A stretch of DNA of 64,000 nt from Clostridia bacterium (lineage in GTDB: Bacteria > Bacillota > Clostridia > Christensenellales > Aristaeellaceae). The translations under genes and the position numbers were made by a program. The notes beneath the pieces are model-generated. The model made no database searches and had not been told where the DNA came from. It saw nothing but the letters and a program-made list of their open reading frames with translations. Shown piece after piece: positions 1 through 64,000 of the stretch. Every line of letters starts with the position of its first letter. Position 1 is the stretch's first letter. The stretch covers positions 62,001-126,000 of the forward strand of contig JAFXBE010000019.1 of NCBI GenBank assembly GCA_017516765.1, given 5' to 3'.

Positions 1-746
1 TCGAAGCCGGTGCGGATGTGGTGGATACCTGTATCTCCGCTCTGGGTAACGGTACTTCCCAGCCCACCACCGAGTCTATCGTTGCCACGCTGCAGGGCAC
101 CGAGTACGACACCGGTCTGGATCTGGTCGCCCTCACTGAGATCGCTGCTCACTTCCGCAAGGTGGCCGAAGAGCTGACTCAGGACGGCTGGCGCGATCCT
201 GCCCGCGTGCTGGCAACCGACGCCAACACCCTGATCTATCAGGTTCCCGGCGGCATGCTGTCCAACCTGATCGGTCAGCTGAAGCAGGCCAACGCTATGG
301 ACAAGTACTACGATGTGCTGGCAGAAGTGCCCCGCGTGCGTAAGGACTTCGGTCTGCCGCCGCTGGTAACCCCCACCAGCCAGATCGTGGGTACCCAGGC
401 TGTTATGAACATTCTGGGCGGCGAACGCTACAAGATGGTCACCAAGGAATCCAAGGGTCTGCTCCGTGGCGAATACGGCAAGCTGCCCGCCGAAGTGGAT
501 CCCGAGGTGCGCAAGAAGTGCATCGGCGATGACAAGGTCATCACTCACCGCCCCGCCGACGATATTCCCCCGGAACTGGAAAAGTATCGCGAGGAGATCC
601 GCGACTACTACATGCAGGAAGAAGACGTACTCAGCTACGCCATGTTCCCGCAGGTCGCCCCCAAGTTCTTCCAGTATCGTCAGGCTGCCCAGCTGCAGGT
701 GGATTCCACCATGCTGGATATGCAGCAGAAGACCATGCCTGTGTAA
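1..746 (+). CDS. Oxaloacetate decarboxylase alpha / pyruvate carboxylase subunit B, C-terminal part (5' truncated)
   Basis: The reading frame is open from base 3 and enters from outside the window, so about 247 C-terminal residues are seen. The visible part begins inside the end of the HMGL-like TIM barrel (EAGADVVDTCISALGNGTSQ) and continues through the conserved carboxylase/OADA domain (for example QVPGGMLSNL and PTSQIVGTQAV). This is the carboxyltransferase half of biotin enzymes that interconvert oxaloacetate and pyruvate. The protein stops at QQKTMPV with no lipoyl/biotinyl domain and no MKM motif, so a biotin carrier must be a separate gene. OadA of a Na+-pumping decarboxylase and PycB of a two-subunit carboxylase cannot be told apart from this fragment. 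A strong hairpin follows 18 bases after the stop. Confidence 0.85.
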   Translation, partial: EAGADVVDTCISALGNGTSQPTTESIVATLQGTEYDTGLDLVALTEIAAHFRKVAEELTQDGWRDPARVLATDANTLIYQVPGGMLSNLIGQLKQANAMDKYYDVLAEVPRVRKDFGLPPLVTPTSQIVGTQAVMNILGGERYKMVTKESKGLLRGEYGKLPAEVDPEVRKKCIGDDKVITHRPADDIPPELEKYREEIRDYYMQEEDVLSYAMFPQVAPKFFQYRQAAQLQVDSTMLDMQQKTMPV

Positions 747-764
747 GACAAGTGCAAATGATGA

Positions 765-796
765 GGCCCGCCGGAGTTTTCCGGCGGGCCTATTCG
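765..796. terminator. Intrinsic terminator between convergent genes
   Basis: A perfect 10-bp GC-rich stem (765-774 with 781-790) with a 6-nt loop lies 18 bases after the carboxyltransferase stop. It is followed by a moderately T-rich stretch. It also sits just downstream of the leftward hydrogenase gene and may serve both strands. Confidence 0.8.
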
Positions 797-822
797 TTTC
801 TGTGGGTTATGCTGTTATCCGA

Positions 823-2247
823 TCATTCTCCGGTGTCTGCCCGATACTTCTCTACTGCTTCGGTACTGCTGGCGTGAACGGCAGCTTTTCCGTATTTCTC
901 CACCAGCCCCACATCCTTATCTCCGTGGGTCAGGCAGCCTGCGCCGCCGATGCAGCCCCCGTTGCATGCCATGCCCTCGATGAAGTTTTCCTTCAGCACA
1001 TTCTTGTCTTTTTTCAGAAGTGCGATGCGGCAGGCCTCGATACCGTCGCATACGACAGGATTCAGAATGAAGTCGGAATGCTTTTCTTCCAGCACGTGGG
1101 CAACCGCTTGCGCCAGACCGCCGCTGCGGGCGAAAATGCGTCCGTAGAAGCTGGCATCGTCAAGCGGTTCTTCGGGAAGCGCGTTCAGCACAATTCCGCG
1201 GCTGTCCAGCCACGCCTGCAATTCTTCAAAGGTGAGCACACAGTCCACATAAGGCTTTACATTTGCCTTTTGAGCTTCCTGCTTTTTGGCGGTGCAGGGC
1301 CCGATGAAGATCACCTTTGCGTCTGGCTCCAGAGTCTTGATGGCTTTGGCAAGTGCAGCCATGGGGGAAGGATTGTGGCTGATGTGTGCAGCAAGCTGGG
1401 GAAAGCTCTTTTCGATATAGTTCACAAATGCAGGACAGCAGGAAGAGGTAAGGAAGCCTTTCTCCTCCAGCTCCTTGGCTTCTTCCAGCGCTACCATATC
1501 TGCGCCGAGAGCGGCTTCGATCACCTTGGTAAAGCCCATACGCTTCAGGGCGGTTACCACCTGTCCCACCTTGGCATGGGTAAACTGGGCAGAGATGGCA
1601 GGGGCGACCACAGCATAAATGTTACTGATCCGGTTGCGGAGCAAACGAATGGCATCCAGCAGATAACTCTTGTCCTGGATCGCACCAAAGGGACAATGGT
1701 ACATGCAAGCGCCGCATTGGATGCATTTGCTGTCGTCAATGGCTGCAACGTGGTTTTCGCCCTGGGTGATGGCCTTTACCTTGCATGCGCGCTCACATGG
1801 ACGGGTATGGTTCTGGATCGCACTGTAAGGGCAGACAGTGGCGCACTTGCCGCAATTGACGCATTTGTCCGGATCGATGCAGGCACGGTGCCGCTCGTCA
1901 AAGGTAATGGCATTCTGCTTGCAGACCGTGGAGCAGCGGTGGGCGAGGCAGCCCCGGCAATCCGGCCCTACCGTGTAACCGCTGATGGGGCATTCGTCAC
2001 AGGCAATACCGATCACTTCTACCACATTGGGGTTGGTTTTGTCGCCGCCCATGGCGATCTTTACACGCTCGGCTACGATGGCGCGCTCTTTATAGATGCA
2101 GCATCGCAGCTCGCTGCGTGGGCCGGGGGAGATGATCTTGGGAATATCCAGATAGCAGTCCTGCAGATTATCCGCATAGGCATGGGATGCGACTTCCTTC
2201 AGCACTTTGTATTTCAGCTTCTGCACAAAGGTATCGAAGATCTGCAT
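823..2247 (-). CDS. Monomeric [FeFe] hydrogenase, group B-like, with multiple Fe-S clusters
   Basis: 474 aa. Cys-rich N-terminal half: a cysteine cluster at C97, C100, C105, C109; two ferredoxin-type 4Fe-4S motifs (C129/132/135/139 and C175/178/181/185); extra cysteines at C83, C86, C151, C155. The C-terminal half is the H-cluster domain. All four H-cluster cysteines are present, in TSSCCPAF (267-274), IGPC (C318) and MACNGGC (C428, C432). The variant motifs (TSSCCPAF, IGPCTAKK, GGCIGGAG rather than TSCCPGW, MPCTAKK and GGCINGGG) resemble the poorly characterised group B enzymes rather than classical group A. Expected to be cytoplasmic and to couple reduced ferredoxin to proton reduction, or to sense H2. 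A perfect AGGAGGT lies 6 bases before the ATG. It is monocistronic, with convergent and codirectional neighbours both insulated by terminators. Confidence 0.88.
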   Translation of the reverse strand: MQIFDTFVQKLKYKVLKEVASHAYADNLQDCYLDIPKIISPGPRSELRCCIYKERAIVAERVKIAMGGDKTNPNVVEVIGIACDECPISGYTVGPDCRGCLAHRCSTVCKQNAITFDERHRACIDPDKCVNCGKCATVCPYSAIQNHTRPCERACKVKAITQGENHVAAIDDSKCIQCGACMYHCPFGAIQDKSYLLDAIRLLRNRISNIYAVVAPAISAQFTHAKVGQVVTALKRMGFTKVIEAALGADMVALEEAKELEEKGFLTSSCCPAFVNYIEKSFPQLAAHISHNPSPMAALAKAIKTLEPDAKVIFIGPCTAKKQEAQKANVKPYVDCVLTFEELQAWLDSRGIVLNALPEEPLDDASFYGRIFARSGGLAQAVAHVLEEKHSDFILNPVVCDGIEACRIALLKKDKNVLKENFIEGMACNGGCIGGAGCLTHGDKDVGLVEKYGKAAVHASSTEAVEKYRADTGE

Positions 2248-2370
2248 ATCTTACCTCCTGTTCCGGCGCAGCGGGATATATCGTACCCTATATTCATGGT
2301 AACGGAAGATCTCATCTCTGTCCATGGATGAAGTAATCATTTACATGGAAAGAAACGTTATTTATCACAG

Positions 2371-2417
2371 AAATAAAGAGGCCCTTTCGCTGTTTTGAAC
2401 AAAATCAACGAAAGGGC
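2371..2417 (-). terminator. Intrinsic terminator of the adhE-kinase operon
   Basis: Inverted arms at 2381-2389 and 2409-2417 (GCCCTTTCG/CGAAAGGGC) enclose an inner GTTTTG/CAAAAT helix. Read leftward, the stem is followed by CTCTTTATTT. It lies 37 bases past the stop of the APH-like gene. Confidence 0.8.
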
Positions 2418-2453
2418 TTTCTGTTCCCGGAACGATATGATCGTATGCGAATC

Positions 2454-3203
2454 TTACTCGTAATCTACCACATTGGTCCAGTGCAGCAGGAATTCGCGCT
2501 CCTCGGGCTTTCCCTTTACGCTCTGGCTGGCAGCAACGATGGGGATCCACTTCTGCACATACTGCTTGGCAGTATCACTCTTCTGGCAGAACAGCTTCAG
2601 ATACTTTTCGGCACCGGTGATGTCCCCGCTGAGCCAGAACAGCAGATAGGTACGGGCAGCATCTGCAGAAGCGTTGCCCTGCGTGGCATGCGCCCAGTCG
2701 ATGATATAGGGGGTGCCGTCCTCGGCGATGACCACATTGCGGGGTTCGAAATCACCGTGGCACAGCTTGTTATGCTTGGGCATGCCTTCCAGACGGGTAT
2801 GCAGTTCATAGCGGGTGGTGGCATCCAGCGAACTTGCGCTGATCTTGCGGTTCATCTTGTCCTTCAGCTTGCCCAGCATGGGGCAGGTGTGCTTGTGAAC
2901 GTCCAGCTGCAGATCCACAAACAGCTCCATGTACTCATCATACTTATCGGGGTTTTCCTCCATCAGCTCGGCCAGCGTCTTGCCCTGAATGTAGTCGATT
3001 ACGATAGCCCATTGCCCGTCCACCTTGGTCACTTCGTGCAAGCGGGGCACGTTCAGTCCGGTTTCTTCCACACGGGCCTGGTTCAACGCCTCGTTGAGCA
3101 CATCGGCTTTGCTGTAGTCGTTGTTGAACACCTTGATAGCCAGATCGCCGTCCAGATAGACGGTCTTGTTGGGACGAACGGCAATCACCTTATCCAGCTT
3201 CAT
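2454..3203 (-). CDS. Aminoglycoside phosphotransferase (APH)-fold small-molecule kinase
   Basis: 249 aa with a protein-kinase-like APH fold. It has an N-lobe lysine in LAIKVF, a catalytic loop LCHGDFEPRNVV (HGDxxxxN, with the catalytic Asp and metal-binding Asn) and the DFG-equivalent IDWAHA. The family includes choline, fructosamine, homoserine and antibiotic kinases; the substrate cannot be read from the sequence. It starts 12 bases after the adhE stop on the same strand and is followed by a clear terminator, so it is almost certainly the second gene of an adhE transcript. No resistance role should be assumed, because this fold is mostly metabolic in anaerobes. Confidence 0.82.
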   Translation of the reverse strand: MKLDKVIAVRPNKTVYLDGDLAIKVFNNDYSKADVLNEALNQARVEETGLNVPRLHEVTKVDGQWAIVIDYIQGKTLAELMEENPDKYDEYMELFVDLQLDVHKHTCPMLGKLKDKMNRKISASSLDATTRYELHTRLEGMPKHNKLCHGDFEPRNVVIAEDGTPYIIDWAHATQGNASADAARTYLLFWLSGDITGAEKYLKLFCQKSDTAKQYVQKWIPIVAASQSVKGKPEEREFLLHWTNVVDYE

Positions 3204-3215
3204 GGGGTCGCCTCC

Positions 3216-5819
3216 TTATTTGGTTTCGCCATAGTAGGCGTTAAGATACATCTGCTTGATCTCCTTCATCAGGGGATAGCGGGGGTTGGCGCCGGTGCAC
3301 TGGTCGTCGAAGGCTTGCTCCACCATATCGTCCAACCGATCCAGGAAATCCTGTTCGTCGATGCCGTATTCACGGATGGTGGCCTTGATGCCGATCTTGC
3401 CCTTCAACTCTTCGATAGCAGCGATCAGCTTCTCCAGCTTCTCTTCGTCGCTGCTGCCGCCAAGACCAAGGTAATCGGCAACCTGGGCATACCGTGCCAG
3501 CGTGTGGGGGTGGTCATACTGGGGGAAGGTACCCATCTTGGTGGGTACTTCGGCAGCGTTGAAGCGCAGTACCTCGTTGATCATCAGCGCATTGGCAACG
3601 CCGTGAGGCAGGTGATGGAATGCACCCAGCTTGTGCGCCATGGAGTGGCATACACCGAGGAAGGCATTGGCAAATGCCATACCGGCCATGGTGGCGGCAT
3701 TGGCCATCTTCTCCCTGGCAAGAGCATCGTTGGGGCCGTTATCGTAGGCGCGGGGCAGGTATTCGAAGATCATCTTCAGGCTCTGGAGCGCCAGACCATC
3801 GGTGTAGTCGGTAGCCATCATGCTGGCAATGGCTTCCAATGCATGGGTTACAGCATCGATACCGGAAGCGGCGGTCAAGCCCTTAGGGGCGTTCATCATC
3901 AGGTCGGCATCCACGATAGCCATATCGGGCAGCAGCTCATAGTCTGCCAGGGGGTACTTGACGCCGGTCTGCTCGTCGGTGATCACGGCGAAGGGCGTTA
4001 CTTCGCTGCCGGTACCGGCAGTGGTGGGCACAGCGATAAAGTATGCCTTTTCACCCATCTTGGGGAAGGTATAAATACGCTTGCGAATGTCGCAGAAGCG
4101 CATGGCCATATCCATAAAGTCCACTTCTGGATGCTCGTACAGCACCCACATGATCTTGGCGGCATCCATGGGGCTGCCGCCGCCGATGGCCAGAATGCAA
4201 TCGGGCTGGAAGGCGTTGATCATCTTTACGCCTTCCCGGGCAGAAGCAAGGGTGGGGTCGGGCTCAACGTTGGAGAAGGTGGCGTGCAAGATGCCCATCT
4301 CGTCCAGTACGTCGGTCACGGGCTTGGTGTAGCCGTTCTGATAGAGGAAGCTGTCGGTTACGATGAACACCCTTTTCTTGTTCATTACGTCCTTCAGTTC
4401 CCGAAGAGCTACGGGCAGGCAGCCCTTCTTGATGTATACCTTCTCAGGCGCACGGAACCACAGCATATTCTCTCTCCTCTCCGCAACGGTCTTAATGTTC
4501 AGCAGGTGCTTTACGCCTACGTTCTCGCTGACCGAGTTGCCGCCCCAGGAGCCGCAGCCCAGCGTAAGGGAAGGAGCCAGCTTGAAGTTGTACAGGTCGC
4601 CGATACCGCCCTGAGAGGAGGGGGTGTTTACCACGATGCGGCAGGTCTCCACCTTGTCGGCAAAGGCCAGCAGCTTTTCGCGCTGGGTGTTGGGGTTCAG
4701 ATAGATGCTGGCGGTATGGCCGTGACCGCCGTCCTTGATCAGACGCTCTGCCTTGGCGACTGCATCGTCAAAGCTGACAGCCTTGTACATGGCCAGCACG
4801 GGAGAGAGCTTCTCGTGGGCAAACTCTTCGCTGATGTCCACGCTCTCCACCTCGCCGATGAGCACCTTGGTGCTTTCGGGCACGGTAATACCGGCAAGAG
4901 CAGCGATCTTTGCGGCGGGCTGGCCTACGATGCGGGCATTCAGTGCGCCGTTGATGATGATGGTCTTGCGCACCTTGTCCAGCTCGTCGCCTTCGAGGAA
5001 ATAGCAGCCGCGGCGGGCAAATTCTGCACGCACGGCATCGTAGATGGTTTCGGGAACGATCACGCTCTGTTCGGAGGCGCAGATCATGCCGTTGTCGAAG
5101 GTCTTGGAATGGATGATGGAGTTGACAGCCAGCAGGATGTCTGCGCTCTCGTCGATAATGGCGGGCACATTGCCGGCGCCGACGCCCAAAGCGGGCTTGC
5201 CGCTGGAATAGGCAGCGGTGACCATACCGGGACCGCCGGTGGCCAGCGTGCAGTCGCACTCCTTCATAACCATGTTGGTCATCTCCAGGCTGGGCACATC
5301 GATCCAGCTGATGATGCCTTCGGGTGCGCCTGCAGCCACAGCAGCTTCCAGCACGATGCGGGCAGCTTCAACGGTGCTCTTCTTGGCGCGGGGGTGGGGA
5401 GAGATGATAATGCCGTTGCGTGTCTTGAGGCAGGCAAGGCACTTGAAAATAGCGGTGGAGGTGGGGTTGGTGGTGGGAATAACGGCAGCGATCACACCGA
5501 TAGGCTCTGCAAAGCGGGTGATACCTGCAGTCTTGTCTTCTTCGATAATGCCGCAGGTCTTGGTATCCCGGTAGGCGTTATAAATATACTCGGAGGCAAA
5601 GTGATTTTTGATCACCTTGTCTTCCACAACACCCATACCGGTCTCTTCCACTGCCATCTTGGCAAGGGGAAGCCGCATTTTGTTCGCAGCCATGGCAGCG
5701 GCAAAAAAGATCTTGTCTACCATCTCCTGGGTAAAGGTTGCGTATTCGCTCTGGGCCTTGCGCACGGCGGCGATCTCGGCTGCCAGACGTTCTACGCTGT
5801 CTACGGGGGTTTTGTTCAT
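3216..5819 (-). CDS. adhE: Bifunctional acetaldehyde-CoA / alcohol dehydrogenase
   Basis: 867 aa, the usual length of AdhE. The N-terminal CoA-acylating aldehyde dehydrogenase domain (about 1-440) has the catalytic Cys247 in FDNGMICASEQSVI. The C-terminal iron-dependent alcohol dehydrogenase domain (about 450-867) has the NAD-binding GGGSPMDAAK near residue 545 and the metal-binding histidine stretch HSMAHKLGAFHHLPHG near 725-740. It reduces acetyl-CoA to ethanol with 2 NADH and normally assembles into spirosomes. The ATG is preceded by GGAGGG. A Rex-type operator at 5844-5861 points to NADH/NAD+ control. First gene of an operon with the APH-fold kinase. Confidence 0.96.
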   Translation of the reverse strand: MNKTPVDSVERLAAEIAAVRKAQSEYATFTQEMVDKIFFAAAMAANKMRLPLAKMAVEETGMGVVEDKVIKNHFASEYIYNAYRDTKTCGIIEEDKTAGITRFAEPIGVIAAVIPTTNPTSTAIFKCLACLKTRNGIIISPHPRAKKSTVEAARIVLEAAVAAGAPEGIISWIDVPSLEMTNMVMKECDCTLATGGPGMVTAAYSSGKPALGVGAGNVPAIIDESADILLAVNSIIHSKTFDNGMICASEQSVIVPETIYDAVRAEFARRGCYFLEGDELDKVRKTIIINGALNARIVGQPAAKIAALAGITVPESTKVLIGEVESVDISEEFAHEKLSPVLAMYKAVSFDDAVAKAERLIKDGGHGHTASIYLNPNTQREKLLAFADKVETCRIVVNTPSSQGGIGDLYNFKLAPSLTLGCGSWGGNSVSENVGVKHLLNIKTVAERRENMLWFRAPEKVYIKKGCLPVALRELKDVMNKKRVFIVTDSFLYQNGYTKPVTDVLDEMGILHATFSNVEPDPTLASAREGVKMINAFQPDCILAIGGGSPMDAAKIMWVLYEHPEVDFMDMAMRFCDIRKRIYTFPKMGEKAYFIAVPTTAGTGSEVTPFAVITDEQTGVKYPLADYELLPDMAIVDADLMMNAPKGLTAASGIDAVTHALEAIASMMATDYTDGLALQSLKMIFEYLPRAYDNGPNDALAREKMANAATMAGMAFANAFLGVCHSMAHKLGAFHHLPHGVANALMINEVLRFNAAEVPTKMGTFPQYDHPHTLARYAQVADYLGLGGSSDEEKLEKLIAAIEELKGKIGIKATIREYGIDEQDFLDRLDDMVEQAFDDQCTGANPRYPLMKEIKQMYLNAYYGETK

Positions 5820-5843
5820 GGTGTACCCTCCCTGTATCTTTGT

Positions 5844-5861
5844 TCGTTAAAACCTTAACAT
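5844..5861. promoter_or_regulatory. Rex-type redox operator upstream of adhE
   Basis: TCGTTAA-AACC-TTAACAT matches the Firmicutes Rex consensus TTGTTAA-N4-TTAACAA at 12 of 14 specified positions. It lies 25-42 bases upstream of the adhE ATG. Read leftward, TTTACA (5873-5878) and TAAGGT 17 bases on could be the -35 and -10, so Rex would cover the -10 and block transcription when NADH is low. The promoter boxes are tentative. Confidence 0.72.
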
Positions 5862-5904
5862 TGATAGGAGGGTTTGTAAATGACGGCTTTTGGATACACC
5901 CATA

Positions 5905-5937
5905 TCATGTAAGATATGAGCGTAAACATTTACATGA
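5905..5937. promoter_or_regulatory. Perfect 8-bp inverted repeat upstream of adhE
   Basis: TCATGTAA (5905-5912) and TTACATGA (5930-5937) are exact inverted repeats 17 bases apart, with a nested GTAAA-CA-TTTAC palindrome at 5922-5933. The site lies between the end of the LysR gene and the adhE promoter. A regulator operator (LysR-type or catabolite-type) is the simplest reading; there is no T-tract for a terminator. Confidence 0.5.
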
Positions 5938-5950
5938 GCAGACGAATGGG

Positions 5951-6853
5951 TTATTCCAGCGTAGAGCGCACATTCTCCAACTCGTCCAAAAACAGCTCGC
6001 TGACAGGCGAAAGCCCGTGTGCTTTGCGGTAGATCAGTACATCCTTCTGCAATTGGCTGTTGTCAAAGCCGGGCACCTGTGCCAGTCCGTAACGTTTCAG
6101 CATATCGGCGGGCATGGGCGCTTCCCACATATAGGCGTTTGGCAGGCTGGAAAGCATCTCCAGCGCACTGGCCCGGTCGTAGATATGGATGCGCCGGGGA
6201 CCGTCGTGTACCAGCTTTCGGCGGGGCAGGGAGGGTACATAGGTGTCGCCCTGCAGAATCTTCATCCAGCCGTGGATGTCTTCCTCGCGCAGGCTTGCTT
6301 TCTGCGCTTCCGGCAGATCGGCACGGATGGTCAGCAGATAGCGGAAGGACCATACCTCCCGGTAAGCCAGTCCCTTTTCCTGAAAAGTATCCAGAAAATG
6401 CCCTTCGTAGTCTGCCTGATAGCGCACGATGCCAAGCTCGTAACCATCTTCGGTCACGTTGCGGATGGCGCGCAGTGCATTGGTTTCTTTATAGTCCAGT
6501 ACAGTCTGGTGGCTCACCTGCTGCGCAAAGGCCTGAAATGCCTTGGCAATATAGGCGGAGCGGGGCGCAGACAGCCGGAAGGTCTGCTCGCTCTGCTTGC
6601 GTACCGCATAACGCTCAGCCATTTCGTCAAACCGCTTGAGAATGCTTACGGCATAATGCAGGAATTCTTCTCCTTTGGCAGTGGGCACGATGCCCCGGGG
6701 TGTGCGGTTGAAGATGGGGAAGCCCAGTGCATCCTCCAATTCGCGAAGGGCGCGGCTCAGGTTGGGCTGGCTCATGTGCAGGTTTTCGGCTGCCTCGGTG
6801 ATGGATCGACTTTTTTCGACTTCTACCGCATACCGCAGTTGTTGGATCGTCAT
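5951..6853 (-). CDS. LysR family transcriptional regulator
   Basis: 300 aa, standard LysR length. The N-terminal winged HTH (about 1-60; SITEAAENLHMSQPNLSRAL) is followed by a periplasmic-binding-protein-like effector domain. It starts 10 bases after the GH2 gene stop on the same strand, so it is probably the third gene of the MFS-GH2 transcript. It is also the nearest regulator upstream of adhE, with the inverted repeat at 5905-5937 between them. Either the sugar operon or adhE could be its target; sequence alone does not decide. Confidence 0.9.
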   Translation of the reverse strand: MTIQQLRYAVEVEKSRSITEAAENLHMSQPNLSRALRELEDALGFPIFNRTPRGIVPTAKGEEFLHYAVSILKRFDEMAERYAVRKQSEQTFRLSAPRSAYIAKAFQAFAQQVSHQTVLDYKETNALRAIRNVTEDGYELGIVRYQADYEGHFLDTFQEKGLAYREVWSFRYLLTIRADLPEAQKASLREEDIHGWMKILQGDTYVPSLPRRKLVHDGPRRIHIYDRASALEMLSSLPNAYMWEAPMPADMLKRYGLAQVPGFDNSQLQKDVLIYRKAHGLSPVSELFLDELENVRSTLE

Positions 6854-6863
6854 GGTGTGCTCC

Positions 6864-8591
6864 TTAGTGCTTCGTCAGGTCGTCATTGAGTGCGCGCAGC
6901 TTATCCGCAGGCAGCTTGAGTATGGCACGGTCATAGGTGAACAGACCGTTCAACTCATCCTCCACATCGCTTACCTGAGTATAGACTGTTGCTGCAAGCC
7001 CCTTGGGGATCGCAGGCAGGATCTGTTCCCGGTAGAGCGATTCGTAGGCCGCCCACAGCTCCTCCTGATCTTTCAGCTTCTTGTAGCCGAAATCGATCTC
7101 ATTGAAGCAGTGTCCGTCCACACGCAGATTATAGCCGCCGAATTCGCTCAGCACCACCGCGCGTCCTTTCTTGTCTGGCTTGAAACGATAGGGACGGAAA
7201 TAAACATGCAGACTCTTCAGTTGCCCGATACCCTGATCGTGCCAGCCGCTGGCATGGTCGATGGGGCGGGTGGGATCCAGCTCCGAGATCAGCGCACAGG
7301 CGTTGGCGGCGTCAAACTGTCCCCACCCTTCGTTGAAGGGTACCCACATGGCAATGGAGGGAACATTCCGCAGCTGCAGGATCATCTCCTCCAGCTCTTC
7401 GTAGTAGGCATCCCGCTGAACCTCGTCCTCGCGGGCAAACCACCGGTAGTGCTTGTCTTTCAAGTGGATGCCGGAAACCAGCGGCACAGATATGATGGGG
7501 AATTTGTACTGACTACCGCCGCTGGGCATATCCTGCCATACCAGCATGCCGATACGGTCGCAGTGGTAGTACCAGCGCATGGGCTCGACTTTGATATGCT
7601 TGCGAAGCATGTTAAAGCCCAGATCCTTCATCTGTTGGATGTCGAAGATCAACGCTTCGTCACTGGGGGCGGTATAAAGACCGTCCGGCCAGTAGCCCTG
7701 ATCCAGCAAACCGTTGTGGAAATAAGGCTTGCCGTTGAGCAGCAGCCGGGGGATGCCGTTTATGTCCTTGCCCACCCCAAAGGAGCGCATGGCAAAATAG
7801 CTTTCTACCTTATCGCTGCCCAATTCAACGGTGAAGGATTCCAGATGCGGATGCATCGGCGACCAGAGGGGTACATCCTTCACCGGCAGCATGGTGGGGG
7901 TGTTTACCCGAAGGGTATGGGTCTCTCCGCACAGGGTCATGGTGCATTCGGCATTGCTGGAGGCATCGGCTTCCACCGTCAGCTCCAGTTCGCCGGTATC
8001 AATGTGGGGCAGCATTTGCAGACCGTGAATGTACAGCGAGGGCACAGCCTCCAGCCATACCGTCTGCCAGATGCCGCTCTGGGGCGTATACCAGATGCCG
8101 CCGCGCTGGGTCTTTTGCTTGCCCCTGCTGCGGGAGCCTGCGTCCGTTTCGTCCTTCACCTTGACAATCAGCAGGTTTTCTCCGGGTTGCCAGCCATCGG
8201 TCAGGTCGATGGCAAAAGCATTGTAACCGCCGATATGGCTGCCCATCTCCTTGCCGTTCAGCAGGATCATCGCTTCCTGATCCACCGCACCGAAGTGCAG
8301 CAGCAGGTGTCCGCCTTCGGGCAGAAAGCCGTCGGGTAAAGACAGGGCGCGGTGGTACCAGAGGGTCTCCTCCTTGTGCAGAGTGCGTTCCACCCCGCTG
8401 AGCACGCTTTCGGGAGAAAACGGTACAAGGATCTGCCCCTGCCACACGTCAGGAACGGTTTCGTCTGTGGTAATGGCATAGTCCCAGTAACCATTCAGGT
8501 TCAGATAACTGTCCCGAACCATCTGCGGGCGGGGATATTCCTGCAATACATTGCCGGAATCAAGTTTTTCTCCCCATACGGTCTTCAGCAT
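6864..8591 (-). CDS. Glycoside hydrolase family 2 enzyme (beta-galactosidase/glucuronidase-like)
   Basis: 575 aa counted from the ATG at 8591, which has AAGGAGG 7 bases upstream; a 19-residue upstream extension has no ribosome-binding site and overlaps the transporter. Domain order is a GH2 sugar-binding jelly roll (about 20-190), a short Ig-like middle domain, then a TIM barrel. The acid/base is in WVPFNEGWGQF (E421) and the nucleophile in VVLSEFGGYN (E483). No signal peptide, so it acts in the cytoplasm, probably on a glycoside imported by the adjacent MFS permease, whose stop it overlaps by 7 bases. The protein is shorter than LacZ, and specificity (galactoside, glucuronide, mannoside) is open. 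Confidence 0.9.
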   Translation of the reverse strand: MLKTVWGEKLDSGNVLQEYPRPQMVRDSYLNLNGYWDYAITTDETVPDVWQGQILVPFSPESVLSGVERTLHKEETLWYHRALSLPDGFLPEGGHLLLHFGAVDQEAMILLNGKEMGSHIGGYNAFAIDLTDGWQPGENLLIVKVKDETDAGSRSRGKQKTQRGGIWYTPQSGIWQTVWLEAVPSLYIHGLQMLPHIDTGELELTVEADASSNAECTMTLCGETHTLRVNTPTMLPVKDVPLWSPMHPHLESFTVELGSDKVESYFAMRSFGVGKDINGIPRLLLNGKPYFHNGLLDQGYWPDGLYTAPSDEALIFDIQQMKDLGFNMLRKHIKVEPMRWYYHCDRIGMLVWQDMPSGGSQYKFPIISVPLVSGIHLKDKHYRWFAREDEVQRDAYYEELEEMILQLRNVPSIAMWVPFNEGWGQFDAANACALISELDPTRPIDHASGWHDQGIGQLKSLHVYFRPYRFKPDKKGRAVVLSEFGGYNLRVDGHCFNEIDFGYKKLKDQEELWAAYESLYREQILPAIPKGLAATVYTQVSDVEDELNGLFTYDRAILKLPADKLRALNDDLTKH

Positions 8592-9898
8592 ACGGTTTCC
8601 TCCTTGACGGCTGCAAGCTGCTTTTTCTGCTCGCGGTAAAGCATCCAAAGCGGGATGGCGGTCAACAACAGAACCGCTGCCGCGGCGATAAAGATCTCCG
8701 GAGTGGGCACAGTCTTGGTCTGCCCCAGATCCACATAGGTCTGGGCGTTGCCCCTGATCACCTGCGCACCGATAAAGGGGCCGATCAGCATGGGCAGCAT
8801 AACGGAAAACACCATGCGTACACCCTGAAAATGCCCGGATTTATCCGGTGGGGTCAGGTCGCGGATCTGAGCCATCAGGGTGGAGGTAAGCAACATGTAG
8901 CCGCTCATCATCACCATACCGGCAAGGATCACCGGGAGCATGTCACGGACAAAGAACATGGCAAGCAGTCCCAACAGCATCACCAGCGCGGCAGGAATGG
9001 CAAAGCGCAGCTTGCCCACCCGGTCGATAAAGCGCCCGCCGATCACGCTGACGGCAGATGCCACGATCAGCACGGCACCCAGCACGATGGCATAGGCATC
9101 CAGCTTCAGATAGTGCTGCATGTAAATGATCAGATAGGGGAAGAACACCTGCACCGCAACAGAGAAAACGCACATGGCGGTCAAAGCCAGATACAGCGAT
9201 TTGTGCTCCCGCACCACCGCCGGTCGGAAACCGTACACCAGCTGCTCAAAGAATGGCTTGCGTTCGGGCTTGATGTCCGCGTCTTCCAGCAGGAAAAGGG
9301 AAGCAAAGCCGGTGGCGATTACAACACCGCCAAAAATGAAGAAGAATTCCTGCCATTTGCCTGCCTGCGTCATTCCGTCGAAAAGGCCGAAGATGATCAG
9401 CATGGAGATGAGCGGAAGGATGCTCAGTACACTTTCCACCTTGCCACGCTGGCGGGTATCCACAACATCGGTCACGTAGGCGTTGAAAGCGGCATCGTTT
9501 GCGGTGGAACCGAAAAAGGTCATTATGCAGTCCAATGCGATCACCATAAAAGCGGCGGCGGCAACTGCGTTGGCGGAGGGGAACAGCAGGGCGGCGTTTT
9601 CCACCGTTACCAGTCCGAAGGCCATGGTGCTTACGCCCCACAGCAGGTATCCGGCGCAGATGAATGGCTTGCGTTTGCCCGTACGGTCGCTTACCACGCC
9701 CATCAAAAGCGTGGTAAGGGTCGCGATCACCGCACTGGCGGCAACCATGGTTGCCACATAGCCGGGATCGGTGGAAATGGTGTTGTAAAGAAAAACATTG
9801 AAATACATATTCTCGATCGTCCAGGCAAACTGGCCTGCCAATCCCAGAAGTGCAAGCATGCTCCACATGCGCGCACCGATCTTCGGTCCGGTACTCAT
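8585..9898 (-). CDS. MFS sugar transporter (GPH/SLC45-like)
   Basis: 437 aa with about 12 hydrophobic segments and the MFS loop between TM2 and TM3 (LMGVVSDRTGKRKPFI). The cytoplasmic loop after TM6 is charged (EDADIKPERKPFFEQ). It resembles glycoside-pentoside-hexuronide type permeases. The translationally overlapping downstream gene is an intracellular GH2 hydrolase, which supports uptake of a disaccharide or glycoside. First gene of the leftward transporter-GH2-LysR unit, with a good promoter at 9953-9981 and GGAG upstream of the ATG. Confidence 0.87.
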   Translation of the reverse strand: MSTGPKIGARMWSMLALLGLAGQFAWTIENMYFNVFLYNTISTDPGYVATMVAASAVIATLTTLLMGVVSDRTGKRKPFICAGYLLWGVSTMAFGLVTVENAALLFPSANAVAAAAFMVIALDCIMTFFGSTANDAAFNAYVTDVVDTRQRGKVESVLSILPLISMLIIFGLFDGMTQAGKWQEFFFIFGGVVIATGFASLFLLEDADIKPERKPFFEQLVYGFRPAVVREHKSLYLALTAMCVFSVAVQVFFPYLIIYMQHYLKLDAYAIVLGAVLIVASAVSVIGGRFIDRVGKLRFAIPAALVMLLGLLAMFFVRDMLPVILAGMVMMSGYMLLTSTLMAQIRDLTPPDKSGHFQGVRMVFSVMLPMLIGPFIGAQVIRGNAQTYVDLGQTKTVPTPEIFIAAAAVLLLTAIPLWMLYREQKKQLAAVKEETVC

Positions 9899-9952
9899 GG
9901 TGTTGTTCTCCTTTCAGACAGCAGCAATCCGTAACGATCGCTCTTTATACTT

Positions 9953-9981
9953 ATTATATCAAAACCGAAAAGGCAGGACAA
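9953..9981 (-). promoter_or_regulatory. Sigma-A-type promoter of the MFS-GH2 operon
   Basis: Read leftward: TTGTCC (9976-9981), a 17-base spacer and a perfect TATAAT (9953-9958), about 55 bases before the MFS start. Confidence 0.65.
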
Positions 9982-9996
9982 GTGCAAATAAGCCCA

Positions 9997-10025
9997 TTGA
10001 CGAAACACCTTCAAGGTTGTAAAAT
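9997..10025 (+). promoter_or_regulatory. Promoter of the DUF853-like ATPase gene
   Basis: TTGACG (9997-10002), 17-base spacer, TAAAAT (10020-10025), 43 bases before the start codon. Confidence 0.6.
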
Positions 10026-10067
10026 ATATTCAGTCATGTACGATTGATTCCACGGGAGGTTTGATGC

Positions 10068-11978
10068 ATGTTCTACGATCAGAAAATATGGGTCGGCACC
10101 GATTCGGACGGCAATCCGGTTAATCTGCTGCCCCATATGGCTAACCGGCATGGTTTGATCGCGGGTGCCACCGGTACCGGTAAAACCGTCAGCCTTAAGG
10201 TGATCGCCGAAGGCTTCTCCGATATGGGCGTACCGGTCTTCCTGAGCGATATCAAGGGCGACCTGAGCGGCATGGTCAAGATGGGCGTGGATAACGCCAA
10301 CATCCAGAAGCGGGTTCAGATGTGCGGGATGCCGGGCTTTACCCCCAAGAAGTATCCTGCCTGTTTCTGGGATGTTTACGGCGAACAGGGCATTCCCGTA
10401 CGTACCACCGTGCTGGAAATGGGCCCCATGCTCCTCAGCCGCATGCTGGGGCTTAATGAGACCCAGTCCGGCGTGCTGAATATCGTTTTCCGCGTGGCAA
10501 ACGATGGCAAGCTGCCCCAGAAGGTGGATATGTACGGCCAGATCGTTAACGAGCCCCAGCTGCAGAATATTGCCGATCTGAAGCAGGCAATCGCCTATGT
10601 TGGTGCTCATGCAGACGAATACACCGTGGAATACGGCAACGTTAGCCGTGCCAGTATCGGCGCCATCCAGCGCGCCGTAGCGCTGCTGGAGGATCAGGGC
10701 GGCGACAAGTTCTTCGGCACCCCTGCCCTCAACATTGCCGACTGGATCAAGGTGGATGAGGATGGCCGCGGTCTGATCAGCATTCTGGCATGCGACAAAC
10801 TGTTCCTGAATCCCTTGATGTATTCCACTTTCCTTCTCTGGCTGCTGACCGAGCTCTACGAGCTGCTGCCCGAGCGCGGCGACTGCGACAAGCCGGTCAT
10901 GGTCTTCTTCTTTGATGAAGCCCACCTGCTGTTCAACGACTGCCCCAAGCAGCTGATGGACAAGATCGAACAGGTGGTTCGTCTGATCCGTTCCAAGGGC
11001 GTTGGTGTTTACTTTATTACCCAGAACCCCACCGACGTACCCATGACGGTGCTTGGTCAGCTGGGCAACCGTGTGCAGCATGCGCTGCGCGCTTTTACAC
11101 CGCTGGATCAGAAAGCGGTCAAGGTTGCGGCACAGACCTTCCGCACCAACCCCAAGTTCAATACCGAGGAGGCTATCACCCTGCTGAAGACGGGCGAAGC
11201 CCTCATCTCCTTCCTGGATGAAAACGGCGCTCCCGGTATTGTACAGCGCGCCACTGTTCTGCCGCCCCAGAGCTACATGGGTGCCATCACAGTGGAAGAA
11301 AGAAACGAAGTAATCAACCAATCAGAGTTTAAAGGAGTGTACCATCCCATGACCGAGCAGAACAACATGGAACAGATCCCCGTCGCCGAGCAGCCCGTCT
11401 ACCAGCAGCCCATGATGCAGCCCCAGCAGGGCTTCATGGTGCTCGATCCCACCACCGGCCAGTATGTGCAGCAGCCTGTGATGCAGCAGCCCATGATGCA
11501 GCAGGGCATGTACCAACAGCCCATGATGCAGCAGCCCATGGGTTATCCCCAGGTGCCCACCCTGCAGGCTACCCCTGTGCAGCCCATGGCCAGCACCGCT
11601 GCCGCTCAGCCCGCCGTGCAGACCATGCTGGTGATGGATCCCACCACCGGTCAGTATGTGCAGCGCCAGATGCAGTTCAACCCCGCCACCGGTCAGTATA
11701 TGCCCGTAATGACCGAAGAAGAGAAGAAGGCTGCCGCTCTGGCTGCCAAGGAAGCCGAGAAGGCTGCCAAGGAAGCTGCCAAGGCTGAGAAGGAAGCCCT
11801 CGCCGAAGCCCGCCGTCAGCGTGCCGACGAGCTGCGTGAAGAGCGTGCCGAGCGTGCCCGTGTAAACGACAGCGTTCTGGGTCGCATCAAGAACACCGCC
11901 ATTTCTTCCGCCACCCGTACCGCCACCAACAAGCTGGTCAACGGTCTCATCAACGGCATCTTCGGCAAGAAGAAGTAA
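10068..11978 (+). CDS. HerA/DUF853-like (YjgR-type) ATPase with low-complexity tail
   Basis: 636 aa. The N-terminal P-loop ATPase domain has Walker A GATGTGKT (33-40) and Walker B MVFFFDEAHLLF, followed by the RSKGVGVYFITQNPTDVP segment typical of HerA-FtsK superfamily DUF853 proteins. Residues about 425-545 are Met/Gln/Pro-rich and contain three copies of a DPTTGQYVQ-type motif (starting at residues 460, 524 and 538, the last as NPATGQYMP). Residues about 547-605 are an Ala/Glu/Lys/Arg-rich helix, probably coiled coil. YjgR homologues are usually about 500 aa, so the tail is an addition. Role unknown; a DNA- or protein-translocating motor is possible. Monocistronic, with promoter and terminator. 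Confidence 0.86.
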   Translation: MFYDQKIWVGTDSDGNPVNLLPHMANRHGLIAGATGTGKTVSLKVIAEGFSDMGVPVFLSDIKGDLSGMVKMGVDNANIQKRVQMCGMPGFTPKKYPACFWDVYGEQGIPVRTTVLEMGPMLLSRMLGLNETQSGVLNIVFRVANDGKLPQKVDMYGQIVNEPQLQNIADLKQAIAYVGAHADEYTVEYGNVSRASIGAIQRAVALLEDQGGDKFFGTPALNIADWIKVDEDGRGLISILACDKLFLNPLMYSTFLLWLLTELYELLPERGDCDKPVMVFFFDEAHLLFNDCPKQLMDKIEQVVRLIRSKGVGVYFITQNPTDVPMTVLGQLGNRVQHALRAFTPLDQKAVKVAAQTFRTNPKFNTEEAITLLKTGEALISFLDENGAPGIVQRATVLPPQSYMGAITVEERNEVINQSEFKGVYHPMTEQNNMEQIPVAEQPVYQQPMMQPQQGFMVLDPTTGQYVQQPVMQQPMMQQGMYQQPMMQQPMGYPQVPTLQATPVQPMASTAAAQPAVQTMLVMDPTTGQYVQRQMQFNPATGQYMPVMTEEEKKAAALAAKEAEKAAKEAAKAEKEALAEARRQRADELREERAERARVNDSVLGRIKNTAISSATRTATNKLVNGLINGIFGKKK

Positions 11979-11989
11979 AAACACACCTC

Positions 11990-12023
11990 AACCCGCCTGT
12001 GCAGTTGTACGGGCGGGTTTTTT
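11990..12023 (+). terminator. Intrinsic terminator after the DUF853-like gene
   Basis: AACCCGCC (11990-11997) pairs with GGCGGGTT (12012-12019), followed by TTTT, 12 bases after the stop. Confidence 0.85.
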
Positions 12024-12086
12024 CGTGCTTTGTTCATTTGCGGGTAAAGGATTTGCACAAAAACCCGTATACTTCTTCCTCACTGC

Positions 12087-12115
12087 TTGCAAAGCGGAGA
12101 AAATCGTGCTATGAT
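12087..12115 (+). promoter_or_regulatory. Ferredoxin promoter
   Basis: TTGCAA (12087-12092), 17-base spacer, TATGAT (12110-12115), 55 bases before the ferredoxin ATG. Confidence 0.65.
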
Positions 12116-12169
12116 TACACTATACAGCAGCTTGTAACTGCTGAATATCGAAACAGGAGGAACAGTACT

Positions 12170-12340
12170 ATGGCATATGTTATTAATGACGAGTGCATCG
12201 CCTGCGGCGCTTGCGCTGCTGAGTGCCCCGTGGAAGCTATCACCGAGGGCGATGGCAAGTTCGTGATCGATGCTGACAAGTGCATCGGCTGCGGCGCTTG
12301 CGCCGGCACTTGCCCCGTTGGCGCTCCCGTAGAGGAGTAA
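12170..12340 (+). CDS. 2[4Fe-4S] ferredoxin
   Basis: 56 aa, the typical length of clostridial ferredoxins. It has two classical motifs, CIACGACAAECP and CIGCGACAGTCP, which ligate two low-potential clusters. It is the likely electron carrier for hydrogenase and other ferredoxin-dependent enzymes in the cytoplasm. The start is fixed by AGGAGG 8 bases upstream, with its own promoter and terminator, so it is transcribed alone. Cysteine ligands are complete. Confidence 0.97.
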   Translation: MAYVINDECIACGACAAECPVEAITEGDGKFVIDADKCIGCGACAGTCPVGAPVEE

Positions 12341-12356
12341 TTCGGTTAACCGACAG

Positions 12357-12391
12357 AGCAGCACGATTTCGGTCGTGCTGCTTTGCTTTTT
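12357..12391 (+). terminator. Intrinsic terminator of the ferredoxin gene
   Basis: A perfect 10-bp stem AGCAGCACGA/TCGTGCTGCT (12357-12366 with 12373-12382) is followed by TTGCTTTTT. Confidence 0.9.
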
Positions 12392-12453
12392 GTTGCGTTC
12401 TTTTTTATCGCAGAGAGAATACCGCTCAAGGCAATGGATTTCTGTGGGAAAGC

Positions 12454-12482
12454 TTGTTTTCCGGACAGAGTAATGGTATAAT
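12454..12482 (+). promoter_or_regulatory. Promoter of the yloC-remA-gmk-rpoZ-coaBC cluster
   Basis: TTGTTT (12454-12459), 17-base spacer, perfect TATAAT (12477-12482), 28 bases before the yloC start. Confidence 0.65.
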
Positions 12483-12510
12483 TAAGGTTACACCGAAAGG
12501 GGGTATGGCC

Positions 12511-13386
12511 ATGCAGAGCATGACCGGCTACGGGCGTGGACGCGTCTGTCTGGATGGACGGGAAATGGTGGTAGAGCTGAAAAGCGTTAATCACCGCTAT
12601 CTGGATCTGTCCTTCCGTCTGCCCAAGAATCTTGCAATGGCAGAGGACACGCTCCGCAGTGCCATTCAGCGCTCGGAAGTAAACCGTGGGCATGTGGATG
12701 TGTTTGTTACCTATACCAATACCCGCGAGGATGCCCGAACCCTTGAAGTGGACGAAACATTGCTTGCCGGCTTCCGGCAGGCGATGCGCAATGCAGGCGA
12801 CCTGCTCAGCGACTACCGGAGCGCCACTGTTGGCGAGGTGCTTTCCCTCAGCGGTGCGTTGACGGTCTCGCAGGCAGACGAAGATGCCGAAGCAGTAAAG
12901 CAGCTTGCCCAAGCGGCAGTTGCCCAGGCGCTGGAAGCCCTTGTGGATATGCGCACCCGCGAAGGCAGTAACCTGCGCAAGGATCTGCGCGGTCATTTGC
13001 AGCAGGTGGCTTCCTTGCGGGAAACCATTGCGCTGCGTGCGCCCATGGTGCCGCAGGAATATCGGAAACGTCTGGAAGCCAGACTCAAGGAATGGCAGGT
13101 GGATGGGGTAGATCCCCAGCGGATCGCACAGGAGGTTGCCATTATGGCAGATCGCTGCGCCATCGACGAAGAGCTGAGCCGTCTGGGCAGCCATCTGGAT
13201 CAGTTCGAAACCATTCTGGCCACCGAACCCCAACCCGGTAAAAAACTGGATTTCCTTCTGCAGGAAATGAACCGCGAGGTCAATACCATCGGCTCCAAGG
13301 CATCCGATGCTCAGATCGCAAAGGCTGTTGTGGATGCCAAGTGCACGCTGGAAAAGCTGCGCGAGCAAGTGCAGAACGTTGCCTGA
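12511..13386 (+). CDS. yloC: YicC/YloC family endoribonuclease
   Basis: 291 aa, the family's normal length. It starts with the signature [10 protein letters not shown] and has the conserved [16 protein letters not shown] segment and a C-terminal [17 protein letters not shown]. YicC/YloC proteins are metal-dependent endoribonucleases. The ATG at 12511 is preferred over the one at 12505 because AAAGGGGG ends 7 bases before it and because it aligns with family starts. First gene of a conserved Firmicutes order: yloC-remA-gmk-rpoZ-coaBC. Confidence 0.93.
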
Positions 13387-13405
13387 CGGCAGGAAGGAAA
13401 TCGGT

Positions 13406-13678
13406 ATGCTGAGACTGATCAATATCGGCTTTGGCAACATGATCGCAGCTGACAGGATCGTTGCCATCGTCAGCCCCGACAGCGCACCTGTCAAGCGGAT
13501 GATTCAGGAAGGGCGGGAACGCCACCGGATCATCGATGCCACGCAGGGTCGCCGTACCCGCGCGGTAATCCAGACCGACAGCGACCATATCGTACTCTCT
13601 GCCATCCAGCCCGAAACCATAGCGGGACGAGTGGCAGGGAAAGATAACCTCACCAAAGACGACGAAAGAGAGGCGTAA
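13406..13678 (+). CDS. remA: DUF370 regulator RemA
   Basis: 90 aa. Begins [22 protein letters not shown] and contains [11 protein letters not shown], hallmarks of RemA/YlzA. In Bacillus, RemA forms ring-like oligomers that wrap DNA and activate matrix and osmoprotection genes. GGAAGGA lies about 7 bases upstream. It is in its usual position between yloC and gmk, with 19 bases to yloC and 3 bases to gmk. Confidence 0.93.
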
Positions 13679-13681
13679 TGC

Positions 13682-14308
13682 ATGGCTCCGAAGATCGACA
13701 AAAAAGCAATGCTGCTGATCGTATCCGGTCCCTCCGGTGTTGGCAAGGGTACACTGGTCAAGATGCTTCTGGAGAAGGCTCCCAGCTTTGCACTGTCCTG
13801 CAGTGTTACCACCCGCGGCCCACGGAACGGCGAGATCGAAGGGGTTCATTACCACTTCATCACCGACGAGGTTTACGACCGGATGCTTGCAGAGAACGAT
13901 TTTCTGGAGCATGCCGATGTGCATGGTAACCGCTACGGCACGCCCCGCAAGCCCGTGGAGCAGATGCTTGCCGAGGGGAAGAATGTGATTCTTGAGATCG
14001 ACCCTCAGGGAGCCATTGCAGTCATGGAAAACCCCGATGTGGTCGATTATGTAAGCGTGTTTATCCTTCCTCCCAGCTATCAGCAGCTGCGGGAGCGGCT
14101 TACCGATCGCAAGACCGATGAGCCCGAGGTGATCGAACGCCGCATGAAGAATGCCCGCACCGAGATCGCCAAACTGAACCGTTATCAGTATGCTATCATC
14201 AATGACGACAAGGATGTCGCTTTTGATGAGCTGCTTGGGATCGTAAACGCAGAAATGCGCCGCACGGTCCGCTATATGCCCGAGATCCCCGAAACCCCCG
14301 AAGACTGA
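13682..14308 (+). CDS. gmk: Guanylate kinase
   Basis: 208 aa. P-loop SGPSGVGKGT near the N-terminus, the GMP-binding segment SVTTRGPRNGEIEGVHYHF and the lid arginines in RLTDRKTDEPEVIERRM. Phosphorylates GMP/dGMP with ATP in nucleotide metabolism. It begins 3 bases after the remA stop, so its expression is probably coupled to remA. Confidence 0.97.
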   Translation: MAPKIDKKAMLLIVSGPSGVGKGTLVKMLLEKAPSFALSCSVTTRGPRNGEIEGVHYHFITDEVYDRMLAENDFLEHADVHGNRYGTPRKPVEQMLAEGKNVILEIDPQGAIAVMENPDVVDYVSVFILPPSYQQLRERLTDRKTDEPEVIERRMKNARTEIAKLNRYQYAIINDDKDVAFDELLGIVNAEMRRTVRYMPEIPETPED

Positions 14309-14329
14309 GAAATATAGGAGGAAGCCAAC

Positions 14330-14545
14330 ATGTCTATCGTAGAGCCCAACATCGTCGAACTGTCCGAGAAGGTCGATTGCCGTTACACCCTCGTTGTGGA
14401 AGCCAGCAAGCGCGCCCGCCAGCTGGTGGATGAGAAGGAACCCCTCATCGATGCCAAGGATATGAAACCCCTGAAGATCGCTGTCGAAGAGATCAACCGC
14501 GGTCTGCTCACCTACGAGCGCGATGCCGACGTAACGGAGGAGTAA
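14330..14545 (+). CDS. rpoZ: RNA polymerase omega subunit
   Basis: 71 aa. Contains the omega core CRYTLVVEASKRARQL and the PLKIAVEEINRG segment. It helps beta' folding and assembly. It follows gmk by 21 bases with AGGAGG before its ATG, the standard Firmicutes order. Confidence 0.93.
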   Translation: MSIVEPNIVELSEKVDCRYTLVVEASKRARQLVDEKEPLIDAKDMKPLKIAVEEINRGLLTYERDADVTEE

Positions 14546-14546
14546 T

Positions 14547-15749
14547 ATGCTCACAGGCAAGCATGTTGTGCTGGGCGTTACCGGCGGCATTGCTGCGTAC
14601 AAGGCCTGCGAGGTGGTTTCCCGTCTGCGCAAGCTGCATGCCGGCGTGGACGTGATCATGACCGAGAACGCCACCAAGCTGGTCGCCCCGCTTACCTTCG
14701 AAACGCTCAGCAATCGTCCTGTGGCTGTGGATACCTTCAGCCGCATCGAAAGCTGGGATGTGAAGCATATCTCGCTGGCACAGAAGGCGGATGTGTTCGT
14801 GGTTGCTCCCACCACCGCCAATCTGATGGCCAAGCTGGCTCACGGTATTGCGGATGATATGCTTTCCACCACGCTGTTGGCGACCAAGGCGCCCATTCTG
14901 TTGGCACCGGCCATGAATACCGGCATGTGGACGGCACAGGCCACTCAGGATAATCTCAAGACCCTGCAGGAACGTGGCGTTCATACCGTCGGGCCTGCCA
15001 GCGGCATGCTCGCCTGTGGCGATACCGGTGCGGGTCGGATGAGCGAACCGGAAGAGATCGTGGAAGCTATCTGCAAGCTGCTTACCGCCAAACAGGACTT
15101 GGCAGGCAAGAAAGTATTGGTCACCGCCGGCCCCACGGTTGAACGTATCGATCCGGTGCGTTACCTTACAAACGATTCCTCCGGCAAGATGGGCTACGCC
15201 ATTGCACAGGCTGCTCTTGACAGGGGCGCAGAGGTAACGGTGGTCACCGGCCCTGTGCACATTCCCGCTCCTGTCGGTGCAAGGATACTACCGGTGCAGT
15301 CCACCATGGATCTCTACCATACTATGCTGGAAAATGCCCCCTTGCAGGATATCGTGATCCAAGCCGCCGCCCCTGCCGATTACCGGGTGGAAAAGCCTGC
15401 CGATCAGAAGATCAAAAAGCAGGATGGCGAATCGCTGGTGCTTACGCTGGTGGAAAACCCGGATGTAGCCAAAGCGGTGGGTCAGCAGAAAAAGCCCGGT
15501 CAGGTGCTGGTGGGCTTTGCTGCAGAGACCCAGAAGGTTACCGAGAACGCCATCAAGAAGCTGCACAAAAAGAATCTGGATATGATCGTTGCCAACGATG
15601 TTACCGCCGAGGGCGCTGGTTTTGGGGTGGATACCAACATCGTTACTCTCATTACCGAAGCAGGGCTCAAGCCTCTGCCCAAGATGACCAAGCGTCAGGT
15701 AGGGGACTGCATTCTGGACGAGGCGCTGCGGCTTTTGCAGCAGAAATAA
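14547..15749 (+). CDS. coaBC: Bifunctional phosphopantothenoylcysteine decarboxylase / phosphopantothenate-cysteine ligase
   Basis: 400 aa. The N-terminal CoaC flavoprotein domain has GVTGGIAAYKACE, the active-site His in VKHISLAQKAD and the substrate clamp PAMNTGMW. The C-terminal CoaB ligase domain has TAGPTVERIDPVRYLTND and KKQDGESL. It converts 4'-phosphopantothenate plus cysteine to 4'-phosphopantetheine for coenzyme A. It starts 1 base after rpoZ, with GGAGG inside the rpoZ end. Last gene of the cluster. Confidence 0.97.
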   Translation: MLTGKHVVLGVTGGIAAYKACEVVSRLRKLHAGVDVIMTENATKLVAPLTFETLSNRPVAVDTFSRIESWDVKHISLAQKADVFVVAPTTANLMAKLAHGIADDMLSTTLLATKAPILLAPAMNTGMWTAQATQDNLKTLQERGVHTVGPASGMLACGDTGAGRMSEPEEIVEAICKLLTAKQDLAGKKVLVTAGPTVERIDPVRYLTNDSSGKMGYAIAQAALDRGAEVTVVTGPVHIPAPVGARILPVQSTMDLYHTMLENAPLQDIVIQAAAPADYRVEKPADQKIKKQDGESLVLTLVENPDVAKAVGQQKKPGQVLVGFAAETQKVTENAIKKLHKKNLDMIVANDVTAEGAGFGVDTNIVTLITEAGLKPLPKMTKRQVGDCILDEALRLLQQK

Positions 15750-15755
15750 GAACAG

Positions 15756-15800
15756 ACAAAACCCATTCGCGGCAATTGCTGCGAATGGGTTTTGTTTTCA
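15756..15800 (+). terminator. Strong intrinsic terminator after coaBC
   Basis: A perfect 15-bp stem (15756-15770 with 15781-15795; core ACCCATTCGC) with a 10-nt loop, ending in TTTTG then TTTTC. Confidence 0.92.
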
Positions 15801-15819
15801 GTTTTTTCATTCAAAGGTA

Positions 15820-15848
15820 TTGACAACTATATCGGAGTACGATATAGT
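15820..15848 (+). promoter_or_regulatory. Promoter of the padR operon
   Basis: Perfect -35 TTGACA (15820-15825), 17-base spacer, -10 TATAGT (15843-15848). The operator palindrome at 15824-15850 covers the whole promoter core. Confidence 0.75.
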
Positions 15849-15880
15849 TGTATCACGATATATCGAACGACGATATATCG
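15824..15880. promoter_or_regulatory. PadR-type operator array (three palindromes)
   Basis: Three phased dyads share the half-site CGATATA. CAACTATATCG (15824-15834) and CGATATAGTTG (15840-15850) are an exact 11-bp inverted repeat. CGATATATCG then occurs twice as a perfect 10-bp palindrome, at 15856-15865 and 15871-15880, 15 bases apart. Together they span from the -35 to 23 bases before the padR ATG. Autorepression by the PadR product is the obvious inference. Confidence 0.75.
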
Positions 15881-15902
15881 ACAAACAATACAGAGGTGCG
15901 AT

Positions 15903-16223
15903 ATGAACGAAACATTGGCATTGACCGAATCCACCTACTACATTCTCTTGTCGCTGCACACGCCGCAGCATGGCTACGGTATTATGCAGCAGGCAGAGCA
16001 GATGTCCGGCGGGCGGGTGCGGCTGGCGGCAGGTACCCTGTACGGCGCACTGAATACCCTGTGCGACAAGGGTTGGATCATTCAGCTGCCGGTTGTTGAC
16101 GGCAGCCGCAAGAAGGAATACAAGCTGACCGAAAAAGGAAGGCAAGTACTGGAAAACGAACTCGACCGTCTGCGCCGGCTGGTCGCAAACGGAGAAGCCG
16201 TATTGGGCAAGGAGGAAGCATAA
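15903..16223 (+). CDS. PadR family transcriptional regulator
   Basis: 106 aa. Winged HTH with the family pattern TESTYYILLSLHTPQHGYGIM, then VRLAAGTLYGALNTLCDKGWI and SRKKEYKLTEKGRQVL. The ATG at 15903 is preceded by GAGGTG; an in-frame extension upstream would run through the operator and is rejected. PadR proteins repress their own operons and respond to small molecules or membrane stress. It overlaps the DUF2812 gene by 1 base (TAATG), so the two are translationally coupled. Confidence 0.93.
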   Translation: MNETLALTESTYYILLSLHTPQHGYGIMQQAEQMSGGRVRLAAGTLYGALNTLCDKGWIIQLPVVDGSRKKEYKLTEKGRQVLENELDRLRRLVANGEAVLGKEEA

Positions 16224-16732
16224 TGCGTAAGTCGATCACAAAGTGGTTCTGGGCTTGGGATTTTGATAAGGAAGAGGAATGGCTGGAGGAGATGGCACGC
16301 AACGGCTGGACTTTGGATGGCGTCGGTTTTTGCAGATATCATTTCATCAAGACCGAGCCGGGCGAGTACAGTGTACGCTTGCAGTATCTGCCCGTGGGCG
16401 CAGAAACCGACGAATATTCCGCTTTGATGGAGGAAAGCGGAACTGAACGTGTCGGGCGCATAGTACAGTGGGTCTATTACCGCAGCAAGACTGCCAATGG
16501 TCCCTTCGAACTGTTCTCCGATCTGGATTCCCGCATTGATCACCTGAACAAGATTGCTTCGCTGATGCTGTTCATGGCGATCCTGAATCTGGTGATCGGG
16601 CTGATCAACTCCCGTTCTCCGGTCTGTTTGGGCTGGATCAATCTGGTGGTCGTGTCTCTGCTCACTTATGGTGTTGGCCGCATCCACGGCAAAAGGGAAG
16701 CGCTGGAGAAAGAACGGCGAATCCGGGAATAA
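16223..16732 (+). CDS. DUF2812 membrane protein
   Basis: 169 aa. The N-terminal soluble part has the DUF2812 pattern (KWFWAWDFDKEEEWLEEMA, GWTLDGVGFCRYHF). Two membrane segments lie at about 112-130 and 136-155, followed by a basic tail. Function unknown. DUF2812 proteins are habitually encoded next to PadR regulators in Firmicutes and are thought to act at the membrane. GGAGG lies upstream inside the padR gene. Confidence 0.86.
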   Translation: MRKSITKWFWAWDFDKEEEWLEEMARNGWTLDGVGFCRYHFIKTEPGEYSVRLQYLPVGAETDEYSALMEESGTERVGRIVQWVYYRSKTANGPFELFSDLDSRIDHLNKIASLMLFMAILNLVIGLINSRSPVCLGWINLVVVSLLTYGVGRIHGKREALEKERRIRE

Positions 16733-16754
16733 CGTTTGTATGGGGGAGAGTGCT

Positions 16755-17135
16755 GTGCGGAAACTGAAGCCCGTAGCAGTCGGCATCCATCTGGCAACCA
16801 TGCTTGGATGCTTTGTACTGTTCATCCTGCGCGGTGTGCATAGCTTTGATGCTGAGATTGTGATTATCAACCGCGAGATCACCTCTCATATCAGCAATTT
16901 CGCATTGAGTTATGTTCTGTGCGCCCTTGTGGGTATGCTGCTGCTGTCGGCAGGAAGGCACCTCCGGTCTGCCCTGTTGTTTTGTCTTGCGGTGCTTGCG
17001 GCCAATCTGGTGTATGAAGCGTTTCTGCCCGTTGCCAACACGAGAGATATGGTCGATGCCCTCTATGGTTTCGCCGGTTCGCTGGCAGGCGGGGCGTACT
17101 TGTGCTGGCTGAATGCTTTTGGGTTCGTACGATGA
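16755..17135 (+). CDS. Small four-helix membrane protein, third gene of the padR operon
   Basis: 126 aa from a GTG at 16755, chosen because GGGGGAG ends 6 bases before it; an in-frame ATG at 16740 lacks a site. Four hydrophobic segments are visible (about 8-27, 48-66, 72-90, 103-121), with a conserved-looking VYEAFLPVANTRDMVDALYG between the last two, faintly reminiscent of VanZ-like proteins. No family assigned with confidence. It lies 22 bases after the DUF2812 gene and is followed by a terminator, so it belongs to the PadR-controlled unit. Confidence 0.7.
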   Translation: MRKLKPVAVGIHLATMLGCFVLFILRGVHSFDAEIVIINREITSHISNFALSYVLCALVGMLLLSAGRHLRSALLFCLAVLAANLVYEAFLPVANTRDMVDALYGFAGSLAGGAYLCWLNAFGFVR

Positions 17136-17146
17136 TCTTCAGAAAT

Positions 17147-17176
17147 ACAGCTCTTCTGTATGGAAGGGCTGTTTTC
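17147..17176 (+). terminator. Terminator of the padR operon
   Basis: ACAGCTCTTC (17147-17156) pairs with GAAGGGCTGT (17163-17172), one G-U pair, then TTTC. It separates the operon from lonB. Confidence 0.75.
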
Positions 17177-17196
17177 ATATCCAGCAAACTCCATAC

Positions 17197-18960
17197 ATGG
17201 AACAGCCAAAAAAGACACAACCTACCTCCAGTAAACCGCAAATGGAGGTACAGCCGTTGATCAGCGCGATTTTGTTTGGTATTCAGCTCTTGGTAACCAT
17301 CGTTGTGGGTATTTACTTCTATACCCAGATCCGCAACCAGCGAAAGGCACAGCCTGCAATGCGCCGTGACAGCGGGCGGGAATTTGAAAAGCTGCAGAAG
17401 CTGCGGTCGCTCAGACTCAGCCAACCGCTGGCAGAAAAAGTGCGTCCGGCGAAGTTTTCCGATATCATTGGTCAGGAAGACGGGATCAAATCCCTCAAGG
17501 CGATCCTCTGTGGCAAGAATCCGCAGCATGTAATCATCTACGGCCCGCCCGGTATCGGTAAAACCTGTGCAGCCAGACTGGTGCTGGAGGCGGCCAAGAA
17601 AAGCCCGGGTACGCCCTTTGCCGCCGATGCTCCCTTCATTGAAATGGATGCTACCTGTGTGCGTTTTGACGAACGCGCCATTGCAGATCCGCTCATCGGC
17701 AGCGTGCATGATCCCATCTATCAGGGTGCGGGCCCTCTGGGGGTACAGGGAGTGCCCCAACCCAAACCGGGTGCGGTCACCAGGGCGCATGGCGGTGTTT
17801 TGTTTCTGGATGAGATCGGTGAATTGCACCCCGTGCAGATGAATAAGCTGCTCAAGGTACTGGAAGACCGCAAGGTTATGCTGGAATCGGCGTATTACCA
17901 GCCGGATGATCATGGCACACCCAGGCACATCCACGATATCTTCAAAAATGGTTTGCCCGCCGATTTTCGTTTGGTGGGAGCCACCACAAGAAGCCCCGGC
18001 GAGATCCCGCCTGCTCTGCGTTCCCGCTGTATGGAGATCTATTTCCGCGCGTTGGAACCGGAAGAAGTTGCGGATATCGCTTTCAATTCCGCACAGCGCG
18101 CCGGTTATACCATGAAAAGAGAAGACGCAGAAGTGGTGGGACGCTTTGCCGCTTGCGGACGCGATGCCGTAAACATTGTACAAATGTGTGCGGGTCTTGC
18201 CCAGATGGAGGAACGTACCGATATTCAGACCAAGGATGTGGAATGGGTCGTGTATTCCGGTCATTATGCTGCACGCCCCGAGCAGCAGGCCGATACAGCC
18301 GACCGGGTCGGCGTGGTTCATGGTCTTGCGATCGTCGGCAGCCATCAGGGGGTTACCATGGAAATTGAAGCGGTCGCGCAGAAAGGAACCGGCAAACTGC
18401 ACATAACCGGTATTGTGGAGGAAGAAGAACTGGGCAGCGAGAACCGCAGGATCCGTCGAAAATCCTCTGCCAGAAGCTCTCTGGAAAACGTGATGACCCT
18501 GCTTTCCTCTATGGGCTATCCGACCGATTCGTACGATCTGCATATCAATTTCCCCGGCGGTAGCCCGGTGGACGGTCCTTCTGCCGGGGTTGCCATGGCT
18601 GTGGTTGCCGCCAGCGCCCTTTCCGGCAGAGCGGTGGATGGACATGTAGCGGTCACGGGCGAAGTATCCGTGCTGGGTGCGGTCAAGCCTGTGGGTGGTG
18701 TGCCGGGAAAGGTGGAGGCTGCCCAGCGGGCGGGACTCACTACCGTGCTGATCCCTGCAGATAACCAATTGGAGCGTTTTGAACACGCAACGATTCAGGT
18801 GGTGCCGATCCGTACACTGAAGGAAGCGCTTGACAGGATGCTGCTGCCCGCCACATCCGCACAACTGCTGCCTGCACAGAATGCGGAAGCTGTTCCGTCA
18901 GTAACGGCAGCATTGCCCGTGCTGATCGCAGGTGAACGTCTGGCCTCCGGGAAGGGATGA
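17197..18960 (+). CDS. lonB: LonB-type ATP-dependent protease (sporulation-associated)
   Basis: 587 aa from the ATG at 17197. An earlier in-frame ATG would lie before the upstream terminator, so it is rejected. One TM anchor (about 19-42, ISAILFGIQLLVTIVVGIYF). AAA+ domain with Walker A YGPPGIGKT and Walker B GGVLFLDEIGEL. C-terminal Lon protease domain with catalytic Ser in DGPSAGVAMA and Lys in GVPGKVEAAQ. In Bacillus, LonB is made in the forespore under sigma-F and removes regulatory proteins. No clear Shine-Dalgarno precedes 17197, and an ATG at 17242 is an alternative start. Directly upstream of lonA, as in many spore formers. Confidence 0.92.
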   Translation: MEQPKKTQPTSSKPQMEVQPLISAILFGIQLLVTIVVGIYFYTQIRNQRKAQPAMRRDSGREFEKLQKLRSLRLSQPLAEKVRPAKFSDIIGQEDGIKSLKAILCGKNPQHVIIYGPPGIGKTCAARLVLEAAKKSPGTPFAADAPFIEMDATCVRFDERAIADPLIGSVHDPIYQGAGPLGVQGVPQPKPGAVTRAHGGVLFLDEIGELHPVQMNKLLKVLEDRKVMLESAYYQPDDHGTPRHIHDIFKNGLPADFRLVGATTRSPGEIPPALRSRCMEIYFRALEPEEVADIAFNSAQRAGYTMKREDAEVVGRFAACGRDAVNIVQMCAGLAQMEERTDIQTKDVEWVVYSGHYAARPEQQADTADRVGVVHGLAIVGSHQGVTMEIEAVAQKGTGKLHITGIVEEEELGSENRRIRRKSSARSSLENVMTLLSSMGYPTDSYDLHINFPGGSPVDGPSAGVAMAVVAASALSGRAVDGHVAVTGEVSVLGAVKPVGGVPGKVEAAQRAGLTTVLIPADNQLERFEHATIQVVPIRTLKEALDRMLLPATSAQLLPAQNAEAVPSVTAALPVLIAGERLASGKG

Positions 18961-18992
18961 TCTGCCCATTTTAGACATTATGCGCCCTGTGC

Positions 18993-19021
18993 TTGCATTT
19001 GTACCCCGAACCCGATATAAT
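18993..19021 (+). promoter_or_regulatory. lonA promoter
   Basis: TTGCAT (18993-18998), 17-base spacer, perfect TATAAT (19016-19021), 63 bases before the lonA ATG. A weak AATCAT/ATGATT hairpin with a T7 run (19019-19054) overlaps the -10. It may be the lonB terminator or a leader hairpin. Confidence 0.65.
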
Positions 19022-19083
19022 CATTCATGGCTTTTTGCCGTCTATGATTTTTTTCGCCTGCGAAGCGGGCATCGGAGGTACCT

Positions 19084-21438
19084 ATGCAGGAAAAAACACG
19101 CAGAGCACAGCGCATCACGCTGCCGGTGCTGCCTTTGAGAGGGATCATGGTGTTCCCCTATATGGTCATGCATTTCGATGTTGGCCGTCCCAAGAGCATA
19201 GCCGCTCTGGAAAAAGCGATGATGGAAGATCAGCGCATTTTCCTGGTTGCTCAGAAGGATGCGGATGTTGACGATCCGCAGAACGGCGACTTGTTCCGGG
19301 TGGGCACGGTAGCCCACATCAAACAGGTGCTGCATCTGCCCGGAGACAGTATCCGTGTGATGGTGGAAGGCTTGCACCGCGCAGTGCTTGTCGATGTACT
19401 GGAGACCGAGCCCTTTATGGTGGCGGAGGTACGCAGCGCCCAGCATCCCGCCGGCGATTCTATGGAGCTTGAAGCGCTGGTACGCACCACGCACAGCTAT
19501 TTTGAAAAGCTGGCTCAGGAAAGCAAGCGGGTATCTCAGGAAACGCTGCATTCCGTTCTGGCGGTGGATGACCCCGAACAATTGGCAGATATCATTGCAG
19601 CCAACGTGCTTACCTCGCTGGAAGACCGACAGTCCATCCTGGAAAAGCTGAAGGTCTCCGAACGTTTGGAGGCGGTCTGCAGCATTCTGCTTCGCGAAAC
19701 CGAGCTTTCCGATGTGGAAAAGCAGGTGCAGAGCCGTATCAAGAACCAGATCGAGCAGAACCATAAGGATTTCTATCTCAGGGAGCAGATCAAGGCGATC
19801 CAGATCGAACTGGGCGACCGGGACGGCACCGAGGTGGAGGAACTGCGGGAACGTCTCGCCAAAACACCGCTGAATGATGAGGCGCGTCAGAAGTGCGAGA
19901 AGGAGATCGACCGCCTTTCTCAGATGCCTCCGGGAATTCCCGAGATCAACGTAAGCCGTACGTATATCGAATGGATCCTTGATCTGCCCTGGGGCAAGAC
20001 CACCCAGGATCAGCTGGATCTGAAACGGGCGCGCAAGGTGCTGGATCAGGAGCACTACGGCATGGAACGGGTCAAGGAACGAATTATCGAATACCTTGCC
20101 GTTCTGCGCATGAAAAACGATATGAAGGGGCCGATTCTGTGCTTTGCAGGCCCTCCCGGTGTCGGTAAAACCTCTATCGTACGTTCCATTGCCAAGGCGG
20201 TAGGACGCGAATTTGTGCAGATGTCCCTTGGCGGTGTGCGTGATGAGGCGGAGATCCGCGGTCATCGCCGCACTTATGTGGCTGCTATTCCCGGTCGGAT
20301 CATTGCAGGTCTCAAGCAGGCCGGGACGATGAACCCTGTGTTCCTGTTTGACGAGATCGACAAGCTGACCCAGAGCATGCAGGGCGATCCCTCCGCGGCT
20401 ATGCTGGAGGTGCTGGATGCAGAGCAGAACCATGCGTTCCGTGATCATTACATGGAACTGCCGTTCGATCTGAGCCGCGTTATGTTCATTACCACGGCAA
20501 ATAACATCGAAACCATTCCTCCCGCACTTCGCGACCGTCTGGAGATCATTGAGGTGTCCAGCTATACCGAGGAAGAAAAACTGCGCATTGCCAAGAAGCA
20601 TCTTTTGCCCAAGCAGATCACAGCCCATGGCATGAAGAACGGCAGTGTTCGCTTGAACGAAAAGCTCATCTCCACGGTTATTGAGGACTATACCCGTGAG
20701 GCGGGCGTGCGTCAGCTGGAGCGTGTTCTGGCCAAGGTAGTGCGTAAAGCAGCTGTGGAGATGCTGGACAAGAACACCAAACAGGTGACTGTGGGTCCGG
20801 ATAAGCTGCGCAGCTATCTGGGTGCAGCCCGGTATACCCGAGAGGCTCTGGAGAGCAACGACCGGATCGGCGTTGTCAACGGTCTGGCGTATACCTCTGT
20901 CGGCGGCGAATTGCTGCCTGTGGAGTGCGCTGTTATGGAGGGCACGGGTGCGCTCCAGCTTACCGGCAGCCTTGGTGATGTGATGCAGGAAAGCGCAAAA
21001 GCGGCGCTCAGCTGGGTTCGTGCCCATGCGGCTGCGTGGGGCGTGAATGCGGAGTTCTTCCGTAAGCATGATATCCATATCCATGTACCGGAAGGGGCTG
21101 TGCCCAAGGATGGTCCCAGCGCAGGTGTTACGCTGACAACAGCCCTCGTCAGTACGTTGCTGGAAAACCCTGTGCGCCAGAGCGTTGCGATGACCGGCGA
21201 AATCACGCTGCGCGGTCGGGTGCTGCCGATCGGCGGCTTGAAGGAAAAGCTGATGGCAGCCTACCGCGCCGGTATCCGGCAGGTACTCATCCCCAGAGAA
21301 AACCTGAAGGATCTGGAGGATGTGGCACAGGTTGTGCTGGACAAGCTGGAGATCATCCCGGCGGATGATGTGGAGAAGGTATTGCAGACCGCTCTTGTCA
21401 ACGAGCTCCCCACGGCGGAGGTGCAACATGGAGATTAA
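19084..21438 (+). CDS. lon: ATP-dependent protease La (LonA)
   Basis: 784 aa, typical LonA length. N-terminal substrate-binding LON domain (about 10-205; [19 protein letters not shown]), helical region, AAA+ domain with Walker [10 protein letters not shown] near 357 and Walker [11 protein letters not shown], then the Ser-Lys protease domain with [10 protein letters not shown] and the Lys in [13 protein letters not shown]. Degrades misfolded and regulatory proteins in the cytoplasm. GGAGGT precedes the ATG. Overlaps ysxC by 11 bases. I see no CIRCE or CtsR box upstream. Confidence 0.97.
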
Positions 21439-22039
21439 GCAGGCTTCGTTTGTAACCAGTCTGGCGCAGTATCACGAGAAACCGCCCATTCAGCTGCCCC
21501 AGATCGCGGTTGTTGGCAAGAGCAATGTTGGTAAAAGCTCACTGATCAACTCGCTGTGCAACCGGCACAAGCTGTGCAAAACCAGCGCTACGCCCGGAAA
21601 AACCCGGCTGATCAATGTGTTCCTGATTAATAACGAGTTTCATCTTGTGGATCTGCCGGGTTATGGCTTTGCTAAGGTGGATAAGGCCGAGAAGCAACGC
21701 TGGGGTGCGATGATGGACGGCTATTTTCAGGAAAGCACTCAGCTGATGCATGTGCTGCATCTTGTGGATATCCGCCATGATCCTACGCAGGATGATATCG
21801 CCATGAGCCAGTACTTCCGGCAGATGGACATCCCCTTTACGGTGGTCGCTACCAAGGCGGATAAGATCAGCCGGGGAGCGCGGATGAAGCATATTGCACC
21901 GATTTGCCGCGCCCTTCTGGTGCAGCCTTGGGAAGTGGTTCCTTATTCCAGCGAAGACGGTTCCGGCAGGGATAAGCTGCTGGAGATCGTTGAAGACATT
22001 CTCTACGGCGAAGAAGACGCCGGGACGGCAGAGGAATAA
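21428..22039 (+). CDS. ysxC: Ribosome biogenesis GTP-binding protein YsxC/EngB
   Basis: 203 aa. TRAFAC GTPase with G1 GKSNVGKSS, G2/Thr in SATPGKTR, G3 DLPGYG, G4 TKAD and G5 YSSEDG. Required for late 50S subunit assembly. The start (21428) lies inside the end of lonA, with GGCGGAGG upstream, the standard lonA-ysxC pairing in Firmicutes. Confidence 0.96.
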   Translation: MEIKQASFVTSLAQYHEKPPIQLPQIAVVGKSNVGKSSLINSLCNRHKLCKTSATPGKTRLINVFLINNEFHLVDLPGYGFAKVDKAEKQRWGAMMDGYFQESTQLMHVLHLVDIRHDPTQDDIAMSQYFRQMDIPFTVVATKADKISRGARMKHIAPICRALLVQPWEVVPYSSEDGSGRDKLLEIVEDILYGEEDAGTAEE

Positions 22040-22108
22040 GGCACATATCGTTTCGAACCGCATAGCATGCAGTATCCTCCCCATGGAACAATGGAAAGGA
22101 GCAAAGGC

Positions 22109-22438
22109 ATGCAGCAGCGTAATTTGTTTATGAAGCCTGCGTTGCAGCCCGGCGAAGCTGTACTGCTTCCTGCGCTGCCCGGAAACCGATGGCAGGAAAC
22201 GATCGCCGCCGGGCTGAAAACGTCCGATGAAAGTTCGACGTTCATTCCTGCGGGCGAGGAATGGAAAGGGCAGACAACCGCCCTGAGCACACAGGTGCGC
22301 ACCTCCGGCAGCATGGCCGGACGAAGCGTTCTCAGGGCGGCGGGCTTCGGAAATGCAGCAAACCGATCTTCTGCATGGATGTACCCCGGCTTTTCCTCTG
22401 CCCGGGCATGCAGGAGAAGACGGTGCGGCAGAACATGA
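22109..22438 (+). CDS. Unrecognised small protein, possibly frameshifted
   Basis: 109 aa from an ATG with AAAGGAG 8 bases upstream. Codon choice resembles the neighbours for about the first 95 codons (MQQRNLFMKPALQPGEAVLL; SMAGRSVLRAAGFG). The end is implausible, Arg/Cys-rich and short. From about 22370 another frame looks more gene-like and runs to a stop at 22458 (ending MQEKTVRQNMMPGLQT), just before the terminator. This suggests a frameshifted or decaying gene of about 115 aa. I recognise no family. It could be spurious; the good ribosome-binding site, position after ysxC and the following terminator are the arguments for it. Confidence 0.4.
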   Translation: MQQRNLFMKPALQPGEAVLLPALPGNRWQETIAAGLKTSDESSTFIPAGEEWKGQTTALSTQVRTSGSMAGRSVLRAAGFGNAANRSSAWMYPGFSSARACRRRRCGRT

Positions 22439-22465
22439 TGCCCGGTCTGCAAACATAAGAAAACG

Positions 22466-22503
22466 GGCTGCAGCAGAAAGTTGCTTCTGCTGCAGCCTTT
22501 TCC
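22466..22503. terminator. Bidirectional intrinsic terminator
   Basis: A perfect 13-bp stem (22466-22478 with 22485-22497; core GGCTGCAGCAG) with TTTTCC rightward and GTTTTCTTAT leftward. It ends the rightward lonA-ysxC unit and the leftward CAP-domain gene. Confidence 0.88.
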
Positions 22504-22533
22504 TGTATGTTGGGGCGCATACGCCGCTTTGGA

Positions 22534-23289
22534 TCAGCGTACGAACAGCTGGGTCACATAGACAAAGCCCTGAGCATCTGTTACAACGCCGATGCCCACC
22601 TTTGTCCAATTGGGCGAGAGTATGTTGCGGCGGTGGCCTTCGCTGCTCATAAATGCGGCCTGGGATTTTTCTACGGTTGCGTGATGGGCGATGTTTTCAC
22701 CTACGGCAAGAAACGAATACCCGAAGGTTTTGAGCATCTGGGACGCACTGCCGTAAGTGGGGGATGTATGAGCAAAGTAACGGTTGTCTTTCATGTCCTG
22801 ACTCTTTGCTCTTGCAATGCGGCATAATTCAGGGTCCAGAGTGAGGGGTGAAAGCCCGTTTGCAGAACGATCCTTGTTAAGCAAAAGAAATGCATTTTCC
22901 TCTTGCATGCCTACATAACCCGTAGTATAATCATCGTCTGTAGAGGGGGCAGGCGTTGTTGAAACTGGCTTTTTGCTCGCTTGCGGATGCATTGTTGCGG
23001 TCGGAACGGGCCGCGGCGTGTGGCCGGGCTGTGCGGTCGGTATCGGTGCCTGTGTTCTCTCGGGCATGATGGTTGGCGTGGAAACCGGTGCGGGTGTTAC
23101 CGTCGGAAGCAGGGTTGGTTCTGTTCCGCACTGGGGGATCCCCGTAACAGCAGGTGTGTGAGTGCTTATGGGTACTTGCGTCAAAACAGGTCTCACATCA
23201 AGGGTCGGTGTGGGCGAAGCTGCTGCGATGCTTGTGTTTCCAAGCATAACCGCCAGGAGCAGAACAATCGTCTTCTGTTTCTTTCTCAT
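22534..23289 (-). CDS. Secreted CAP/SCP-domain protein (YkwD-like)
   Basis: 251 aa from the ATG at 23289, with GGAGGT upstream; the longer in-frame extension lacks a site. A signal peptide (1 to about 24; KKQKTIVLLLAVMLG..AAA) is followed by a Thr/Pro-rich extracellular linker to about residue 120. The C-terminal CAP domain shows LLLNKDRSANGLSPL, NRYFAHTSPTYG, VGENIA and SSEGHRRNILSPNW, which contain the usual His and Glu residues. Family members in spore formers include spore-coat and germination-associated proteins; the exact role is unknown. Transcribed alone and leftward, ending at the shared terminator. Confidence 0.9.
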   Translation of the reverse strand: MRKKQKTIVLLLAVMLGNTSIAAASPTPTLDVRPVLTQVPISTHTPAVTGIPQCGTEPTLLPTVTPAPVSTPTIMPERTQAPIPTAQPGHTPRPVPTATMHPQASKKPVSTTPAPSTDDDYTTGYVGMQEENAFLLLNKDRSANGLSPLTLDPELCRIARAKSQDMKDNRYFAHTSPTYGSASQMLKTFGYSFLAVGENIAHHATVEKSQAAFMSSEGHRRNILSPNWTKVGIGVVTDAQGFVYVTQLFVR

Positions 23290-23310
23290 AAGAACCTCCG
23301 TATGTTTGGG

Positions 23311-23326
23311 ATTGCGATTTCGCAAT
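23311..23326. promoter_or_regulatory. 16-bp palindrome at the CAP gene transcription start
   Basis: ATTGCGA-TT-TCGCAAT is an exact 7-bp dyad at about +1 of the leftward promoter. Upstream are two direct copies of TCGTAATA (23331-23338 and 23342-23349), 11 bases apart. Possibly an operator. Confidence 0.45.
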
Positions 23327-23329
23327 AAA

Positions 23330-23358
23330 ATCGTAATATATTCGTAATAAATATTCAA
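23330..23358 (-). promoter_or_regulatory. Promoter of the CAP-domain gene
   Basis: Read leftward: TTGAAT (23353-23358), 17-base spacer, TACGAT (23330-23335), 40 bases before the start codon, in a very AT-rich stretch. Confidence 0.5.
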
Positions 23359-23444
23359 CGATTTATCCAGCCGGGTTCCATGGGAATACATGCCAAGTAT
23401 CCAAAGGACGTTCGGTCCGCAATGTTAGAGAGGGGAACTGTATA

Positions 23445-23843
23445 ATGAAACTGGTCAAGTGTCCCAGATGCGATCTGAATTACATTCAGGAAACCGAAAA
23501 ACTGTGCAAGGTATGCCAGCGCGAAATGAAGGGCGAGCAGACCTCCGAAGAAATGGAGCTTTGTTCCGTCTGCAACGCCGCGCCTGCTCTGCCTGGCCAC
23601 GATGTGTGTCTGGGATGCCTGAAGGAAATGAATACAGGCAATACCACCAGCGACCAAGATGATACCGGCGTTACCGACAGCGCTCTGCCGGAACTCAGCT
23701 CGGTGAGCACCATGGACGAGATCATTCCTCAGATCAACGAAGATATCCCGGAAAATGAATTTGGCGATATTCAGAACGAATTGTCCCTTGAGGATGTAAT
23801 CGAAGAAGAAAACCAGGACGAAGACGAGGAAGAGGATATCTGA
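23445..23843 (+). CDS. Zinc-ribbon protein with acidic tail
   Basis: 132 aa. Two or three Cys pairs in the first 65 residues (CPRC, CKVC, CSVC, CLGC) form a treble-clef or zinc-ribbon-like module. Residues about 70-132 are strongly acidic and low complexity, ending in EENQDEDEEEDI. AGGGG lies upstream. No catalytic motif. It may bind nucleic acid or partner proteins; function unknown. It starts 31 bases before the metallophosphoesterase gene on the same strand, so the two are probably co-transcribed. Confidence 0.8.
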   Translation: MKLVKCPRCDLNYIQETEKLCKVCQREMKGEQTSEEMELCSVCNAAPALPGHDVCLGCLKEMNTGNTTSDQDDTGVTDSALPELSSVSTMDEIIPQINEDIPENEFGDIQNELSLEDVIEEENQDEDEEEDI

Positions 23844-23874
23844 CCGCCTTTCGCAGCAAAGAAGTGAGGGAAGC

Positions 23875-24576
23875 ATGGCTGTATTTGCAATAGGAGATCT
23901 GCACCTGCCGGGCGGCAACGAAAAGCCCATGGATGTCTTTGGCAGCCACTGGGAAAACCATTTCGAAACCATTTCAAAAAATTGGTTGGAAATGGTAGCG
24001 CCGCAGGATGTAGTGCTCATTCCGGGCGATATCAGCTGGGCGATGCAGCTTGCACAAATTACAGATGATCTTCGCGCAATAGAGGCTCTGCCCGGACAGA
24101 AGATTTTCCTTCGCGGCAACCATGACTATTGGTGGAACGCCATAGGCAAGGTTCGGGCAATGCTGGGGCCGGGCAGCTATGCATTGCAAAACGATGCTGT
24201 TATGCTGAACGGTCTGGTATTCTGCGGTACCAGAGGCTGGATGTTTCCGACGGCAGCACAGCCGCTGGGCGAGCAGGACGAGAAGGTGTTCCTGCGCGAG
24301 TGTATGCGTCTGCGCATGTCTCTGGATCAGGCAGTGAAGCTTTCCAAGGGCGAGCCGGTTGTTGCCATGATGCATTTTCCGCCCTTGTTTGCAGACGGTA
24401 TGGCAACCGCGTTTACCGATATCCTCGACGAATACCCCATAAGCGACGTGATCTACGGTCACCTGCACGGTCACGGCATTAAGATCGCATTTGAGGGCGA
24501 ACGAAATGCGATTCGCTACCACCTGGCCTCCTGCGACGCTTTGGGCTTTCGCCCCAAGCACATTGAGCACCTATAA
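23875..24576 (+). CDS. Calcineurin-like metallophosphoesterase
   Basis: 233 aa. The five metallophosphoesterase blocks are visible: IGDLHLP (DxH), IPGDISW (GD), LRGNHDYWW (GNHD), MMHFPP (H) and YGHLHGHG (GHxH). A dinuclear-metal phosphoesterase of the YkuE/serine-threonine-phosphatase-like clade, substrate unknown. GTGAGG lies upstream. Second gene after the zinc-ribbon gene. An AT-rich spacer and a large hairpin follow. Confidence 0.9.
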   Translation: MAVFAIGDLHLPGGNEKPMDVFGSHWENHFETISKNWLEMVAPQDVVLIPGDISWAMQLAQITDDLRAIEALPGQKIFLRGNHDYWWNAIGKVRAMLGPGSYALQNDAVMLNGLVFCGTRGWMFPTAAQPLGEQDEKVFLRECMRLRMSLDQAVKLSKGEPVVAMMHFPPLFADGMATAFTDILDEYPISDVIYGHLHGHGIKIAFEGERNAIRYHLASCDALGFRPKHIEHL

Positions 24577-24627
24577 AATAATTACATTTTAGAAATAAAT
24601 TTGTAATAGTTTAGCAATAAAAATAGT

Positions 24628-24735
24628 AAGAACGCCTGTTCTCAAGGCTTTCGGAATGTTTTGTGAAACAAACGTTTCGGAAGACGGCAGAAAATGAAGC
24701 CGAACGCCTTCGAGAACGGGCGTTCTTGTTTTTTG
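24628..24735 (+). terminator. About 100-nt hairpin with T-tract before the dcw cluster
   Basis: The arms 24628-24654 and 24700-24727 pair almost throughout: AAGAACGCC/GGCGTTCTT, GTTCTC/GAGAAC and AGGC/GCCT, with single mismatches between the blocks. The right arm runs into TGTTTTTT. A 45-nt apical region has a weaker GTTT/AAAC helix. Much longer than the other terminators here; a small RNA with its own terminator is possible. The rest of the 315-base gap is AT-rich spacer (ATTACA/TGTAAT repeat at 24581-24607) and the mraZ promoter. Confidence 0.65.
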
Positions 24736-24791
24736 TGTCCGTTTTTTGCCTCTCGATGGCCTTGAAACCCTTGCCGGAAGGCGGTTTGAGA

Positions 24792-24820
24792 TTGCGTGCA
24801 GCACCCGAATGTGGTATAAC
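24792..24820 (+). promoter_or_regulatory. mraZ / dcw cluster promoter
   Basis: TTGCGT (24792-24797), 17-base spacer, TATAAC (24815-24820), 72 bases before the mraZ start. Confidence 0.6.
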
Positions 24821-24891
24821 GGGTATGTGATGTGGGGGATATCTCCTACAAACGAACGTAAAGTGGCTGAAAAGTGGGAGGTGAAGTTCGC

Positions 24892-25404
24892 GTGGACGAA
24901 ATGCGTCAGGAAACAGTCGAGAATGCGTCTGGCGAACAGGACCTGGAAATCTTCGATTTTTTCAGTTGCTATGCGCACTCGCTGGATACGAAGGGACGAT
25001 TGATCATTCCGAATGTATACCGCGAACCGCTCGGGGCAAAATTCACCGTCTCCATAACGCCGGACGGTGAGGGAATAGCCCTCTATCCGGAAACGACGTT
25101 TGATCGAATGATCAGAGATCTTGCCAAATTGAACCGGTACGACGATCTGGTCAGGCGATATATTTCTTACCTTGCCAAGATGAGCTACCGCTGTATGGAA
25201 ACCGATTCTCAGGGCCGCCTCCTTATCCCGACAAAGCTACGCCGTCAGATTCTGGGCGACGAAGTGAAGGAAGTGGAGATCAGCGGCGCTTTGGATCATG
25301 TCCGTATATGCAGCACGGATCTGGCCGCCGATGACGACCTCTTCTTTAAGGAACATCGTGCCGAGATGAACCAGAGGATCAGTGCCCTGAAGGCAGAACA
25401 ATGA
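24892..25404 (+). CDS. mraZ: Transcriptional regulator MraZ
   Basis: 170 aa from a GTG at 24892, chosen because GGGAGGTGA ends 7 bases before it; an ATG at 24901 is the alternative. Two SpoVT/AbrB-like half-domains, each with the DxxGR-type signature (SLDTKGRLIIP and ETDSQGRLLIP). MraZ binds direct repeats in its own promoter and controls the division and cell wall cluster. It has extra N-terminal (about 20) and C-terminal (about 15) residues compared with the usual 143 aa. First gene of the dcw cluster; rsmH, its normal neighbour, is absent. Confidence 0.93.
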   Translation: MDEMRQETVENASGEQDLEIFDFFSCYAHSLDTKGRLIIPNVYREPLGAKFTVSITPDGEGIALYPETTFDRMIRDLAKLNRYDDLVRRYISYLAKMSYRCMETDSQGRLLIPTKLRRQILGDEVKEVEISGALDHVRICSTDLAADDDLFFKEHRAEMNQRISALKAEQ

Positions 25405-25429
25405 TTATTGAAAGGAGCTGGAGAACAAA

Positions 25430-26062
25430 ATGGGCGATACTTACAAACGCGTTTATGGCGGCCCGAGCGCTGATCGAATGATTGGCGTGATCCCGAATCC
25501 TAATCGCAGGATGAACATCGGCGAAAATGTGTTTCTGCCCGATAACGTATGGGACTCCAGCACCGGTCGGGTGGTTCCGCAGTACGACTCCCGCTGGAAA
25601 AACCCCAGTTCGAGGGATACTGCATTCCGATTTGAACAAAGCATGCGGAATGAAGCACATAAGAATGGCTGTCGTTGCCGCCAGATCTCTTTGACGATGG
25701 CGGCTGTTCTGGCAATGCTGTTCGTTGTTCTGCTGGGAGCCTTTACGCTCAGCAACCGCTCCACGCTTCTGACCGTAGGCGATAATCTGGAGCAAAACCG
25801 TCAGGAGATACGATCTCTCAACAAAAAGATCGAAGATGTTCAGGTTGAGATCGATCAGGCAAAATCGGAAACCACCATTGGTCAACAGGCTACGGGAAAA
25901 CTGGGCATGATCCACGCCGAGAAAGCGCTGACGATTTCGCTGGTGGCGATGGATGCCTATCCTTCGGAGAGTCCCAATCTCGGTTATACTGCCGAGGTTG
26001 CGGTATCCGGTTGGGAAGAGCCTGTCCATGAGACAGTACAGATGTCTGCAAACATGGAGTAA
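25430..26062 (+). CDS. FtsL-like bitopic division protein
   Basis: 210 aa. One TM helix at about 86-107 (LTMAAVLAMLFVVLLGAF) follows a long, basic/polar cytoplasmic N-terminus. A predicted coiled coil at about 113-150 (EQNRQEIRSLNKKIEDVQVE) and a short extracytoplasmic tail come after it. Topology and position between mraZ and the ftsI-like PBP gene identify it as the FtsL counterpart, but it is twice the usual length and has no clear sequence signature. AAAGGAG precedes the ATG. Confidence 0.72.
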   Translation: MGDTYKRVYGGPSADRMIGVIPNPNRRMNIGENVFLPDNVWDSSTGRVVPQYDSRWKNPSSRDTAFRFEQSMRNEAHKNGCRCRQISLTMAAVLAMLFVVLLGAFTLSNRSTLLTVGDNLEQNRQEIRSLNKKIEDVQVEIDQAKSETTIGQQATGKLGMIHAEKALTISLVAMDAYPSESPNLGYTAEVAVSGWEEPVHETVQMSANME

Positions 26063-26154
26063 CCCCCCCGAATTCACGCTGTTATTGCCGAAGGCGGAAT
26101 AAAGAAAAACGGTCTTGCATACATCCTATTATCAAGCATAATGGGGGATAGTGT

Positions 26155-28278
26155 ATGCAGACCGAATTACACGTACGAAAAAGGATACTGGGGCTGCTGC
26201 TCCTGTTTGTGCTTTTGTTCTTTTTGCTGTTTCTGCGCATTGTGCTGCTGACAACAGTCCGTTCTGCCGCGCTTACAGAGCGCGGCATTCGTCAATGGAC
26301 ACGCGAGGGGACTGTTTTTGCACGCAGGGGCAGTATATTGGATGTTCACGGAAACACGCTGGTGATGAGTGCAACCGCCTATATCGTCAGCGCTGATCCG
26401 CGAAAGATCACGGACGCGTCGGCGTTCGCCGACCTGATAGCACCCGTTCTTTCTATGAGCGGCGAAACTGTACGGAGCAAGATCGCTGATCGCACAAAGG
26501 CCTCTGTTACGCTGAAACGTCAGGTGTCAGCGGAAACAGCCGGCCGGTTGCGCAATCTGCAGTTGAGTGAGGATCCTCAGACAGCTGCGCTGGCCAAAGC
26601 GCTTCTGTTTGATGAAGATGTCCGCAGGGTATATCCCTATGGGGCGATGCTTGTACAGACCTTGGGATTGACGAATGTGGACAATGTCGGGCAGTCGGGA
26701 TTGGAGCAACAGTACGACAGTCTGCTGCGGGGCGTAGCCGGACAGATCCTTCGAACGGTAGACGGTCACAACCGTACCGTATACGACAGCGGGAATCTGT
26801 ACATCGAACCGCAGAATGGAAACGATCTGGTGCTTACGATCGATGCGACCGTTCAGCAGATCTGCGAAAAGGCGATGCGGGAATGCTATCAGGTAAACAA
26901 GGCGCAGGCGGTGCATGTGATAGCGATGGATCCGTTTACGGGAGCAATCCTTGCCATGTGCTCCAAACCGGATTATGATCCCAACGATCCGCCACGCGGC
27001 GAAGCGGATGCATTGAACGACCTGATGCGCATCCGTTTGATCTCCGACGCATACGAACCGGGTTCCACCTTCAAGATCCTTACGGCAGCTGCTGCGATCG
27101 ACAGTGGTATTACCCGGCCGGAGGAGGGGTTTTACTGTTCCGGCAAGATCAAAGTGGATGGGGATACCATCCGCTGCTGGGGGAATCCGCACGAAGCGGA
27201 AACCATGGAGCAGGCGCTGCAGAACAGCTGTAATCCTGTGTTTGTCGAGCTGGCGCTTCGTATGGGCACCGATACGTTTTATGCCTATCTGAAGGCTTTT
27301 GGTCTCGGAAGCAAAACCTCTGTTGACTTGCAGGGGGAGGGAAGTGGTATACTAATACCGCAAAGGTCTGTCAAAAACGTGGATCTGGCAAGGATCGGTT
27401 TTGGACAAAGCGTTGCGGTAACGCCGCTTCAGTTGCTCACGGCGGCCTGTTCCGTTATCAACGGCGGGCGTCTGATGCGGCCTTATCTGCTCAAGGAAGT
27501 GCTGTCGCCGGAAGGCGATGTTCTTCTGCGCACGCAACCGAAGGTCGTTTCCCGGCCGGTATCGGAGGAAACATCCAATACCATGCGTTTGCTGCTTGAA
27601 AAAGTGGTCAGTATCGGCGGCGCAAAAAACGCGGGGATCGAGGGCTTCCGCATCGGCGGCAAGACCGGCACCGCGCAGGTCTATAAGAACGGACGCATTG
27701 TGAAGGACGTGCACATCGGTTCCTTCCTCGGTTTCGCACCTGCCGACGATCCCAGAATCGCACTGCTGGTCATCGTGGATGAGGCGGATACCCCTGTGGA
27801 TTACGGCGGAACCACTGCTGCCCCCTTTGCTCGACAAATCTTTGCGGATGTGTTACCTTATCTGTGCGGTTCTCCGCTTACGGACAGCGAACAGATCCTG
27901 ATCCCGGAGGTTCTTGGGCAGCCGCTTTGGAAAGCCTCCGAGCAGCTGACTGCCTTGGGCTTTACCGTACTTACCGACGGCGCTGCCGCGAGCGATGAAG
28001 TGCGCGAGCAGATGCCGGCAGGCGGCGCAATGCTGCCAAAGGGCGGACAGATCATGCTGTTTGCGGGTCAGAGCGATGCGCAGGAGGCACAGACTCTGGT
28101 TTGCGTCCCATCTGTAAAAGGGTTCTCTGTTGCCGATGCGGCATCTTTGCTCGGGCAGCGGGAACTGGAACTGGAGATCAACGGAAACGGCTTCGCTGTG
28201 GAGCAGGCTCCTGCAGCCGGAACGTTTGTTTCTCCCGGAACCACGATAAACGTAGAATTTGCGTTTCCAAATCCATAA
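26155..28278 (+). CDS. Class B penicillin-binding protein (FtsI/SpoVD type) with two PASTA domains
   Basis: 707 aa. A single N-terminal TM (about 9-33), a dimerisation/pedestal domain, then the transpeptidase domain with SxxK at S304 (GSTFK), SxN at SCN 358-360 and KTG at 503-505 (GGKTGTAQ). Two C-terminal PASTA modules lie at about 580-637 and 645-707. Cross-links septal peptidoglycan with FtsW. In Bacillus, PBP2B has two PASTA modules and SpoVD one, so a vegetative FtsI role is slightly favoured. GGGGA upstream. Confidence 0.94.
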   Translation: MQTELHVRKRILGLLLLFVLLFFLLFLRIVLLTTVRSAALTERGIRQWTREGTVFARRGSILDVHGNTLVMSATAYIVSADPRKITDASAFADLIAPVLSMSGETVRSKIADRTKASVTLKRQVSAETAGRLRNLQLSEDPQTAALAKALLFDEDVRRVYPYGAMLVQTLGLTNVDNVGQSGLEQQYDSLLRGVAGQILRTVDGHNRTVYDSGNLYIEPQNGNDLVLTIDATVQQICEKAMRECYQVNKAQAVHVIAMDPFTGAILAMCSKPDYDPNDPPRGEADALNDLMRIRLISDAYEPGSTFKILTAAAAIDSGITRPEEGFYCSGKIKVDGDTIRCWGNPHEAETMEQALQNSCNPVFVELALRMGTDTFYAYLKAFGLGSKTSVDLQGEGSGILIPQRSVKNVDLARIGFGQSVAVTPLQLLTAACSVINGGRLMRPYLLKEVLSPEGDVLLRTQPKVVSRPVSEETSNTMRLLLEKVVSIGGAKNAGIEGFRIGGKTGTAQVYKNGRIVKDVHIGSFLGFAPADDPRIALLVIVDEADTPVDYGGTTAAPFARQIFADVLPYLCGSPLTDSEQILIPEVLGQPLWKASEQLTALGFTVLTDGAAASDEVREQMPAGGAMLPKGGQIMLFAGQSDAQEAQTLVCVPSVKGFSVADAASLLGQRELELEINGNGFAVEQAPAAGTFVSPGTTINVEFAFPNP

Positions 28279-28294
28279 GGATGGAGGAATACCA

Positions 28295-29752
28295 ATGCTG
28301 TTAAGGGAATTGCTGGCTGATGTACCCGGCGTGTTGGAAACATACGGAGATATAGATACCCCTATCGGCGATCTGATCACCGACAGCAGAGAAAAGAACT
28401 GCAACGGTTTGTTTTTCTGCATACCCGGTCTGCGCTTTGATGCGCATGACTATGCGCCCCAGGCCATTGAGAACGGCTGCACCGCTTTGGTGGTGGATCA
28501 CTTGCTGGCGCTTCCCGTACCGCAGGTGCGGGTGGAAAATGTGCGCTCTGCGATGGCGTATATGGCAGCAGCTTTCTTTGGTTTTCCCGCCCGCAGTTTG
28601 CGCATGATTGGCGTATGCGGAACCAAGGGGAAAACCACCACCAGCTTCCTGCTCAAGGGCATTATGGAGGCGGCGGGGTATAAAACCGGTCTGATCGGTA
28701 CCACAGGGAATATGATCGGCAGCAAACACATCAAGAGCAATCTGACCACTCCCGATCCGATCGATCTGCACCGCTGTCTTCGCCAGATGGTGGATGAGGG
28801 TGTAGAAGTCGTTGTGATGGAGGTAAGCGCTCACGCTGTGGATATGCACCGGCTGGACAGCATTGTTTATGAGGCCGCATGCTATACCAATCTGTCGCAG
28901 GATCATCTGGACTATTTCGGTACTATGAAAAACTACTTCGAAGCAAAGAAGAGCTTCTTTATGCACGGTGCAGTGCAGAATGCAGCTTTGAATGCAGATG
29001 AAGAAACCAGCGGCGACATCATCAAGGACATCCGTATTCCGCACATCACCTACGGTATCAGCTCCGAAACGGATGTGTTTGCCCGGGATATCGAGATCTC
29101 CGAAAACGGCGTTTCCTTCTCCATTCTTCTGCGCGGCGTGGAGGATATGGAAGTGAATATGCAGCTGACGGGCATGTTCAATGTCTACAACGCTCTGGCA
29201 GCCGCTTCTCTGGCAATGATCATGGGTGTTGGCAACAGCGTTATCAAAGCCGGTCTGGAAAGCGTTGAGAATGTGCCCGGACGCGTGGAAATGCTGGATA
29301 CCAAGACTCCCTACAAGGTCATTCTGGATTATTCGCATTCTCCGGATGCACTGGAAAACATCCTTACCACGGTACGAACCTTCACCCGTAATCGTCTGAT
29401 CGTGCTCTTCGGCTGCGGCGGTGACCGCGATCAGGGCAAACGCCCGATCATGGGCGAGATCGCCGGTCGTCTGGCGGATTACTCGATCCTTACCAGCGAC
29501 AATCCCCGTACCGAAGACCCCATCGCTATTCTGGATGCCATCGAAGTCGGCGCGAAGGCGGTCGGCGGTAGCTATACCGTTATCGAAAACCGCCGGGAAG
29601 CGATCCGCTATGCGCTGAATATGGGTCGGGACGGCGATGTGATCATTCTTGCCGGTAAGGGGCATGAAACCTATCAGGATATCATGGGCGTAAAGAAGCC
29701 TTTTGACGAGAAGATCGTCGTGAGCGAATTGCTTGCAGAAATGCAAGCGTGA
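28295..29752 (+). CDS. murE: UDP-MurNAc-tripeptide synthetase (meso-DAP type)
   Basis: 485 aa from the ATG at 28295, with GGAGGAAT 5 bases upstream; an earlier in-frame ATG overlaps the PBP gene. Mur ligase folds: N-terminal uridine-binding domain, ATP-binding GTKGKTTTS near 109, and a C-terminal domain with DNPR at 402-405. The DNPR arginine contacts meso-diaminopimelate in known MurE enzymes, so the peptidoglycan is probably DAP-type. murF, which normally follows, is missing; mraY comes next after 20 bases. Confidence 0.96.
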   Translation: MLLRELLADVPGVLETYGDIDTPIGDLITDSREKNCNGLFFCIPGLRFDAHDYAPQAIENGCTALVVDHLLALPVPQVRVENVRSAMAYMAAAFFGFPARSLRMIGVCGTKGKTTTSFLLKGIMEAAGYKTGLIGTTGNMIGSKHIKSNLTTPDPIDLHRCLRQMVDEGVEVVVMEVSAHAVDMHRLDSIVYEAACYTNLSQDHLDYFGTMKNYFEAKKSFFMHGAVQNAALNADEETSGDIIKDIRIPHITYGISSETDVFARDIEISENGVSFSILLRGVEDMEVNMQLTGMFNVYNALAAASLAMIMGVGNSVIKAGLESVENVPGRVEMLDTKTPYKVILDYSHSPDALENILTTVRTFTRNRLIVLFGCGGDRDQGKRPIMGEIAGRLADYSILTSDNPRTEDPIAILDAIEVGAKAVGGSYTVIENRREAIRYALNMGRDGDVIILAGKGHETYQDIMGVKKPFDEKIVVSELLAEMQA

Positions 29753-29772
29753 ACACGAAGGAGTGAACTGCC

Positions 29773-30801
29773 ATGCTAAGGCTGATTCTTGCATTGATCC
29801 TGTCGTTGATTGCGATGCTGCTGATCGGCCCCCGTGTGTTGCCCGTTCTGCGGAAGATGAAATTCGGGCAAACGATTTATGAACTCGGCCCCAAGAGCCA
29901 CCAGACCAAGCAGGGGACTCCCACCATGGGCGGCTTGATGTTTGCTGCTGTTACCTGTGTTGTTTCTTTGCTTCTGGTATTGTTTTCCGGCAGCCTGACC
30001 AATGGATGGAAAGACTTTACCCTTGCGCTGATCTTCGTGTCCGCCGCCAGCATGCTGATCGGTTTTGTGGACGACTACATCAAAGTCGTAAAAAAACGGA
30101 ATCTGGGACTGATCTGGTGGCAGAAGATCATTGGTCAGGTAGCGGTGGCAGTGGCTTTCTCTGCCTATTGCTACTTCAACCCCTATGTGGGCAGCAAGGT
30201 ACTGGTACCGTTTTTCAACGTGGAATGGGATCTGGGCTGGACCTATATTCCCCTGATGAGTATGGTGATGATCTTCATGATCAACTCCGCCAATCTGCAG
30301 GATGGTCTGGACGGACTGCTCAGCAGCATATCTGTGATCGGCAGCGCCGCGTGGGGCATTATTTCTCTGATTGTGATGCTGGTTCTGGGCGCAGCGGACA
30401 ATGCTGATGCGTTGAACAACTATGGCAATCTTGCTCTTTTCGCTCTGGCGCTCAGCGGTGCGCTGATGGGCTTCCTGCGCTTCAATCACTATCCTGCGCA
30501 GGTGTTTATGGGCGATACCGGCAGCATGTTCATTGGCGGAGCCATGGTAGGTATGGCCATGCTGCTGAAAATGCCGCTGTTTATGCTGCTGATCTGCTTT
30601 ACCATGCTTGCCTCTTCTTTCAGTGTGATCATTCAGCGTATTTATTTCAAGGTGACGCACGGGAAACGCATTTTCAAGATGTCGCCGATCCATCATCATT
30701 TTGAACTCAGCGGTATGACCGAGACCCAGATCGTGGCAATGTATGCCATTGTGGAGGGACTACTCTGTCTTGTGGCGCTGCTTTCCCTGATTCACATCTG
30801 A
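29773..30801 (+). CDS. mraY: Phospho-MurNAc-pentapeptide transferase
   Basis: 342 aa, about ten TM helices. Signature KQGTPTMGG near 45-55, the catalytic Asp pair in GFVDDYIKV, NSANLQDGLDGL, and the MSPIHHHFELSG loop near the end. Transfers phospho-MurNAc-pentapeptide to undecaprenyl phosphate, making lipid I at the cytoplasmic face. GGAG upstream. It sits directly between murE and murD because murF is absent. Confidence 0.97.
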   Translation: MLRLILALILSLIAMLLIGPRVLPVLRKMKFGQTIYELGPKSHQTKQGTPTMGGLMFAAVTCVVSLLLVLFSGSLTNGWKDFTLALIFVSAASMLIGFVDDYIKVVKKRNLGLIWWQKIIGQVAVAVAFSAYCYFNPYVGSKVLVPFFNVEWDLGWTYIPLMSMVMIFMINSANLQDGLDGLLSSISVIGSAAWGIISLIVMLVLGAADNADALNNYGNLALFALALSGALMGFLRFNHYPAQVFMGDTGSMFIGGAMVGMAMLLKMPLFMLLICFTMLASSFSVIIQRIYFKVTHGKRIFKMSPIHHHFELSGMTETQIVAMYAIVEGLLCLVALLSLIHI

Positions 30802-30840
30802 TTGTGGGGAGTAATGCCGTGTTTTTGGAGGTGAAAGGCT

Positions 30841-32202
30841 ATGAAAGTGGAGAATAAACGCATTTTGGTGTTGGGGATGGCGCGCAGCGGCATTGCGGCA
30901 GCCGAATTGCTGCTGCATCATGGCGCAATTCCCATTCTGGCTGATCAGAAGCCGGAAGAAGCCTTTGGAAGCGATTTGGACAGCCTGCGCGGCACGGCTT
31001 GTGTATTCCGTCTGGGTGAAGACCCTGTTTCTTTGCTGGATGAGGCAGATATCCTGCTCATCAGCCCCGGTGTCCCGATCGAGGCGCCGGTTGTGCTTGC
31101 CGCCAGAGAAAAGGGCGTTTCCGTGACGGGAGAACTGGAAATGGCTTCTCAGCTTCTCCGGGGAGAAATGCTGGCAATTTCCGGTACCAACGGTAAAACC
31201 ACCACGACTACGCTTGTCGGAAAGATCTTTGAAAATGCAGGACGGGTCACCCATGTGGCGGGCAATATCGGTTATCCTTTGTCCGCTGTGGCCAAGGTTA
31301 GCAGGAAAGAAGATATCTCTGTTGTGGAGGTATCCAGCTTTCAGCTGGAGAGCATCCGGGATTTTCATCCCAAGGTTGCTGCTTTGCTGAACATCACCGA
31401 GGATCATCTCAATCGCCACGGTACCATGGCGCAGTATATCAAGCTGAAGCAGCGGCTGTTCGAAAACCAGAAAGCCGATGATGTAGCGGTTCTGAACATG
31501 GATGATCCGGTTCTGTTCAAGATGGCTTCCAAGTTGAAAGGAAAGGTTGCATTCTTCAGCCGCACCCGGAAGGTTGAAAACGGTGCTTTTGTTGAAGACG
31601 GGAAGATCATCTGGCAGTGGGAGGGAACCCGCAGGGCCGTCTGTGATGTGGATCAGATCCTGATTCCCGGTCCACACAATCTGGAGAACGCCCTGGCTGC
31701 GACGGCAATGGCATGCGCTATGGGCATTCCGGCTCCGATCATCCGCCACACGCTTGTCAGCTTCACCGGTGTTGAACACCGTATCGAGAAAGTACGTGTG
31801 TTTCAGGGTGTTACCTATATCAACGACAGCAAGGGCACCAATGTAGACAGCACCATCAAGGCGGTGCAGAGCATGAAGGTGCCGACTGTGCTCATTCTGG
31901 GTGGTTACGACAAGCATACGGACTTCATGCCCCTGTGCAAAGAGATCATCGCAAGCGGCAAGATCGCACATATCATTACCATCGGTCAGACAGCCGGTCA
32001 GATCCGGCAGCAGCTGGCAGAAGCGGGCTATGATGCCGTACAGCATGCCGAAACCTTTGAAAAAGCAGTGGATATGGCGCGCTCCGAGGCTCAGGTCGGC
32101 GGTAATGTGCTCCTGTCGCCTGCATGCGCCAGCTTTGATATGTTCAAGGATTACGAACAGCGCGGCGAGATATTCAAAGAATTGGTCAAAGCGCTGCGAT
32201 AA
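30841..32202 (+). CDS. murD: UDP-MurNAc-L-alanine:D-glutamate ligase
   Basis: 453 aa. N-terminal Rossmann-like uridine-binding domain (VLGMARSGIAAAELL), ATP-binding SGTNGKTTTTTL near 114, FTGVEHRIEKV and the C-terminal DSKGTNVDSTIKA segment. Adds D-Glu to UDP-MurNAc-L-Ala in the cytoplasm. GGAGG is 10 bases upstream. Confidence 0.97.
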   Translation: MKVENKRILVLGMARSGIAAAELLLHHGAIPILADQKPEEAFGSDLDSLRGTACVFRLGEDPVSLLDEADILLISPGVPIEAPVVLAAREKGVSVTGELEMASQLLRGEMLAISGTNGKTTTTTLVGKIFENAGRVTHVAGNIGYPLSAVAKVSRKEDISVVEVSSFQLESIRDFHPKVAALLNITEDHLNRHGTMAQYIKLKQRLFENQKADDVAVLNMDDPVLFKMASKLKGKVAFFSRTRKVENGAFVEDGKIIWQWEGTRRAVCDVDQILIPGPHNLENALAATAMACAMGIPAPIIRHTLVSFTGVEHRIEKVRVFQGVTYINDSKGTNVDSTIKAVQSMKVPTVLILGGYDKHTDFMPLCKEIIASGKIAHIITIGQTAGQIRQQLAEAGYDAVQHAETFEKAVDMARSEAQVGGNVLLSPACASFDMFKDYEQRGEIFKELVKALR

Positions 32203-32279
32203 TGAAACCCTTCCTGTGCGTGGAAGAGATGTGTACACAAGAAGACATCTTGACACAAATAGGGAGGGTTTTTCGTTCC

Positions 32280-33416
32280 ATGATCGTTCAGCGAGATACC
32301 ATTGGCAGGCGGTACCTGAAAAAAGCAGCCAGACCCATGGATGGCATGATGATCACGATTCTGCTTCTGCTGCTGATGACCGGCATACTGATTTTGTTCA
32401 GCGCAACGTACTATCAGGCACTGCGCAAGGGCGATCCTTTGCTGGAGGTCAAGCGGCAGCTGATCGGCATCGGACTGGGTACGATCCTTTTGCTGATCAC
32501 CAGTCGCATTCCTTATTCTTTCTGGCGTAAACCGGTCGTGGTTGTCGCGGGGCTTACTCTCAGCCTGATCTTGCTGGTGCTGGTTGTTATTCCCGGGGTC
32601 GGCGTTTATCTGAACGGATCCCGGCGATGGTTGAACATTGCCGGACTCAGCTTCCAGCCCTCAGAACTGGCAAAGATCGCATCGGTGCTCTATCTGGCAT
32701 CAACGCTCAGCTACCGCAAGACACAGCTGGATCGTTTGTTCACGGGCGTTTTGCCGTTGCTGATCGTTCCCGGTATCTTCTTTTTGTTGATCCTCGAACA
32801 GCCCAACCTTTCCACTGCCGGCAGTATTATGATCACCGCGGTGCTCATGATGCTGATCGCAGGTGTAAAGTGGCGACATTTGATGCTGCTGGGCGTGTGT
32901 GGTTTGTGTCTCGGGGGTGTGTACGCATGGATCGAGCCTTATCGGCGCGAACGCCTGCTGTCCTTCCGCGATCCGTTTGCCCAGATGAGCGATGAAGGAT
33001 ATCAGCTCGCCCAGTCGCTCATTGCCATTGGCTCCGGCGGTTTGTTCGGACGGGGACTGGGGCAGGGGAGACAGAAGTTTTCTTATCTGCCCTATCCCGA
33101 AAGCGATTTTATCTTTGCGATCGTCGGTGAAGATTTCGGGCTGCTGGGCTGTACGGCTGTGCTGTTGTTGTTTGCCGCTTTTGCTTTTGCCGGCATGCGG
33201 ATCGCCGTCAATTGTCCGGATCGCTACGGCAGCCTGCTGGCAGCAGGCCTTACTGCAATGATCACCCTACAGGCGGTACTGAATGTTGCCGTGGTCATCG
33301 GGGCGATGCCCACAACGGGTCTCCCGCTGCCGTTCTTCAGCGCTGGCGGCACCTCCGTCAGCCTGCTGATGGCATCTGTGGGGATCATTCTGAATGTTTC
33401 CCGTCAGCATCGCTGA
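32280..33416 (+). CDS. ftsW: SEDS glycosyltransferase FtsW
   Basis: 378 aa from the ATG at 32280, with GGGAGGG 11 bases upstream. An in-frame ATG at 32202 overlaps the murD stop as TAATG and would add 26 residues; it has no ribosome-binding site. About ten TM helices with the SEDS patterns GSRRWLNI, FQPSELAK, LLILEQPNLSTA and MPTTGLPLPFFSAGGTS. Polymerises lipid II at the septum with the class B PBP. No murG follows; murA does. Confidence 0.94.
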   Translation: MIVQRDTIGRRYLKKAARPMDGMMITILLLLLMTGILILFSATYYQALRKGDPLLEVKRQLIGIGLGTILLLITSRIPYSFWRKPVVVVAGLTLSLILLVLVVIPGVGVYLNGSRRWLNIAGLSFQPSELAKIASVLYLASTLSYRKTQLDRLFTGVLPLLIVPGIFFLLILEQPNLSTAGSIMITAVLMMLIAGVKWRHLMLLGVCGLCLGGVYAWIEPYRRERLLSFRDPFAQMSDEGYQLAQSLIAIGSGGLFGRGLGQGRQKFSYLPYPESDFIFAIVGEDFGLLGCTAVLLLFAAFAFAGMRIAVNCPDRYGSLLAAGLTAMITLQAVLNVAVVIGAMPTTGLPLPFFSAGGTSVSLLMASVGIILNVSRQHR

Positions 33417-33481
33417 CGCCTTTTCACACAATCCGGTGCATGGCATAGGATGGTGCATGCAATGCTACCGGAGGTGAAAGG

Positions 33482-34753
33482 ATGGATATATTTCGCATCC
33501 GAGGGGGAAGAAAACTTGGCGGAGAGTGGACGGTACATACTGCCAAAAATGCAGTCCTGCCCATTATGGCTGCATCGGTGCTTACTTCCGAAAGAACGTT
33601 TCTGGAGGATTGTCCGCTTCTGAGCGATGTGGAGCATATGGGGGAGATCCTGCGCAGACTTGGATGCAGCGTAGTCCGCAATAGGCGCACGCTGGAGATC
33701 GATCCGCAGGGGATGCATTCTTATGAAATGCCGGATGGTCTGGCTAAGAAAATACGCTCCTCCATTTTTCTGTTGGGTCCTATTCTGACGCGTTTTCACC
33801 GCGCTGCTGTCACTTTTCCCGGCGGATGCGAGATCGGGCTTCGCCCCATCGATCTGCACCTGAGCGGTCTGCGTCAGCTGGGGGTACAAATCCGCGAAGA
33901 ATGTGGTGTCATCCATTGCGAGGGCAGCCGAATGCGAGCGGGCAGCGTACACTTCGATTATCCCAGTGTAGGCGCAACCGAAAATGTGATGATGGCGGCA
34001 GCTCTGCTGCCGGGGCAATCGGTGCTGAACAATGCAGCCCGCGAGCCCGAGATCGTGGATCTGCAGAATTTTCTGAACAGGATGGGTGCAAAGGTACGGG
34101 GTGCCGGTACACACGCCATTGTAATTGACGGTGTTACTGCTCTGCACGGTGTAGAATACCGTCCCATGGCAGACCGTATCGTGGCGGGCACCATGCTGGC
34201 TGCGGCGGCGATCACCGGTGGCACGGTCTGTCTGCACCGCGTTCCTGCAGGGGATATGCATGCGGTGTTTTCCAAACTCAGGGAGATGGATTGCGAGCTG
34301 ACGCTCAGCGGCGATACGGCTGTGATCAGTGCCCCGCAGCGACTGAATGCGTTTGCGCAGCTGCAGACCCAGCCCCATCCCGGTTTCCCGACAGACATGC
34401 AGGCACAGCTGCTGGCAATGGCTACGGTTGCCAAGGGTACATCCGTTTTGGTGGAGAATGTATTCGAGAACCGATACGGGCACGCAGGAGACCTGAACCG
34501 CATGGGCGCCGATGTGCTGATCAACGGTCGTACGGCGGTTGTAAAGGGGGTAAGCGGTCTGTACGGTTCGCGGGTAACCGCACGGGATCTGCGGGGAGGC
34601 GCAGCGCTTGCGCTTGCCGGGCTCAAAGCCGGCGGTGAAACCGTGATCGAGCAGGCGCAACTGATCGATCGTGGATATGAACAGATGGAAACAGCACTAT
34701 CTTCGCTTGGAGCAGAGATTGTGCGGGAACATATTACACACGAGGACACATAA
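33482..34753 (+). CDS. murA: UDP-GlcNAc 1-carboxyvinyltransferase
   Basis: 423 aa. EPSP-synthase-like fold with K22/N23 in HTAKNAVLPIMAAS and the catalytic Cys116 in PGGCEIGLRPIDLHL, so fosfomycin-type alkylation is possible. PDGL at 84-87 and the DLRGGAALALAGL substrate-binding segment are present. Catalyses the first committed step of peptidoglycan synthesis. Its placement between ftsW and ftsQ, where murG/murC are common, is a known variant in Clostridia. GGAGGTG upstream. Confidence 0.96.
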   Translation: MDIFRIRGGRKLGGEWTVHTAKNAVLPIMAASVLTSERTFLEDCPLLSDVEHMGEILRRLGCSVVRNRRTLEIDPQGMHSYEMPDGLAKKIRSSIFLLGPILTRFHRAAVTFPGGCEIGLRPIDLHLSGLRQLGVQIREECGVIHCEGSRMRAGSVHFDYPSVGATENVMMAAALLPGQSVLNNAAREPEIVDLQNFLNRMGAKVRGAGTHAIVIDGVTALHGVEYRPMADRIVAGTMLAAAAITGGTVCLHRVPAGDMHAVFSKLREMDCELTLSGDTAVISAPQRLNAFAQLQTQPHPGFPTDMQAQLLAMATVAKGTSVLVENVFENRYGHAGDLNRMGADVLINGRTAVVKGVSGLYGSRVTARDLRGGAALALAGLKAGGETVIEQAQLIDRGYEQMETALSSLGAEIVREHITHEDT

Positions 34754-34771
34754 GAAAGGACGGAATGCACA

Positions 34772-35644
34772 ATGACCAAGCAGAACAAGAATCAGAATCA
34801 ATCGACTGAGGCGTTTCAGGCATATGGCAAGTATGATTACTCGTTTGCCCCCAAGGATCAGCCCGGTGATTCTGCTGCCACAGAACCTGTTCAGAAGCCT
34901 CAGAAGAAGGTGCGAAAAAGCGGCAGTGTCTTTTTTCGGGTGTTTGCATTTCTGGCAATTCTTGCTGTTGCGCTTGTCGTGGTGATGAAGACGTGCTTCC
35001 GTCTGGAAGCCGTCTGTGTGATCGGACATAAAACATACTCCGCTCAGAAGATCATCAATCTCAGCGGGCTTACCTATGAACAGAATCTCTTTGCGATCAG
35101 CGAAGAAGAGATTGCCGCCAATCTACAGAAGGATCATACCATCATTCTCAAGGATGTACAGGTGAAGATTCCCAACATGATCTATCTTCAGATAGAAGAG
35201 CGTTACCCGGTTGCGATTCTGGAGTGGGGCGGGGTACATTATCTGGTAGATGAGGATTGGCTTGTTATGAAGGTTTACAGCGAATCGGAGAGCCTTCCTC
35301 AGTTGCCGATGATCAAGGGCGTAGAAGCGTTTGATGTAAGCAAAGGTCAGTTTGTGCCGGTCAAAAGCAAACAGCAGATGACTGCCTATGACCTGCTGAT
35401 CGACGAGTTGTATATGCAGCATTACGAAGAGCAGATCAAGGAGATTCGTCTCAGGGATCCGGAAAATATCTATCTGGTCACCCGCGACGGGCTCAACGTT
35501 CAGCTGGGCAAGGCCGAAGATCTGGAACGGAAGCTCCGGGCGATGCGTACGGTCATTGCCTATCTGCGTGCGTTGGATAAGAATACGGGACTGCTGGATG
35601 TGAATGTTCCTACGGAAGTGAAGTTCAGCCCGTCCAAGGGATGA
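34772..35644 (+). CDS. ftsQ: Cell division protein FtsQ/DivIB
   Basis: 290 aa. A cytoplasmic, polar N-terminus of about 50 residues, one TM helix (about 52-73), then a POTRA domain (VCVIGHKTYSAQKIINLSGL and EERYPVAILEWGGVHYLVDE) and the FtsQ beta domain. Bridges FtsL/FtsI into the divisome outside the membrane. It begins 18 bases after murA, with AAGGA upstream. Confidence 0.92.
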   Translation: MTKQNKNQNQSTEAFQAYGKYDYSFAPKDQPGDSAATEPVQKPQKKVRKSGSVFFRVFAFLAILAVALVVVMKTCFRLEAVCVIGHKTYSAQKIINLSGLTYEQNLFAISEEEIAANLQKDHTIILKDVQVKIPNMIYLQIEERYPVAILEWGGVHYLVDEDWLVMKVYSESESLPQLPMIKGVEAFDVSKGQFVPVKSKQQMTAYDLLIDELYMQHYEEQIKEIRLRDPENIYLVTRDGLNVQLGKAEDLERKLRAMRTVIAYLRALDKNTGLLDVNVPTEVKFSPSKG

Positions 35645-35707
35645 TCTGGTGCTTTTGTAACAAATTGCTTTTCATCAAGAAAATATGAAAAAAAGCATGG
35701 AATATGC

Positions 35708-35736
35708 TTGCGAATTCCTGATAAAACGGTTACAAT
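35708..35736 (+). promoter_or_regulatory. ftsA-ftsZ promoter
   Basis: TTGCGA (35708-35713), 17-base spacer, TACAAT (35731-35736) in the 208-base ftsQ-ftsA gap, 116 bases before ftsA. It would allow ftsAZ expression independent of the upstream dcw genes. Confidence 0.6.
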
Positions 35737-35852
35737 AAATTGTGGTACTTTAGGTACCTGTTTCCGCGTGCAGATTTGCATACGAAACAACAAAACGTTT
35801 TCAGACGCGGGTCACACCCGCATCGACTCCTAATGAACGGGGAATGCTTACT

Positions 35853-37046
35853 ATGAAATCTACCATTGCAGCAATTGATTTTGGCACTTCCAAGATTGTT
35901 ACTCTCGTGGCAGAGATCAGCGGCGGCCAGCGGTGCGACATTATCGGCGCAGGTTGCGAACCGTACGATGGCTTTATGGACGGCGAATGGAACGATCCGG
36001 GCAAACTCAATGAGGCCATCCAAAAAACCATTTCGATCGCTGAGACTCAGTCCAAACGTAAAGTGCGCGAAATCAACGTTGGCGTGCCCGGCGAGTTTTC
36101 CCGTGTCTATGCCGTGGAAGCCTCCGTTGCGATTCAGGGTACGGATCCTTCCGTTACCCCAAAGCACGTGGAACAGATCTTCGAAATTGCGGATAAGCAG
36201 CTTTCGCCTGTGCGCGGTATTGTAATCCACCGCAGCCCTGCCTGGTTTATGGTGGATGGCGGCAAAAAAGTTCTGGAACCGGTCGGCATGAAGGGCTCCG
36301 AACTGAAGGCGCTGGTCAGCTTTGTTGTAGCAGACACGTTTTTCCTGGACGATGTGCTTGCCCGTATGCGCGATCTGAACATCACCGTCAGCGGGTTCTT
36401 CTCCAGCACCACCGGCGAAGCAATGCTGTATCTGCCGCAGGAAGAACGGGACCGGACCGCTATTCTGATCGATGTGGGCTACATCTGTACCGATGTTATG
36501 GCTGTAGAGGGCGATGCTGTTATTTTCCAAAAGACCCTTCCGGTAGGCGGCGGGCACATAACGTCGGATATTGCCAGCGGACTTCAGATTAACCTCGCAC
36601 AGGCAGAGCAGATCAAGCGTGAGTACGTTTACGGTATCTCTACCGTTACACCCAACTACAGCGCTGCCGGTACCGAAGCAACCAAATCCCAGACTTTCAC
36701 CCGGGAAGATGTGGCAGATGTTCTGGAGCCCCGTGTGGATGAGATTGCCGACATGATCAAACAGTGCATTGAGGAAAGCGGCATTAAGCTTGGCAACTGG
36801 TCGAATATCTATCTTACCGGCGGCGGTCTGGCAATGAACCGGGGCGGTAAAGACTATCTTTCTGCGCGGCTTGAGCGGCCTGTCCGCGATACTGTAAAGC
36901 GTACGGTTAAACTGTCCAGCCCCGTATACGCCAGCGCAATGGGGCTGCTGGATCTGATCGCAGAAACGATCGATTCGCAGCATGCGCCTTCCGGCGGTTT
37001 CGGAAGCGGCGTGAAGGATTTCTTCAGAAGCCTGTTGGGCGGCTGA
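35853..37046 (+). CDS. ftsA: Cell division protein FtsA
   Basis: 397 aa from the ATG at 35853, with ACGGGGA 9 bases upstream; an ATG at 35844 directly abuts the site. Actin-fold ATPase: phosphate 1 AAIDFGTSKI, SHS2/1C domain, phosphate 2 ILIDVGYICTD, adenosine motif LTGGGLAMN. The C-terminal amphipathic helix (GSGVKDFFRSLLGG) is the membrane-targeting sequence. Tethers FtsZ filaments. 49 bases before ftsZ. Confidence 0.95.
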   Translation: MKSTIAAIDFGTSKIVTLVAEISGGQRCDIIGAGCEPYDGFMDGEWNDPGKLNEAIQKTISIAETQSKRKVREINVGVPGEFSRVYAVEASVAIQGTDPSVTPKHVEQIFEIADKQLSPVRGIVIHRSPAWFMVDGGKKVLEPVGMKGSELKALVSFVVADTFFLDDVLARMRDLNITVSGFFSSTTGEAMLYLPQEERDRTAILIDVGYICTDVMAVEGDAVIFQKTLPVGGGHITSDIASGLQINLAQAEQIKREYVYGISTVTPNYSAAGTEATKSQTFTREDVADVLEPRVDEIADMIKQCIEESGIKLGNWSNIYLTGGGLAMNRGGKDYLSARLERPVRDTVKRTVKLSSPVYASAMGLLDLIAETIDSQHAPSGGFGSGVKDFFRSLLGG

Positions 37047-37095
37047 TACAGTACTTTTCCATACAGCTGTTTATTGAGACAAGGAGGATGCAACC

Positions 37096-38637
<1,542 letters not shown>

Positions 38638-38661
38638 ATAACGTTTCGTATCACGCTATCA

Positions 38662-38691
38662 AGCATCCCCCGAGTCGGGGGATGCTTTTTG
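38662..38691 (+). terminator. Intrinsic terminator after ftsZ
   Basis: A perfect stem AGCATCCCCC/GGGGGATGCT (38662-38671 with 38677-38686), 5-nt loop, TTTTT. Confidence 0.93.
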
Positions 38692-38774
38692 TTACCGCAG
38701 AAACCGGGATGCTTCTTTTTCGTTTTGACTGTTCATAGGTTTTTGTATCCCAACAGAGAGGCAGTGAGGGGGAA

Positions 38775-39782
38775 TTGTGTAATCGATACGCACTTCTGTT
38801 TGTCGGTGCGGTGATCGGAGCGGGTTTTGCTTCCGGACGGGAAGTGTTCAGCTTTTTTACGCAGTACGGTCATTGGTCTTGGCCATTGATCCTCATCACT
38901 GCATCAGTTATGACCCTGCTGTGTTTTCTGTGCCATCGGGGCATTGGCGAAGCAGATGAGTATTCTTTATGCAGGGATATTGTTGGGCATCGTAGCGGCA
39001 GGTGCTTGTCCGGCATCAGCATATTGTTACTGGATGCTGTCATGGGCGGTGCGATGATCTCTGCAGCCGGACATATTGCCGCACTTGCTGTTCCCTACAG
39101 AGGCGCATATCTATTGGGTGTTGCGGTTACAATAGGGTTGGCTTTCCTGCTGGGCAGAGCCGACACCAAACCGATGATGGTTCTCAGCGCACTGCTGGCG
39201 GCGATCCATGTTACGGCTGTGGTTGCTGTAATGCTGTTCGATCGCGGGGAGATCACATATGCACTGCCAACGGATATGCCGCTTGCTGCTGTTCTGGGCG
39301 GTGGGGTTGGGTCTGTGGCATATGCAGCCCTCAATATGACCCTTGCCCTTGGGGTGATCGGGCGTTGTACCGGATTATCCTGTCGTGCGTGGTGCAGAAC
39401 AGCCGCGATTTTCGGTCTTTGGATGACGGGACTGCTGTTTTTCAGTAATTTTCTCTATCTGAAGCATCCCGAACTGAACGAAGCTGCTTTTCCGATGGTC
39501 GTGCTTCTTTCGAGATTTGGCAGGGTGGGATATGTAGCCAGCCTGTTTGTTATGTATCTTGCGATCCTGACCACACTATCGGCTGTTCTGCTTGCGTTGC
39601 GTAACGGTATGGAACAGTATTTCCCGCCCAAAGCTGCAGTGCTGTCCGCTGCCGCTTTAACGCTGCTGCTCTCGGTAACAGGCTTTGAAGAGCTTGTGCA
39701 ACGCTGGTATACACCGGCGGGAATACTGTGTCTGTGTCTTGTTTTTTTGCCGATGCTGAAAAACCATCGAAAGATTTCGTAA
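38775..39782 (+). CDS. YkvI-type multispanning membrane protein (putative transporter)
   Basis: 335 aa from a TTG at 38775, placed by alignment of NRYALLFVGAVIGAGFASGREVFSFF with family N-termini and by the GTGAGGGGGA just before it. About ten TM helices. The opening GAVIGAGFASG motif is shared by the YkvI family, distant relatives of LeuT-fold transporters. Substrate unknown. It stands alone between the ftsZ terminator and the GH65 promoter; no terminator is seen after it. Confidence 0.82.
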   Translation: MCNRYALLFVGAVIGAGFASGREVFSFFTQYGHWSWPLILITASVMTLLCFLCHRGIGEADEYSLCRDIVGHRSGRCLSGISILLLDAVMGGAMISAAGHIAALAVPYRGAYLLGVAVTIGLAFLLGRADTKPMMVLSALLAAIHVTAVVAVMLFDRGEITYALPTDMPLAAVLGGGVGSVAYAALNMTLALGVIGRCTGLSCRAWCRTAAIFGLWMTGLLFFSNFLYLKHPELNEAAFPMVVLLSRFGRVGYVASLFVMYLAILTTLSAVLLALRNGMEQYFPPKAAVLSAAALTLLLSVTGFEELVQRWYTPAGILCLCLVFLPMLKNHRKIS

Positions 39783-39789
39783 AAATTTC

Positions 39790-39828
39790 TTGACAAGCGG
39801 GGGACAATCTTGTACCATCATAGTACAA
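39790..39828 (+). promoter_or_regulatory. GH65 gene promoter with overlapping inverted repeat
   Basis: Perfect -35 TTGACA (39790-39795), 17-base spacer, -10 TACCAT (39813-39818). TTGTAC (39810-39815) and GTACAA (39823-39828) form an exact dyad over the -10, and ACAAG/CTTGT (39793-39797, 39809-39813) a second one. A repressor site is likely. Confidence 0.6.
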
Positions 39829-39856
39829 ACGATTGCACGCGAAAGGAGAAAATCAC

Positions 39857-42115
39857 ATGAGCTATCAGATTCATCCTTGGAAGGTCGTAGAGACTTCTCT
39901 GGATCCCAAGCATATGCGTTTGTCCGAAAGTCTTACCTCTACCGGCAACGGTTATATGGGCATGCGGGGCAATTTCGAGGAGGATTACTCCGGCGATACC
40001 CATCTGGGCACCTATATCGGCGGTGTCTGGTTCCCCGACAAGACCCGTGTGGGCTGGTGGAAGAACGGTTACCCGCAGTATTTTGGTAAAGCCATCAACT
40101 GCGTACGCCTCAACGGTATTCATGTTGAGATCAACGATCAGCCGCTGGATCTTTCTCAGGCCGATGTGCTGGATTTCTACCGGGAACTGGATATGCAGAC
40201 CGGTGTATTCCTGCGCCGTTTTACCGTCTGGACCCCCGACGGCAAGGTCACCATTGAGGCAGAACGCTTCGTTTCGCTTGCGCAGAAAGAGCTGCTTGCC
40301 ATTTCCTATTCCGTTACCCCCGAAAATGAAGCCAAGGTGATTCTGCGTCCCTATCTTGACGGCAACGTAAAGAATCTGGACAGCAACTATGAAGAAACCT
40401 TCTGGGAGATGCTGCAGGAAGAGGGTACCGAAGATGCGCTTGCCCTGCTTACCCGCACCAAGCCCAATCCCTTTGATGCGCCCCGTTTCACTGTTGCTGC
40501 GGCAATGAGCTGCTGGGCGGACGGGCTGGAAATGATCGACCGCAGGCTGGAAGAAGGCTACGTAGAAAAAACTTACGGTGGTATCGTTCCCGCAGGCGAG
40601 AAGGTAACGCTGGAGAAGTATGTGCTGGTTTTTACCGACCGCGACTGGGAGGATAACCTGATCATTACCATGGCGCTCAAGGCTGCAGCCCGGGCACGTG
40701 AAGTCGGCTATGCCGATCTGCGCCAGGAGCACGCCCAGACCTGGAAGCAGCGTTGGGCAACCTGCGATGTAACTGTGAAGGGCGACGACGCCGCCCAGCA
40801 GGGCATCCGCTTTAATCTTTTCCAGTTGCTGAGCACCTACACCGGTGATGATGCCCGGCTGAACATTGGTCCTAAGGGTTTTACCGGCGAAAAGTACGGC
40901 GGCGCTACCTACTGGGATACCGAAGCCTACTGCCTGCCGGTGTACATGTCGGTTGCCGGTCAGGATGTGGCGCGTCAGCTGCTGATGTACCGCTATCTGC
41001 AGCTTGACGGGGCATATTTCAACGCACGTCAGCAGGGTTTGAAGGGCGCGCTTTATCCGATGGTTACCTTTACCGGCATTGAGTGCCACAACGAGTGGGA
41101 GATCACTTTTGAAGAGATCCACCGTAACGGTGCGATCGCGCATGCCATTTTCAACTACACCACCTATACCGGCGATGAGGAATACATCCGGAACGAAGGT
41201 CTGGATGTGCTCTGCGGTATTGCGCGTTTCTACACCGACCGAACCCATTTCTCCAAGCGCAAAGGGCTGTATATGATCCATGGCGTAACCGGCCCCAACG
41301 AATACGAGAACAATGTGAATAACAACTGGTATACCAACCGGATCGCTGCATGGAGCATCGGCTATTTCTGCGATTGGGCAGAAAAGGTGGATGAACAGCG
41401 GCGCGAGAAACTGGGTATTACTGCCGATGAGATCGCTCACATGCGCGATGTGGTCGCACGTATGTATTATCCCACCGATGATGAATTGGGCATCTTCGTG
41501 CAGCATGATACCTTTATGGATAAGGAACTGATGAGCGCGGCCGACCTGCCCGCGGATCAGCGTCCCATCAACCAGCACTGGTCGTGGGATCATATCCTTC
41601 GCAGCTGCTTCATCAAGCAGGCGGATGTGCTGCAGGGACTTTATTTCCTCAACCACCTGTACACCAAAGAAGAGATCAAGCGCAACTTCGATTTCTACGA
41701 ACCCATGACGGTGCACGAAAGCAGCCTGTCGCCCTGTGTACACAGCATTCTGGCTGCGCAGCTCGGGTATCACGATAAGGCGGTAGAGATGTACCAACGC
41801 ACGGCGCGTCTGGATCTGGACAACATCAATAACGACACTGAAGATGGTCTGCACATTACCAGCATGGCGGGCAGCTGGCTGGCCATGGCTCATGGTTTTG
41901 CCGGCATGCGTACGGTAGACGGTCTCACACTCAGCCCCTTCCTGCCGGAAGCATGGCAGGGTTACGGCTTCCAGTTCAACTATCGCGGGCGTATTCTCCG
42001 GCTGGAAGTGGATCGGGAACAGGCTGTCGTTGAACTGCTTTCCGGCGAGGCGCTGGAGATGACCCTCTGCGGTGAAAAACTGACTCTGAAGGATCGGATC
42101 ACACATCGATTCTGA
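39857..42115 (+). CDS. Glycoside hydrolase family 65 phosphorylase (maltose phosphorylase-like)
   Basis: 752 aa from the ATG at 39857, with AAAGGAG 10 bases upstream. N-terminal beta-sandwich, helical linker, (alpha/alpha)6 barrel and C-terminal jelly roll, the usual GH65 order and length. The general acid Glu482 lies in GVTGPNEYENNVNNNWYTN, the form typical of maltose phosphorylase; kojibiose and trehalose phosphorylases carry variants. It would convert an alpha-glucosyl disaccharide and phosphate to beta-glucose 1-phosphate and glucose in the cytoplasm. No beta-phosphoglucomutase gene is adjacent. Confidence 0.92.
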   Translation: MSYQIHPWKVVETSLDPKHMRLSESLTSTGNGYMGMRGNFEEDYSGDTHLGTYIGGVWFPDKTRVGWWKNGYPQYFGKAINCVRLNGIHVEINDQPLDLSQADVLDFYRELDMQTGVFLRRFTVWTPDGKVTIEAERFVSLAQKELLAISYSVTPENEAKVILRPYLDGNVKNLDSNYEETFWEMLQEEGTEDALALLTRTKPNPFDAPRFTVAAAMSCWADGLEMIDRRLEEGYVEKTYGGIVPAGEKVTLEKYVLVFTDRDWEDNLIITMALKAAARAREVGYADLRQEHAQTWKQRWATCDVTVKGDDAAQQGIRFNLFQLLSTYTGDDARLNIGPKGFTGEKYGGATYWDTEAYCLPVYMSVAGQDVARQLLMYRYLQLDGAYFNARQQGLKGALYPMVTFTGIECHNEWEITFEEIHRNGAIAHAIFNYTTYTGDEEYIRNEGLDVLCGIARFYTDRTHFSKRKGLYMIHGVTGPNEYENNVNNNWYTNRIAAWSIGYFCDWAEKVDEQRREKLGITADEIAHMRDVVARMYYPTDDELGIFVQHDTFMDKELMSAADLPADQRPINQHWSWDHILRSCFIKQADVLQGLYFLNHLYTKEEIKRNFDFYEPMTVHESSLSPCVHSILAAQLGYHDKAVEMYQRTARLDLDNINNDTEDGLHITSMAGSWLAMAHGFAGMRTVDGLTLSPFLPEAWQGYGFQFNYRGRILRLEVDREQAVVELLSGEALEMTLCGEKLTLKDRITHRF

Positions 42116-42120
42116 CAACA

Positions 42121-42149
42121 GCACAGAAAGACGCCTCCTGCATAGGATG
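42121..42149 (+). promoter_or_regulatory. Possible sigma-K-like promoter of dpaAB
   Basis: GCACA (42121-42125), 15 bases, CATAGGATG (42141-42149), approximating the sigma-K pattern (AC at -35, CATAnnnT at -10). spoVFAB is sigma-K dependent in Bacillus. Weak consensus, so tentative. Confidence 0.35.
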
Positions 42150-42181
42150 CCATATCGGCAACCGGCAGGAGGTGTTTTTTT
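42131..42181 (+). terminator. Terminator-like hairpin that contains the dpaA ribosome-binding site
   Basis: ACGCCTCCTGC (42131-42141) pairs over 11 bp, with one G-U pair, with GCAGGAGGTGT (42165-42175), followed by T7 (42175-42181). It would terminate the GH65 transcript. The 3' arm is also the AGGAGGTG Shine-Dalgarno of dpaA, whose TTG start begins at the end of the T-tract. An inner TGCC/GGCA helix lies at 42148-42160. Confidence 0.75.
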
Positions 42182-43019
42182 GAAGGCTGTTCTGGCAGGC
42201 GGGGATCGGCGTATGGAGCTGACGCGAGAACTACTCATCGGTCGAGGGCATACTGTGCATTGGCTCCGAAACGACTGGGATCATCAATGGCAGATGTTGC
42301 TGCCGCAGGCGAGCACGCTGCTTCTACCATATCCGTACGCTCTGAAGGAAGGGGTAGTACCGGGTTTGGAAAATGGGGGAGAGGGCTGCGTGGAAACATT
42401 GATGGAGAAGCTGCGGCCCGGCACCCTGATCATGTCGGGGGCAGGACTCGGAGAGCGAATCGCCGCTCTTGCCAATGCACGGGGGCTGCGTCTGCAGCGG
42501 TATGACGATGATCCGATTTTCTTACAGCGTAATGCAGAAATCTCGGCAGAAGCGGCAATCAACGTTTTGATGGCGAAAACAGACCGTGTTCTGGATGAAC
42601 AGCGTATCCTTTTGATGGGCTACGGAGTTTTTGGGCGCGCGATCGCATTGCGCCTCAAGGCATTGGGGGCCCGTGTATGGGTTGCTGCCCGGCGTAAGGC
42701 TCAGCAGCATACAGCCATCTGTGACGGTATGAGAGCGATAGGCTTGGAACAGATCCCGGACATTGCCCCGGGAATGGATGCTGTGCTCAATACCATACCG
42801 GCTGTGGTGCTTGGGACGGAGCAGCTGAAGTGCTTTTCAGAGACAACACTGTTTCTGGAATTGGCAAGCCCGCCATATGGGATCGATCTGCCGTCTGCGG
42901 CTTCGATGGCATTGACGGTGGAACTGCTTCCGGGACTTCCATCGAAATATGCACCGCTTTCGGCTGCGCGCGCTCTGTGTGAAACGATCCTGAAACGGTT
43001 CGAGGAGGGATGGGTATGA
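42180..43019 (+). CDS. dpaA: Dipicolinate synthase subunit A
   Basis: 279 aa from a TTG at 42180, 5 bases after AGGAGGTG; the protein then starts KAVLAGGDRRMELTRELL, like SpoVFA. The NAD(P)-binding Rossmann motif is GYGVFGRAIALRLKALGARV in the middle. With subunit B it converts a dihydrodipicolinate-pathway intermediate to dipicolinic acid in the mother cell, the calcium-chelating core compound of spores. Its stop overlaps the dpaB start (ATGA), so the two subunits are translationally coupled. Confidence 0.93.
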   Translation: MKAVLAGGDRRMELTRELLIGRGHTVHWLRNDWDHQWQMLLPQASTLLLPYPYALKEGVVPGLENGGEGCVETLMEKLRPGTLIMSGAGLGERIAALANARGLRLQRYDDDPIFLQRNAEISAEAAINVLMAKTDRVLDEQRILLMGYGVFGRAIALRLKALGARVWVAARRKAQQHTAICDGMRAIGLEQIPDIAPGMDAVLNTIPAVVLGTEQLKCFSETTLFLELASPPYGIDLPSAASMALTVELLPGLPSKYAPLSAARALCETILKRFEEGWV

Positions 43020-43606
43020 AGAAAACAACAGTCGGTTTTGCCATGACCGGTTCTTTCTGCACGTTTGATGCTGTTTTGGCGCAAATGCGGGAACTGGTTC
43101 GCCGGGATTATGATGTGATCCCTATCCTGTCCTATCACGCAGCGCAGTTGGATACGCGCTTTATGGAGGCGGCGCACCTTCATCGGGAGCTGAAGAGCAT
43201 CACCGGGCGCGATGCGATCCAGACACTTCAGCAGGCAGAACCCATCGGTCCGGAAAAGATGACGGATATCTATCTGCTGGCTCCCGCTACCGGTAACACG
43301 ATCGCAAAGCTGGTCAACGGCATATTCGATACCCCTGCCCTGCTTGGCGCAAAGAGCCATCTGCGGAACGACAGACCGCTGGTCGTGGCGGTTTCCACCA
43401 ATGACGCGTTAAGCTCCGCAGCCCAGAATATCGGGCGTTTGCTGACCTGGCGAAATGTATACATGGTACCGTACAGGCAGGATCATGCCCTGAAAAAACC
43501 CCGTTCGCTTGTGGCGGATTTTACCCTTATCCCTAAAACGATACAGTCGGCTTTGTGCGGTGTTCAGCTTCAGCCGATCGTATGCGCACCGGAAGGGCTG
43601 CGCTGA
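43016..43606 (+). CDS. dpaB: Dipicolinate synthase subunit B
   Basis: 196 aa from the ATG at 43016, with GAGGAGGG upstream; an ATG at 43010 is inside that site. A flavoprotein-like (HFCD/UbiX family) fold with VGFAMTGSFCTFDAVLAQM, PATGNTIAKLVNGI and a late VAVSTNDALS. Partner of DpaA (SpoVFB of Bacillus). Marks the organism as a spore former. Followed by a clear terminator. Confidence 0.93.
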   Translation: MKKTTVGFAMTGSFCTFDAVLAQMRELVRRDYDVIPILSYHAAQLDTRFMEAAHLHRELKSITGRDAIQTLQQAEPIGPEKMTDIYLLAPATGNTIAKLVNGIFDTPALLGAKSHLRNDRPLVVAVSTNDALSSAAQNIGRLLTWRNVYMVPYRQDHALKKPRSLVADFTLIPKTIQSALCGVQLQPIVCAPEGLR

Positions 43607-43644
43607 CCGAAGACAGCGATCCTTCTTCCCCAGATCATCTTTTG

Positions 43645-43685
43645 AGCGCCGTAACAAAACGAACGGCGCTTTTTTGTGACGTTTT
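43645..43685 (+). terminator. Terminator after dpaAB
   Basis: AGCGCCGT (43645-43652) pairs with ACGGCGCT (43673-43680), 20-nt loop, TTTTT. Confidence 0.85.
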
Positions 43686-43738
43686 CGCATTTTGTGCCTG
43701 TTAACAATGCTTTGGCGTGCAAATGTGATGTAACAAAC

Positions 43739-43767
43739 TTGCAACAGAAACTTTTTTGTTGTATGAT
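43739..43767 (+). promoter_or_regulatory. Promoter of the secreted DUF3298-like gene
   Basis: TTGCAA (43739-43744), 17-base spacer, TATGAT (43762-43767), 33 bases before the start codon. Confidence 0.65.
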
Positions 43768-43800
43768 ATTCGTGAAGAATTCGCAAAAGGAGTGTACAGT

Positions 43801-44973
43801 ATGCGCAACAAATGTCTGGGGATCATCTTGACGGTACTGCTGTGCTTTATGCCGTTCCGGTTTTCTTTGGCAGAAGAAACGCAGACTGTATTGCCCGGTG
43901 TGGAAAGCGTTGTTATGGAGCAGAACGGCAACAGACTGGCTTATCCTAAGCTCACGGGGATGAGCGATGCCCGTATCCAGCAGGCCATCAATGACGATAT
44001 CATTGTTTCTGCCGGGCTTACCTCCCATATGATCACCTTTGCTTCCCTTACCCCCGACAGCCTCTGGGGACTGCAGGTATCATACGATTCCTACTGCACC
44101 GAGTCATTCATCTCTTTTGTGATCAGCGCAGAGGGAAAGATGCCCAATAACAGACAGGGGCATACCAATACTCCGCTTACCTACGATCTTTCTACCGGTA
44201 AAAGACTCAAGCCCTCGGCGCTGTTTGCCGACCCTGCAGCCGCACAGGAATGGTTGGAGACGGAAGCGCTCAATACTCTGGGCAAGGAGATCAGCGACTA
44301 CGAAGACAGCTCTGCTTTGCTGCCTTTGCCGATGGAACGCTTTTCGCTGGATGAATACGGCATCACTTTCTGGTATGAACCGGAGCAGTTTACCAAGATC
44401 AATGGCGAAGCAGGAGCCTGTCATTTTGAATACGCAGAGATCCAGCACCTGCTGCTGAAGGATGGTTTGCCCTCCATGGCAGGTATGCTTGTACCCACGT
44501 ATTCGGCAGAGGAACAGAGAGAAAACGTTTGGAAAGCCCTTGCACAAGGCAAGCTGGAACAGATTCCGGTCACTCTTGGCGACCCCATGCAGCAGCTTGT
44601 TGATACTTTTGGTCTCAGCCGAACGCCCGATGAGTTTCCCGGTGGAAGGTACTTTGTTATGGATCATCCGGCGTTCCGCAGCATCCTGCTGATCTCCGAT
44701 GCTATGCAGAATAGCTATGAAGATTCTGTTCTTCAGGGGATTCAGCTTCGCAGAGGATCGTTCTGCGGCTTTTTGGTCGGCGAAACAACAAGGTATGATT
44801 GGCAGAAGGTTCTTGGCGAACCGGCTCAGGTTATTCAACTGACGGAAGACATGGCATACGAATACGATCTTCCCGAAGGTTATTGCGACATTTACACTCA
44901 CTGCGGCAACACCGTCCGTCTTTATGCCGACGATAAAGGCGTGCTTGCGGCAGTTCAATTCGAAACGAACTGA
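43801..44973 (+). CDS. Secreted DUF3298/RsiV-like protein
   Basis: 390 aa from the ATG at 43801, with AAAGGAG upstream. Signal peptide 1 to about 24 (RNKCLGIILTVLLCFMPFRFSLA). The body resembles the DUF4163/DUF3298 pair of RsiV- and PdaC-type proteins: YPKLTGMSDARIQQAIN near 40, TYDLSTGKRLKPSALFAD near 140 and LDEYGITFWYEPEQF near 180. The C-terminal third is a separate, unassigned domain with repeated short blocks of LGDPMQQLVDTFG type. It starts the ftsK transcript, ending 14 bases before that gene. Function unknown; an envelope-sensing role is an inference. Confidence 0.78.
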   Translation: MRNKCLGIILTVLLCFMPFRFSLAEETQTVLPGVESVVMEQNGNRLAYPKLTGMSDARIQQAINDDIIVSAGLTSHMITFASLTPDSLWGLQVSYDSYCTESFISFVISAEGKMPNNRQGHTNTPLTYDLSTGKRLKPSALFADPAAAQEWLETEALNTLGKEISDYEDSSALLPLPMERFSLDEYGITFWYEPEQFTKINGEAGACHFEYAEIQHLLLKDGLPSMAGMLVPTYSAEEQRENVWKALAQGKLEQIPVTLGDPMQQLVDTFGLSRTPDEFPGGRYFVMDHPAFRSILLISDAMQNSYEDSVLQGIQLRRGSFCGFLVGETTRYDWQKVLGEPAQVIQLTEDMAYEYDLPEGYCDIYTHCGNTVRLYADDKGVLAAVQFETN

Positions 44974-44987
44974 AAGGACTGCGCAAC

Positions 44988-47840
44988 ATGGTAAACAAGT
45001 CTGTGGCTAAAGCGAAAAATAGCTATGATTCCTCTTCTGTGCCCGCTCTGGTCGTGATCGGAGTCGGGTTGATGATCGTCGGTTTTCTTGCGTTACTGTC
45101 GGTTGTCGCCGGGGTCGACGGCGCGCTTTTTGGCGCGTTGAAGCCGTTTCTTACCGGTGTCTCCGGCTGTCTTTCCTTCTTTCTTGCTATCCTGGTGATC
45201 TGGTGCGGCGGACTGGTATGGCTTTCTGCTTCACGGAAGGTCTCTTTTCGTCCGCTGCTGATCGTTGTGGGCATCTATCTGCTTGCGCTTGGCATTCTGA
45301 ATCTGCTCAGCAGGATCGGAGAAGAAGGTTTCTTCGTGGATTACTGCATCACCCAGTGCCAGACCGAAGGAGGAAACGTTGGTTTCGCGGATGTGTTCCG
45401 TTCTGCATATGTATTCTGCTCGAAGGCGGGCGAACCGGGCGGTGCGCTGGGTATGCTGCTGGCATGGCCGTTGCACAGTTCGGTCGGCATTGTCTTTGGG
45501 TCTATGATCCTGATCGTACTGATGGTGGCAGCGGTGCTATGGCTGTTCCGTTTCAAACCGGGCAAGTGGGCTGAAAGCTGTAAGTCGTTGCTTGCCAACC
45601 ATAAAGCAAAACGGGATGGTCGCCGCGCTCAGCAAGACCAGCACCAGGAACTGTGGGATCAGCCCCAGCATACGGGCAATGAGCGCAGTGCAGCGTTTCA
45701 AATGGATCAGTCTGCGGCACAGACAATGTTTGATCAGAGGAATGCTGCCACAGAGTTTTCTGCGCAGGAAGCGGAACCCGCTGCAGGCGCTTCCCATCGA
45801 AACGGCGTGCTTTGCCCTGCGCCCGGTCCCGAAGTGGAGCTTTACGACGAAGTGATCGGAGTGGATAAGACTGTACGCAAGGGCTTTGGAGCCGGGCGCA
45901 GCTCTGCCGGCCCTGCCGCAGACGCGACCGAAGCGGCTCAGAAGAAGCAAAAGACGTTTGATCGTTTCGAAGAAATGCGCAAGCGTAAGGCGGAAATGAT
46001 TGGTCGAATGGATACCGGGGCTGTCAAGTCTGCTCCCGAAGCGGCCGATGTACCTGATCGGCAGCAAGAAGAACCGACATCGTTCTTCAGCGCCGTAAAG
46101 GAAGAAGATGAAATCCCTGCTGCCGAAAAGAAGCCGCAGGAACAGAAAACCGTATCCTATGCGGAAGAAAAGTTTTTCGATGAACCCCGCCAATATCATC
46201 CTTTGGAAGATGACGACGGCGAAGAGGAAGAAGAAACCCCGCATATGCCCGAAAGCACCAGGATGCATACGCCCCATTTTGCTCCGTTGATCGGGATGCA
46301 GAAGCATACCGCCGCAGCGGAAGAGGAGGAAGTATTCGAAGCTTTGATCGATGATGAGGAGGACGAGACTCCTCCCATGCCGTATCGCTGCCCTCCCGTG
46401 GAATTGCTGAATCGGGAACAGTATATGCTTCAGGATACATACGAAGCAGACCATGAGAATGCGCAGAAACTGGTCAAGACTCTTTCCAGCTTTGGTATTC
46501 CTGCTCAGGTACAGCATATTACACACGGTCCTGCCATTACCCGTTTTGCGCTGGGTCTTACTGCCAGCGGCATCAATGTAAAGCGCATCCAGAGTATTGC
46601 GGATAATATTGCGCTTGAGCTGGCTGCGGACGGTCCCATCCGTATTGAAAGCCAGATCATCGGTACCAATCTGTTCGGTATCGAGGTGCCCAACAAGGAG
46701 ATCCAGACGGTTACGTTCGCACAGGTTCTGCTCAGCAACGAGATACAGTCCGCTACTTCTCCTCTGGTGGTAGGTCTTGGACACGATATTACCGGCAAGC
46801 CTGTGATCTGCGATCTTTCCAAGATGCCTCACCTGCTCATTGCCGGTACCACCGGCAGTGGTAAGTCTGTCTGCGTCAATACGATCATCAACAGCCTTCT
46901 GTTCCGCGCAACGCCCGAAGATGTCCGCATGATCATGATCGACCCGAAGGTTGTAGAACTGCAGTGCTATAACGTGATCCCGCATCTCCTTATTCCTGTG
47001 GTCAGCGATGCCCAGAAGGCAGCCGGCGCCCTTGCCTGGGCTGTTGCCGAAATGGAAGACCGCTACAAGAAGATGCACACCAAGAACGTTCGCGAACTCA
47101 ATGCATACAATGCAAAGCTCGAGCCCGGCGAAGCAAAGCTGCCCCGGATCGTGATCATTATCGATGAGCTCGCTGATCTGATGATGGCAAGCAAGCATGA
47201 TGTCGAGGAAAGCATTATCCGTCTGGCACAGAAGGCTCGTGCGGCCGGTATCCATATGGTCATCGCTACTCAGCGACCCACCGTGGATGTCATCACCGGT
47301 CTGATCAAGAGCAACGTGCCCTCCCGTATTGCCTTTGCAGTCTCTTCTCTCACCGACAGCCGCACCATTCTGGATAAGGGCGGTGCTGAGAAGCTGCTCG
47401 GCCGCGGCGACATGCTCTATATGCCCACCGGCGTTAAATCTCCGGTACGTGTGCAGGGTTGCTTCCTCAGCGATAGCGAGATCGAGAATATCGTTGAGTA
47501 CATTGGCGCCAATTCCCGTGTGGAGTTTGATCACAACGTGATGGAAGCGCTGGATCGACAGAATGACGATAATTCCGATGTGCTGGATGATGGCGGTACC
47601 GACGGCGGTGTTGACGATCGTCTGCTCGAAGCACTCGAAATCGTTGTGATGGATAATCAGGCCAGCATCAGCATGCTGCAGCGCCGAATGAAGATCGGCT
47701 ATGCCCGCGCGGGACGCCTGATCGACGATATGGCGCAGCGCGGATATGTGAGCCAGTCTTTGGGCAGTAAGCCCCGGGAGGTTCTGATCTCGCGCGAGGA
47801 ATTCGAACGCATCAAGGATTCGAATTTCTTTGACGATTAA
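44988..47840 (+). CDS. ftsK: DNA translocase FtsK/SpoIIIE
   Basis: 950 aa. Four N-terminal TM helices within the first 190 residues, then a long acidic, Gln/Glu-rich linker (about 200-470; runs such as DDDGEEEEE). The motor has Walker A GTTGSGKSVCV near 620 and Walker B RIVIIIDELADL. The C-terminal gamma winged helix (LLEALEIVVMDNQASISMLQ..GYARAGRLID) reads chromosome polarity sequences. Pumps DNA during division or into the forespore. It cannot be assigned to FtsK or SpoIIIE by sequence. GAAAGGA precedes the ATG. Confidence 0.95.
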   Translation: MVNKSVAKAKNSYDSSSVPALVVIGVGLMIVGFLALLSVVAGVDGALFGALKPFLTGVSGCLSFFLAILVIWCGGLVWLSASRKVSFRPLLIVVGIYLLALGILNLLSRIGEEGFFVDYCITQCQTEGGNVGFADVFRSAYVFCSKAGEPGGALGMLLAWPLHSSVGIVFGSMILIVLMVAAVLWLFRFKPGKWAESCKSLLANHKAKRDGRRAQQDQHQELWDQPQHTGNERSAAFQMDQSAAQTMFDQRNAATEFSAQEAEPAAGASHRNGVLCPAPGPEVELYDEVIGVDKTVRKGFGAGRSSAGPAADATEAAQKKQKTFDRFEEMRKRKAEMIGRMDTGAVKSAPEAADVPDRQQEEPTSFFSAVKEEDEIPAAEKKPQEQKTVSYAEEKFFDEPRQYHPLEDDDGEEEEETPHMPESTRMHTPHFAPLIGMQKHTAAAEEEEVFEALIDDEEDETPPMPYRCPPVELLNREQYMLQDTYEADHENAQKLVKTLSSFGIPAQVQHITHGPAITRFALGLTASGINVKRIQSIADNIALELAADGPIRIESQIIGTNLFGIEVPNKEIQTVTFAQVLLSNEIQSATSPLVVGLGHDITGKPVICDLSKMPHLLIAGTTGSGKSVCVNTIINSLLFRATPEDVRMIMIDPKVVELQCYNVIPHLLIPVVSDAQKAAGALAWAVAEMEDRYKKMHTKNVRELNAYNAKLEPGEAKLPRIVIIIDELADLMMASKHDVEESIIRLAQKARAAGIHMVIATQRPTVDVITGLIKSNVPSRIAFAVSSLTDSRTILDKGGAEKLLGRGDMLYMPTGVKSPVRVQGCFLSDSEIENIVEYIGANSRVEFDHNVMEALDRQNDDNSDVLDDGGTDGGVDDRLLEALEIVVMDNQASISMLQRRMKIGYARAGRLIDDMAQRGYVSQSLGSKPREVLISREEFERIKDSNFFDD

Positions 47841-47868
47841 GTACCCCTGGGGGTAAGCCTGAAATCTG

Positions 47869-47900
47869 CTGCCGCCGTTCTTTTACGGCGGCAGTTTGTT
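47869..47900 (+). terminator. Terminator after ftsK
   Basis: A perfect stem CTGCCGCCGT/ACGGCGGCAG (47869-47878 with 47885-47894), 6-nt loop, TTTGTT. Confidence 0.9.
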
Positions 47901-47943
47901 CTTTCTTTCTTCAGAATTACAAAAGATTTCGCAAACGTTTGGA

Positions 47944-47972
47944 TTGTCAAGTTGCATAATATCTGCTATACT
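47944..47972 (+). promoter_or_regulatory. Promoter of the asp23 operon
   Basis: TTGTCA (47944-47949), 17-base spacer, TATACT (47967-47972), 61 bases before the asp23 ATG. Probably drives the long downstream run. Confidence 0.7.
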
Positions 47973-48032
47973 TATGGTGTATATGTTCAGAACCGTCCTT
48001 TTACCGGACGTCTGATATAGGAGGTATGTGTT

Positions 48033-48626
48033 ATGGCCCCTAAGAAAGAGAATTTGCCCCTGACCACTAATCAGGATGGAGAAGCCACCGGCACCATTAC
48101 ATACGCCAACGAGGTTGTTGCTGTTATCGCAGGCGTAGCCGCCAACGAGGTCGAAGGCATTGCCGGTATGTGCCCCGTAAGCACCGGCATCACCGATGTA
48201 TTCAGCCGCAACAAGAATATCACCAAGGGTGTAAAGGTGGAAGTCGGAACCGAAGAAGTCTCTGTAGATGTTTATGTCAACGTCGAGTACGGCACTCCCA
48301 TCCAGACCGCAGCCACCAATGTGCAGGAAAGCGTTCGTAAGTCCATCGAGACGATGACGGGTCTGCATGTTGTTCGCGTTGATGTGCATGTTCAGGGTCT
48401 GAGCTTCGAGAAGGAAAAGAAGGAAAATCTGGTCGGTCTGGATTCTTTTGAAACGCAGTCTGCCGAAAAAGAAACCACTGCCGAACCGGATGCAGTCGCT
48501 GAACCGGTCGCAGTTCCTGTTGCAGAAGAAACTGCCGTTGAAGAGACCGATCCCGAAGAAACGGAGATCGTTTTCGAAGAGAATGTGCAGGTAGAGGAAG
48601 AGCTGACCGAATCTGTCGAAGAATAA
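48033..48626 (+). CDS. Asp23/Gls24 family envelope stress protein
   Basis: 197 aa. The Asp23 core (about 18-130) has ITYANEVVAVIAGVAANEVE and VSVDVYVNVEYGTPIQTAA. The last 60 residues are an Ala/Glu/Val acidic tail. Asp23 proteins form filaments under the membrane, anchored by AmaP, the next gene but 87 bases. AGGAGG upstream. In Staphylococcus the partner genes are sigma-B controlled; here no sigma-B promoter is evident. Confidence 0.92.
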   Translation: MAPKKENLPLTTNQDGEATGTITYANEVVAVIAGVAANEVEGIAGMCPVSTGITDVFSRNKNITKGVKVEVGTEEVSVDVYVNVEYGTPIQTAATNVQESVRKSIETMTGLHVVRVDVHVQGLSFEKEKKENLVGLDSFETQSAEKETTAEPDAVAEPVAVPVAEETAVEETDPEETEIVFEENVQVEEELTESVEE

Positions 48627-48713
48627 CCGATAAGGCAATACCATATGCGACTCCCAACGGGAGCCGGCGTTGGCATTGCCTTTCTTTCCGCTTACATCAG
48701 AAGGAGGATCATT

Positions 48714-49814
48714 ATGAGGTTCAAGTTTATTGATCGTATGCTGGCTGCCGTTTCTGGTCTGTTGATCGTCGCGCTGGGTCTTGCTGCCATCGTTGTTGGC
48801 GCCGGTCTGTTTCCCGAAGTAGACTTTGGTATTTTGAGCGGTCCTTTTGTGCTTTGGCAGAAGATCGCGATCATCGGCGGCGGTGTCATTCTTGTACTGC
48901 TGGGCATTCACGGTCTGCATATGCTGTTCCGCCGCCGTTACGGCAAGAACTTTATCGTGCAGCGCACCGACATGGGCGACATGAGCATTGCCATTTCTGC
49001 ACTCCATAATATGGTCAACAAGTGTGTCGAGCAGCATCAGGAGATCTGCATCAAGAAGATCGATATCAACCGCGTACGCGGCGGCATCACCGTCGATCTG
49101 AAGATCCTTCTGGCTAACGGCATCAACATTCCGCTCACTGTAAATGTTCTGCAGAAGCAGATCAAGCAGTATATCACCTCCTGCAGCGGTATCGATGTGC
49201 ACGAGGTTCGTGTACAGATCGGCACAAGCGATAAGGCTGTCAAGGGCAAAAAGAAGCCCATTGCCGCTTTGGAGCAGGCTCCTGCCGTAGTCGCTCTGCA
49301 GGATCAGACCGAAAGCGCGGCAGACAGCATTCTGCAGCATACCGAGGAACCCTCCGATTATGTAGAGCCCGTTGAATACGTAGAGCAGGCCGCCGAGGCG
49401 GTAGAGACTGTTGCCGAGGAAACGGTTTTTGCCACCGAAGAGATCGCGGAAGAAATTGCTGCGGAACAGCCGGTAGTCGAAGAAGCGGTTTATACCGAAA
49501 CGCCCGCCGAAGCAGTCGAGGAAGCTGCAGAATACGTGCAGGAAGCCGTGTACGCCGAGGAAGCGGTAGAGGCAGTCGAAGCCTTGGCAGAAGCTGCAGT
49601 CGAAGAAACCGAAACTTACGCAGAAGCTGCAAGCGATGTGGTCGAACAGGCGGAAGCGGTTGTTGAGGATGCCGCCGACGAAGCAAGCTATACCGATTTT
49701 TATGCCGCTCAGGAAGAGAGCGAACCCAAACAGGAAGAGAATGATGCGTGGACGGTTGTCGGCGATGCGTTTGTCCGTCAGGATAATGAGTCCGAAGAAA
49801 CTGCTGCGGAATAA
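48714..49814 (+). CDS. amaP: Alkaline shock membrane anchor protein AmaP, long acidic tail
   Basis: 366 aa from the ATG at 48714, with AAGGAGGA upstream. Two TM helices (about 11-32 and 48-71) form the AmaP hairpin, then a conserved Asp23-like domain (about 78-185; DMGDMSIAISALHNMVNK, GGITVDLKILLANGINIPL). Residues about 195-366 are a low-complexity Glu/Ala/Val stretch dominated by EAVE, AEEA and YVE units. Ordinary AmaP proteins are about 180 aa, so half of this one is an added acidic tail. Recruits Asp23 to the membrane. Confidence 0.9.
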   Translation: MRFKFIDRMLAAVSGLLIVALGLAAIVVGAGLFPEVDFGILSGPFVLWQKIAIIGGGVILVLLGIHGLHMLFRRRYGKNFIVQRTDMGDMSIAISALHNMVNKCVEQHQEICIKKIDINRVRGGITVDLKILLANGINIPLTVNVLQKQIKQYITSCSGIDVHEVRVQIGTSDKAVKGKKKPIAALEQAPAVVALQDQTESAADSILQHTEEPSDYVEPVEYVEQAAEAVETVAEETVFATEEIAEEIAAEQPVVEEAVYTETPAEAVEEAAEYVQEAVYAEEAVEAVEALAEAAVEETETYAEAASDVVEQAEAVVEDAADEASYTDFYAAQEESEPKQEENDAWTVVGDAFVRQDNESEETAAE

Positions 49815-49832
49815 GATGAAGGAGAATGAACA

Positions 49833-50054
49833 ATGAAAGAGAATGCATCCAATAAAGTTATGCTTGGTACCCCTGCATGCGGTCTGCTCTGCGGTCTGAT
49901 CGCTATTGTAATTGCCCTTGCTTTCTTGTTCCTTGGTTTCTGGCGCACGCTGTTTGTGGCGGTTTTCTTTGCGGTGGGTTATGCTGTCGGCGCATATGCC
50001 AAGAAACCCGAAGCTGCCGAAGAGGAAGACTTCCCCGTGGAAGAGCAGGAGTAA
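49833..50054 (+). CDS. DUF2273 small membrane protein
   Basis: 73 aa. Two hydrophobic helices (about 14-32 and 36-55; the second AVFFAVGYAVGAYAKK) and an acidic C-terminus EEEDFPVEEQE. DUF2273 proteins are encoded with Asp23 and AmaP and are part of that envelope stress module. GAAGGAG upstream, 18 bases after amaP. Confidence 0.88.
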   Translation: MKENASNKVMLGTPACGLLCGLIAIVIALAFLFLGFWRTLFVAVFFAVGYAVGAYAKKPEAAEEEDFPVEEQE

Positions 50055-50088
50055 TCGATTCACAAGATAGAAACGGAGTGTAGTATCC

Positions 50089-50535
50089 ATGGCACGTTCC
50101 AATGCCAGAAAGGCTGCCATGCAGTTGCTTTACGAAAAAATGACCGGCGGCGACGCCGGGCAGGAGTCGCTGGAGATGGTATATGAGCAGCTTTCCGGCG
50201 AGAAGCCCGAGGGCAGCTCTGCTGTACAGCCCAGCGATGACGATCGAACCTACATTTGCGATATCCTCAGCGGCGTAGAAGAGCACCAACAAGAGCTGGA
50301 TGCGACCATCGAGGCGCACAGCACCGGAAACTGGACGCTGCAGCGTGTTCCGCATGTGGATCTGAGCATCCTGCGCCTTGCGGCGTACGAACTGCTGCAC
50401 CGCAGTGATGTGCCCGACAGTGTCGCAATCAGCGAAGCACTTCATTTGTCCAATGTGTACAGCGAGCCCAAGAGCACCCGATATATCAATGGTGTTCTGG
50501 GCGCTCTGGAACGCGAAAAGAACGAAGACAAATGA
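50089..50535 (+). CDS. nusB: Transcription antitermination factor NusB
   Basis: 148 aa. N-terminal ARNSARKAAMQLLYE-like start (RSNARKAAMQLLYEKM), and a C-terminal VPHVDLSILRLAAYELLH followed by VAISEALHLSNVY and FINGVLG-type YINGVLGAL. Binds boxA RNA with NusE for rRNA antitermination. It overlaps the next gene (ATGA), so the two are coupled. Confidence 0.95.
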   Translation: MARSNARKAAMQLLYEKMTGGDAGQESLEMVYEQLSGEKPEGSSAVQPSDDDRTYICDILSGVEEHQQELDATIEAHSTGNWTLQRVPHVDLSILRLAAYELLHRSDVPDSVAISEALHLSNVYSEPKSTRYINGVLGALEREKNEDK

Positions 50536-51500
50536 TGAATGTTGCTGTAGGTTTTGATACCAGTTGCTATACCACTTCTGTTGCTGCTGTCAGCATGCAG
50601 GGAGAAGTGGTGGCTTTTGCCCGTAAGCTTCTGCCTGTAGAAGCCGGGCAGCGCGGCCTTCGCCAAAGCGAGGCCGTTTTTGCGCATGTAAGGCAGATGC
50701 CGCAGCTTATGACGGAATTGCAGCAGCAGCTGGAAGGAAAGAATGCGAGAATCGTTGCCGTGTGTGCATCCGCGCGGCCCAGTGACGGCGAAAAAAGCTA
50801 TATGCCGGTTTTTACCGTTGGTCTGGGGCACGCACGCACCGCAGCATCGCTGCTGAATGTCCCTTTGTACGAAACCACCCATCAGCGCGGGCATATTGCT
50901 GCCGGACTGATCGGAAATTCCGAACTACCGCAAGAGCATATTGCGCTTCATCTCAGCGGTGGAACGACAGATCTGCTGTACTGCAGCGAAAACAAGATCG
51001 AAACTCTGGGATCATCGTTGGATCTGCATGCAGGTCAGCTTGTGGATCGAGTTGGTGTTAAACTGGGGATGGGCTTTCCCGCCGGGCCTTCTCTGGAAAA
51101 GCTGGCTCTTTCCTGTGTGGATCCGGCTCAGGCGATCATCCCGTGCAGCATGGAAAACGATGATTTGTGCTGTCACCTTTCGGGGGCGGAAACCAAGGTA
51201 CTGCAACTTTTGCAAAGCGGCAAACTGAGCAACGATCAAGCAGCCCTCGAGGTCTTTGATCTGCTCGGCCGCATTGTTGCCCGTATGCTTCTGGCAGGCT
51301 GCAAAAAAACCGGACTGAAGCATGCTCTGGTTGTCGGAGGCGTCGCATCCTCCGGGCTTCTGCGCAGCCTGTTGCAAAAGCGGCTGCAAAAAGCAAGAAG
51401 CGGTATTCAGGTTGTATTCGGCGATCCGCGTTACAGCGCGGATAACGCTGCAGGTGTTGCTGCTATCGGTATGCAGCGATATATGGACGAACAGAATTAA
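50532..51500 (+). CDS. TsaD/Kae1-like protein (divergent paralogue)
   Basis: 322 aa. ASKHA-fold protein with GFDTSCYTTSVA at the N-terminus, the metal-site His pair in HQRGHIAAG, LHLSGGTTDLLYC and GMGFPAGPSLEKLA. These parallel TsaD (ETSCDET, HMEGH, SGGHT, PGGP) but are consistently altered. It therefore looks like the clostridial TsaD-like paralogue found next to nusB and xseA, not the tRNA t6A enzyme itself, which should be elsewhere in the genome. Function unknown. It shares ATGA with nusB and is followed after 13 bases by folD. Confidence 0.85.
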   Translation: MMNVAVGFDTSCYTTSVAAVSMQGEVVAFARKLLPVEAGQRGLRQSEAVFAHVRQMPQLMTELQQQLEGKNARIVAVCASARPSDGEKSYMPVFTVGLGHARTAASLLNVPLYETTHQRGHIAAGLIGNSELPQEHIALHLSGGTTDLLYCSENKIETLGSSLDLHAGQLVDRVGVKLGMGFPAGPSLEKLALSCVDPAQAIIPCSMENDDLCCHLSGAETKVLQLLQSGKLSNDQAALEVFDLLGRIVARMLLAGCKKTGLKHALVVGGVASSGLLRSLLQKRLQKARSGIQVVFGDPRYSADNAAGVAAIGMQRYMDEQN

Positions 51501-51513
51501 GGAGGCGTTCCCT

Positions 51514-52362
51514 ATGGCACAGTTGCTGGATGGAAAGATTATGGCACAGGAGATCGAGGAAAGCTTGAAACTGCGTGTCGAGGCGCTGAAAGCCGGCGGC
51601 ACCGAAGTTGGTCTTACGGTTATTCTTGTAGGTGACGATCCTGCATCCCAGACTTATGTGGGCAACAAGGAAAAGGCTTGTGCGCGCCTGGGCATCCGTT
51701 CCAAGACGCTGCGTATGCCCGCCGATACTACTCAGGAGACGTTGGAGGCCGCCATCATGGAAGCCAACGCAGACGAAACGGTACACGGTATCCTTGTACA
51801 GCTGCCTCTACCCAGACATCTGGATGAAGCCAAGGCTCTGTCTCTGATCATTCCGGAAAAAGACGTTGACGGATTCCACGATGTAAACACCGGTCGTCTC
51901 TGCCGCGGGCAGGACTGCGTTGTTGCCTGCACCCCCAAGGGTGCGCTGTATATGCTTAAGCAGGCAGGTATTCCGCTGGAAGGCAAAGAAGCCGTTGTGA
52001 TCGGGCGCAGCAATATTGTGGGCAAGCCCATGGCACTGCTGCTTCTGCAGGAAAACTGCACGGTTACCGTGTGCCACAGCCGCACCAAGGATCTGGCGGA
52101 GCATACCCGCCGCGCCGACATCCTGGTCGCTGCCATCGGCAAGCCCCGCTTTGTAACCGCTGATATGGTCAAGGAAGGCGCGGCTGTTGTTGATGTGGGT
52201 ATCAACCGTGTGGATGGCAAGCTCTGCGGCGACGTGGATTTCGAAGCTGTCAGCCAGAAGGCTTCCTACATTACGCCCGTACCCGGCGGCGTTGGCAAAA
52301 TGACCATCGCCATGTTGATGGACAACACCGTGGCAGCGGCCGAGAAAGCGGTGCAGGGGTGA
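51514..52362 (+). CDS. folD: Methylenetetrahydrofolate dehydrogenase / methenyl-THF cyclohydrolase
   Basis: 282 aa from the ATG at 51514, with AAGGAGG upstream. Signatures VGDDPASQTYVGNKEKAC (with the catalytic Lys), QLPLPRHLDE, IPEKDVDGFH, VIGRSNIVGKPMALLL and the C-terminal PVPGGVGKMTIAMLM. Interconverts methylene-, methenyl- and formyl-THF. It overlaps xseA as GTGA, a conserved Firmicutes arrangement. Confidence 0.97.
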   Translation: MAQLLDGKIMAQEIEESLKLRVEALKAGGTEVGLTVILVGDDPASQTYVGNKEKACARLGIRSKTLRMPADTTQETLEAAIMEANADETVHGILVQLPLPRHLDEAKALSLIIPEKDVDGFHDVNTGRLCRGQDCVVACTPKGALYMLKQAGIPLEGKEAVVIGRSNIVGKPMALLLLQENCTVTVCHSRTKDLAEHTRRADILVAAIGKPRFVTADMVKEGAAVVDVGINRVDGKLCGDVDFEAVSQKASYITPVPGGVGKMTIAMLMDNTVAAAEKAVQG

Positions 52363-53630
52363 GCCTTTCCACCCTCAGCGTTGCGCAACTGAATGAATAT
52401 GTACGGCGAGTGCTGGCCTCCGATCCTATGCTGCGGAAAATCTGCGTAGTGGGGGAGATCAGTAATCTGAAGCGGCATGCTTCGGGGCATTGGTATTTCT
52501 CTCTGAAGGATGAGGAAGCGGCCATCAATTGCGCGATGTTCCGTCAGGCGGCGGCAGGACTGCGTTTTCGTCCCGACAACGGAATGCGGGTTCGGCTTTT
52601 CGGCAGTGTAAGTCTGTATACCAAGACCGGTTCTTATCAGTTCTATGTGGACAGTATGGAGCAGGATGGTCTGGGTGCGCTTTACCTCCGGTTTGAAGCG
52701 TTGAAACAGAAACTGCTTCAGGAGGGGTTGTTTGATGCTTCGCTGAAAAAGCCTATCCCGACCCATGTGCAGGGTATCGGCATTGTAACCAGCAAAACCG
52801 GCGCCGTAGTACATGATATTGCACGCGTCGCCTGGCGGCGTGCGCCGTCGGTAGAGCTTTATCTGTGTCCGGCTTCCGTACAGGGTGCATCCGCTGCCGA
52901 TGAAATCGTTGCTGCATTGCGTCTGCTGGATGCCTATGATCCCGCTGATGTGATCATCGTTGGGCGGGGTGGCGGCAGCATGGAGGATCTCTGGCCTTTT
53001 AATGAAGAAAAGGTGGCACGGGCGATCGCTGCATGCAAAAAACCTGTAATCAGCGCCGTAGGGCACGAAACCGATTTTACCATTGCCGACTTTGTAGCCG
53101 ATCTTCGGGCCCCTACCCCGTCCGCAGCCGCAGAACTGGCTGTGCAGCGGCAGGATCTGCTTTTGCAGCAGCTGGCAGGTTATCGCATCCATCTGGATAC
53201 TACTCTGGAAAAGAGATTCTCAGAACTGCATCTTCGCCTCTCTGAGGCAAAGCAGCGTTTGGGTGCGGCTTCTCCCGACGAGAAGACACAGCAGCAGATG
53301 AGCCGGATCCAACAACTGAAAATGCGCATGCAGTCTGCTGTGGATGGGCAGCTTGAGAAAAAAGCGTTTGCACTCGCAGGCATGCTCCCCCGACTTCACA
53401 ATGGTTGTGAAAAGAACCTGAGTGTGATGGAAAACCGCCTTTCGCAAACGATGCTGCGTATGCGTACAGCAGGACCGATCGAAACCGTACGCCGGGGGTA
53501 TGCCGTTGTTTTGAAAGACGGCGCAGTGGTAAAGGATGCCGCTATGCTTTCTTCGGGGGACAAGCTAAATTTGTTTATGAATAACGGCACAGTAGCCGCT
53601 ACCGTTGATCATGTAGAGAAAGGAAGCTGA
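52359..53630 (+). CDS. xseA: Exodeoxyribonuclease VII large subunit
   Basis: 423 aa from a GTG at 52359 that overlaps the folD stop (GTGA). The N-terminal OB-fold domain (about 1-100; VVGEISNLKRHASGHWYFSL) is followed by the catalytic domain with GIGIVTSKTGAVVHDI, VGRGGGSMEDLW and GHETDFTIADFVADLRAPTP, then a coiled coil. Degrades single-stranded DNA with XseB. Start codon choice is supported by the aligned SLSTLSVAQLNEYVRRVL opening. Confidence 0.97.
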   Translation: MSLSTLSVAQLNEYVRRVLASDPMLRKICVVGEISNLKRHASGHWYFSLKDEEAAINCAMFRQAAAGLRFRPDNGMRVRLFGSVSLYTKTGSYQFYVDSMEQDGLGALYLRFEALKQKLLQEGLFDASLKKPIPTHVQGIGIVTSKTGAVVHDIARVAWRRAPSVELYLCPASVQGASAADEIVAALRLLDAYDPADVIIVGRGGGSMEDLWPFNEEKVARAIAACKKPVISAVGHETDFTIADFVADLRAPTPSAAAELAVQRQDLLLQQLAGYRIHLDTTLEKRFSELHLRLSEAKQRLGAASPDEKTQQQMSRIQQLKMRMQSAVDGQLEKKAFALAGMLPRLHNGCEKNLSVMENRLSQTMLRMRTAGPIETVRRGYAVVLKDGAVVKDAAMLSSGDKLNLFMNNGTVAATVDHVEKGS

Positions 53631-53632
53631 CC

Positions 53633-53914
53633 ATGGCAGGGAAAACAAGCAAAAAGGCCCTTTCTTTTGAAAATGGTTTGGAAATGCTGGAAAACATTGC
53701 TCAGCAGATGGAAAGCAGCGATAAGCCGTTGGACGAGCTGATGAAGCTCTACGAAGAGGGATTGAAGCTGGCACAGGATCTGGAAACCCGTTTGCAAAGC
53801 GCAAGAGGGAGAATGCAGGAGATCCGCAAGAATCAAGGTGGAAAGCCTGAGGCTGTGCCCTGCGATGTTGAACAGCAGATTTCCCTGCTCCCTTCCGAGG
53901 AGGATGAGGCATGA
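53633..53914 (+). CDS. xseB: Exodeoxyribonuclease VII small subunit
   Basis: 93 aa. Contains SFENGLEMLENIAQQMESSD and PLDELMKLYEEGLKLAQ, the XseB helical pair; the C-terminal 25 residues are an acidic tail. It starts 2 bases after xseA, with AAAGGAAG upstream, and overlaps ispA by ATGA. Several copies of XseB bind each XseA. Confidence 0.94.
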   Translation: MAGKTSKKALSFENGLEMLENIAQQMESSDKPLDELMKLYEEGLKLAQDLETRLQSARGRMQEIRKNQGGKPEAVPCDVEQQISLLPSEEDEA

Positions 53915-54831
53915 ACCGCTATCAAGCAGCAATCGAAGAGGCGCTTGCGTCGTCTCCGCTTCTTTCTGCGGCAGAGAATGAGCCCTATACCGGCGTGGAA
54001 CCAAATATCCCCGCCGAAGGTACGATCCCGCAACCCCTGCGCAGCGCCATGCGCTACAGTCTGCTTCTGCCGGGCAAGCGTCTGCGCCCGGTGCTGCTGC
54101 TGGCAGCCTACCATCTTCTGCGGGAAGACTGGCAGCAAGCTGTACCCTTTGCCTGTGCGCTGGAAATGATCCATACCTACTCTCTGATCCACGATGACCT
54201 TCCCGCCTTGGATAACGATAAGCTCCGCCGCGGTCAACCGACCAATCATCTGGTTTACGGCGAGAACATGGCGATCCTTGCCGGAGACGGTTTGCTGAAT
54301 CTGGCATACGAAACCATGCTGTCTGCGCCGCTCTGCGAAACCGAACCTGCCAATGCGCTGCGTGCGGCAAAGGAGATCGCCTGCCGCAGCGGTGTGCGGG
54401 GAATGATCGCTGGGCAAACACTTGATGTAAAGCTGGAGGGCAGTGAACCCAGCCGGGAGAATGTACGCTATATCCACCTGCACAAGACGGCAGATCTGCT
54501 CACTGCGCCCGTGGTAGCCGGCCTGATGCTTGCCGGCGCTTCCGAAGAACAGCTGGATGCGGGCAGACGCTATGGGCAAGGGATCGGCCTTGCATTTCAG
54601 ATCATAGACGATCTGCTGGATATTCAGGGCGATGTGCAGCGGCTTGGTAAAGAGCCCGGCATGGATGCGCAGCGTGGCAAGCTGACATGGCCTGCCGTAT
54701 GCGGTATCGAACAGTCCCGCAAGGATGCTCTTTCTGCCGTTGCGCAGGCCGTGGAGGCCATGCAGCTTTTTGGAAACAAAGGCGATTTTCTGGCAGAACT
54801 TGCACAGAAATCCCTTGTGCGAAGCCACTGA
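53911..54831 (+). CDS. ispA: Polyprenyl (farnesyl/geranyl) diphosphate synthase
   Basis: 306 aa. First Asp-rich motif in HDDLPALDND followed by RRGQPTNH, and second motif IIDDLLDIQG; the KRLRP motif lies near 55. Condenses IPP with allylic diphosphates to C15 for undecaprenyl carriers and quinones. xseA-xseB-ispA is the standard Firmicutes order; dxs, which often follows, is absent here. Confidence 0.94.
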   Translation: MNRYQAAIEEALASSPLLSAAENEPYTGVEPNIPAEGTIPQPLRSAMRYSLLLPGKRLRPVLLLAAYHLLREDWQQAVPFACALEMIHTYSLIHDDLPALDNDKLRRGQPTNHLVYGENMAILAGDGLLNLAYETMLSAPLCETEPANALRAAKEIACRSGVRGMIAGQTLDVKLEGSEPSRENVRYIHLHKTADLLTAPVVAGLMLAGASEEQLDAGRRYGQGIGLAFQIIDDLLDIQGDVQRLGKEPGMDAQRGKLTWPAVCGIEQSRKDALSAVAQAVEAMQLFGNKGDFLAELAQKSLVRSH

Positions 54832-54873
54832 TTGATGTATCATAGTTTCATACTGTTTCAGGAGGGCGATCAG

Positions 54874-55332
54874 ATGGCTTCCATTGCGGGAATCCTGAAT
54901 AATCACGTACTGTTCATCATTCTGCTGGGCTGGTTTGTGGCGCAGGCGATCAAGATCCCGATCCATCGTATTGTCGAGCACGAATGGGATCTTACACGCT
55001 TCTTTGGCTCGGGCGGTATGCCAAGCTCCCACTCCTCCATGGTAACCGCCGGCGCTGTAGCCATTGGCGTTCTTCAGGGCTTCGATTCTCCTGTTTTTGC
55101 CCTTGCTGTCGCCTTTGCATTGATCGTGATGTACGACGCAGCCGGTGTAAGGCGTGAGACCGGTACACAGGCTGCCGTTATCAACCAGATCCTGAAAGAT
55201 GTTCTGATCAACGGCAAGCAAATTTCCGACGAAGAGTTGAAGGAACTGGTAGGGCACACTCCGCTGGAGGTTGCCTGCGGCGCCATAACCGGCTTGCTGG
55301 TGGCAACGGTATATCTGATCATCCTTCTCTGA
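54874..55332 (+). CDS. Divergent PAP2 family (DUF212/YuiD) membrane protein
   Basis: 152 aa from the ATG at 54874, with GGAGGG upstream. Four TM segments. A PAP2-like core with GSGGMPSSHSSMVTA near 48-62 and MYDAAGVRRETGTQAAVIN. The SxSH element is retained. Possibly a phosphatase on isoprenoid or lipid pyrophosphates, plausible beside ispA, but activity is unproven in this family. 42 bases after ispA. Confidence 0.87.
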   Translation: MASIAGILNNHVLFIILLGWFVAQAIKIPIHRIVEHEWDLTRFFGSGGMPSSHSSMVTAGAVAIGVLQGFDSPVFALAVAFALIVMYDAAGVRRETGTQAAVINQILKDVLINGKQISDEELKELVGHTPLEVACGAITGLLVATVYLIILL

Positions 55333-55362
55333 TTCCGATAATAAACAATGAGGTGAACAAAC

Positions 55363-55896
55363 ATGATGGATCATTTTATGGAAGAAGTGGTTGTGAAGCG
55401 CAACCGTACCTTTAACGATGTTCTGTACCTGTTCTCTAACGTGGTCATGGTGCTTACCGCACTGATCGCTTTTATGATGATCAGCACGCTTCTTCGCGGC
55501 TTCCATATCATCCTGCTGCTGATCGCCCTCGCCAACGGTGCGGTTGCTTTCCTGCTCTTCCTCTACCGTGACCGTCTGCGCACCGAGTACGAATACACCT
55601 TCACCAACGGCGATCTGGACTTTGCACAGGTCTTCAACAATCAGAAACGTAAGACGCTGGGCACGATGCGCGTAAAGAATGTTGATGCTTTCGGTCCTGT
55701 CAATTCCGAGGGTTTCCGTAAGCTGATCAATACGCCCGAGCTGAAGCGGCGTAACTGGTTCCTTAATCGGGAAGCCAACCTGCATTATTTCTACTATCAG
55801 AAAGAAAACGTCAAGAATATTATTGTGTTTGAGCCTTCTGACGAGTTGGTGGATATGATCAAGAAGTATCTGCCCATGGGCGTATACCGCGCATAA
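55363..55896 (+). CDS. Two-TM membrane protein of unknown function (DUF6106-like)
   Basis: 177 aa. Two adjacent TM helices at about 23-43 and 47-67, then a soluble domain rich in aromatic and charged residues (YEYTFTNGDLDFAQVFN, LGTMRVKNVDAFGPVNSEG). It resembles the DUF6106 group of Clostridia; no catalytic motif is visible. GAGGTG upstream. It sits 3 bases before the cysteine desulfurase gene, so it is likely co-transcribed, but a link to sulfur transfer is only inferred from position. Confidence 0.72.
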   Translation: MMDHFMEEVVVKRNRTFNDVLYLFSNVVMVLTALIAFMMISTLLRGFHIILLLIALANGAVAFLLFLYRDRLRTEYEYTFTNGDLDFAQVFNNQKRKTLGTMRVKNVDAFGPVNSEGFRKLINTPELKRRNWFLNREANLHYFYYQKENVKNIIVFEPSDELVDMIKKYLPMGVYRA

Positions 55897-55899
55897 GCC

Positions 55900-57057
55900 A
55901 TGATGCAGGTTTATTTGGATAACAGCGCCACCACCCGCCCCTGCGAGGCGGCTGTGGAGGCAATGGTCAAAAGTATGCGGGAGGATTATTACAATCCTTC
56001 CGCACTTTATGCGCCCGCCATGCGGGGGGAAGAGATCCTGAAAAATGCAGCAACCGCCATTGCAGCGGCGGTCGGCAGTGACGCAAAGCATGTGATCTTT
56101 ACCTCCGGCGGCACGGAAAGTGATAATTTGGCGATTTTTGGTCATATGCAGCTGAACCGGGATGGGGGAGAGATCCTTTATTCTGCAGCTGAGCATGCAG
56201 CTGTACGGCTCACCTGTGAAGAGGCAGCTGTACGCTACGGATGCGTGGCACGGGAGATCCCCCTTACCGCAGAAGGGGTGATCGACCTTTCGGCTTTGGA
56301 GGGAATGCTTTCCGAGCGCACGCGAATGATCTGCGTTATGCAGGTGTGCAACGAGACAGGCGTGATCATGCCGCTGAAGGAGATCTGCCAGCTTCGTGCC
56401 CGTCTTTGCCCCAAGGCTGCCATTCACGTAGACGGCGTGCAGGGCTTTTTGCGGGTTCCCTTCTCGATGAAGCAGCTGCCGGTGGATTCCTATGCCATCA
56501 GCGCACATAAATTCCATGGCCCCAAAGGCGCTGGTGCATTGGTCTGGCGTGAAGGCTTCCGCTTCAAGCCGATGATGATCGGCGGTGGGCAGCAGAACGA
56601 CCGGCGCAGCGGCACCGAGAATACGGTCGGCATTGCCGGTATGGGGGCAGCTGTGAAAAGCTACCCCAAAAATGCGGCAGAGCATATGCGAGCGCTGAAG
56701 AAGCAGCTTGTGGATCTGCTTCGCCCCGCCCTTCCTGATATGAAGGTGCTGGGGCTGGATGCAGAGGACGAAAACAGCGCACCTCACATCCTCAATGCGG
56801 CTTTCCCGCCGGTTCGTGCCGAAACGCTGCTGCATGCGTTGGAGGCAGAGGGTGTTATCGTCGGCACAGGTTCTGCCTGTTCTTCCAAGAAAGGCAAGCA
56901 TTCTCATGTGCTTACGGCGATGCAGCTAAGCCCGGCGGTGATGGAAAGTGCAATCCGTTTCAGCTTCTGTCCCGAAAATACGCAGGAAGAGATCCTGTAT
57001 ACAGCGGATGCCATCATCCGTCAGGTGGAATTGCTCAAACGCTATGTCCGCCGCTGA
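55900..57057 (+). CDS. Cysteine desulfurase (NifS/IscS-like, ThiI partner)
   Basis: 385 aa. PLP class V aminotransferase fold with YLDNSATTRP, TSGGTESDNLAIFG, the Schiff-base Lys204 in SAHKFHGPKG and the persulfide Cys327 in GTGSACSSKKGKHSHVL. Removes sulfur from cysteine and passes it on. The next gene, thiI, is 8 bases away. This pair in Firmicutes (NifZ-ThiI) makes 4-thiouridine in tRNA. Confidence 0.94.
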   Translation: MMQVYLDNSATTRPCEAAVEAMVKSMREDYYNPSALYAPAMRGEEILKNAATAIAAAVGSDAKHVIFTSGGTESDNLAIFGHMQLNRDGGEILYSAAEHAAVRLTCEEAAVRYGCVAREIPLTAEGVIDLSALEGMLSERTRMICVMQVCNETGVIMPLKEICQLRARLCPKAAIHVDGVQGFLRVPFSMKQLPVDSYAISAHKFHGPKGAGALVWREGFRFKPMMIGGGQQNDRRSGTENTVGIAGMGAAVKSYPKNAAEHMRALKKQLVDLLRPALPDMKVLGLDAEDENSAPHILNAAFPPVRAETLLHALEAEGVIVGTGSACSSKKGKHSHVLTAMQLSPAVMESAIRFSFCPENTQEEILYTADAIIRQVELLKRYVRR

Positions 57058-57065
57058 AGAAAGGA

Positions 57066-58223
57066 ATGAATGAAATCATGCGCGAGATCCTGCAGGTTCG
57101 CTTCGGTGAAATCTTTCTCAAAGGTTCCAATCGTCCGTACTTTATGCGTATGCTTGTTGAGCGCATCCGCAATGCCGTAAAGGAACTCAACGGTCATGTC
57201 TGGCTCAGTGACAGCCGCGTATATGTCAGCGATCTGTCCGATATGGAAGAAGGCATCCGTAAGGTGGGCAAGGTCTTTGGCGTACATAGTCTCTGCCGTG
57301 CGTTGGAGCTGCCCAAGGACGATTTTGATGCAATTTGTGAAGCCGCGGTGCAGCTTGTGGAGGATCATCACGGCTCCTTCAAGGTAAATGCCCGCCGCAG
57401 CGATAAACGTTATTTTATGGATTCTCCCGCCATCAACATGGAAGTGGGGCATTACATTCTGGAAAAACGCCCCGATCTGACTGTGGATGTGCATAACCCC
57501 GATTTGGTCGTCTCGGTGGAGATCCGTGATCAGGCATATGTATACACCCGTCCCATTATGGCGGTGGGCGGTATGCCTGTGGGCACCAACGGTCGGGCCA
57601 CGCTGCTGCTGTCCGGCGGTATCGACAGCCCCGTTGCAGGCTGGATGATCGCCAAACGCGGCGTCAGCATGAGTGCGGTGCACTTCAATTCTCCGCCCTA
57701 TACCAGCGAGCGCGCTAAGGAGAAGGTGCTGGATCTGGCACGGACCCTTTCCGAAAGCCTGTGCGGTATCAAGGTGCACGTGGTGCCCTTTACCGATATT
57801 CAGATGCAGATCCACGAAAAATGCCACCCGGATTACACCACCATCATCATGCGCCGTTACATGATGCGTATTGCCAATGCCATTGCCCATAAAGAACGTG
57901 CGCAGGCGCTGGTCACCGGCGAGAGCATCGGTCAGGTTGCCAGCCAGACCATGCAGGCGCTTACCTGCACCGACGAGATCGCGGATATCCCTGTGTTCCG
58001 TCCCCTGATCGGTCTGGATAAGGTAGAGATCATCGATATCGCCAACAAGATCGGCACCTACGAAACTTCGATCCTTCCCTACGAGGATTGCTGCACCGTG
58101 TTCACGCCCCGGCATCCCGCCACCAAGCCCAAAATGGAGATCATTCTGGAGGGCGAAAGCAAGCTGGATACCGATGCGCTTATTCAGGCCGCGCTGGAGG
58201 GTACCGTTGTTTACGATCTGTGA
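57066..58223 (+). CDS. thiI: tRNA 4-thiouridine synthase ThiI (without rhodanese domain)
   Basis: 385 aa. N-terminal ferredoxin-like and THUMP domains (about 1-165), then the PP-loop domain with LLSGGIDSPVAGW near 178-190 and the EDCCTVF-type tail (YEDCCTVFTPRHP). It ends without the rhodanese domain of the E. coli enzyme, so sulfur must come from the adjacent desulfurase by direct transfer. The start is uncertain: the ATG at 57066 is very close to AAAGGA, and one at 57078 is somewhat far. Confidence 0.94.
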   Translation: MNEIMREILQVRFGEIFLKGSNRPYFMRMLVERIRNAVKELNGHVWLSDSRVYVSDLSDMEEGIRKVGKVFGVHSLCRALELPKDDFDAICEAAVQLVEDHHGSFKVNARRSDKRYFMDSPAINMEVGHYILEKRPDLTVDVHNPDLVVSVEIRDQAYVYTRPIMAVGGMPVGTNGRATLLLSGGIDSPVAGWMIAKRGVSMSAVHFNSPPYTSERAKEKVLDLARTLSESLCGIKVHVVPFTDIQMQIHEKCHPDYTTIIMRRYMMRIANAIAHKERAQALVTGESIGQVASQTMQALTCTDEIADIPVFRPLIGLDKVEIIDIANKIGTYETSILPYEDCCTVFTPRHPATKPKMEIILEGESKLDTDALIQAALEGTVVYDL

Positions 58224-58231
58224 TCAGATTG

Positions 58232-58280
58232 ACAAAGCCGGAAAAACGCTGACGATGCGTTCTTTCCGGCTTTGTTTTTC
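58232..58280 (+). terminator. Long terminator after thiI
   Basis: ACAAAGCCGGAAA (58232-58244) pairs exactly with 58263-58275, with an inner AACGC/GCGTT helix, then TTTTC. It ends the asp23-to-thiI run. Confidence 0.9.
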
Positions 58281-58300
58281 TTTGATAGAAAAATATCAAA
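58281..58300. promoter_or_regulatory. Inverted repeat just upstream of the cggR promoter
   Basis: TTTGATA-GAAAAA-TATCAAA is an exact 7-bp dyad ending 5 bases before the -35. Possible operator; could also belong to the terminator tail. Confidence 0.45.
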
Positions 58301-58305
58301 ACAAG

Positions 58306-58334
58306 TTGCAAAAGCATCGGCTCTGCGGTATAAT
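58306..58334 (+). promoter_or_regulatory. cggR-pgk operon promoter
   Basis: TTGCAA (58306-58311), 17-base spacer, perfect TATAAT (58329-58334), 58 bases before the cggR ATG. Confidence 0.75.
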
Positions 58335-58340
58335 AATCAG

Positions 58341-58375
58341 CGGGATAAATTTGGTCATGTGGGACGAAATTTGAC
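58341..58375 (+). promoter_or_regulatory. CggR-type operator
   Basis: CGGGAT-N6-GGTC-N3-TGGGAC-N6-TGAC closely follows the Bacillus CggR operator, CGGGAC-N6-TGTC-N4-CGGGAC-N6-TGTC, with one base less between the repeats. It starts 6 bases after the -10, a position that would block elongation from this promoter. Confidence 0.7.
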
Positions 58376-58391
58376 CCGATGGAGTGAGGTT

Positions 58392-59417
58392 ATGCAAGAC
58401 GATTACTTTGTACTGATGCAGAAGCTGGCGCCCGACCTTGCCCAGGAGATCGAGCGCAGGGCGCTGGTGCTGGAACGTATCGGCGCACTGCAGCCGGTAG
58501 GGCGGCGGCTTCTGGCGACCCGGCTCAACCTGCCGGAGCGCGAGGTTCGCACGGTTGCGTCCCTGCTGAAGGAACACGGTCTTGTTTCGCTGGATGCAGC
58601 CGGTATGAGTCTTACCGACGAAGCCAACAAGATCCTGCCGATGGCAAGCCGTCTCAGCCGCGAGCTGAAGGGACTGACGGGTCTTGAAACCGCGCTTTCC
58701 CAGCGATACGATGGGGTAAAGGTTTGCGTCGCGGCAGGCAATGCCGATGCAGACGACCATGTCCTTCACGAGGTGGGGCGCAATGCCGCATCCCGTCTGC
58801 GTTCCTTTCTGCAAACGGGCAGTACACTGGCCGTAACCGGCGGCAGCACCATTCATCAGGTGGCGTTTTCCATTCCACAGGGATCGCCCATGAATGTGAT
58901 GGTGGTTCCCGCACGCGGCGGCATCGGGCGTTCGCTGGAGACACAAGCCAATACCGTGGCCTGCGAGATCGCCAAACGGCTCGGCGGGCATCACAGAATG
59001 ATGCATCTGCCCGACCGTCTGGACGAACAGGCGCTTGCAGAAATGCGTAAGATGCGAGAGATCGACGAGACCCTCAGCCTGTTGGAGCGCGCCGATGTGG
59101 TGCTCCACGGCATCGGCAGGGCTGACGATATGGCGCACAAGCGCCAGCTGCCGGCAGATGTGGAGGCTGAGGTGCTTCGCAAGGGTGCGGTAGCCGAGGC
59201 TTACGGCTGCTATTTCGACCGGAATGGGAAATTGGTCTATTCCGCATCCACGGTATCCCATAACCTGGGCGTTTTGAAGCCCAATTGTGCGCTTATCGCC
59301 GTTGCGGCAGGCGCACGCAAGGCAGAAGCCATCGATGCAGCCATGCGCAGCCGCAGGCATGCCATGCTGGTAACCGACGAAGGCGCTGCCAATGCCATCC
59401 TGTCTATGCAGGAATAA
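58392..59417 (+). CDS. cggR: Central glycolytic genes regulator CggR (SorC/DeoR family)
   Basis: 341 aa from the ATG at 58392, with GGAGTGAGG upstream. N-terminal winged HTH (about 20-75; RRLLATRLNLPEREVRTV) and a SorC sugar-phosphate-binding domain with TGGSTIHQVA, VVPARGGIGRSLETQANTV and HGIGRADDMA. In Bacillus it represses the gapA operon until fructose 1,6-bisphosphate binds. First gene of this glycolytic operon, with an operator-like site in its leader; it probably represses its own operon. Confidence 0.94.
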   Translation: MQDDYFVLMQKLAPDLAQEIERRALVLERIGALQPVGRRLLATRLNLPEREVRTVASLLKEHGLVSLDAAGMSLTDEANKILPMASRLSRELKGLTGLETALSQRYDGVKVCVAAGNADADDHVLHEVGRNAASRLRSFLQTGSTLAVTGGSTIHQVAFSIPQGSPMNVMVVPARGGIGRSLETQANTVACEIAKRLGGHHRMMHLPDRLDEQALAEMRKMREIDETLSLLERADVVLHGIGRADDMAHKRQLPADVEAEVLRKGAVAEAYGCYFDRNGKLVYSASTVSHNLGVLKPNCALIAVAAGARKAEAIDAAMRSRRHAMLVTDEGAANAILSMQE

Positions 59418-59483
59418 CAATGTTTGCTCGCCCGAATGGGCTTTGCAATACCAACAATCAGGTTTTTAAGGAGAGTGTGCACC

Positions 59484-60680
59484 ATGGCTAAGAAGACGAT
59501 TGACGACATTCAGGTGTCCGGCAAGAAGGTTCTTGTCCGCTGCGATTTCAACGTGCCCATGAAGGATGGCAAGATCACCAACGATAAGCGTATCGTTGCT
59601 GCTCTGCCCACCATCAAGAAGCTGATTGCCGACGGCGGCAAGGTCATCCTGTGCAGCCATCTGGGTAAGCCGAAGAACGGCCCCGAAGAGAAGTTCTCTC
59701 TGGCTCCCGTAGCCGAGCGTCTCAGCGAGTACCTGGGCAAGCCCGTTGTTTTCGCCAACGATGATACCGTTGTGGGCGAAAATGCCCGTGCTGCCGTTGC
59801 CGCTATGCAGGATGGCGACGTGGTGCTGCTGCAGAATACCCGCTTCCGCAAGGAAGAAACCAAGAACATCGAAGAGTTCTCCCGTGAACTGGCTTCTCTG
59901 GCCGACTGCTACGTGAACGATGCCTTTGGCTCTGCTCACCGTGCACACTGCTCCACTGAGGGCGTTACCAAGTTCCTCAGCCCCAACGTTGCCGGCTACC
60001 TCATCGGCAAGGAGCTCAGCGTTATGGGCAAGGCCCTGGACAATGCTGACCGTCCCTTCGTTGCGGTTCTGGGCGGCGCCAAGATCGAAGACAAGCTGAA
60101 CGTTATCAACAACCTGCTGGAGAAGGTCGACACCCTGATCATCGGCGGCGGTATGGCCTTTACCTTCCTCAAGGCCAAGGGCTACGAGATCGGTAAGTCC
60201 CTGCTGGACGAGACCAAGATCGACTACTGCAAGGAAATGATGGCCAAGGCCGAGCAGAAGGGCGTTAAGCTGCTCCTGCCCATCGACACCGTCTGCATCA
60301 GCGAGTTCACCTTCGACCCCTCTGTTGAAATCGAGATCTGCGATTCCGACAAGATCCCCGCTGATAAGGAAGGCTGCGACATCGGCCCCAAGAGCCGCGA
60401 ACTCTTTGCCGAGGCTGTTAAGGCTGCCAAGACCGTTGTGTGGAACGGCCCCATGGGTGTGTTCGAGAACCCCACTCTGGCTGCCGGCACCCTGGCTGTT
60501 GCTCAGGCCATGGCAGACAGCGAGGCTGTTACCATCATCGGCGGCGGCGAATCTGCTGCTGCTGTTGAGCAGATGAATCTGGGCGATAAGATGACCCACA
60601 TCTCCACCGGTGGCGGTGCTTCTCTCGAGTACCTCGAGGGCAAGGTTCTCCCCGGCGTTGCCGCTCTGGACGAAATCTAA
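59484..60680 (+). CDS. pgk: Phosphoglycerate kinase
   Basis: 398 aa from the ATG at 59484, with AAGGAGA upstream. Signature [14 protein letters not shown], substrate-binding [11 protein letters not shown], the hinge [14 protein letters not shown] and the nucleotide-binding [13 protein letters not shown] and [11 protein letters not shown]. Produces ATP from 1,3-bisphosphoglycerate. Codon use is strongly biased, as expected for a highly expressed gene. It follows cggR by 66 bases, in the place where gapA is usually found. Confidence 0.98.
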
Positions 60681-60691
60681 GATATCCCTTC

Positions 60692-60780
60692 GTTTGCGCA
60701 GGCTGCCTGTCGGCCTGCGCAAACTTTGCGAAAGCGGATAACCTGCTTTTGCGCTGCACAAACTGTGCCTGTCCGGCACA
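60692..60780 (+). other. Three consecutive stem-loops between pgk and tpiA
   Basis: In the 126-base gap: a perfect 12-bp stem (60692-60703 with 60713-60724), then GCGAAAGC/GCTTTTGC (60728-60735 with 60745-60752, one G-U), then TGTGCC/GGCACA (60764-60769 with 60775-60780). None is followed by a T-tract, so mRNA stabilisation or processing is more likely than termination. Confidence 0.6.
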
Positions 60781-60806
60781 ACCAATAAGAAAGAGGTACA
60801 TTCTCT

Positions 60807-61559
60807 ATGCGTAAAGCTATCATTGCCGGTAACTGGAAGATGAACAAGACCCCCGCCGAGGCTGCCGAGCTGGTTAAGGCTCTGGTGCCCGCCGTGAAGG
60901 ATGCAGACTGCGACGTCGTTGTTTGCGTTCCCGCCACCGATTTTGCTGCCGTCAAGGAAGCTGCTGAGGGCAGCAACATCAAGCTGGGCGCTCAGAACGT
61001 TCACTTTGCCAAGAGCGGCGCTTTCACCGGCGAACTGAGCGCCGATATGCTCAAGGCTTGCGGTGTGGAGTATGTGGTCATCGGCCACAGCGAGCGCCGT
61101 CAGTACTTCGGCGAGACCGACAAGACCGTCAACGCCCGCGTGCGCGCTGCTGTTGCCGCCGGTCTGACCCCCATCATCTGCGTGGGCGAGCTGAAGGACG
61201 AGCGTGAAACCGGCTATACCGATATCATTGTTGAGTATCAGACCCTGATGGCTCTCCACGGTCTGACCAATGACGAGATCAAGGCTGCTGTGATCGCTTA
61301 CGAGCCTGTTTGGGCTATCGGCACCGGTCTTACCGCTACCGACGAGCAGGCCAACGAGACCATCGGCGTGATCCGCAAGGCCATCGAGCGCAAGTACGGC
61401 AAGGATGTCAGCGACGCTGTGCGCATCCAGTACGGCGGCAGCATGAACCCCGGCAACGTGAAGGGTCTGATGGCTCAGCCCGAGATCGACGGCGGTCTTA
61501 TCGGCGGCGCTTCCCTGAAGGCTCCCGATTTCACCTCTGTGGTGCTCTACAACAAGTAA
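60807..61559 (+). CDS. tpiA: Triosephosphate isomerase
   Basis: 250 aa. Catalytic K11 (GNWKMNK), H94 (IGHSERRQYF) and E166 (YEPVWAIGTG), plus the phosphate-binding GGSMNPGNV and LIGGASLKAPDF. Interconverts dihydroxyacetone phosphate and glyceraldehyde 3-phosphate. Strong codon bias. GAAAGAGG upstream. 16 bases before gpmI. Confidence 0.98.
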   Translation: MRKAIIAGNWKMNKTPAEAAELVKALVPAVKDADCDVVVCVPATDFAAVKEAAEGSNIKLGAQNVHFAKSGAFTGELSADMLKACGVEYVVIGHSERRQYFGETDKTVNARVRAAVAAGLTPIICVGELKDERETGYTDIIVEYQTLMALHGLTNDEIKAAVIAYEPVWAIGTGLTATDEQANETIGVIRKAIERKYGKDVSDAVRIQYGGSMNPGNVKGLMAQPEIDGGLIGGASLKAPDFTSVVLYNK

Positions 61560-61575
61560 GAAGGAGCAACGAAAA

Positions 61576-63117
61576 ATGGAAAAGACCATGACTGCTCTGA
61601 TCATCATGGACGGCTTCGGTATCAATTCCGCCACCGAGGGTAACGCCATTTATCAGCAGGGTACCCCTGTGCTGGATGCCCTCATGGCGAAATATCCCAC
61701 CACCCAGCTGGGCGCCAGCGGTATGGATGTTGGTCTGCCGGATGGTCAGATGGGCAACAGCGAAGTAGGGCACCTGAACATCGGCGCAGGCCGCATCGTC
61801 TATCAGGAGCTTACCCGCATCACCAAGGATATTCAGGATGGCGTCTTCTTTGAGAAGAAGCCCCTGGTCAAGGCCATGGACACTGCCAAAGCAACGGGCA
61901 AGGCTGTTCACCTGATGGGCCTGCTCAGCGATGGCGGCGTGCACAGCCACAACACCCACCTGTACGCTCTGTTGGAAATGTGCAAGCAGCGCGGCGTGAA
62001 GGATGTATACGTGCACTGCTTCCTGGATGGCCGTGACGTGCCCCCTTCCAGCGGCATCGACTACGTGAAGGAACTGCAGCAGAAGCTGGAAGAGATCGGC
62101 GTTGGCAAGATTGCCACCGTAATGGGTCGTTACTGGGCTATGGACCGTGACAACCTGTGGGATCGCGTGCAGAAGGCTTACGATGCCATGGTGCTGGGTG
62201 TTGGCGAAACCGCCGCTACCGGAGCAGAGGCTGTTGAGCAGAGCTATGCCAAGGAAGAGACCGACGAGTTTGTGAAGCCCACTGTTGTGATGGAAAACGG
62301 CAAGGCTGTTGCTACCATCGGCGAGGGCGACAGTATCATCTTCTTCAACTTCCGTCCCGACCGCGCCCGTCAGCTGACCCGCACCTTCATCATGCCCGAC
62401 TTTGATGGCTTTGTACGTGCCAACGGCTACTTCCCCGTCAATTTCGTCTCCATGACCCAGTACGACGAGACCTTTACCGGTCTGGAGATCGTCAATCCTC
62501 CGGAAACGCTGGATAACACCATGGGCGAGTACCTGTCCAAGCTGGGCAAGACCCAGCTGCGCATTGCAGAAACTCAGAAGTACGCCCATGTTACCTTCTT
62601 CTTCAACGGCGGCGTGGAAAAGCCCAACGATGGCGAAGACCGCGAGCTGATTCCCTCCTCCAAGGTAGCCACTTTCGACATGAAGCCCGAAATGTCTGCC
62701 TACGAAGTGACCGAAAAGGCTGTTGAGCTGATCAACGAGAAGAAGTACGATGTGATGATCCTCAACTTCGCCAATTGCGATATGGTGGGTCATACCGGCG
62801 TAATGGAAGCTGCTATGAAGGCTGTTGCCACTGTTGACGAGTGCGTGGGCAAGGTTGTGGAAGCTGTTCTGGCCAACGGCGGCCGCGCCTTCGTTACCGC
62901 AGACCATGGCAATGCCGACCAGATGGTGGATCCCGAGAACGGCGAGCCCTTCACCGCTCACACCACCAATCCTGTTCCCTTCATCGCTATCGGACCCGAA
63001 ATGATCGGTCGTACCCTGCGTGAAGGCGGACGTCTGGCGGATATCGCTCCCACCATGCTGGACAGCATGGGTCTGGAGATCCCCGCACAGATGACCGGCA
63101 AGAGCCTGCTGGCATAA
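61576..63117 (+). CDS. gpmI: 2,3-bisphosphoglycerate-independent phosphoglycerate mutase
   Basis: 513 aa. Alkaline-phosphatase-like metalloenzyme with IIMDGFGINSATEGN, the phosphoserine nucleophile S62 in GNSEVGHLNIGAG, LMGLLSDGGVHSHNTH, NFRPDRARQLTR and the C-terminal metal cluster FVTADHGNADQM. Mn2+-dependent, cytoplasmic. Last gene of the operon, ended by a terminator; eno, its usual neighbour, is not present. Confidence 0.98.
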   Translation: MEKTMTALIIMDGFGINSATEGNAIYQQGTPVLDALMAKYPTTQLGASGMDVGLPDGQMGNSEVGHLNIGAGRIVYQELTRITKDIQDGVFFEKKPLVKAMDTAKATGKAVHLMGLLSDGGVHSHNTHLYALLEMCKQRGVKDVYVHCFLDGRDVPPSSGIDYVKELQQKLEEIGVGKIATVMGRYWAMDRDNLWDRVQKAYDAMVLGVGETAATGAEAVEQSYAKEETDEFVKPTVVMENGKAVATIGEGDSIIFFNFRPDRARQLTRTFIMPDFDGFVRANGYFPVNFVSMTQYDETFTGLEIVNPPETLDNTMGEYLSKLGKTQLRIAETQKYAHVTFFFNGGVEKPNDGEDRELIPSSKVATFDMKPEMSAYEVTEKAVELINEKKYDVMILNFANCDMVGHTGVMEAAMKAVATVDECVGKVVEAVLANGGRAFVTADHGNADQMVDPENGEPFTAHTTNPVPFIAIGPEMIGRTLREGGRLADIAPTMLDSMGLEIPAQMTGKSLLA

Positions 63118-63125
63118 GGATGACA

Positions 63126-63166
63126 GGAGCAGCGCTGCTGTATTGGCGCGCTGCTCCTTTTGTTTT
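63126..63166 (+). terminator. Terminator of the glycolytic operon
   Basis: GGAGCAGCGC (63126-63135) pairs with GCGCTGCTCC (63148-63157), followed by TTTTGTTTTG. Confidence 0.9.
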
Positions 63167-63183
63167 GACCTTTTAGCCGTCCA

Positions 63184-63234
63184 TATAGAAAGATCACCGA
63201 GGAAGCATGCTCTCCTCGGTGATCTTTCTGTATA
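63184..63234 (-). terminator. Long hairpin downstream of the CapA-like gene
   Basis: An almost perfect 20-bp stem (63184-63203 with 63213-63234; core GATCACCGAGGA) with a 9-nt loop, 4 bases beyond the leftward stop. The leftward T-tract is weak (TCTTTCTATA within the stem end). Confidence 0.75.
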
Positions 63235-63237
63235 GAC

Positions 63238-64000
63238 TTATTTCTCTTTCAGAACGGTATCTTTCATCACATTTTGAATCTGATTGTAGCAGCGTTCCAT
63301 AACATCCAGCTGTTTCTTTCCAAGAAAAGTCGGTTGGTCGTTGGGATCAGCCAGGACTACGCCTGTACGGGTAACGCCGTCGATAGCGTCACGCCAGCAG
63401 AAGGTGGGATCGTAGGTCAGATTATCAAAAGCGATGGTACCGGTGGCTGTATCGTACTGAACATCTGCCCGCAGAAGAATACCGGACAAATTATTCCGGC
63501 TTTCGCGGTCAAAGGTGAACAGGTTACCCATGGAGTATGCGCAAAGCACAGGATGATATTTACCGTCTCCGCGCTGTGCCGTCAGAACTTCTACAGGAAA
63601 CACAGCCTGAGGGTTGTTACCCAGAATGATATCTGCGCCTGCATCGGCAATCTGTTGTGCCAGTTGTTTCTGTTCTTTGGTGGGGGAGGTGGCATTGCTC
63701 TTGCCCCAGCAAAGAGATACGATCACCACTTCGGCGCCGCGCTGGCGAAGCTGCTGGATATCGCTGCGTATTTGATCGACATCCAACGCCGCATAGGCAT
63801 ATTCCCGCTCCTGGGCAGAGGTTTTCTTTTTCCCAACGTTGGCAAGGTCGTTCAGATAGCTGAGAAGTGCAATGTTCACACCATTGCTGGTACCCACAAC
63901 AGCAGATGCCCTTTCTTCGGGCGTGGTGTACAACCCAAAAGGTGATATGCCGGCAGAGATCATGCTGTTCTTGGTTTCGGTCAATCCGGCGATGCCGTCG
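63238..64000 (-). CDS. CapA-like (PGA_cap metallophosphoesterase) protein, 5' truncated
   Basis: About 254 C-terminal residues; the frame stays open to the window end, so the true start lies outside. The TTG at 63984 has no ribosome-binding context and is an internal codon. PGA_cap features: VIVSLCWGKS in place of the more usual VSxHWG, DIILGNNPQAV for the GxHPH block, and AYSMGNLFTFDR for the SLGNF block. The family makes or modifies capsule-like polymers such as poly-gamma-glutamate, or acts as extracytoplasmic phosphoesterases. The Asn in GNNPQ where His is usual could mean altered metal binding. Ends at the hairpin 63184-63234. Confidence 0.82.
   Translation of the reverse strand, partial: DGIAGLTETKNSMISAGISPFGLYTTPEERASAVVGTSNGVNIALLSYLNDLANVGKKKTSAQEREYAYAALDVDQIRSDIQQLRQRGAEVVIVSLCWGKSNATSPTKEQKQLAQQIADAGADIILGNNPQAVFPVEVLTAQRGDGKYHPVLCAYSMGNLFTFDRESRNNLSGILLRADVQYDTATGTIAFDNLTYDPTFCWRDAIDGVTRTGVVLADPNDQPTFLGKKQLDVMERCYNQIQNVMKDTVLKEK

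Follow-up and report, generated by a model that had tools for sequence, protein, structure and literature searches.

The window, by which the whole 64,000-nucleotide stretch of DNA that was analysed is meant, belongs to a lineage of gut Clostridia known from metagenome assemblies. Its GH65, dpaA, dpaB, murA and spoVD-type genes and the hairpins in front of the last three of these types (dpaA, murA and spoVD) lie on the plus strand. The gene for dipicolinate synthase subunit A, dpaA, occupies positions 42180-43019 and starts with TTG (NF006162, 117.6 bits; TIGR02853, 104.4 bits; both under the curated cut-offs). It is followed at 43010-43606 by dpaB, the gene for subunit B, which passes one of its two NCBIfam cut-offs (NF006161, 253.9 bits, over its cut-off). 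The co-directional upstream neighbour, at 39857-42115, is a GH65 glycoside hydrolase/phosphorylase gene (NF010380, 1166 bits) and is presumed to be the source of read-through transcription into dpaA. SigA-like boxes, TTGACA-N17-TACCAT, precede it at 39790-39818, and such matches are no commoner than in shuffled sequence. Both sigK and sigE genes are present in the window's genome, the sigK copy at a contig end.

A strong hairpin at 42126-42180 stands directly before dpaA, only about 10 nt after the GH65 stop codon. Its 5' arm, GAAAGACGCCTCCTGC (42126-42141), is complementary to the Shine-Dalgarno (SD) sequence of dpaA, and its 3' arm, GCAGGAGGTGTTTTTT (42165-42180), holds that sequence, AGGAGG (42167-42172), 7 nt from the TTG start codon (42180-42182). 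The core of 11 bp, in which 42131-42141 is paired with 42165-42175, is followed by seven T residues (42175-42181) that would form the tail of a terminator and at the same time space the SD from the start codon; in relatives a run of 3-7 T stands close behind the stem. The predicted fold of 42100-42200 has an energy of -48.1 kcal/mol, compared with -25.1 +/- 3.1 kcal/mol in 200 dinucleotide shuffles, none of which was as low (z = -7.5). An 11-bp stem and T7 with the SD in the 3' arm had been reported in a preliminary description of this DNA, and both the sequence and the fold bear this out. The TTG start is indeed at the end of the T-tract, as was also reported, but it takes up the last two T residues and begins at the second-last rather than at the last. 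An intrinsic terminator, as a G+C-rich stem and then a U-tract, is recognisable in the 11-bp core and T7 (the T-run is short in some relatives); a simple terminator scan, which admits loops of 3-8 only, did not list the hairpin. An ATG at 42147, in the loop, was considered as the start of dpaA and rejected, its frame not being conserved (out of frame or stop-separated in 10 of 17 genomes).

In C. difficile, dpaA is under SigK control, the SigK -35 element is AC and the -10 element is of the CATA type, and the -10 elements of SigE and SigK are very similar (PMC3789822). Boxes like those of SigK, which the preliminary description had placed at the hairpin, were found to span 42123-42148. They consist of AC at 42123-42124, outside the hairpin, then 16 nt, and then CATAGGAT at 42141-42148, in the top of the 5' arm and the loop, a spacing that matches the search pattern AC-N15-GCATANNATG. 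In a genus-level group of 17 genomes, the window's included, CATAnnAT is present at this place in all 17 and AC at its exact position in 15, so that AC-N16-CATAnnAT with SigK spacing is found at dpaA in 15/17 genomes; in L006 the AC is shifted by one base. Transcription is predicted to start in the apical loop, at 42152-42156, as judged by the distance to the -10 element, and both the use of SigK and the start positions at dpaA are modelled on C. difficile promoters (PMC3789822). The SD is paired with sequence 5' of this predicted start, and a promoter whose -10 element (42141-42148) lies between the arms would, as far as sequence can tell, yield an RNA that lacks the 5' arm. Most of the Clostridia examined (L047-L110, L151-L216) have a CATAnnnT or AATAnnnT box some 25-45 nt 5' of dpaA, which suggests that dpaA leaders are generally very short. 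Elsewhere (L222, about 1460-1590, reverse strand), a SigK-like -35 element was seen by eye to overlap the 3' arm of a terminator-like hairpin before a short FeoA-like ORF.

Conservation of the arrangement in relatives had been named beforehand as a check. The element was found directly before dpaA in 17/17 genomes of the group, each time as a hairpin with the SD in its 3' arm and the -10 element between the arms. A co-directional frame ends 61-92 nt 5' of dpaA in each of the 17, and the C-terminal residues of these frames are mostly GH65-like, as judged by eye. DpaA itself is only 37-53% identical to the window's protein across the group, yet the element is kept. A covariance model of the element (R1) gave one strong match per genome, all at dpaA (62-84 bits), and the remainder scored about 35 bits or less. 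These weaker matches, which were read in part only, were rejected as extra copies: among the 13 loci checked, a SigK-like box with an SD proved to be dpaA on the opposite strand, save for one unrelated match. The stem cells of the dpaA alignment are 99.5% paired, compared with 93.0% in shuffles and 43-66% when the partners were slid by 1-3 columns. Sixteen stem cells are changed on both sides, with 4.8 expected, and the covariation score was above that of all shuffles (0/500); kinship of the sequences can inflate such shuffles, the slid controls retain relatedness, and three pairs have true double changes.

The cost of opening the initiation region was predicted for the read-through RNA and for the gene's own short RNA, the latter taken to start 11-15 nt downstream from the first base of the -10 element. 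In the read-through RNA of dpaA (17 genomes), the median unpaired probability of the SD core was 0.000 and the median cost of opening from SD to start was 20.2 kcal/mol, which agrees with the earlier proposal that the ribosome-binding site would be sequestered in such an RNA. A transcript begun inside the hairpin had been expected to lack the 5' arm. The predicted short RNA does lose the entire arm, with a median SD unpaired probability of 0.40 and a median opening cost of 5.7 kcal/mol, and is thus about 14 kcal/mol easier to open. Residual structure is retained by the short RNA where the 3' arm is G+C-rich, and it is not negligible (SD unpaired as low as 0.11). The median opening cost of 38 SD-preceded open frames of the window, a control set in which dpaA, murA and some antisense frames are also counted, was 7.6 kcal/mol.

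A pattern search of the same genome for SigK boxes and an SD matched the window at 33443-33474, between ftsW and a copy of murA in the dcw cluster. This copy (33482-34753; TIGR01072, 482 bits) is one of three in the genome, and three murA paralogues are found in the genus. It is preceded by a multi-part hairpin (33418-33481) with the SD GGAGGTG, present in 17/17 genomes of the genus, inside which lie the SigK-type boxes AC (33426-33427) and CATAGGAT (33444-33451); AC-N16-CATAnnAT falls within an SD-involving hairpin in all 17. A conserved TTTTCAC covers the -35 element and pairs with the SD side, and the inner stems vary in sequence while pairing holds within each genome. From the murA alignment RNAalifold recovered the outer stem alone, and no double changes in it, since MAFFT misaligns the inner stem. 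The median opening cost was 13.8 kcal/mol in the long RNA and 6.5 kcal/mol in the short RNA (17 genomes), and in several genomes pairing of the SD core is incomplete (an unpaired probability of up to 0.60, in L244). Orthologues of murA from other genera of the family show a related architecture built from different stems, most clearly L276 and L279 and less clearly L278, L280 and L281. The other matches of the pattern search, apart from dpaA and murA, were set aside as mostly chance or as sporulation-like genes without a sequestering hairpin. At 22043-22069 of the window, SigK-like boxes immediately follow a ysxC-type GTPase gene and precede a short ORF, and no SD-hiding hairpin accompanies them; this site is a counter-example to the rule or has no real gene behind it, and the rule is not universal.

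The third case came from a listing of the window's most closed initiation regions and concerns a spoVD/ftsI-type penicillin-binding protein gene starting at 26155 (26155-28278; best NCBIfam match TIGR02214 spoVD_pbp, 581.8 bits, under the cut-off of 688). A hairpin at 26097-26164 includes both its SD, GGGGGA, and its start codon, and was found at 13 of 14 genus loci, the window counted. SigE-type boxes are ATA (26099-26101) and CATACATC (26118-26125), and a SigE-like ATA / CATACA promoter within a hairpin of SD and start codon is present in the window and in 12 of 13 relatives. The element is weak in L309, where 34/100 shuffles were as high, and absent in G011 (L315). The median opening cost was 17.2 kcal/mol in the long RNA and 6.3 kcal/mol in the short RNA. 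There is further pairing between the -10 region, TGCATACA, and the region of the start codon, TGTATGCA.

Outside the genus, 107 dpaA loci with a usable -10 box were compared, a strong stem being defined as an uninterrupted SD stem with an energy of at most -10 kcal/mol whose 5' arm ends at the -10 element or above it. The orientation of upstream genes was scored by amino-acid log-odds, as longest-ORF calls were unreliable owing to antisense ORFs. Strong stems were found at 4/6 loci with a co-directional gene within 110 nt, at 5/57 divergent loci and at 5/44 others. The difference between co-directional and divergent loci (Fisher p = 0.0028) is indicative only, the thresholds having been taken post hoc from the genus, the starts chosen partly by SD strength and the loci being related. 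At L095 the score was undecided, yet an Hsp20-like frame lies upstream and the stem is strong; counting this locus gives 5/7 co-directional. The upstream proteins, identified by eye, are an M16 peptidase (L029), a dUTPase (L094), Hsp20 (L095) and a ThrE-type transporter (L100), and because these differ, GH65 itself is not essential to the arrangement. Hairpins of the form TCCCCC...GGGGGA with a T-run, of other sequence, surround a CATAnnAT box at dpaA in L029 (440-505, reverse strand), L094 (2930-3003) and L095 (2740-2817). At L079 a SigE/SigK-like sigma factor gene ends 72 nt before dpaA, upstream of 2983, and a 7-bp CTTTCTT/AAGAAAG pairing surrounds a -10-like box.

These results suggest that the dpaA element serves as a latch on the translation of read-through RNA, built round a sporulation promoter that bypasses it, and on the evidence of sequence comparison and folding models we consider this reading likely. 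It is suggested by the 5' arm itself, since this fills a promoter spacer that is normally unconstrained. The RNA that reads through from GH65 would contain both arms, and the U-tract could terminate much of it; in the RNA that escapes, the SD of dpaA would be locked in the stem, so that growing cells would make no DpaA. Late in sporulation, RNA polymerase with SigK would start within the hairpin loop in the mother cell, and its transcript, without the 5' arm, would have a free SD, from which dpaA and then dpaB could be translated. The start site, the use of SigK, read-through from GH65, termination and translational silence are the parts of this reading that we infer. The interpretation put forward in the preliminary description is thereby supported, at the level of sequence and model. 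With somewhat better than even confidence, we further propose that such promoter-in-hairpin latches recur in the lineage for mother-cell genes behind or inside vegetative operons (spoVD and murA in dcw, dpaA behind GH65, with SigE/SigK-type promoters), where the choice of start site alone would decide translation.

The alternative that survives best is that the dpaA hairpin is a mere intrinsic terminator of GH65, overlapped with the SD for compactness, so that sequestration has no function of its own. A stem and T-tract do lie 3' of the GH65 stop codon in nearly all of the genomes, with T7 in the window. However, the T-run is just 4 long in L003, L008, L010 and L016 with the stem intact, and L092 and L100, which lie outside the genus, have SD stems at dpaA without a T-run. 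Moreover, neither the murA nor the spoVD element has the T-tract of an intrinsic terminator, as would be expected, because the downstream dcw genes must be transcribed onward and these elements must let transcription pass. The comparable elements without a T-tract make a translation block, and not termination alone, look like the shared function, and termination by itself is in our judgement an improbable explanation.

If transcription started further upstream, the hairpin would belong to the leader of the dpaA mRNA and could regulate it as an attenuator or riboswitch, and expression platforms do have strong, conserved stems that combine features of a terminator with those of an SD. Only about 10 nt are available between the GH65 stop codon and the hairpin, however, and the conserved AC and CATA boxes indicate a start in the loop. 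No aptamer-like conserved part was seen in the genus alignment of the element, and a search of Rfam gave no family at the gathering threshold, the best matches being far below it; a leader of this kind is very unlikely. Equally doubtful is a palindrome that works as DNA, as a repressor operator or as a cruciform over the SigK -10 element. Although the palindrome is centred on the promoter, its stem sequences differ among dpaA, murA and spoVD and among genera, and the SD is retained in the 3' arm. The non-Watson-Crick stem cells at dpaA are 13 G-U, no A-C and one G-G; as G-U in the sense RNA is A-C in the other strand, selection on the stem appears, from the alignment, to act on the sense transcript rather than on a DNA palindrome. 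Finally, the pairing could be fortuitous, a purine-rich SD meeting a pyrimidine-rich promoter spacer; such spacers often pair with GGAGG and give weak stems of a few bp at many dpaA loci. This explanation is largely refuted by the compensatory changes and by shuffling only the part 5' of the predicted dpaA start, which reached the observed cost in 0/100 shuffles in 16/17 genomes and in 4/100 in one, and has next to no likelihood left.

The latch reading has several parallels. In riboswitch sequesterer-terminators one stem both terminates transcription and hides the SD; the dpaA element differs in having no aptamer and in being released via another promoter, not by a ligand. In IS10-type fold-back inhibition, transcripts from outside fold and hide the transposase start, while the element's own transcript does not; IS10 is a mobile element, whereas dpaA is a developmental gene. 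In the leaders of phage T4 gene e (lysozyme), soc, 49 and I-TevI, a hairpin in the long early RNA conceals the ribosome-binding site; gene e has late promoters a short way upstream, and the late RNA made from them is without the 5' strand and is translated well (PMC3014915). The logic of hiding and bypass is the same here, but T4 uses late promoters for the timing of phage lysis, whereas host sporulation sigma factors would be used here, and at dpaA there is in addition a U-tract, which provides a terminator tail and at the same time the SD spacer. In B. subtilis, sigG (spoIIIG) lies behind spoIIGA-sigE, and a hairpin of 20+ bp, which cannot form in RNA from sigG's own promoter, has been proposed to block read-through translation (PMC5942855). 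That case concerns a forespore gene with a SigF/SigG promoter, while the present ones are mother-cell genes of SigK/SigE type behind vegetative genes, with three cases in one window, support from covariation and a version with a T-tract. The latch logic is therefore already known from T4 gene e and proposed for sigG; the novelty here is that it recurs at genes of the mother-cell type which follow vegetative operons or lie within them, that at dpaA it is combined with the tail of a terminator, and that comparative evidence speaks for it. A limited literature search found no paper on this lineage or on its dpaA, murA and spoVD genes.

The arrangement suggests that the dcw-cluster copy of murA, and perhaps the spoVD-type protein as well, is sporulation-specific in this lineage. 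If the reading is correct, a cellular developmental programme makes repeated use of a trick known from the late genes of T4, and the presence of unexpressed sporulation genes inside essential vegetative operons would be explained. The sequence signature, a sporulation -10 element between the arms of an SD-hiding hairpin, could then be used to find such genes in uncultured spore formers.
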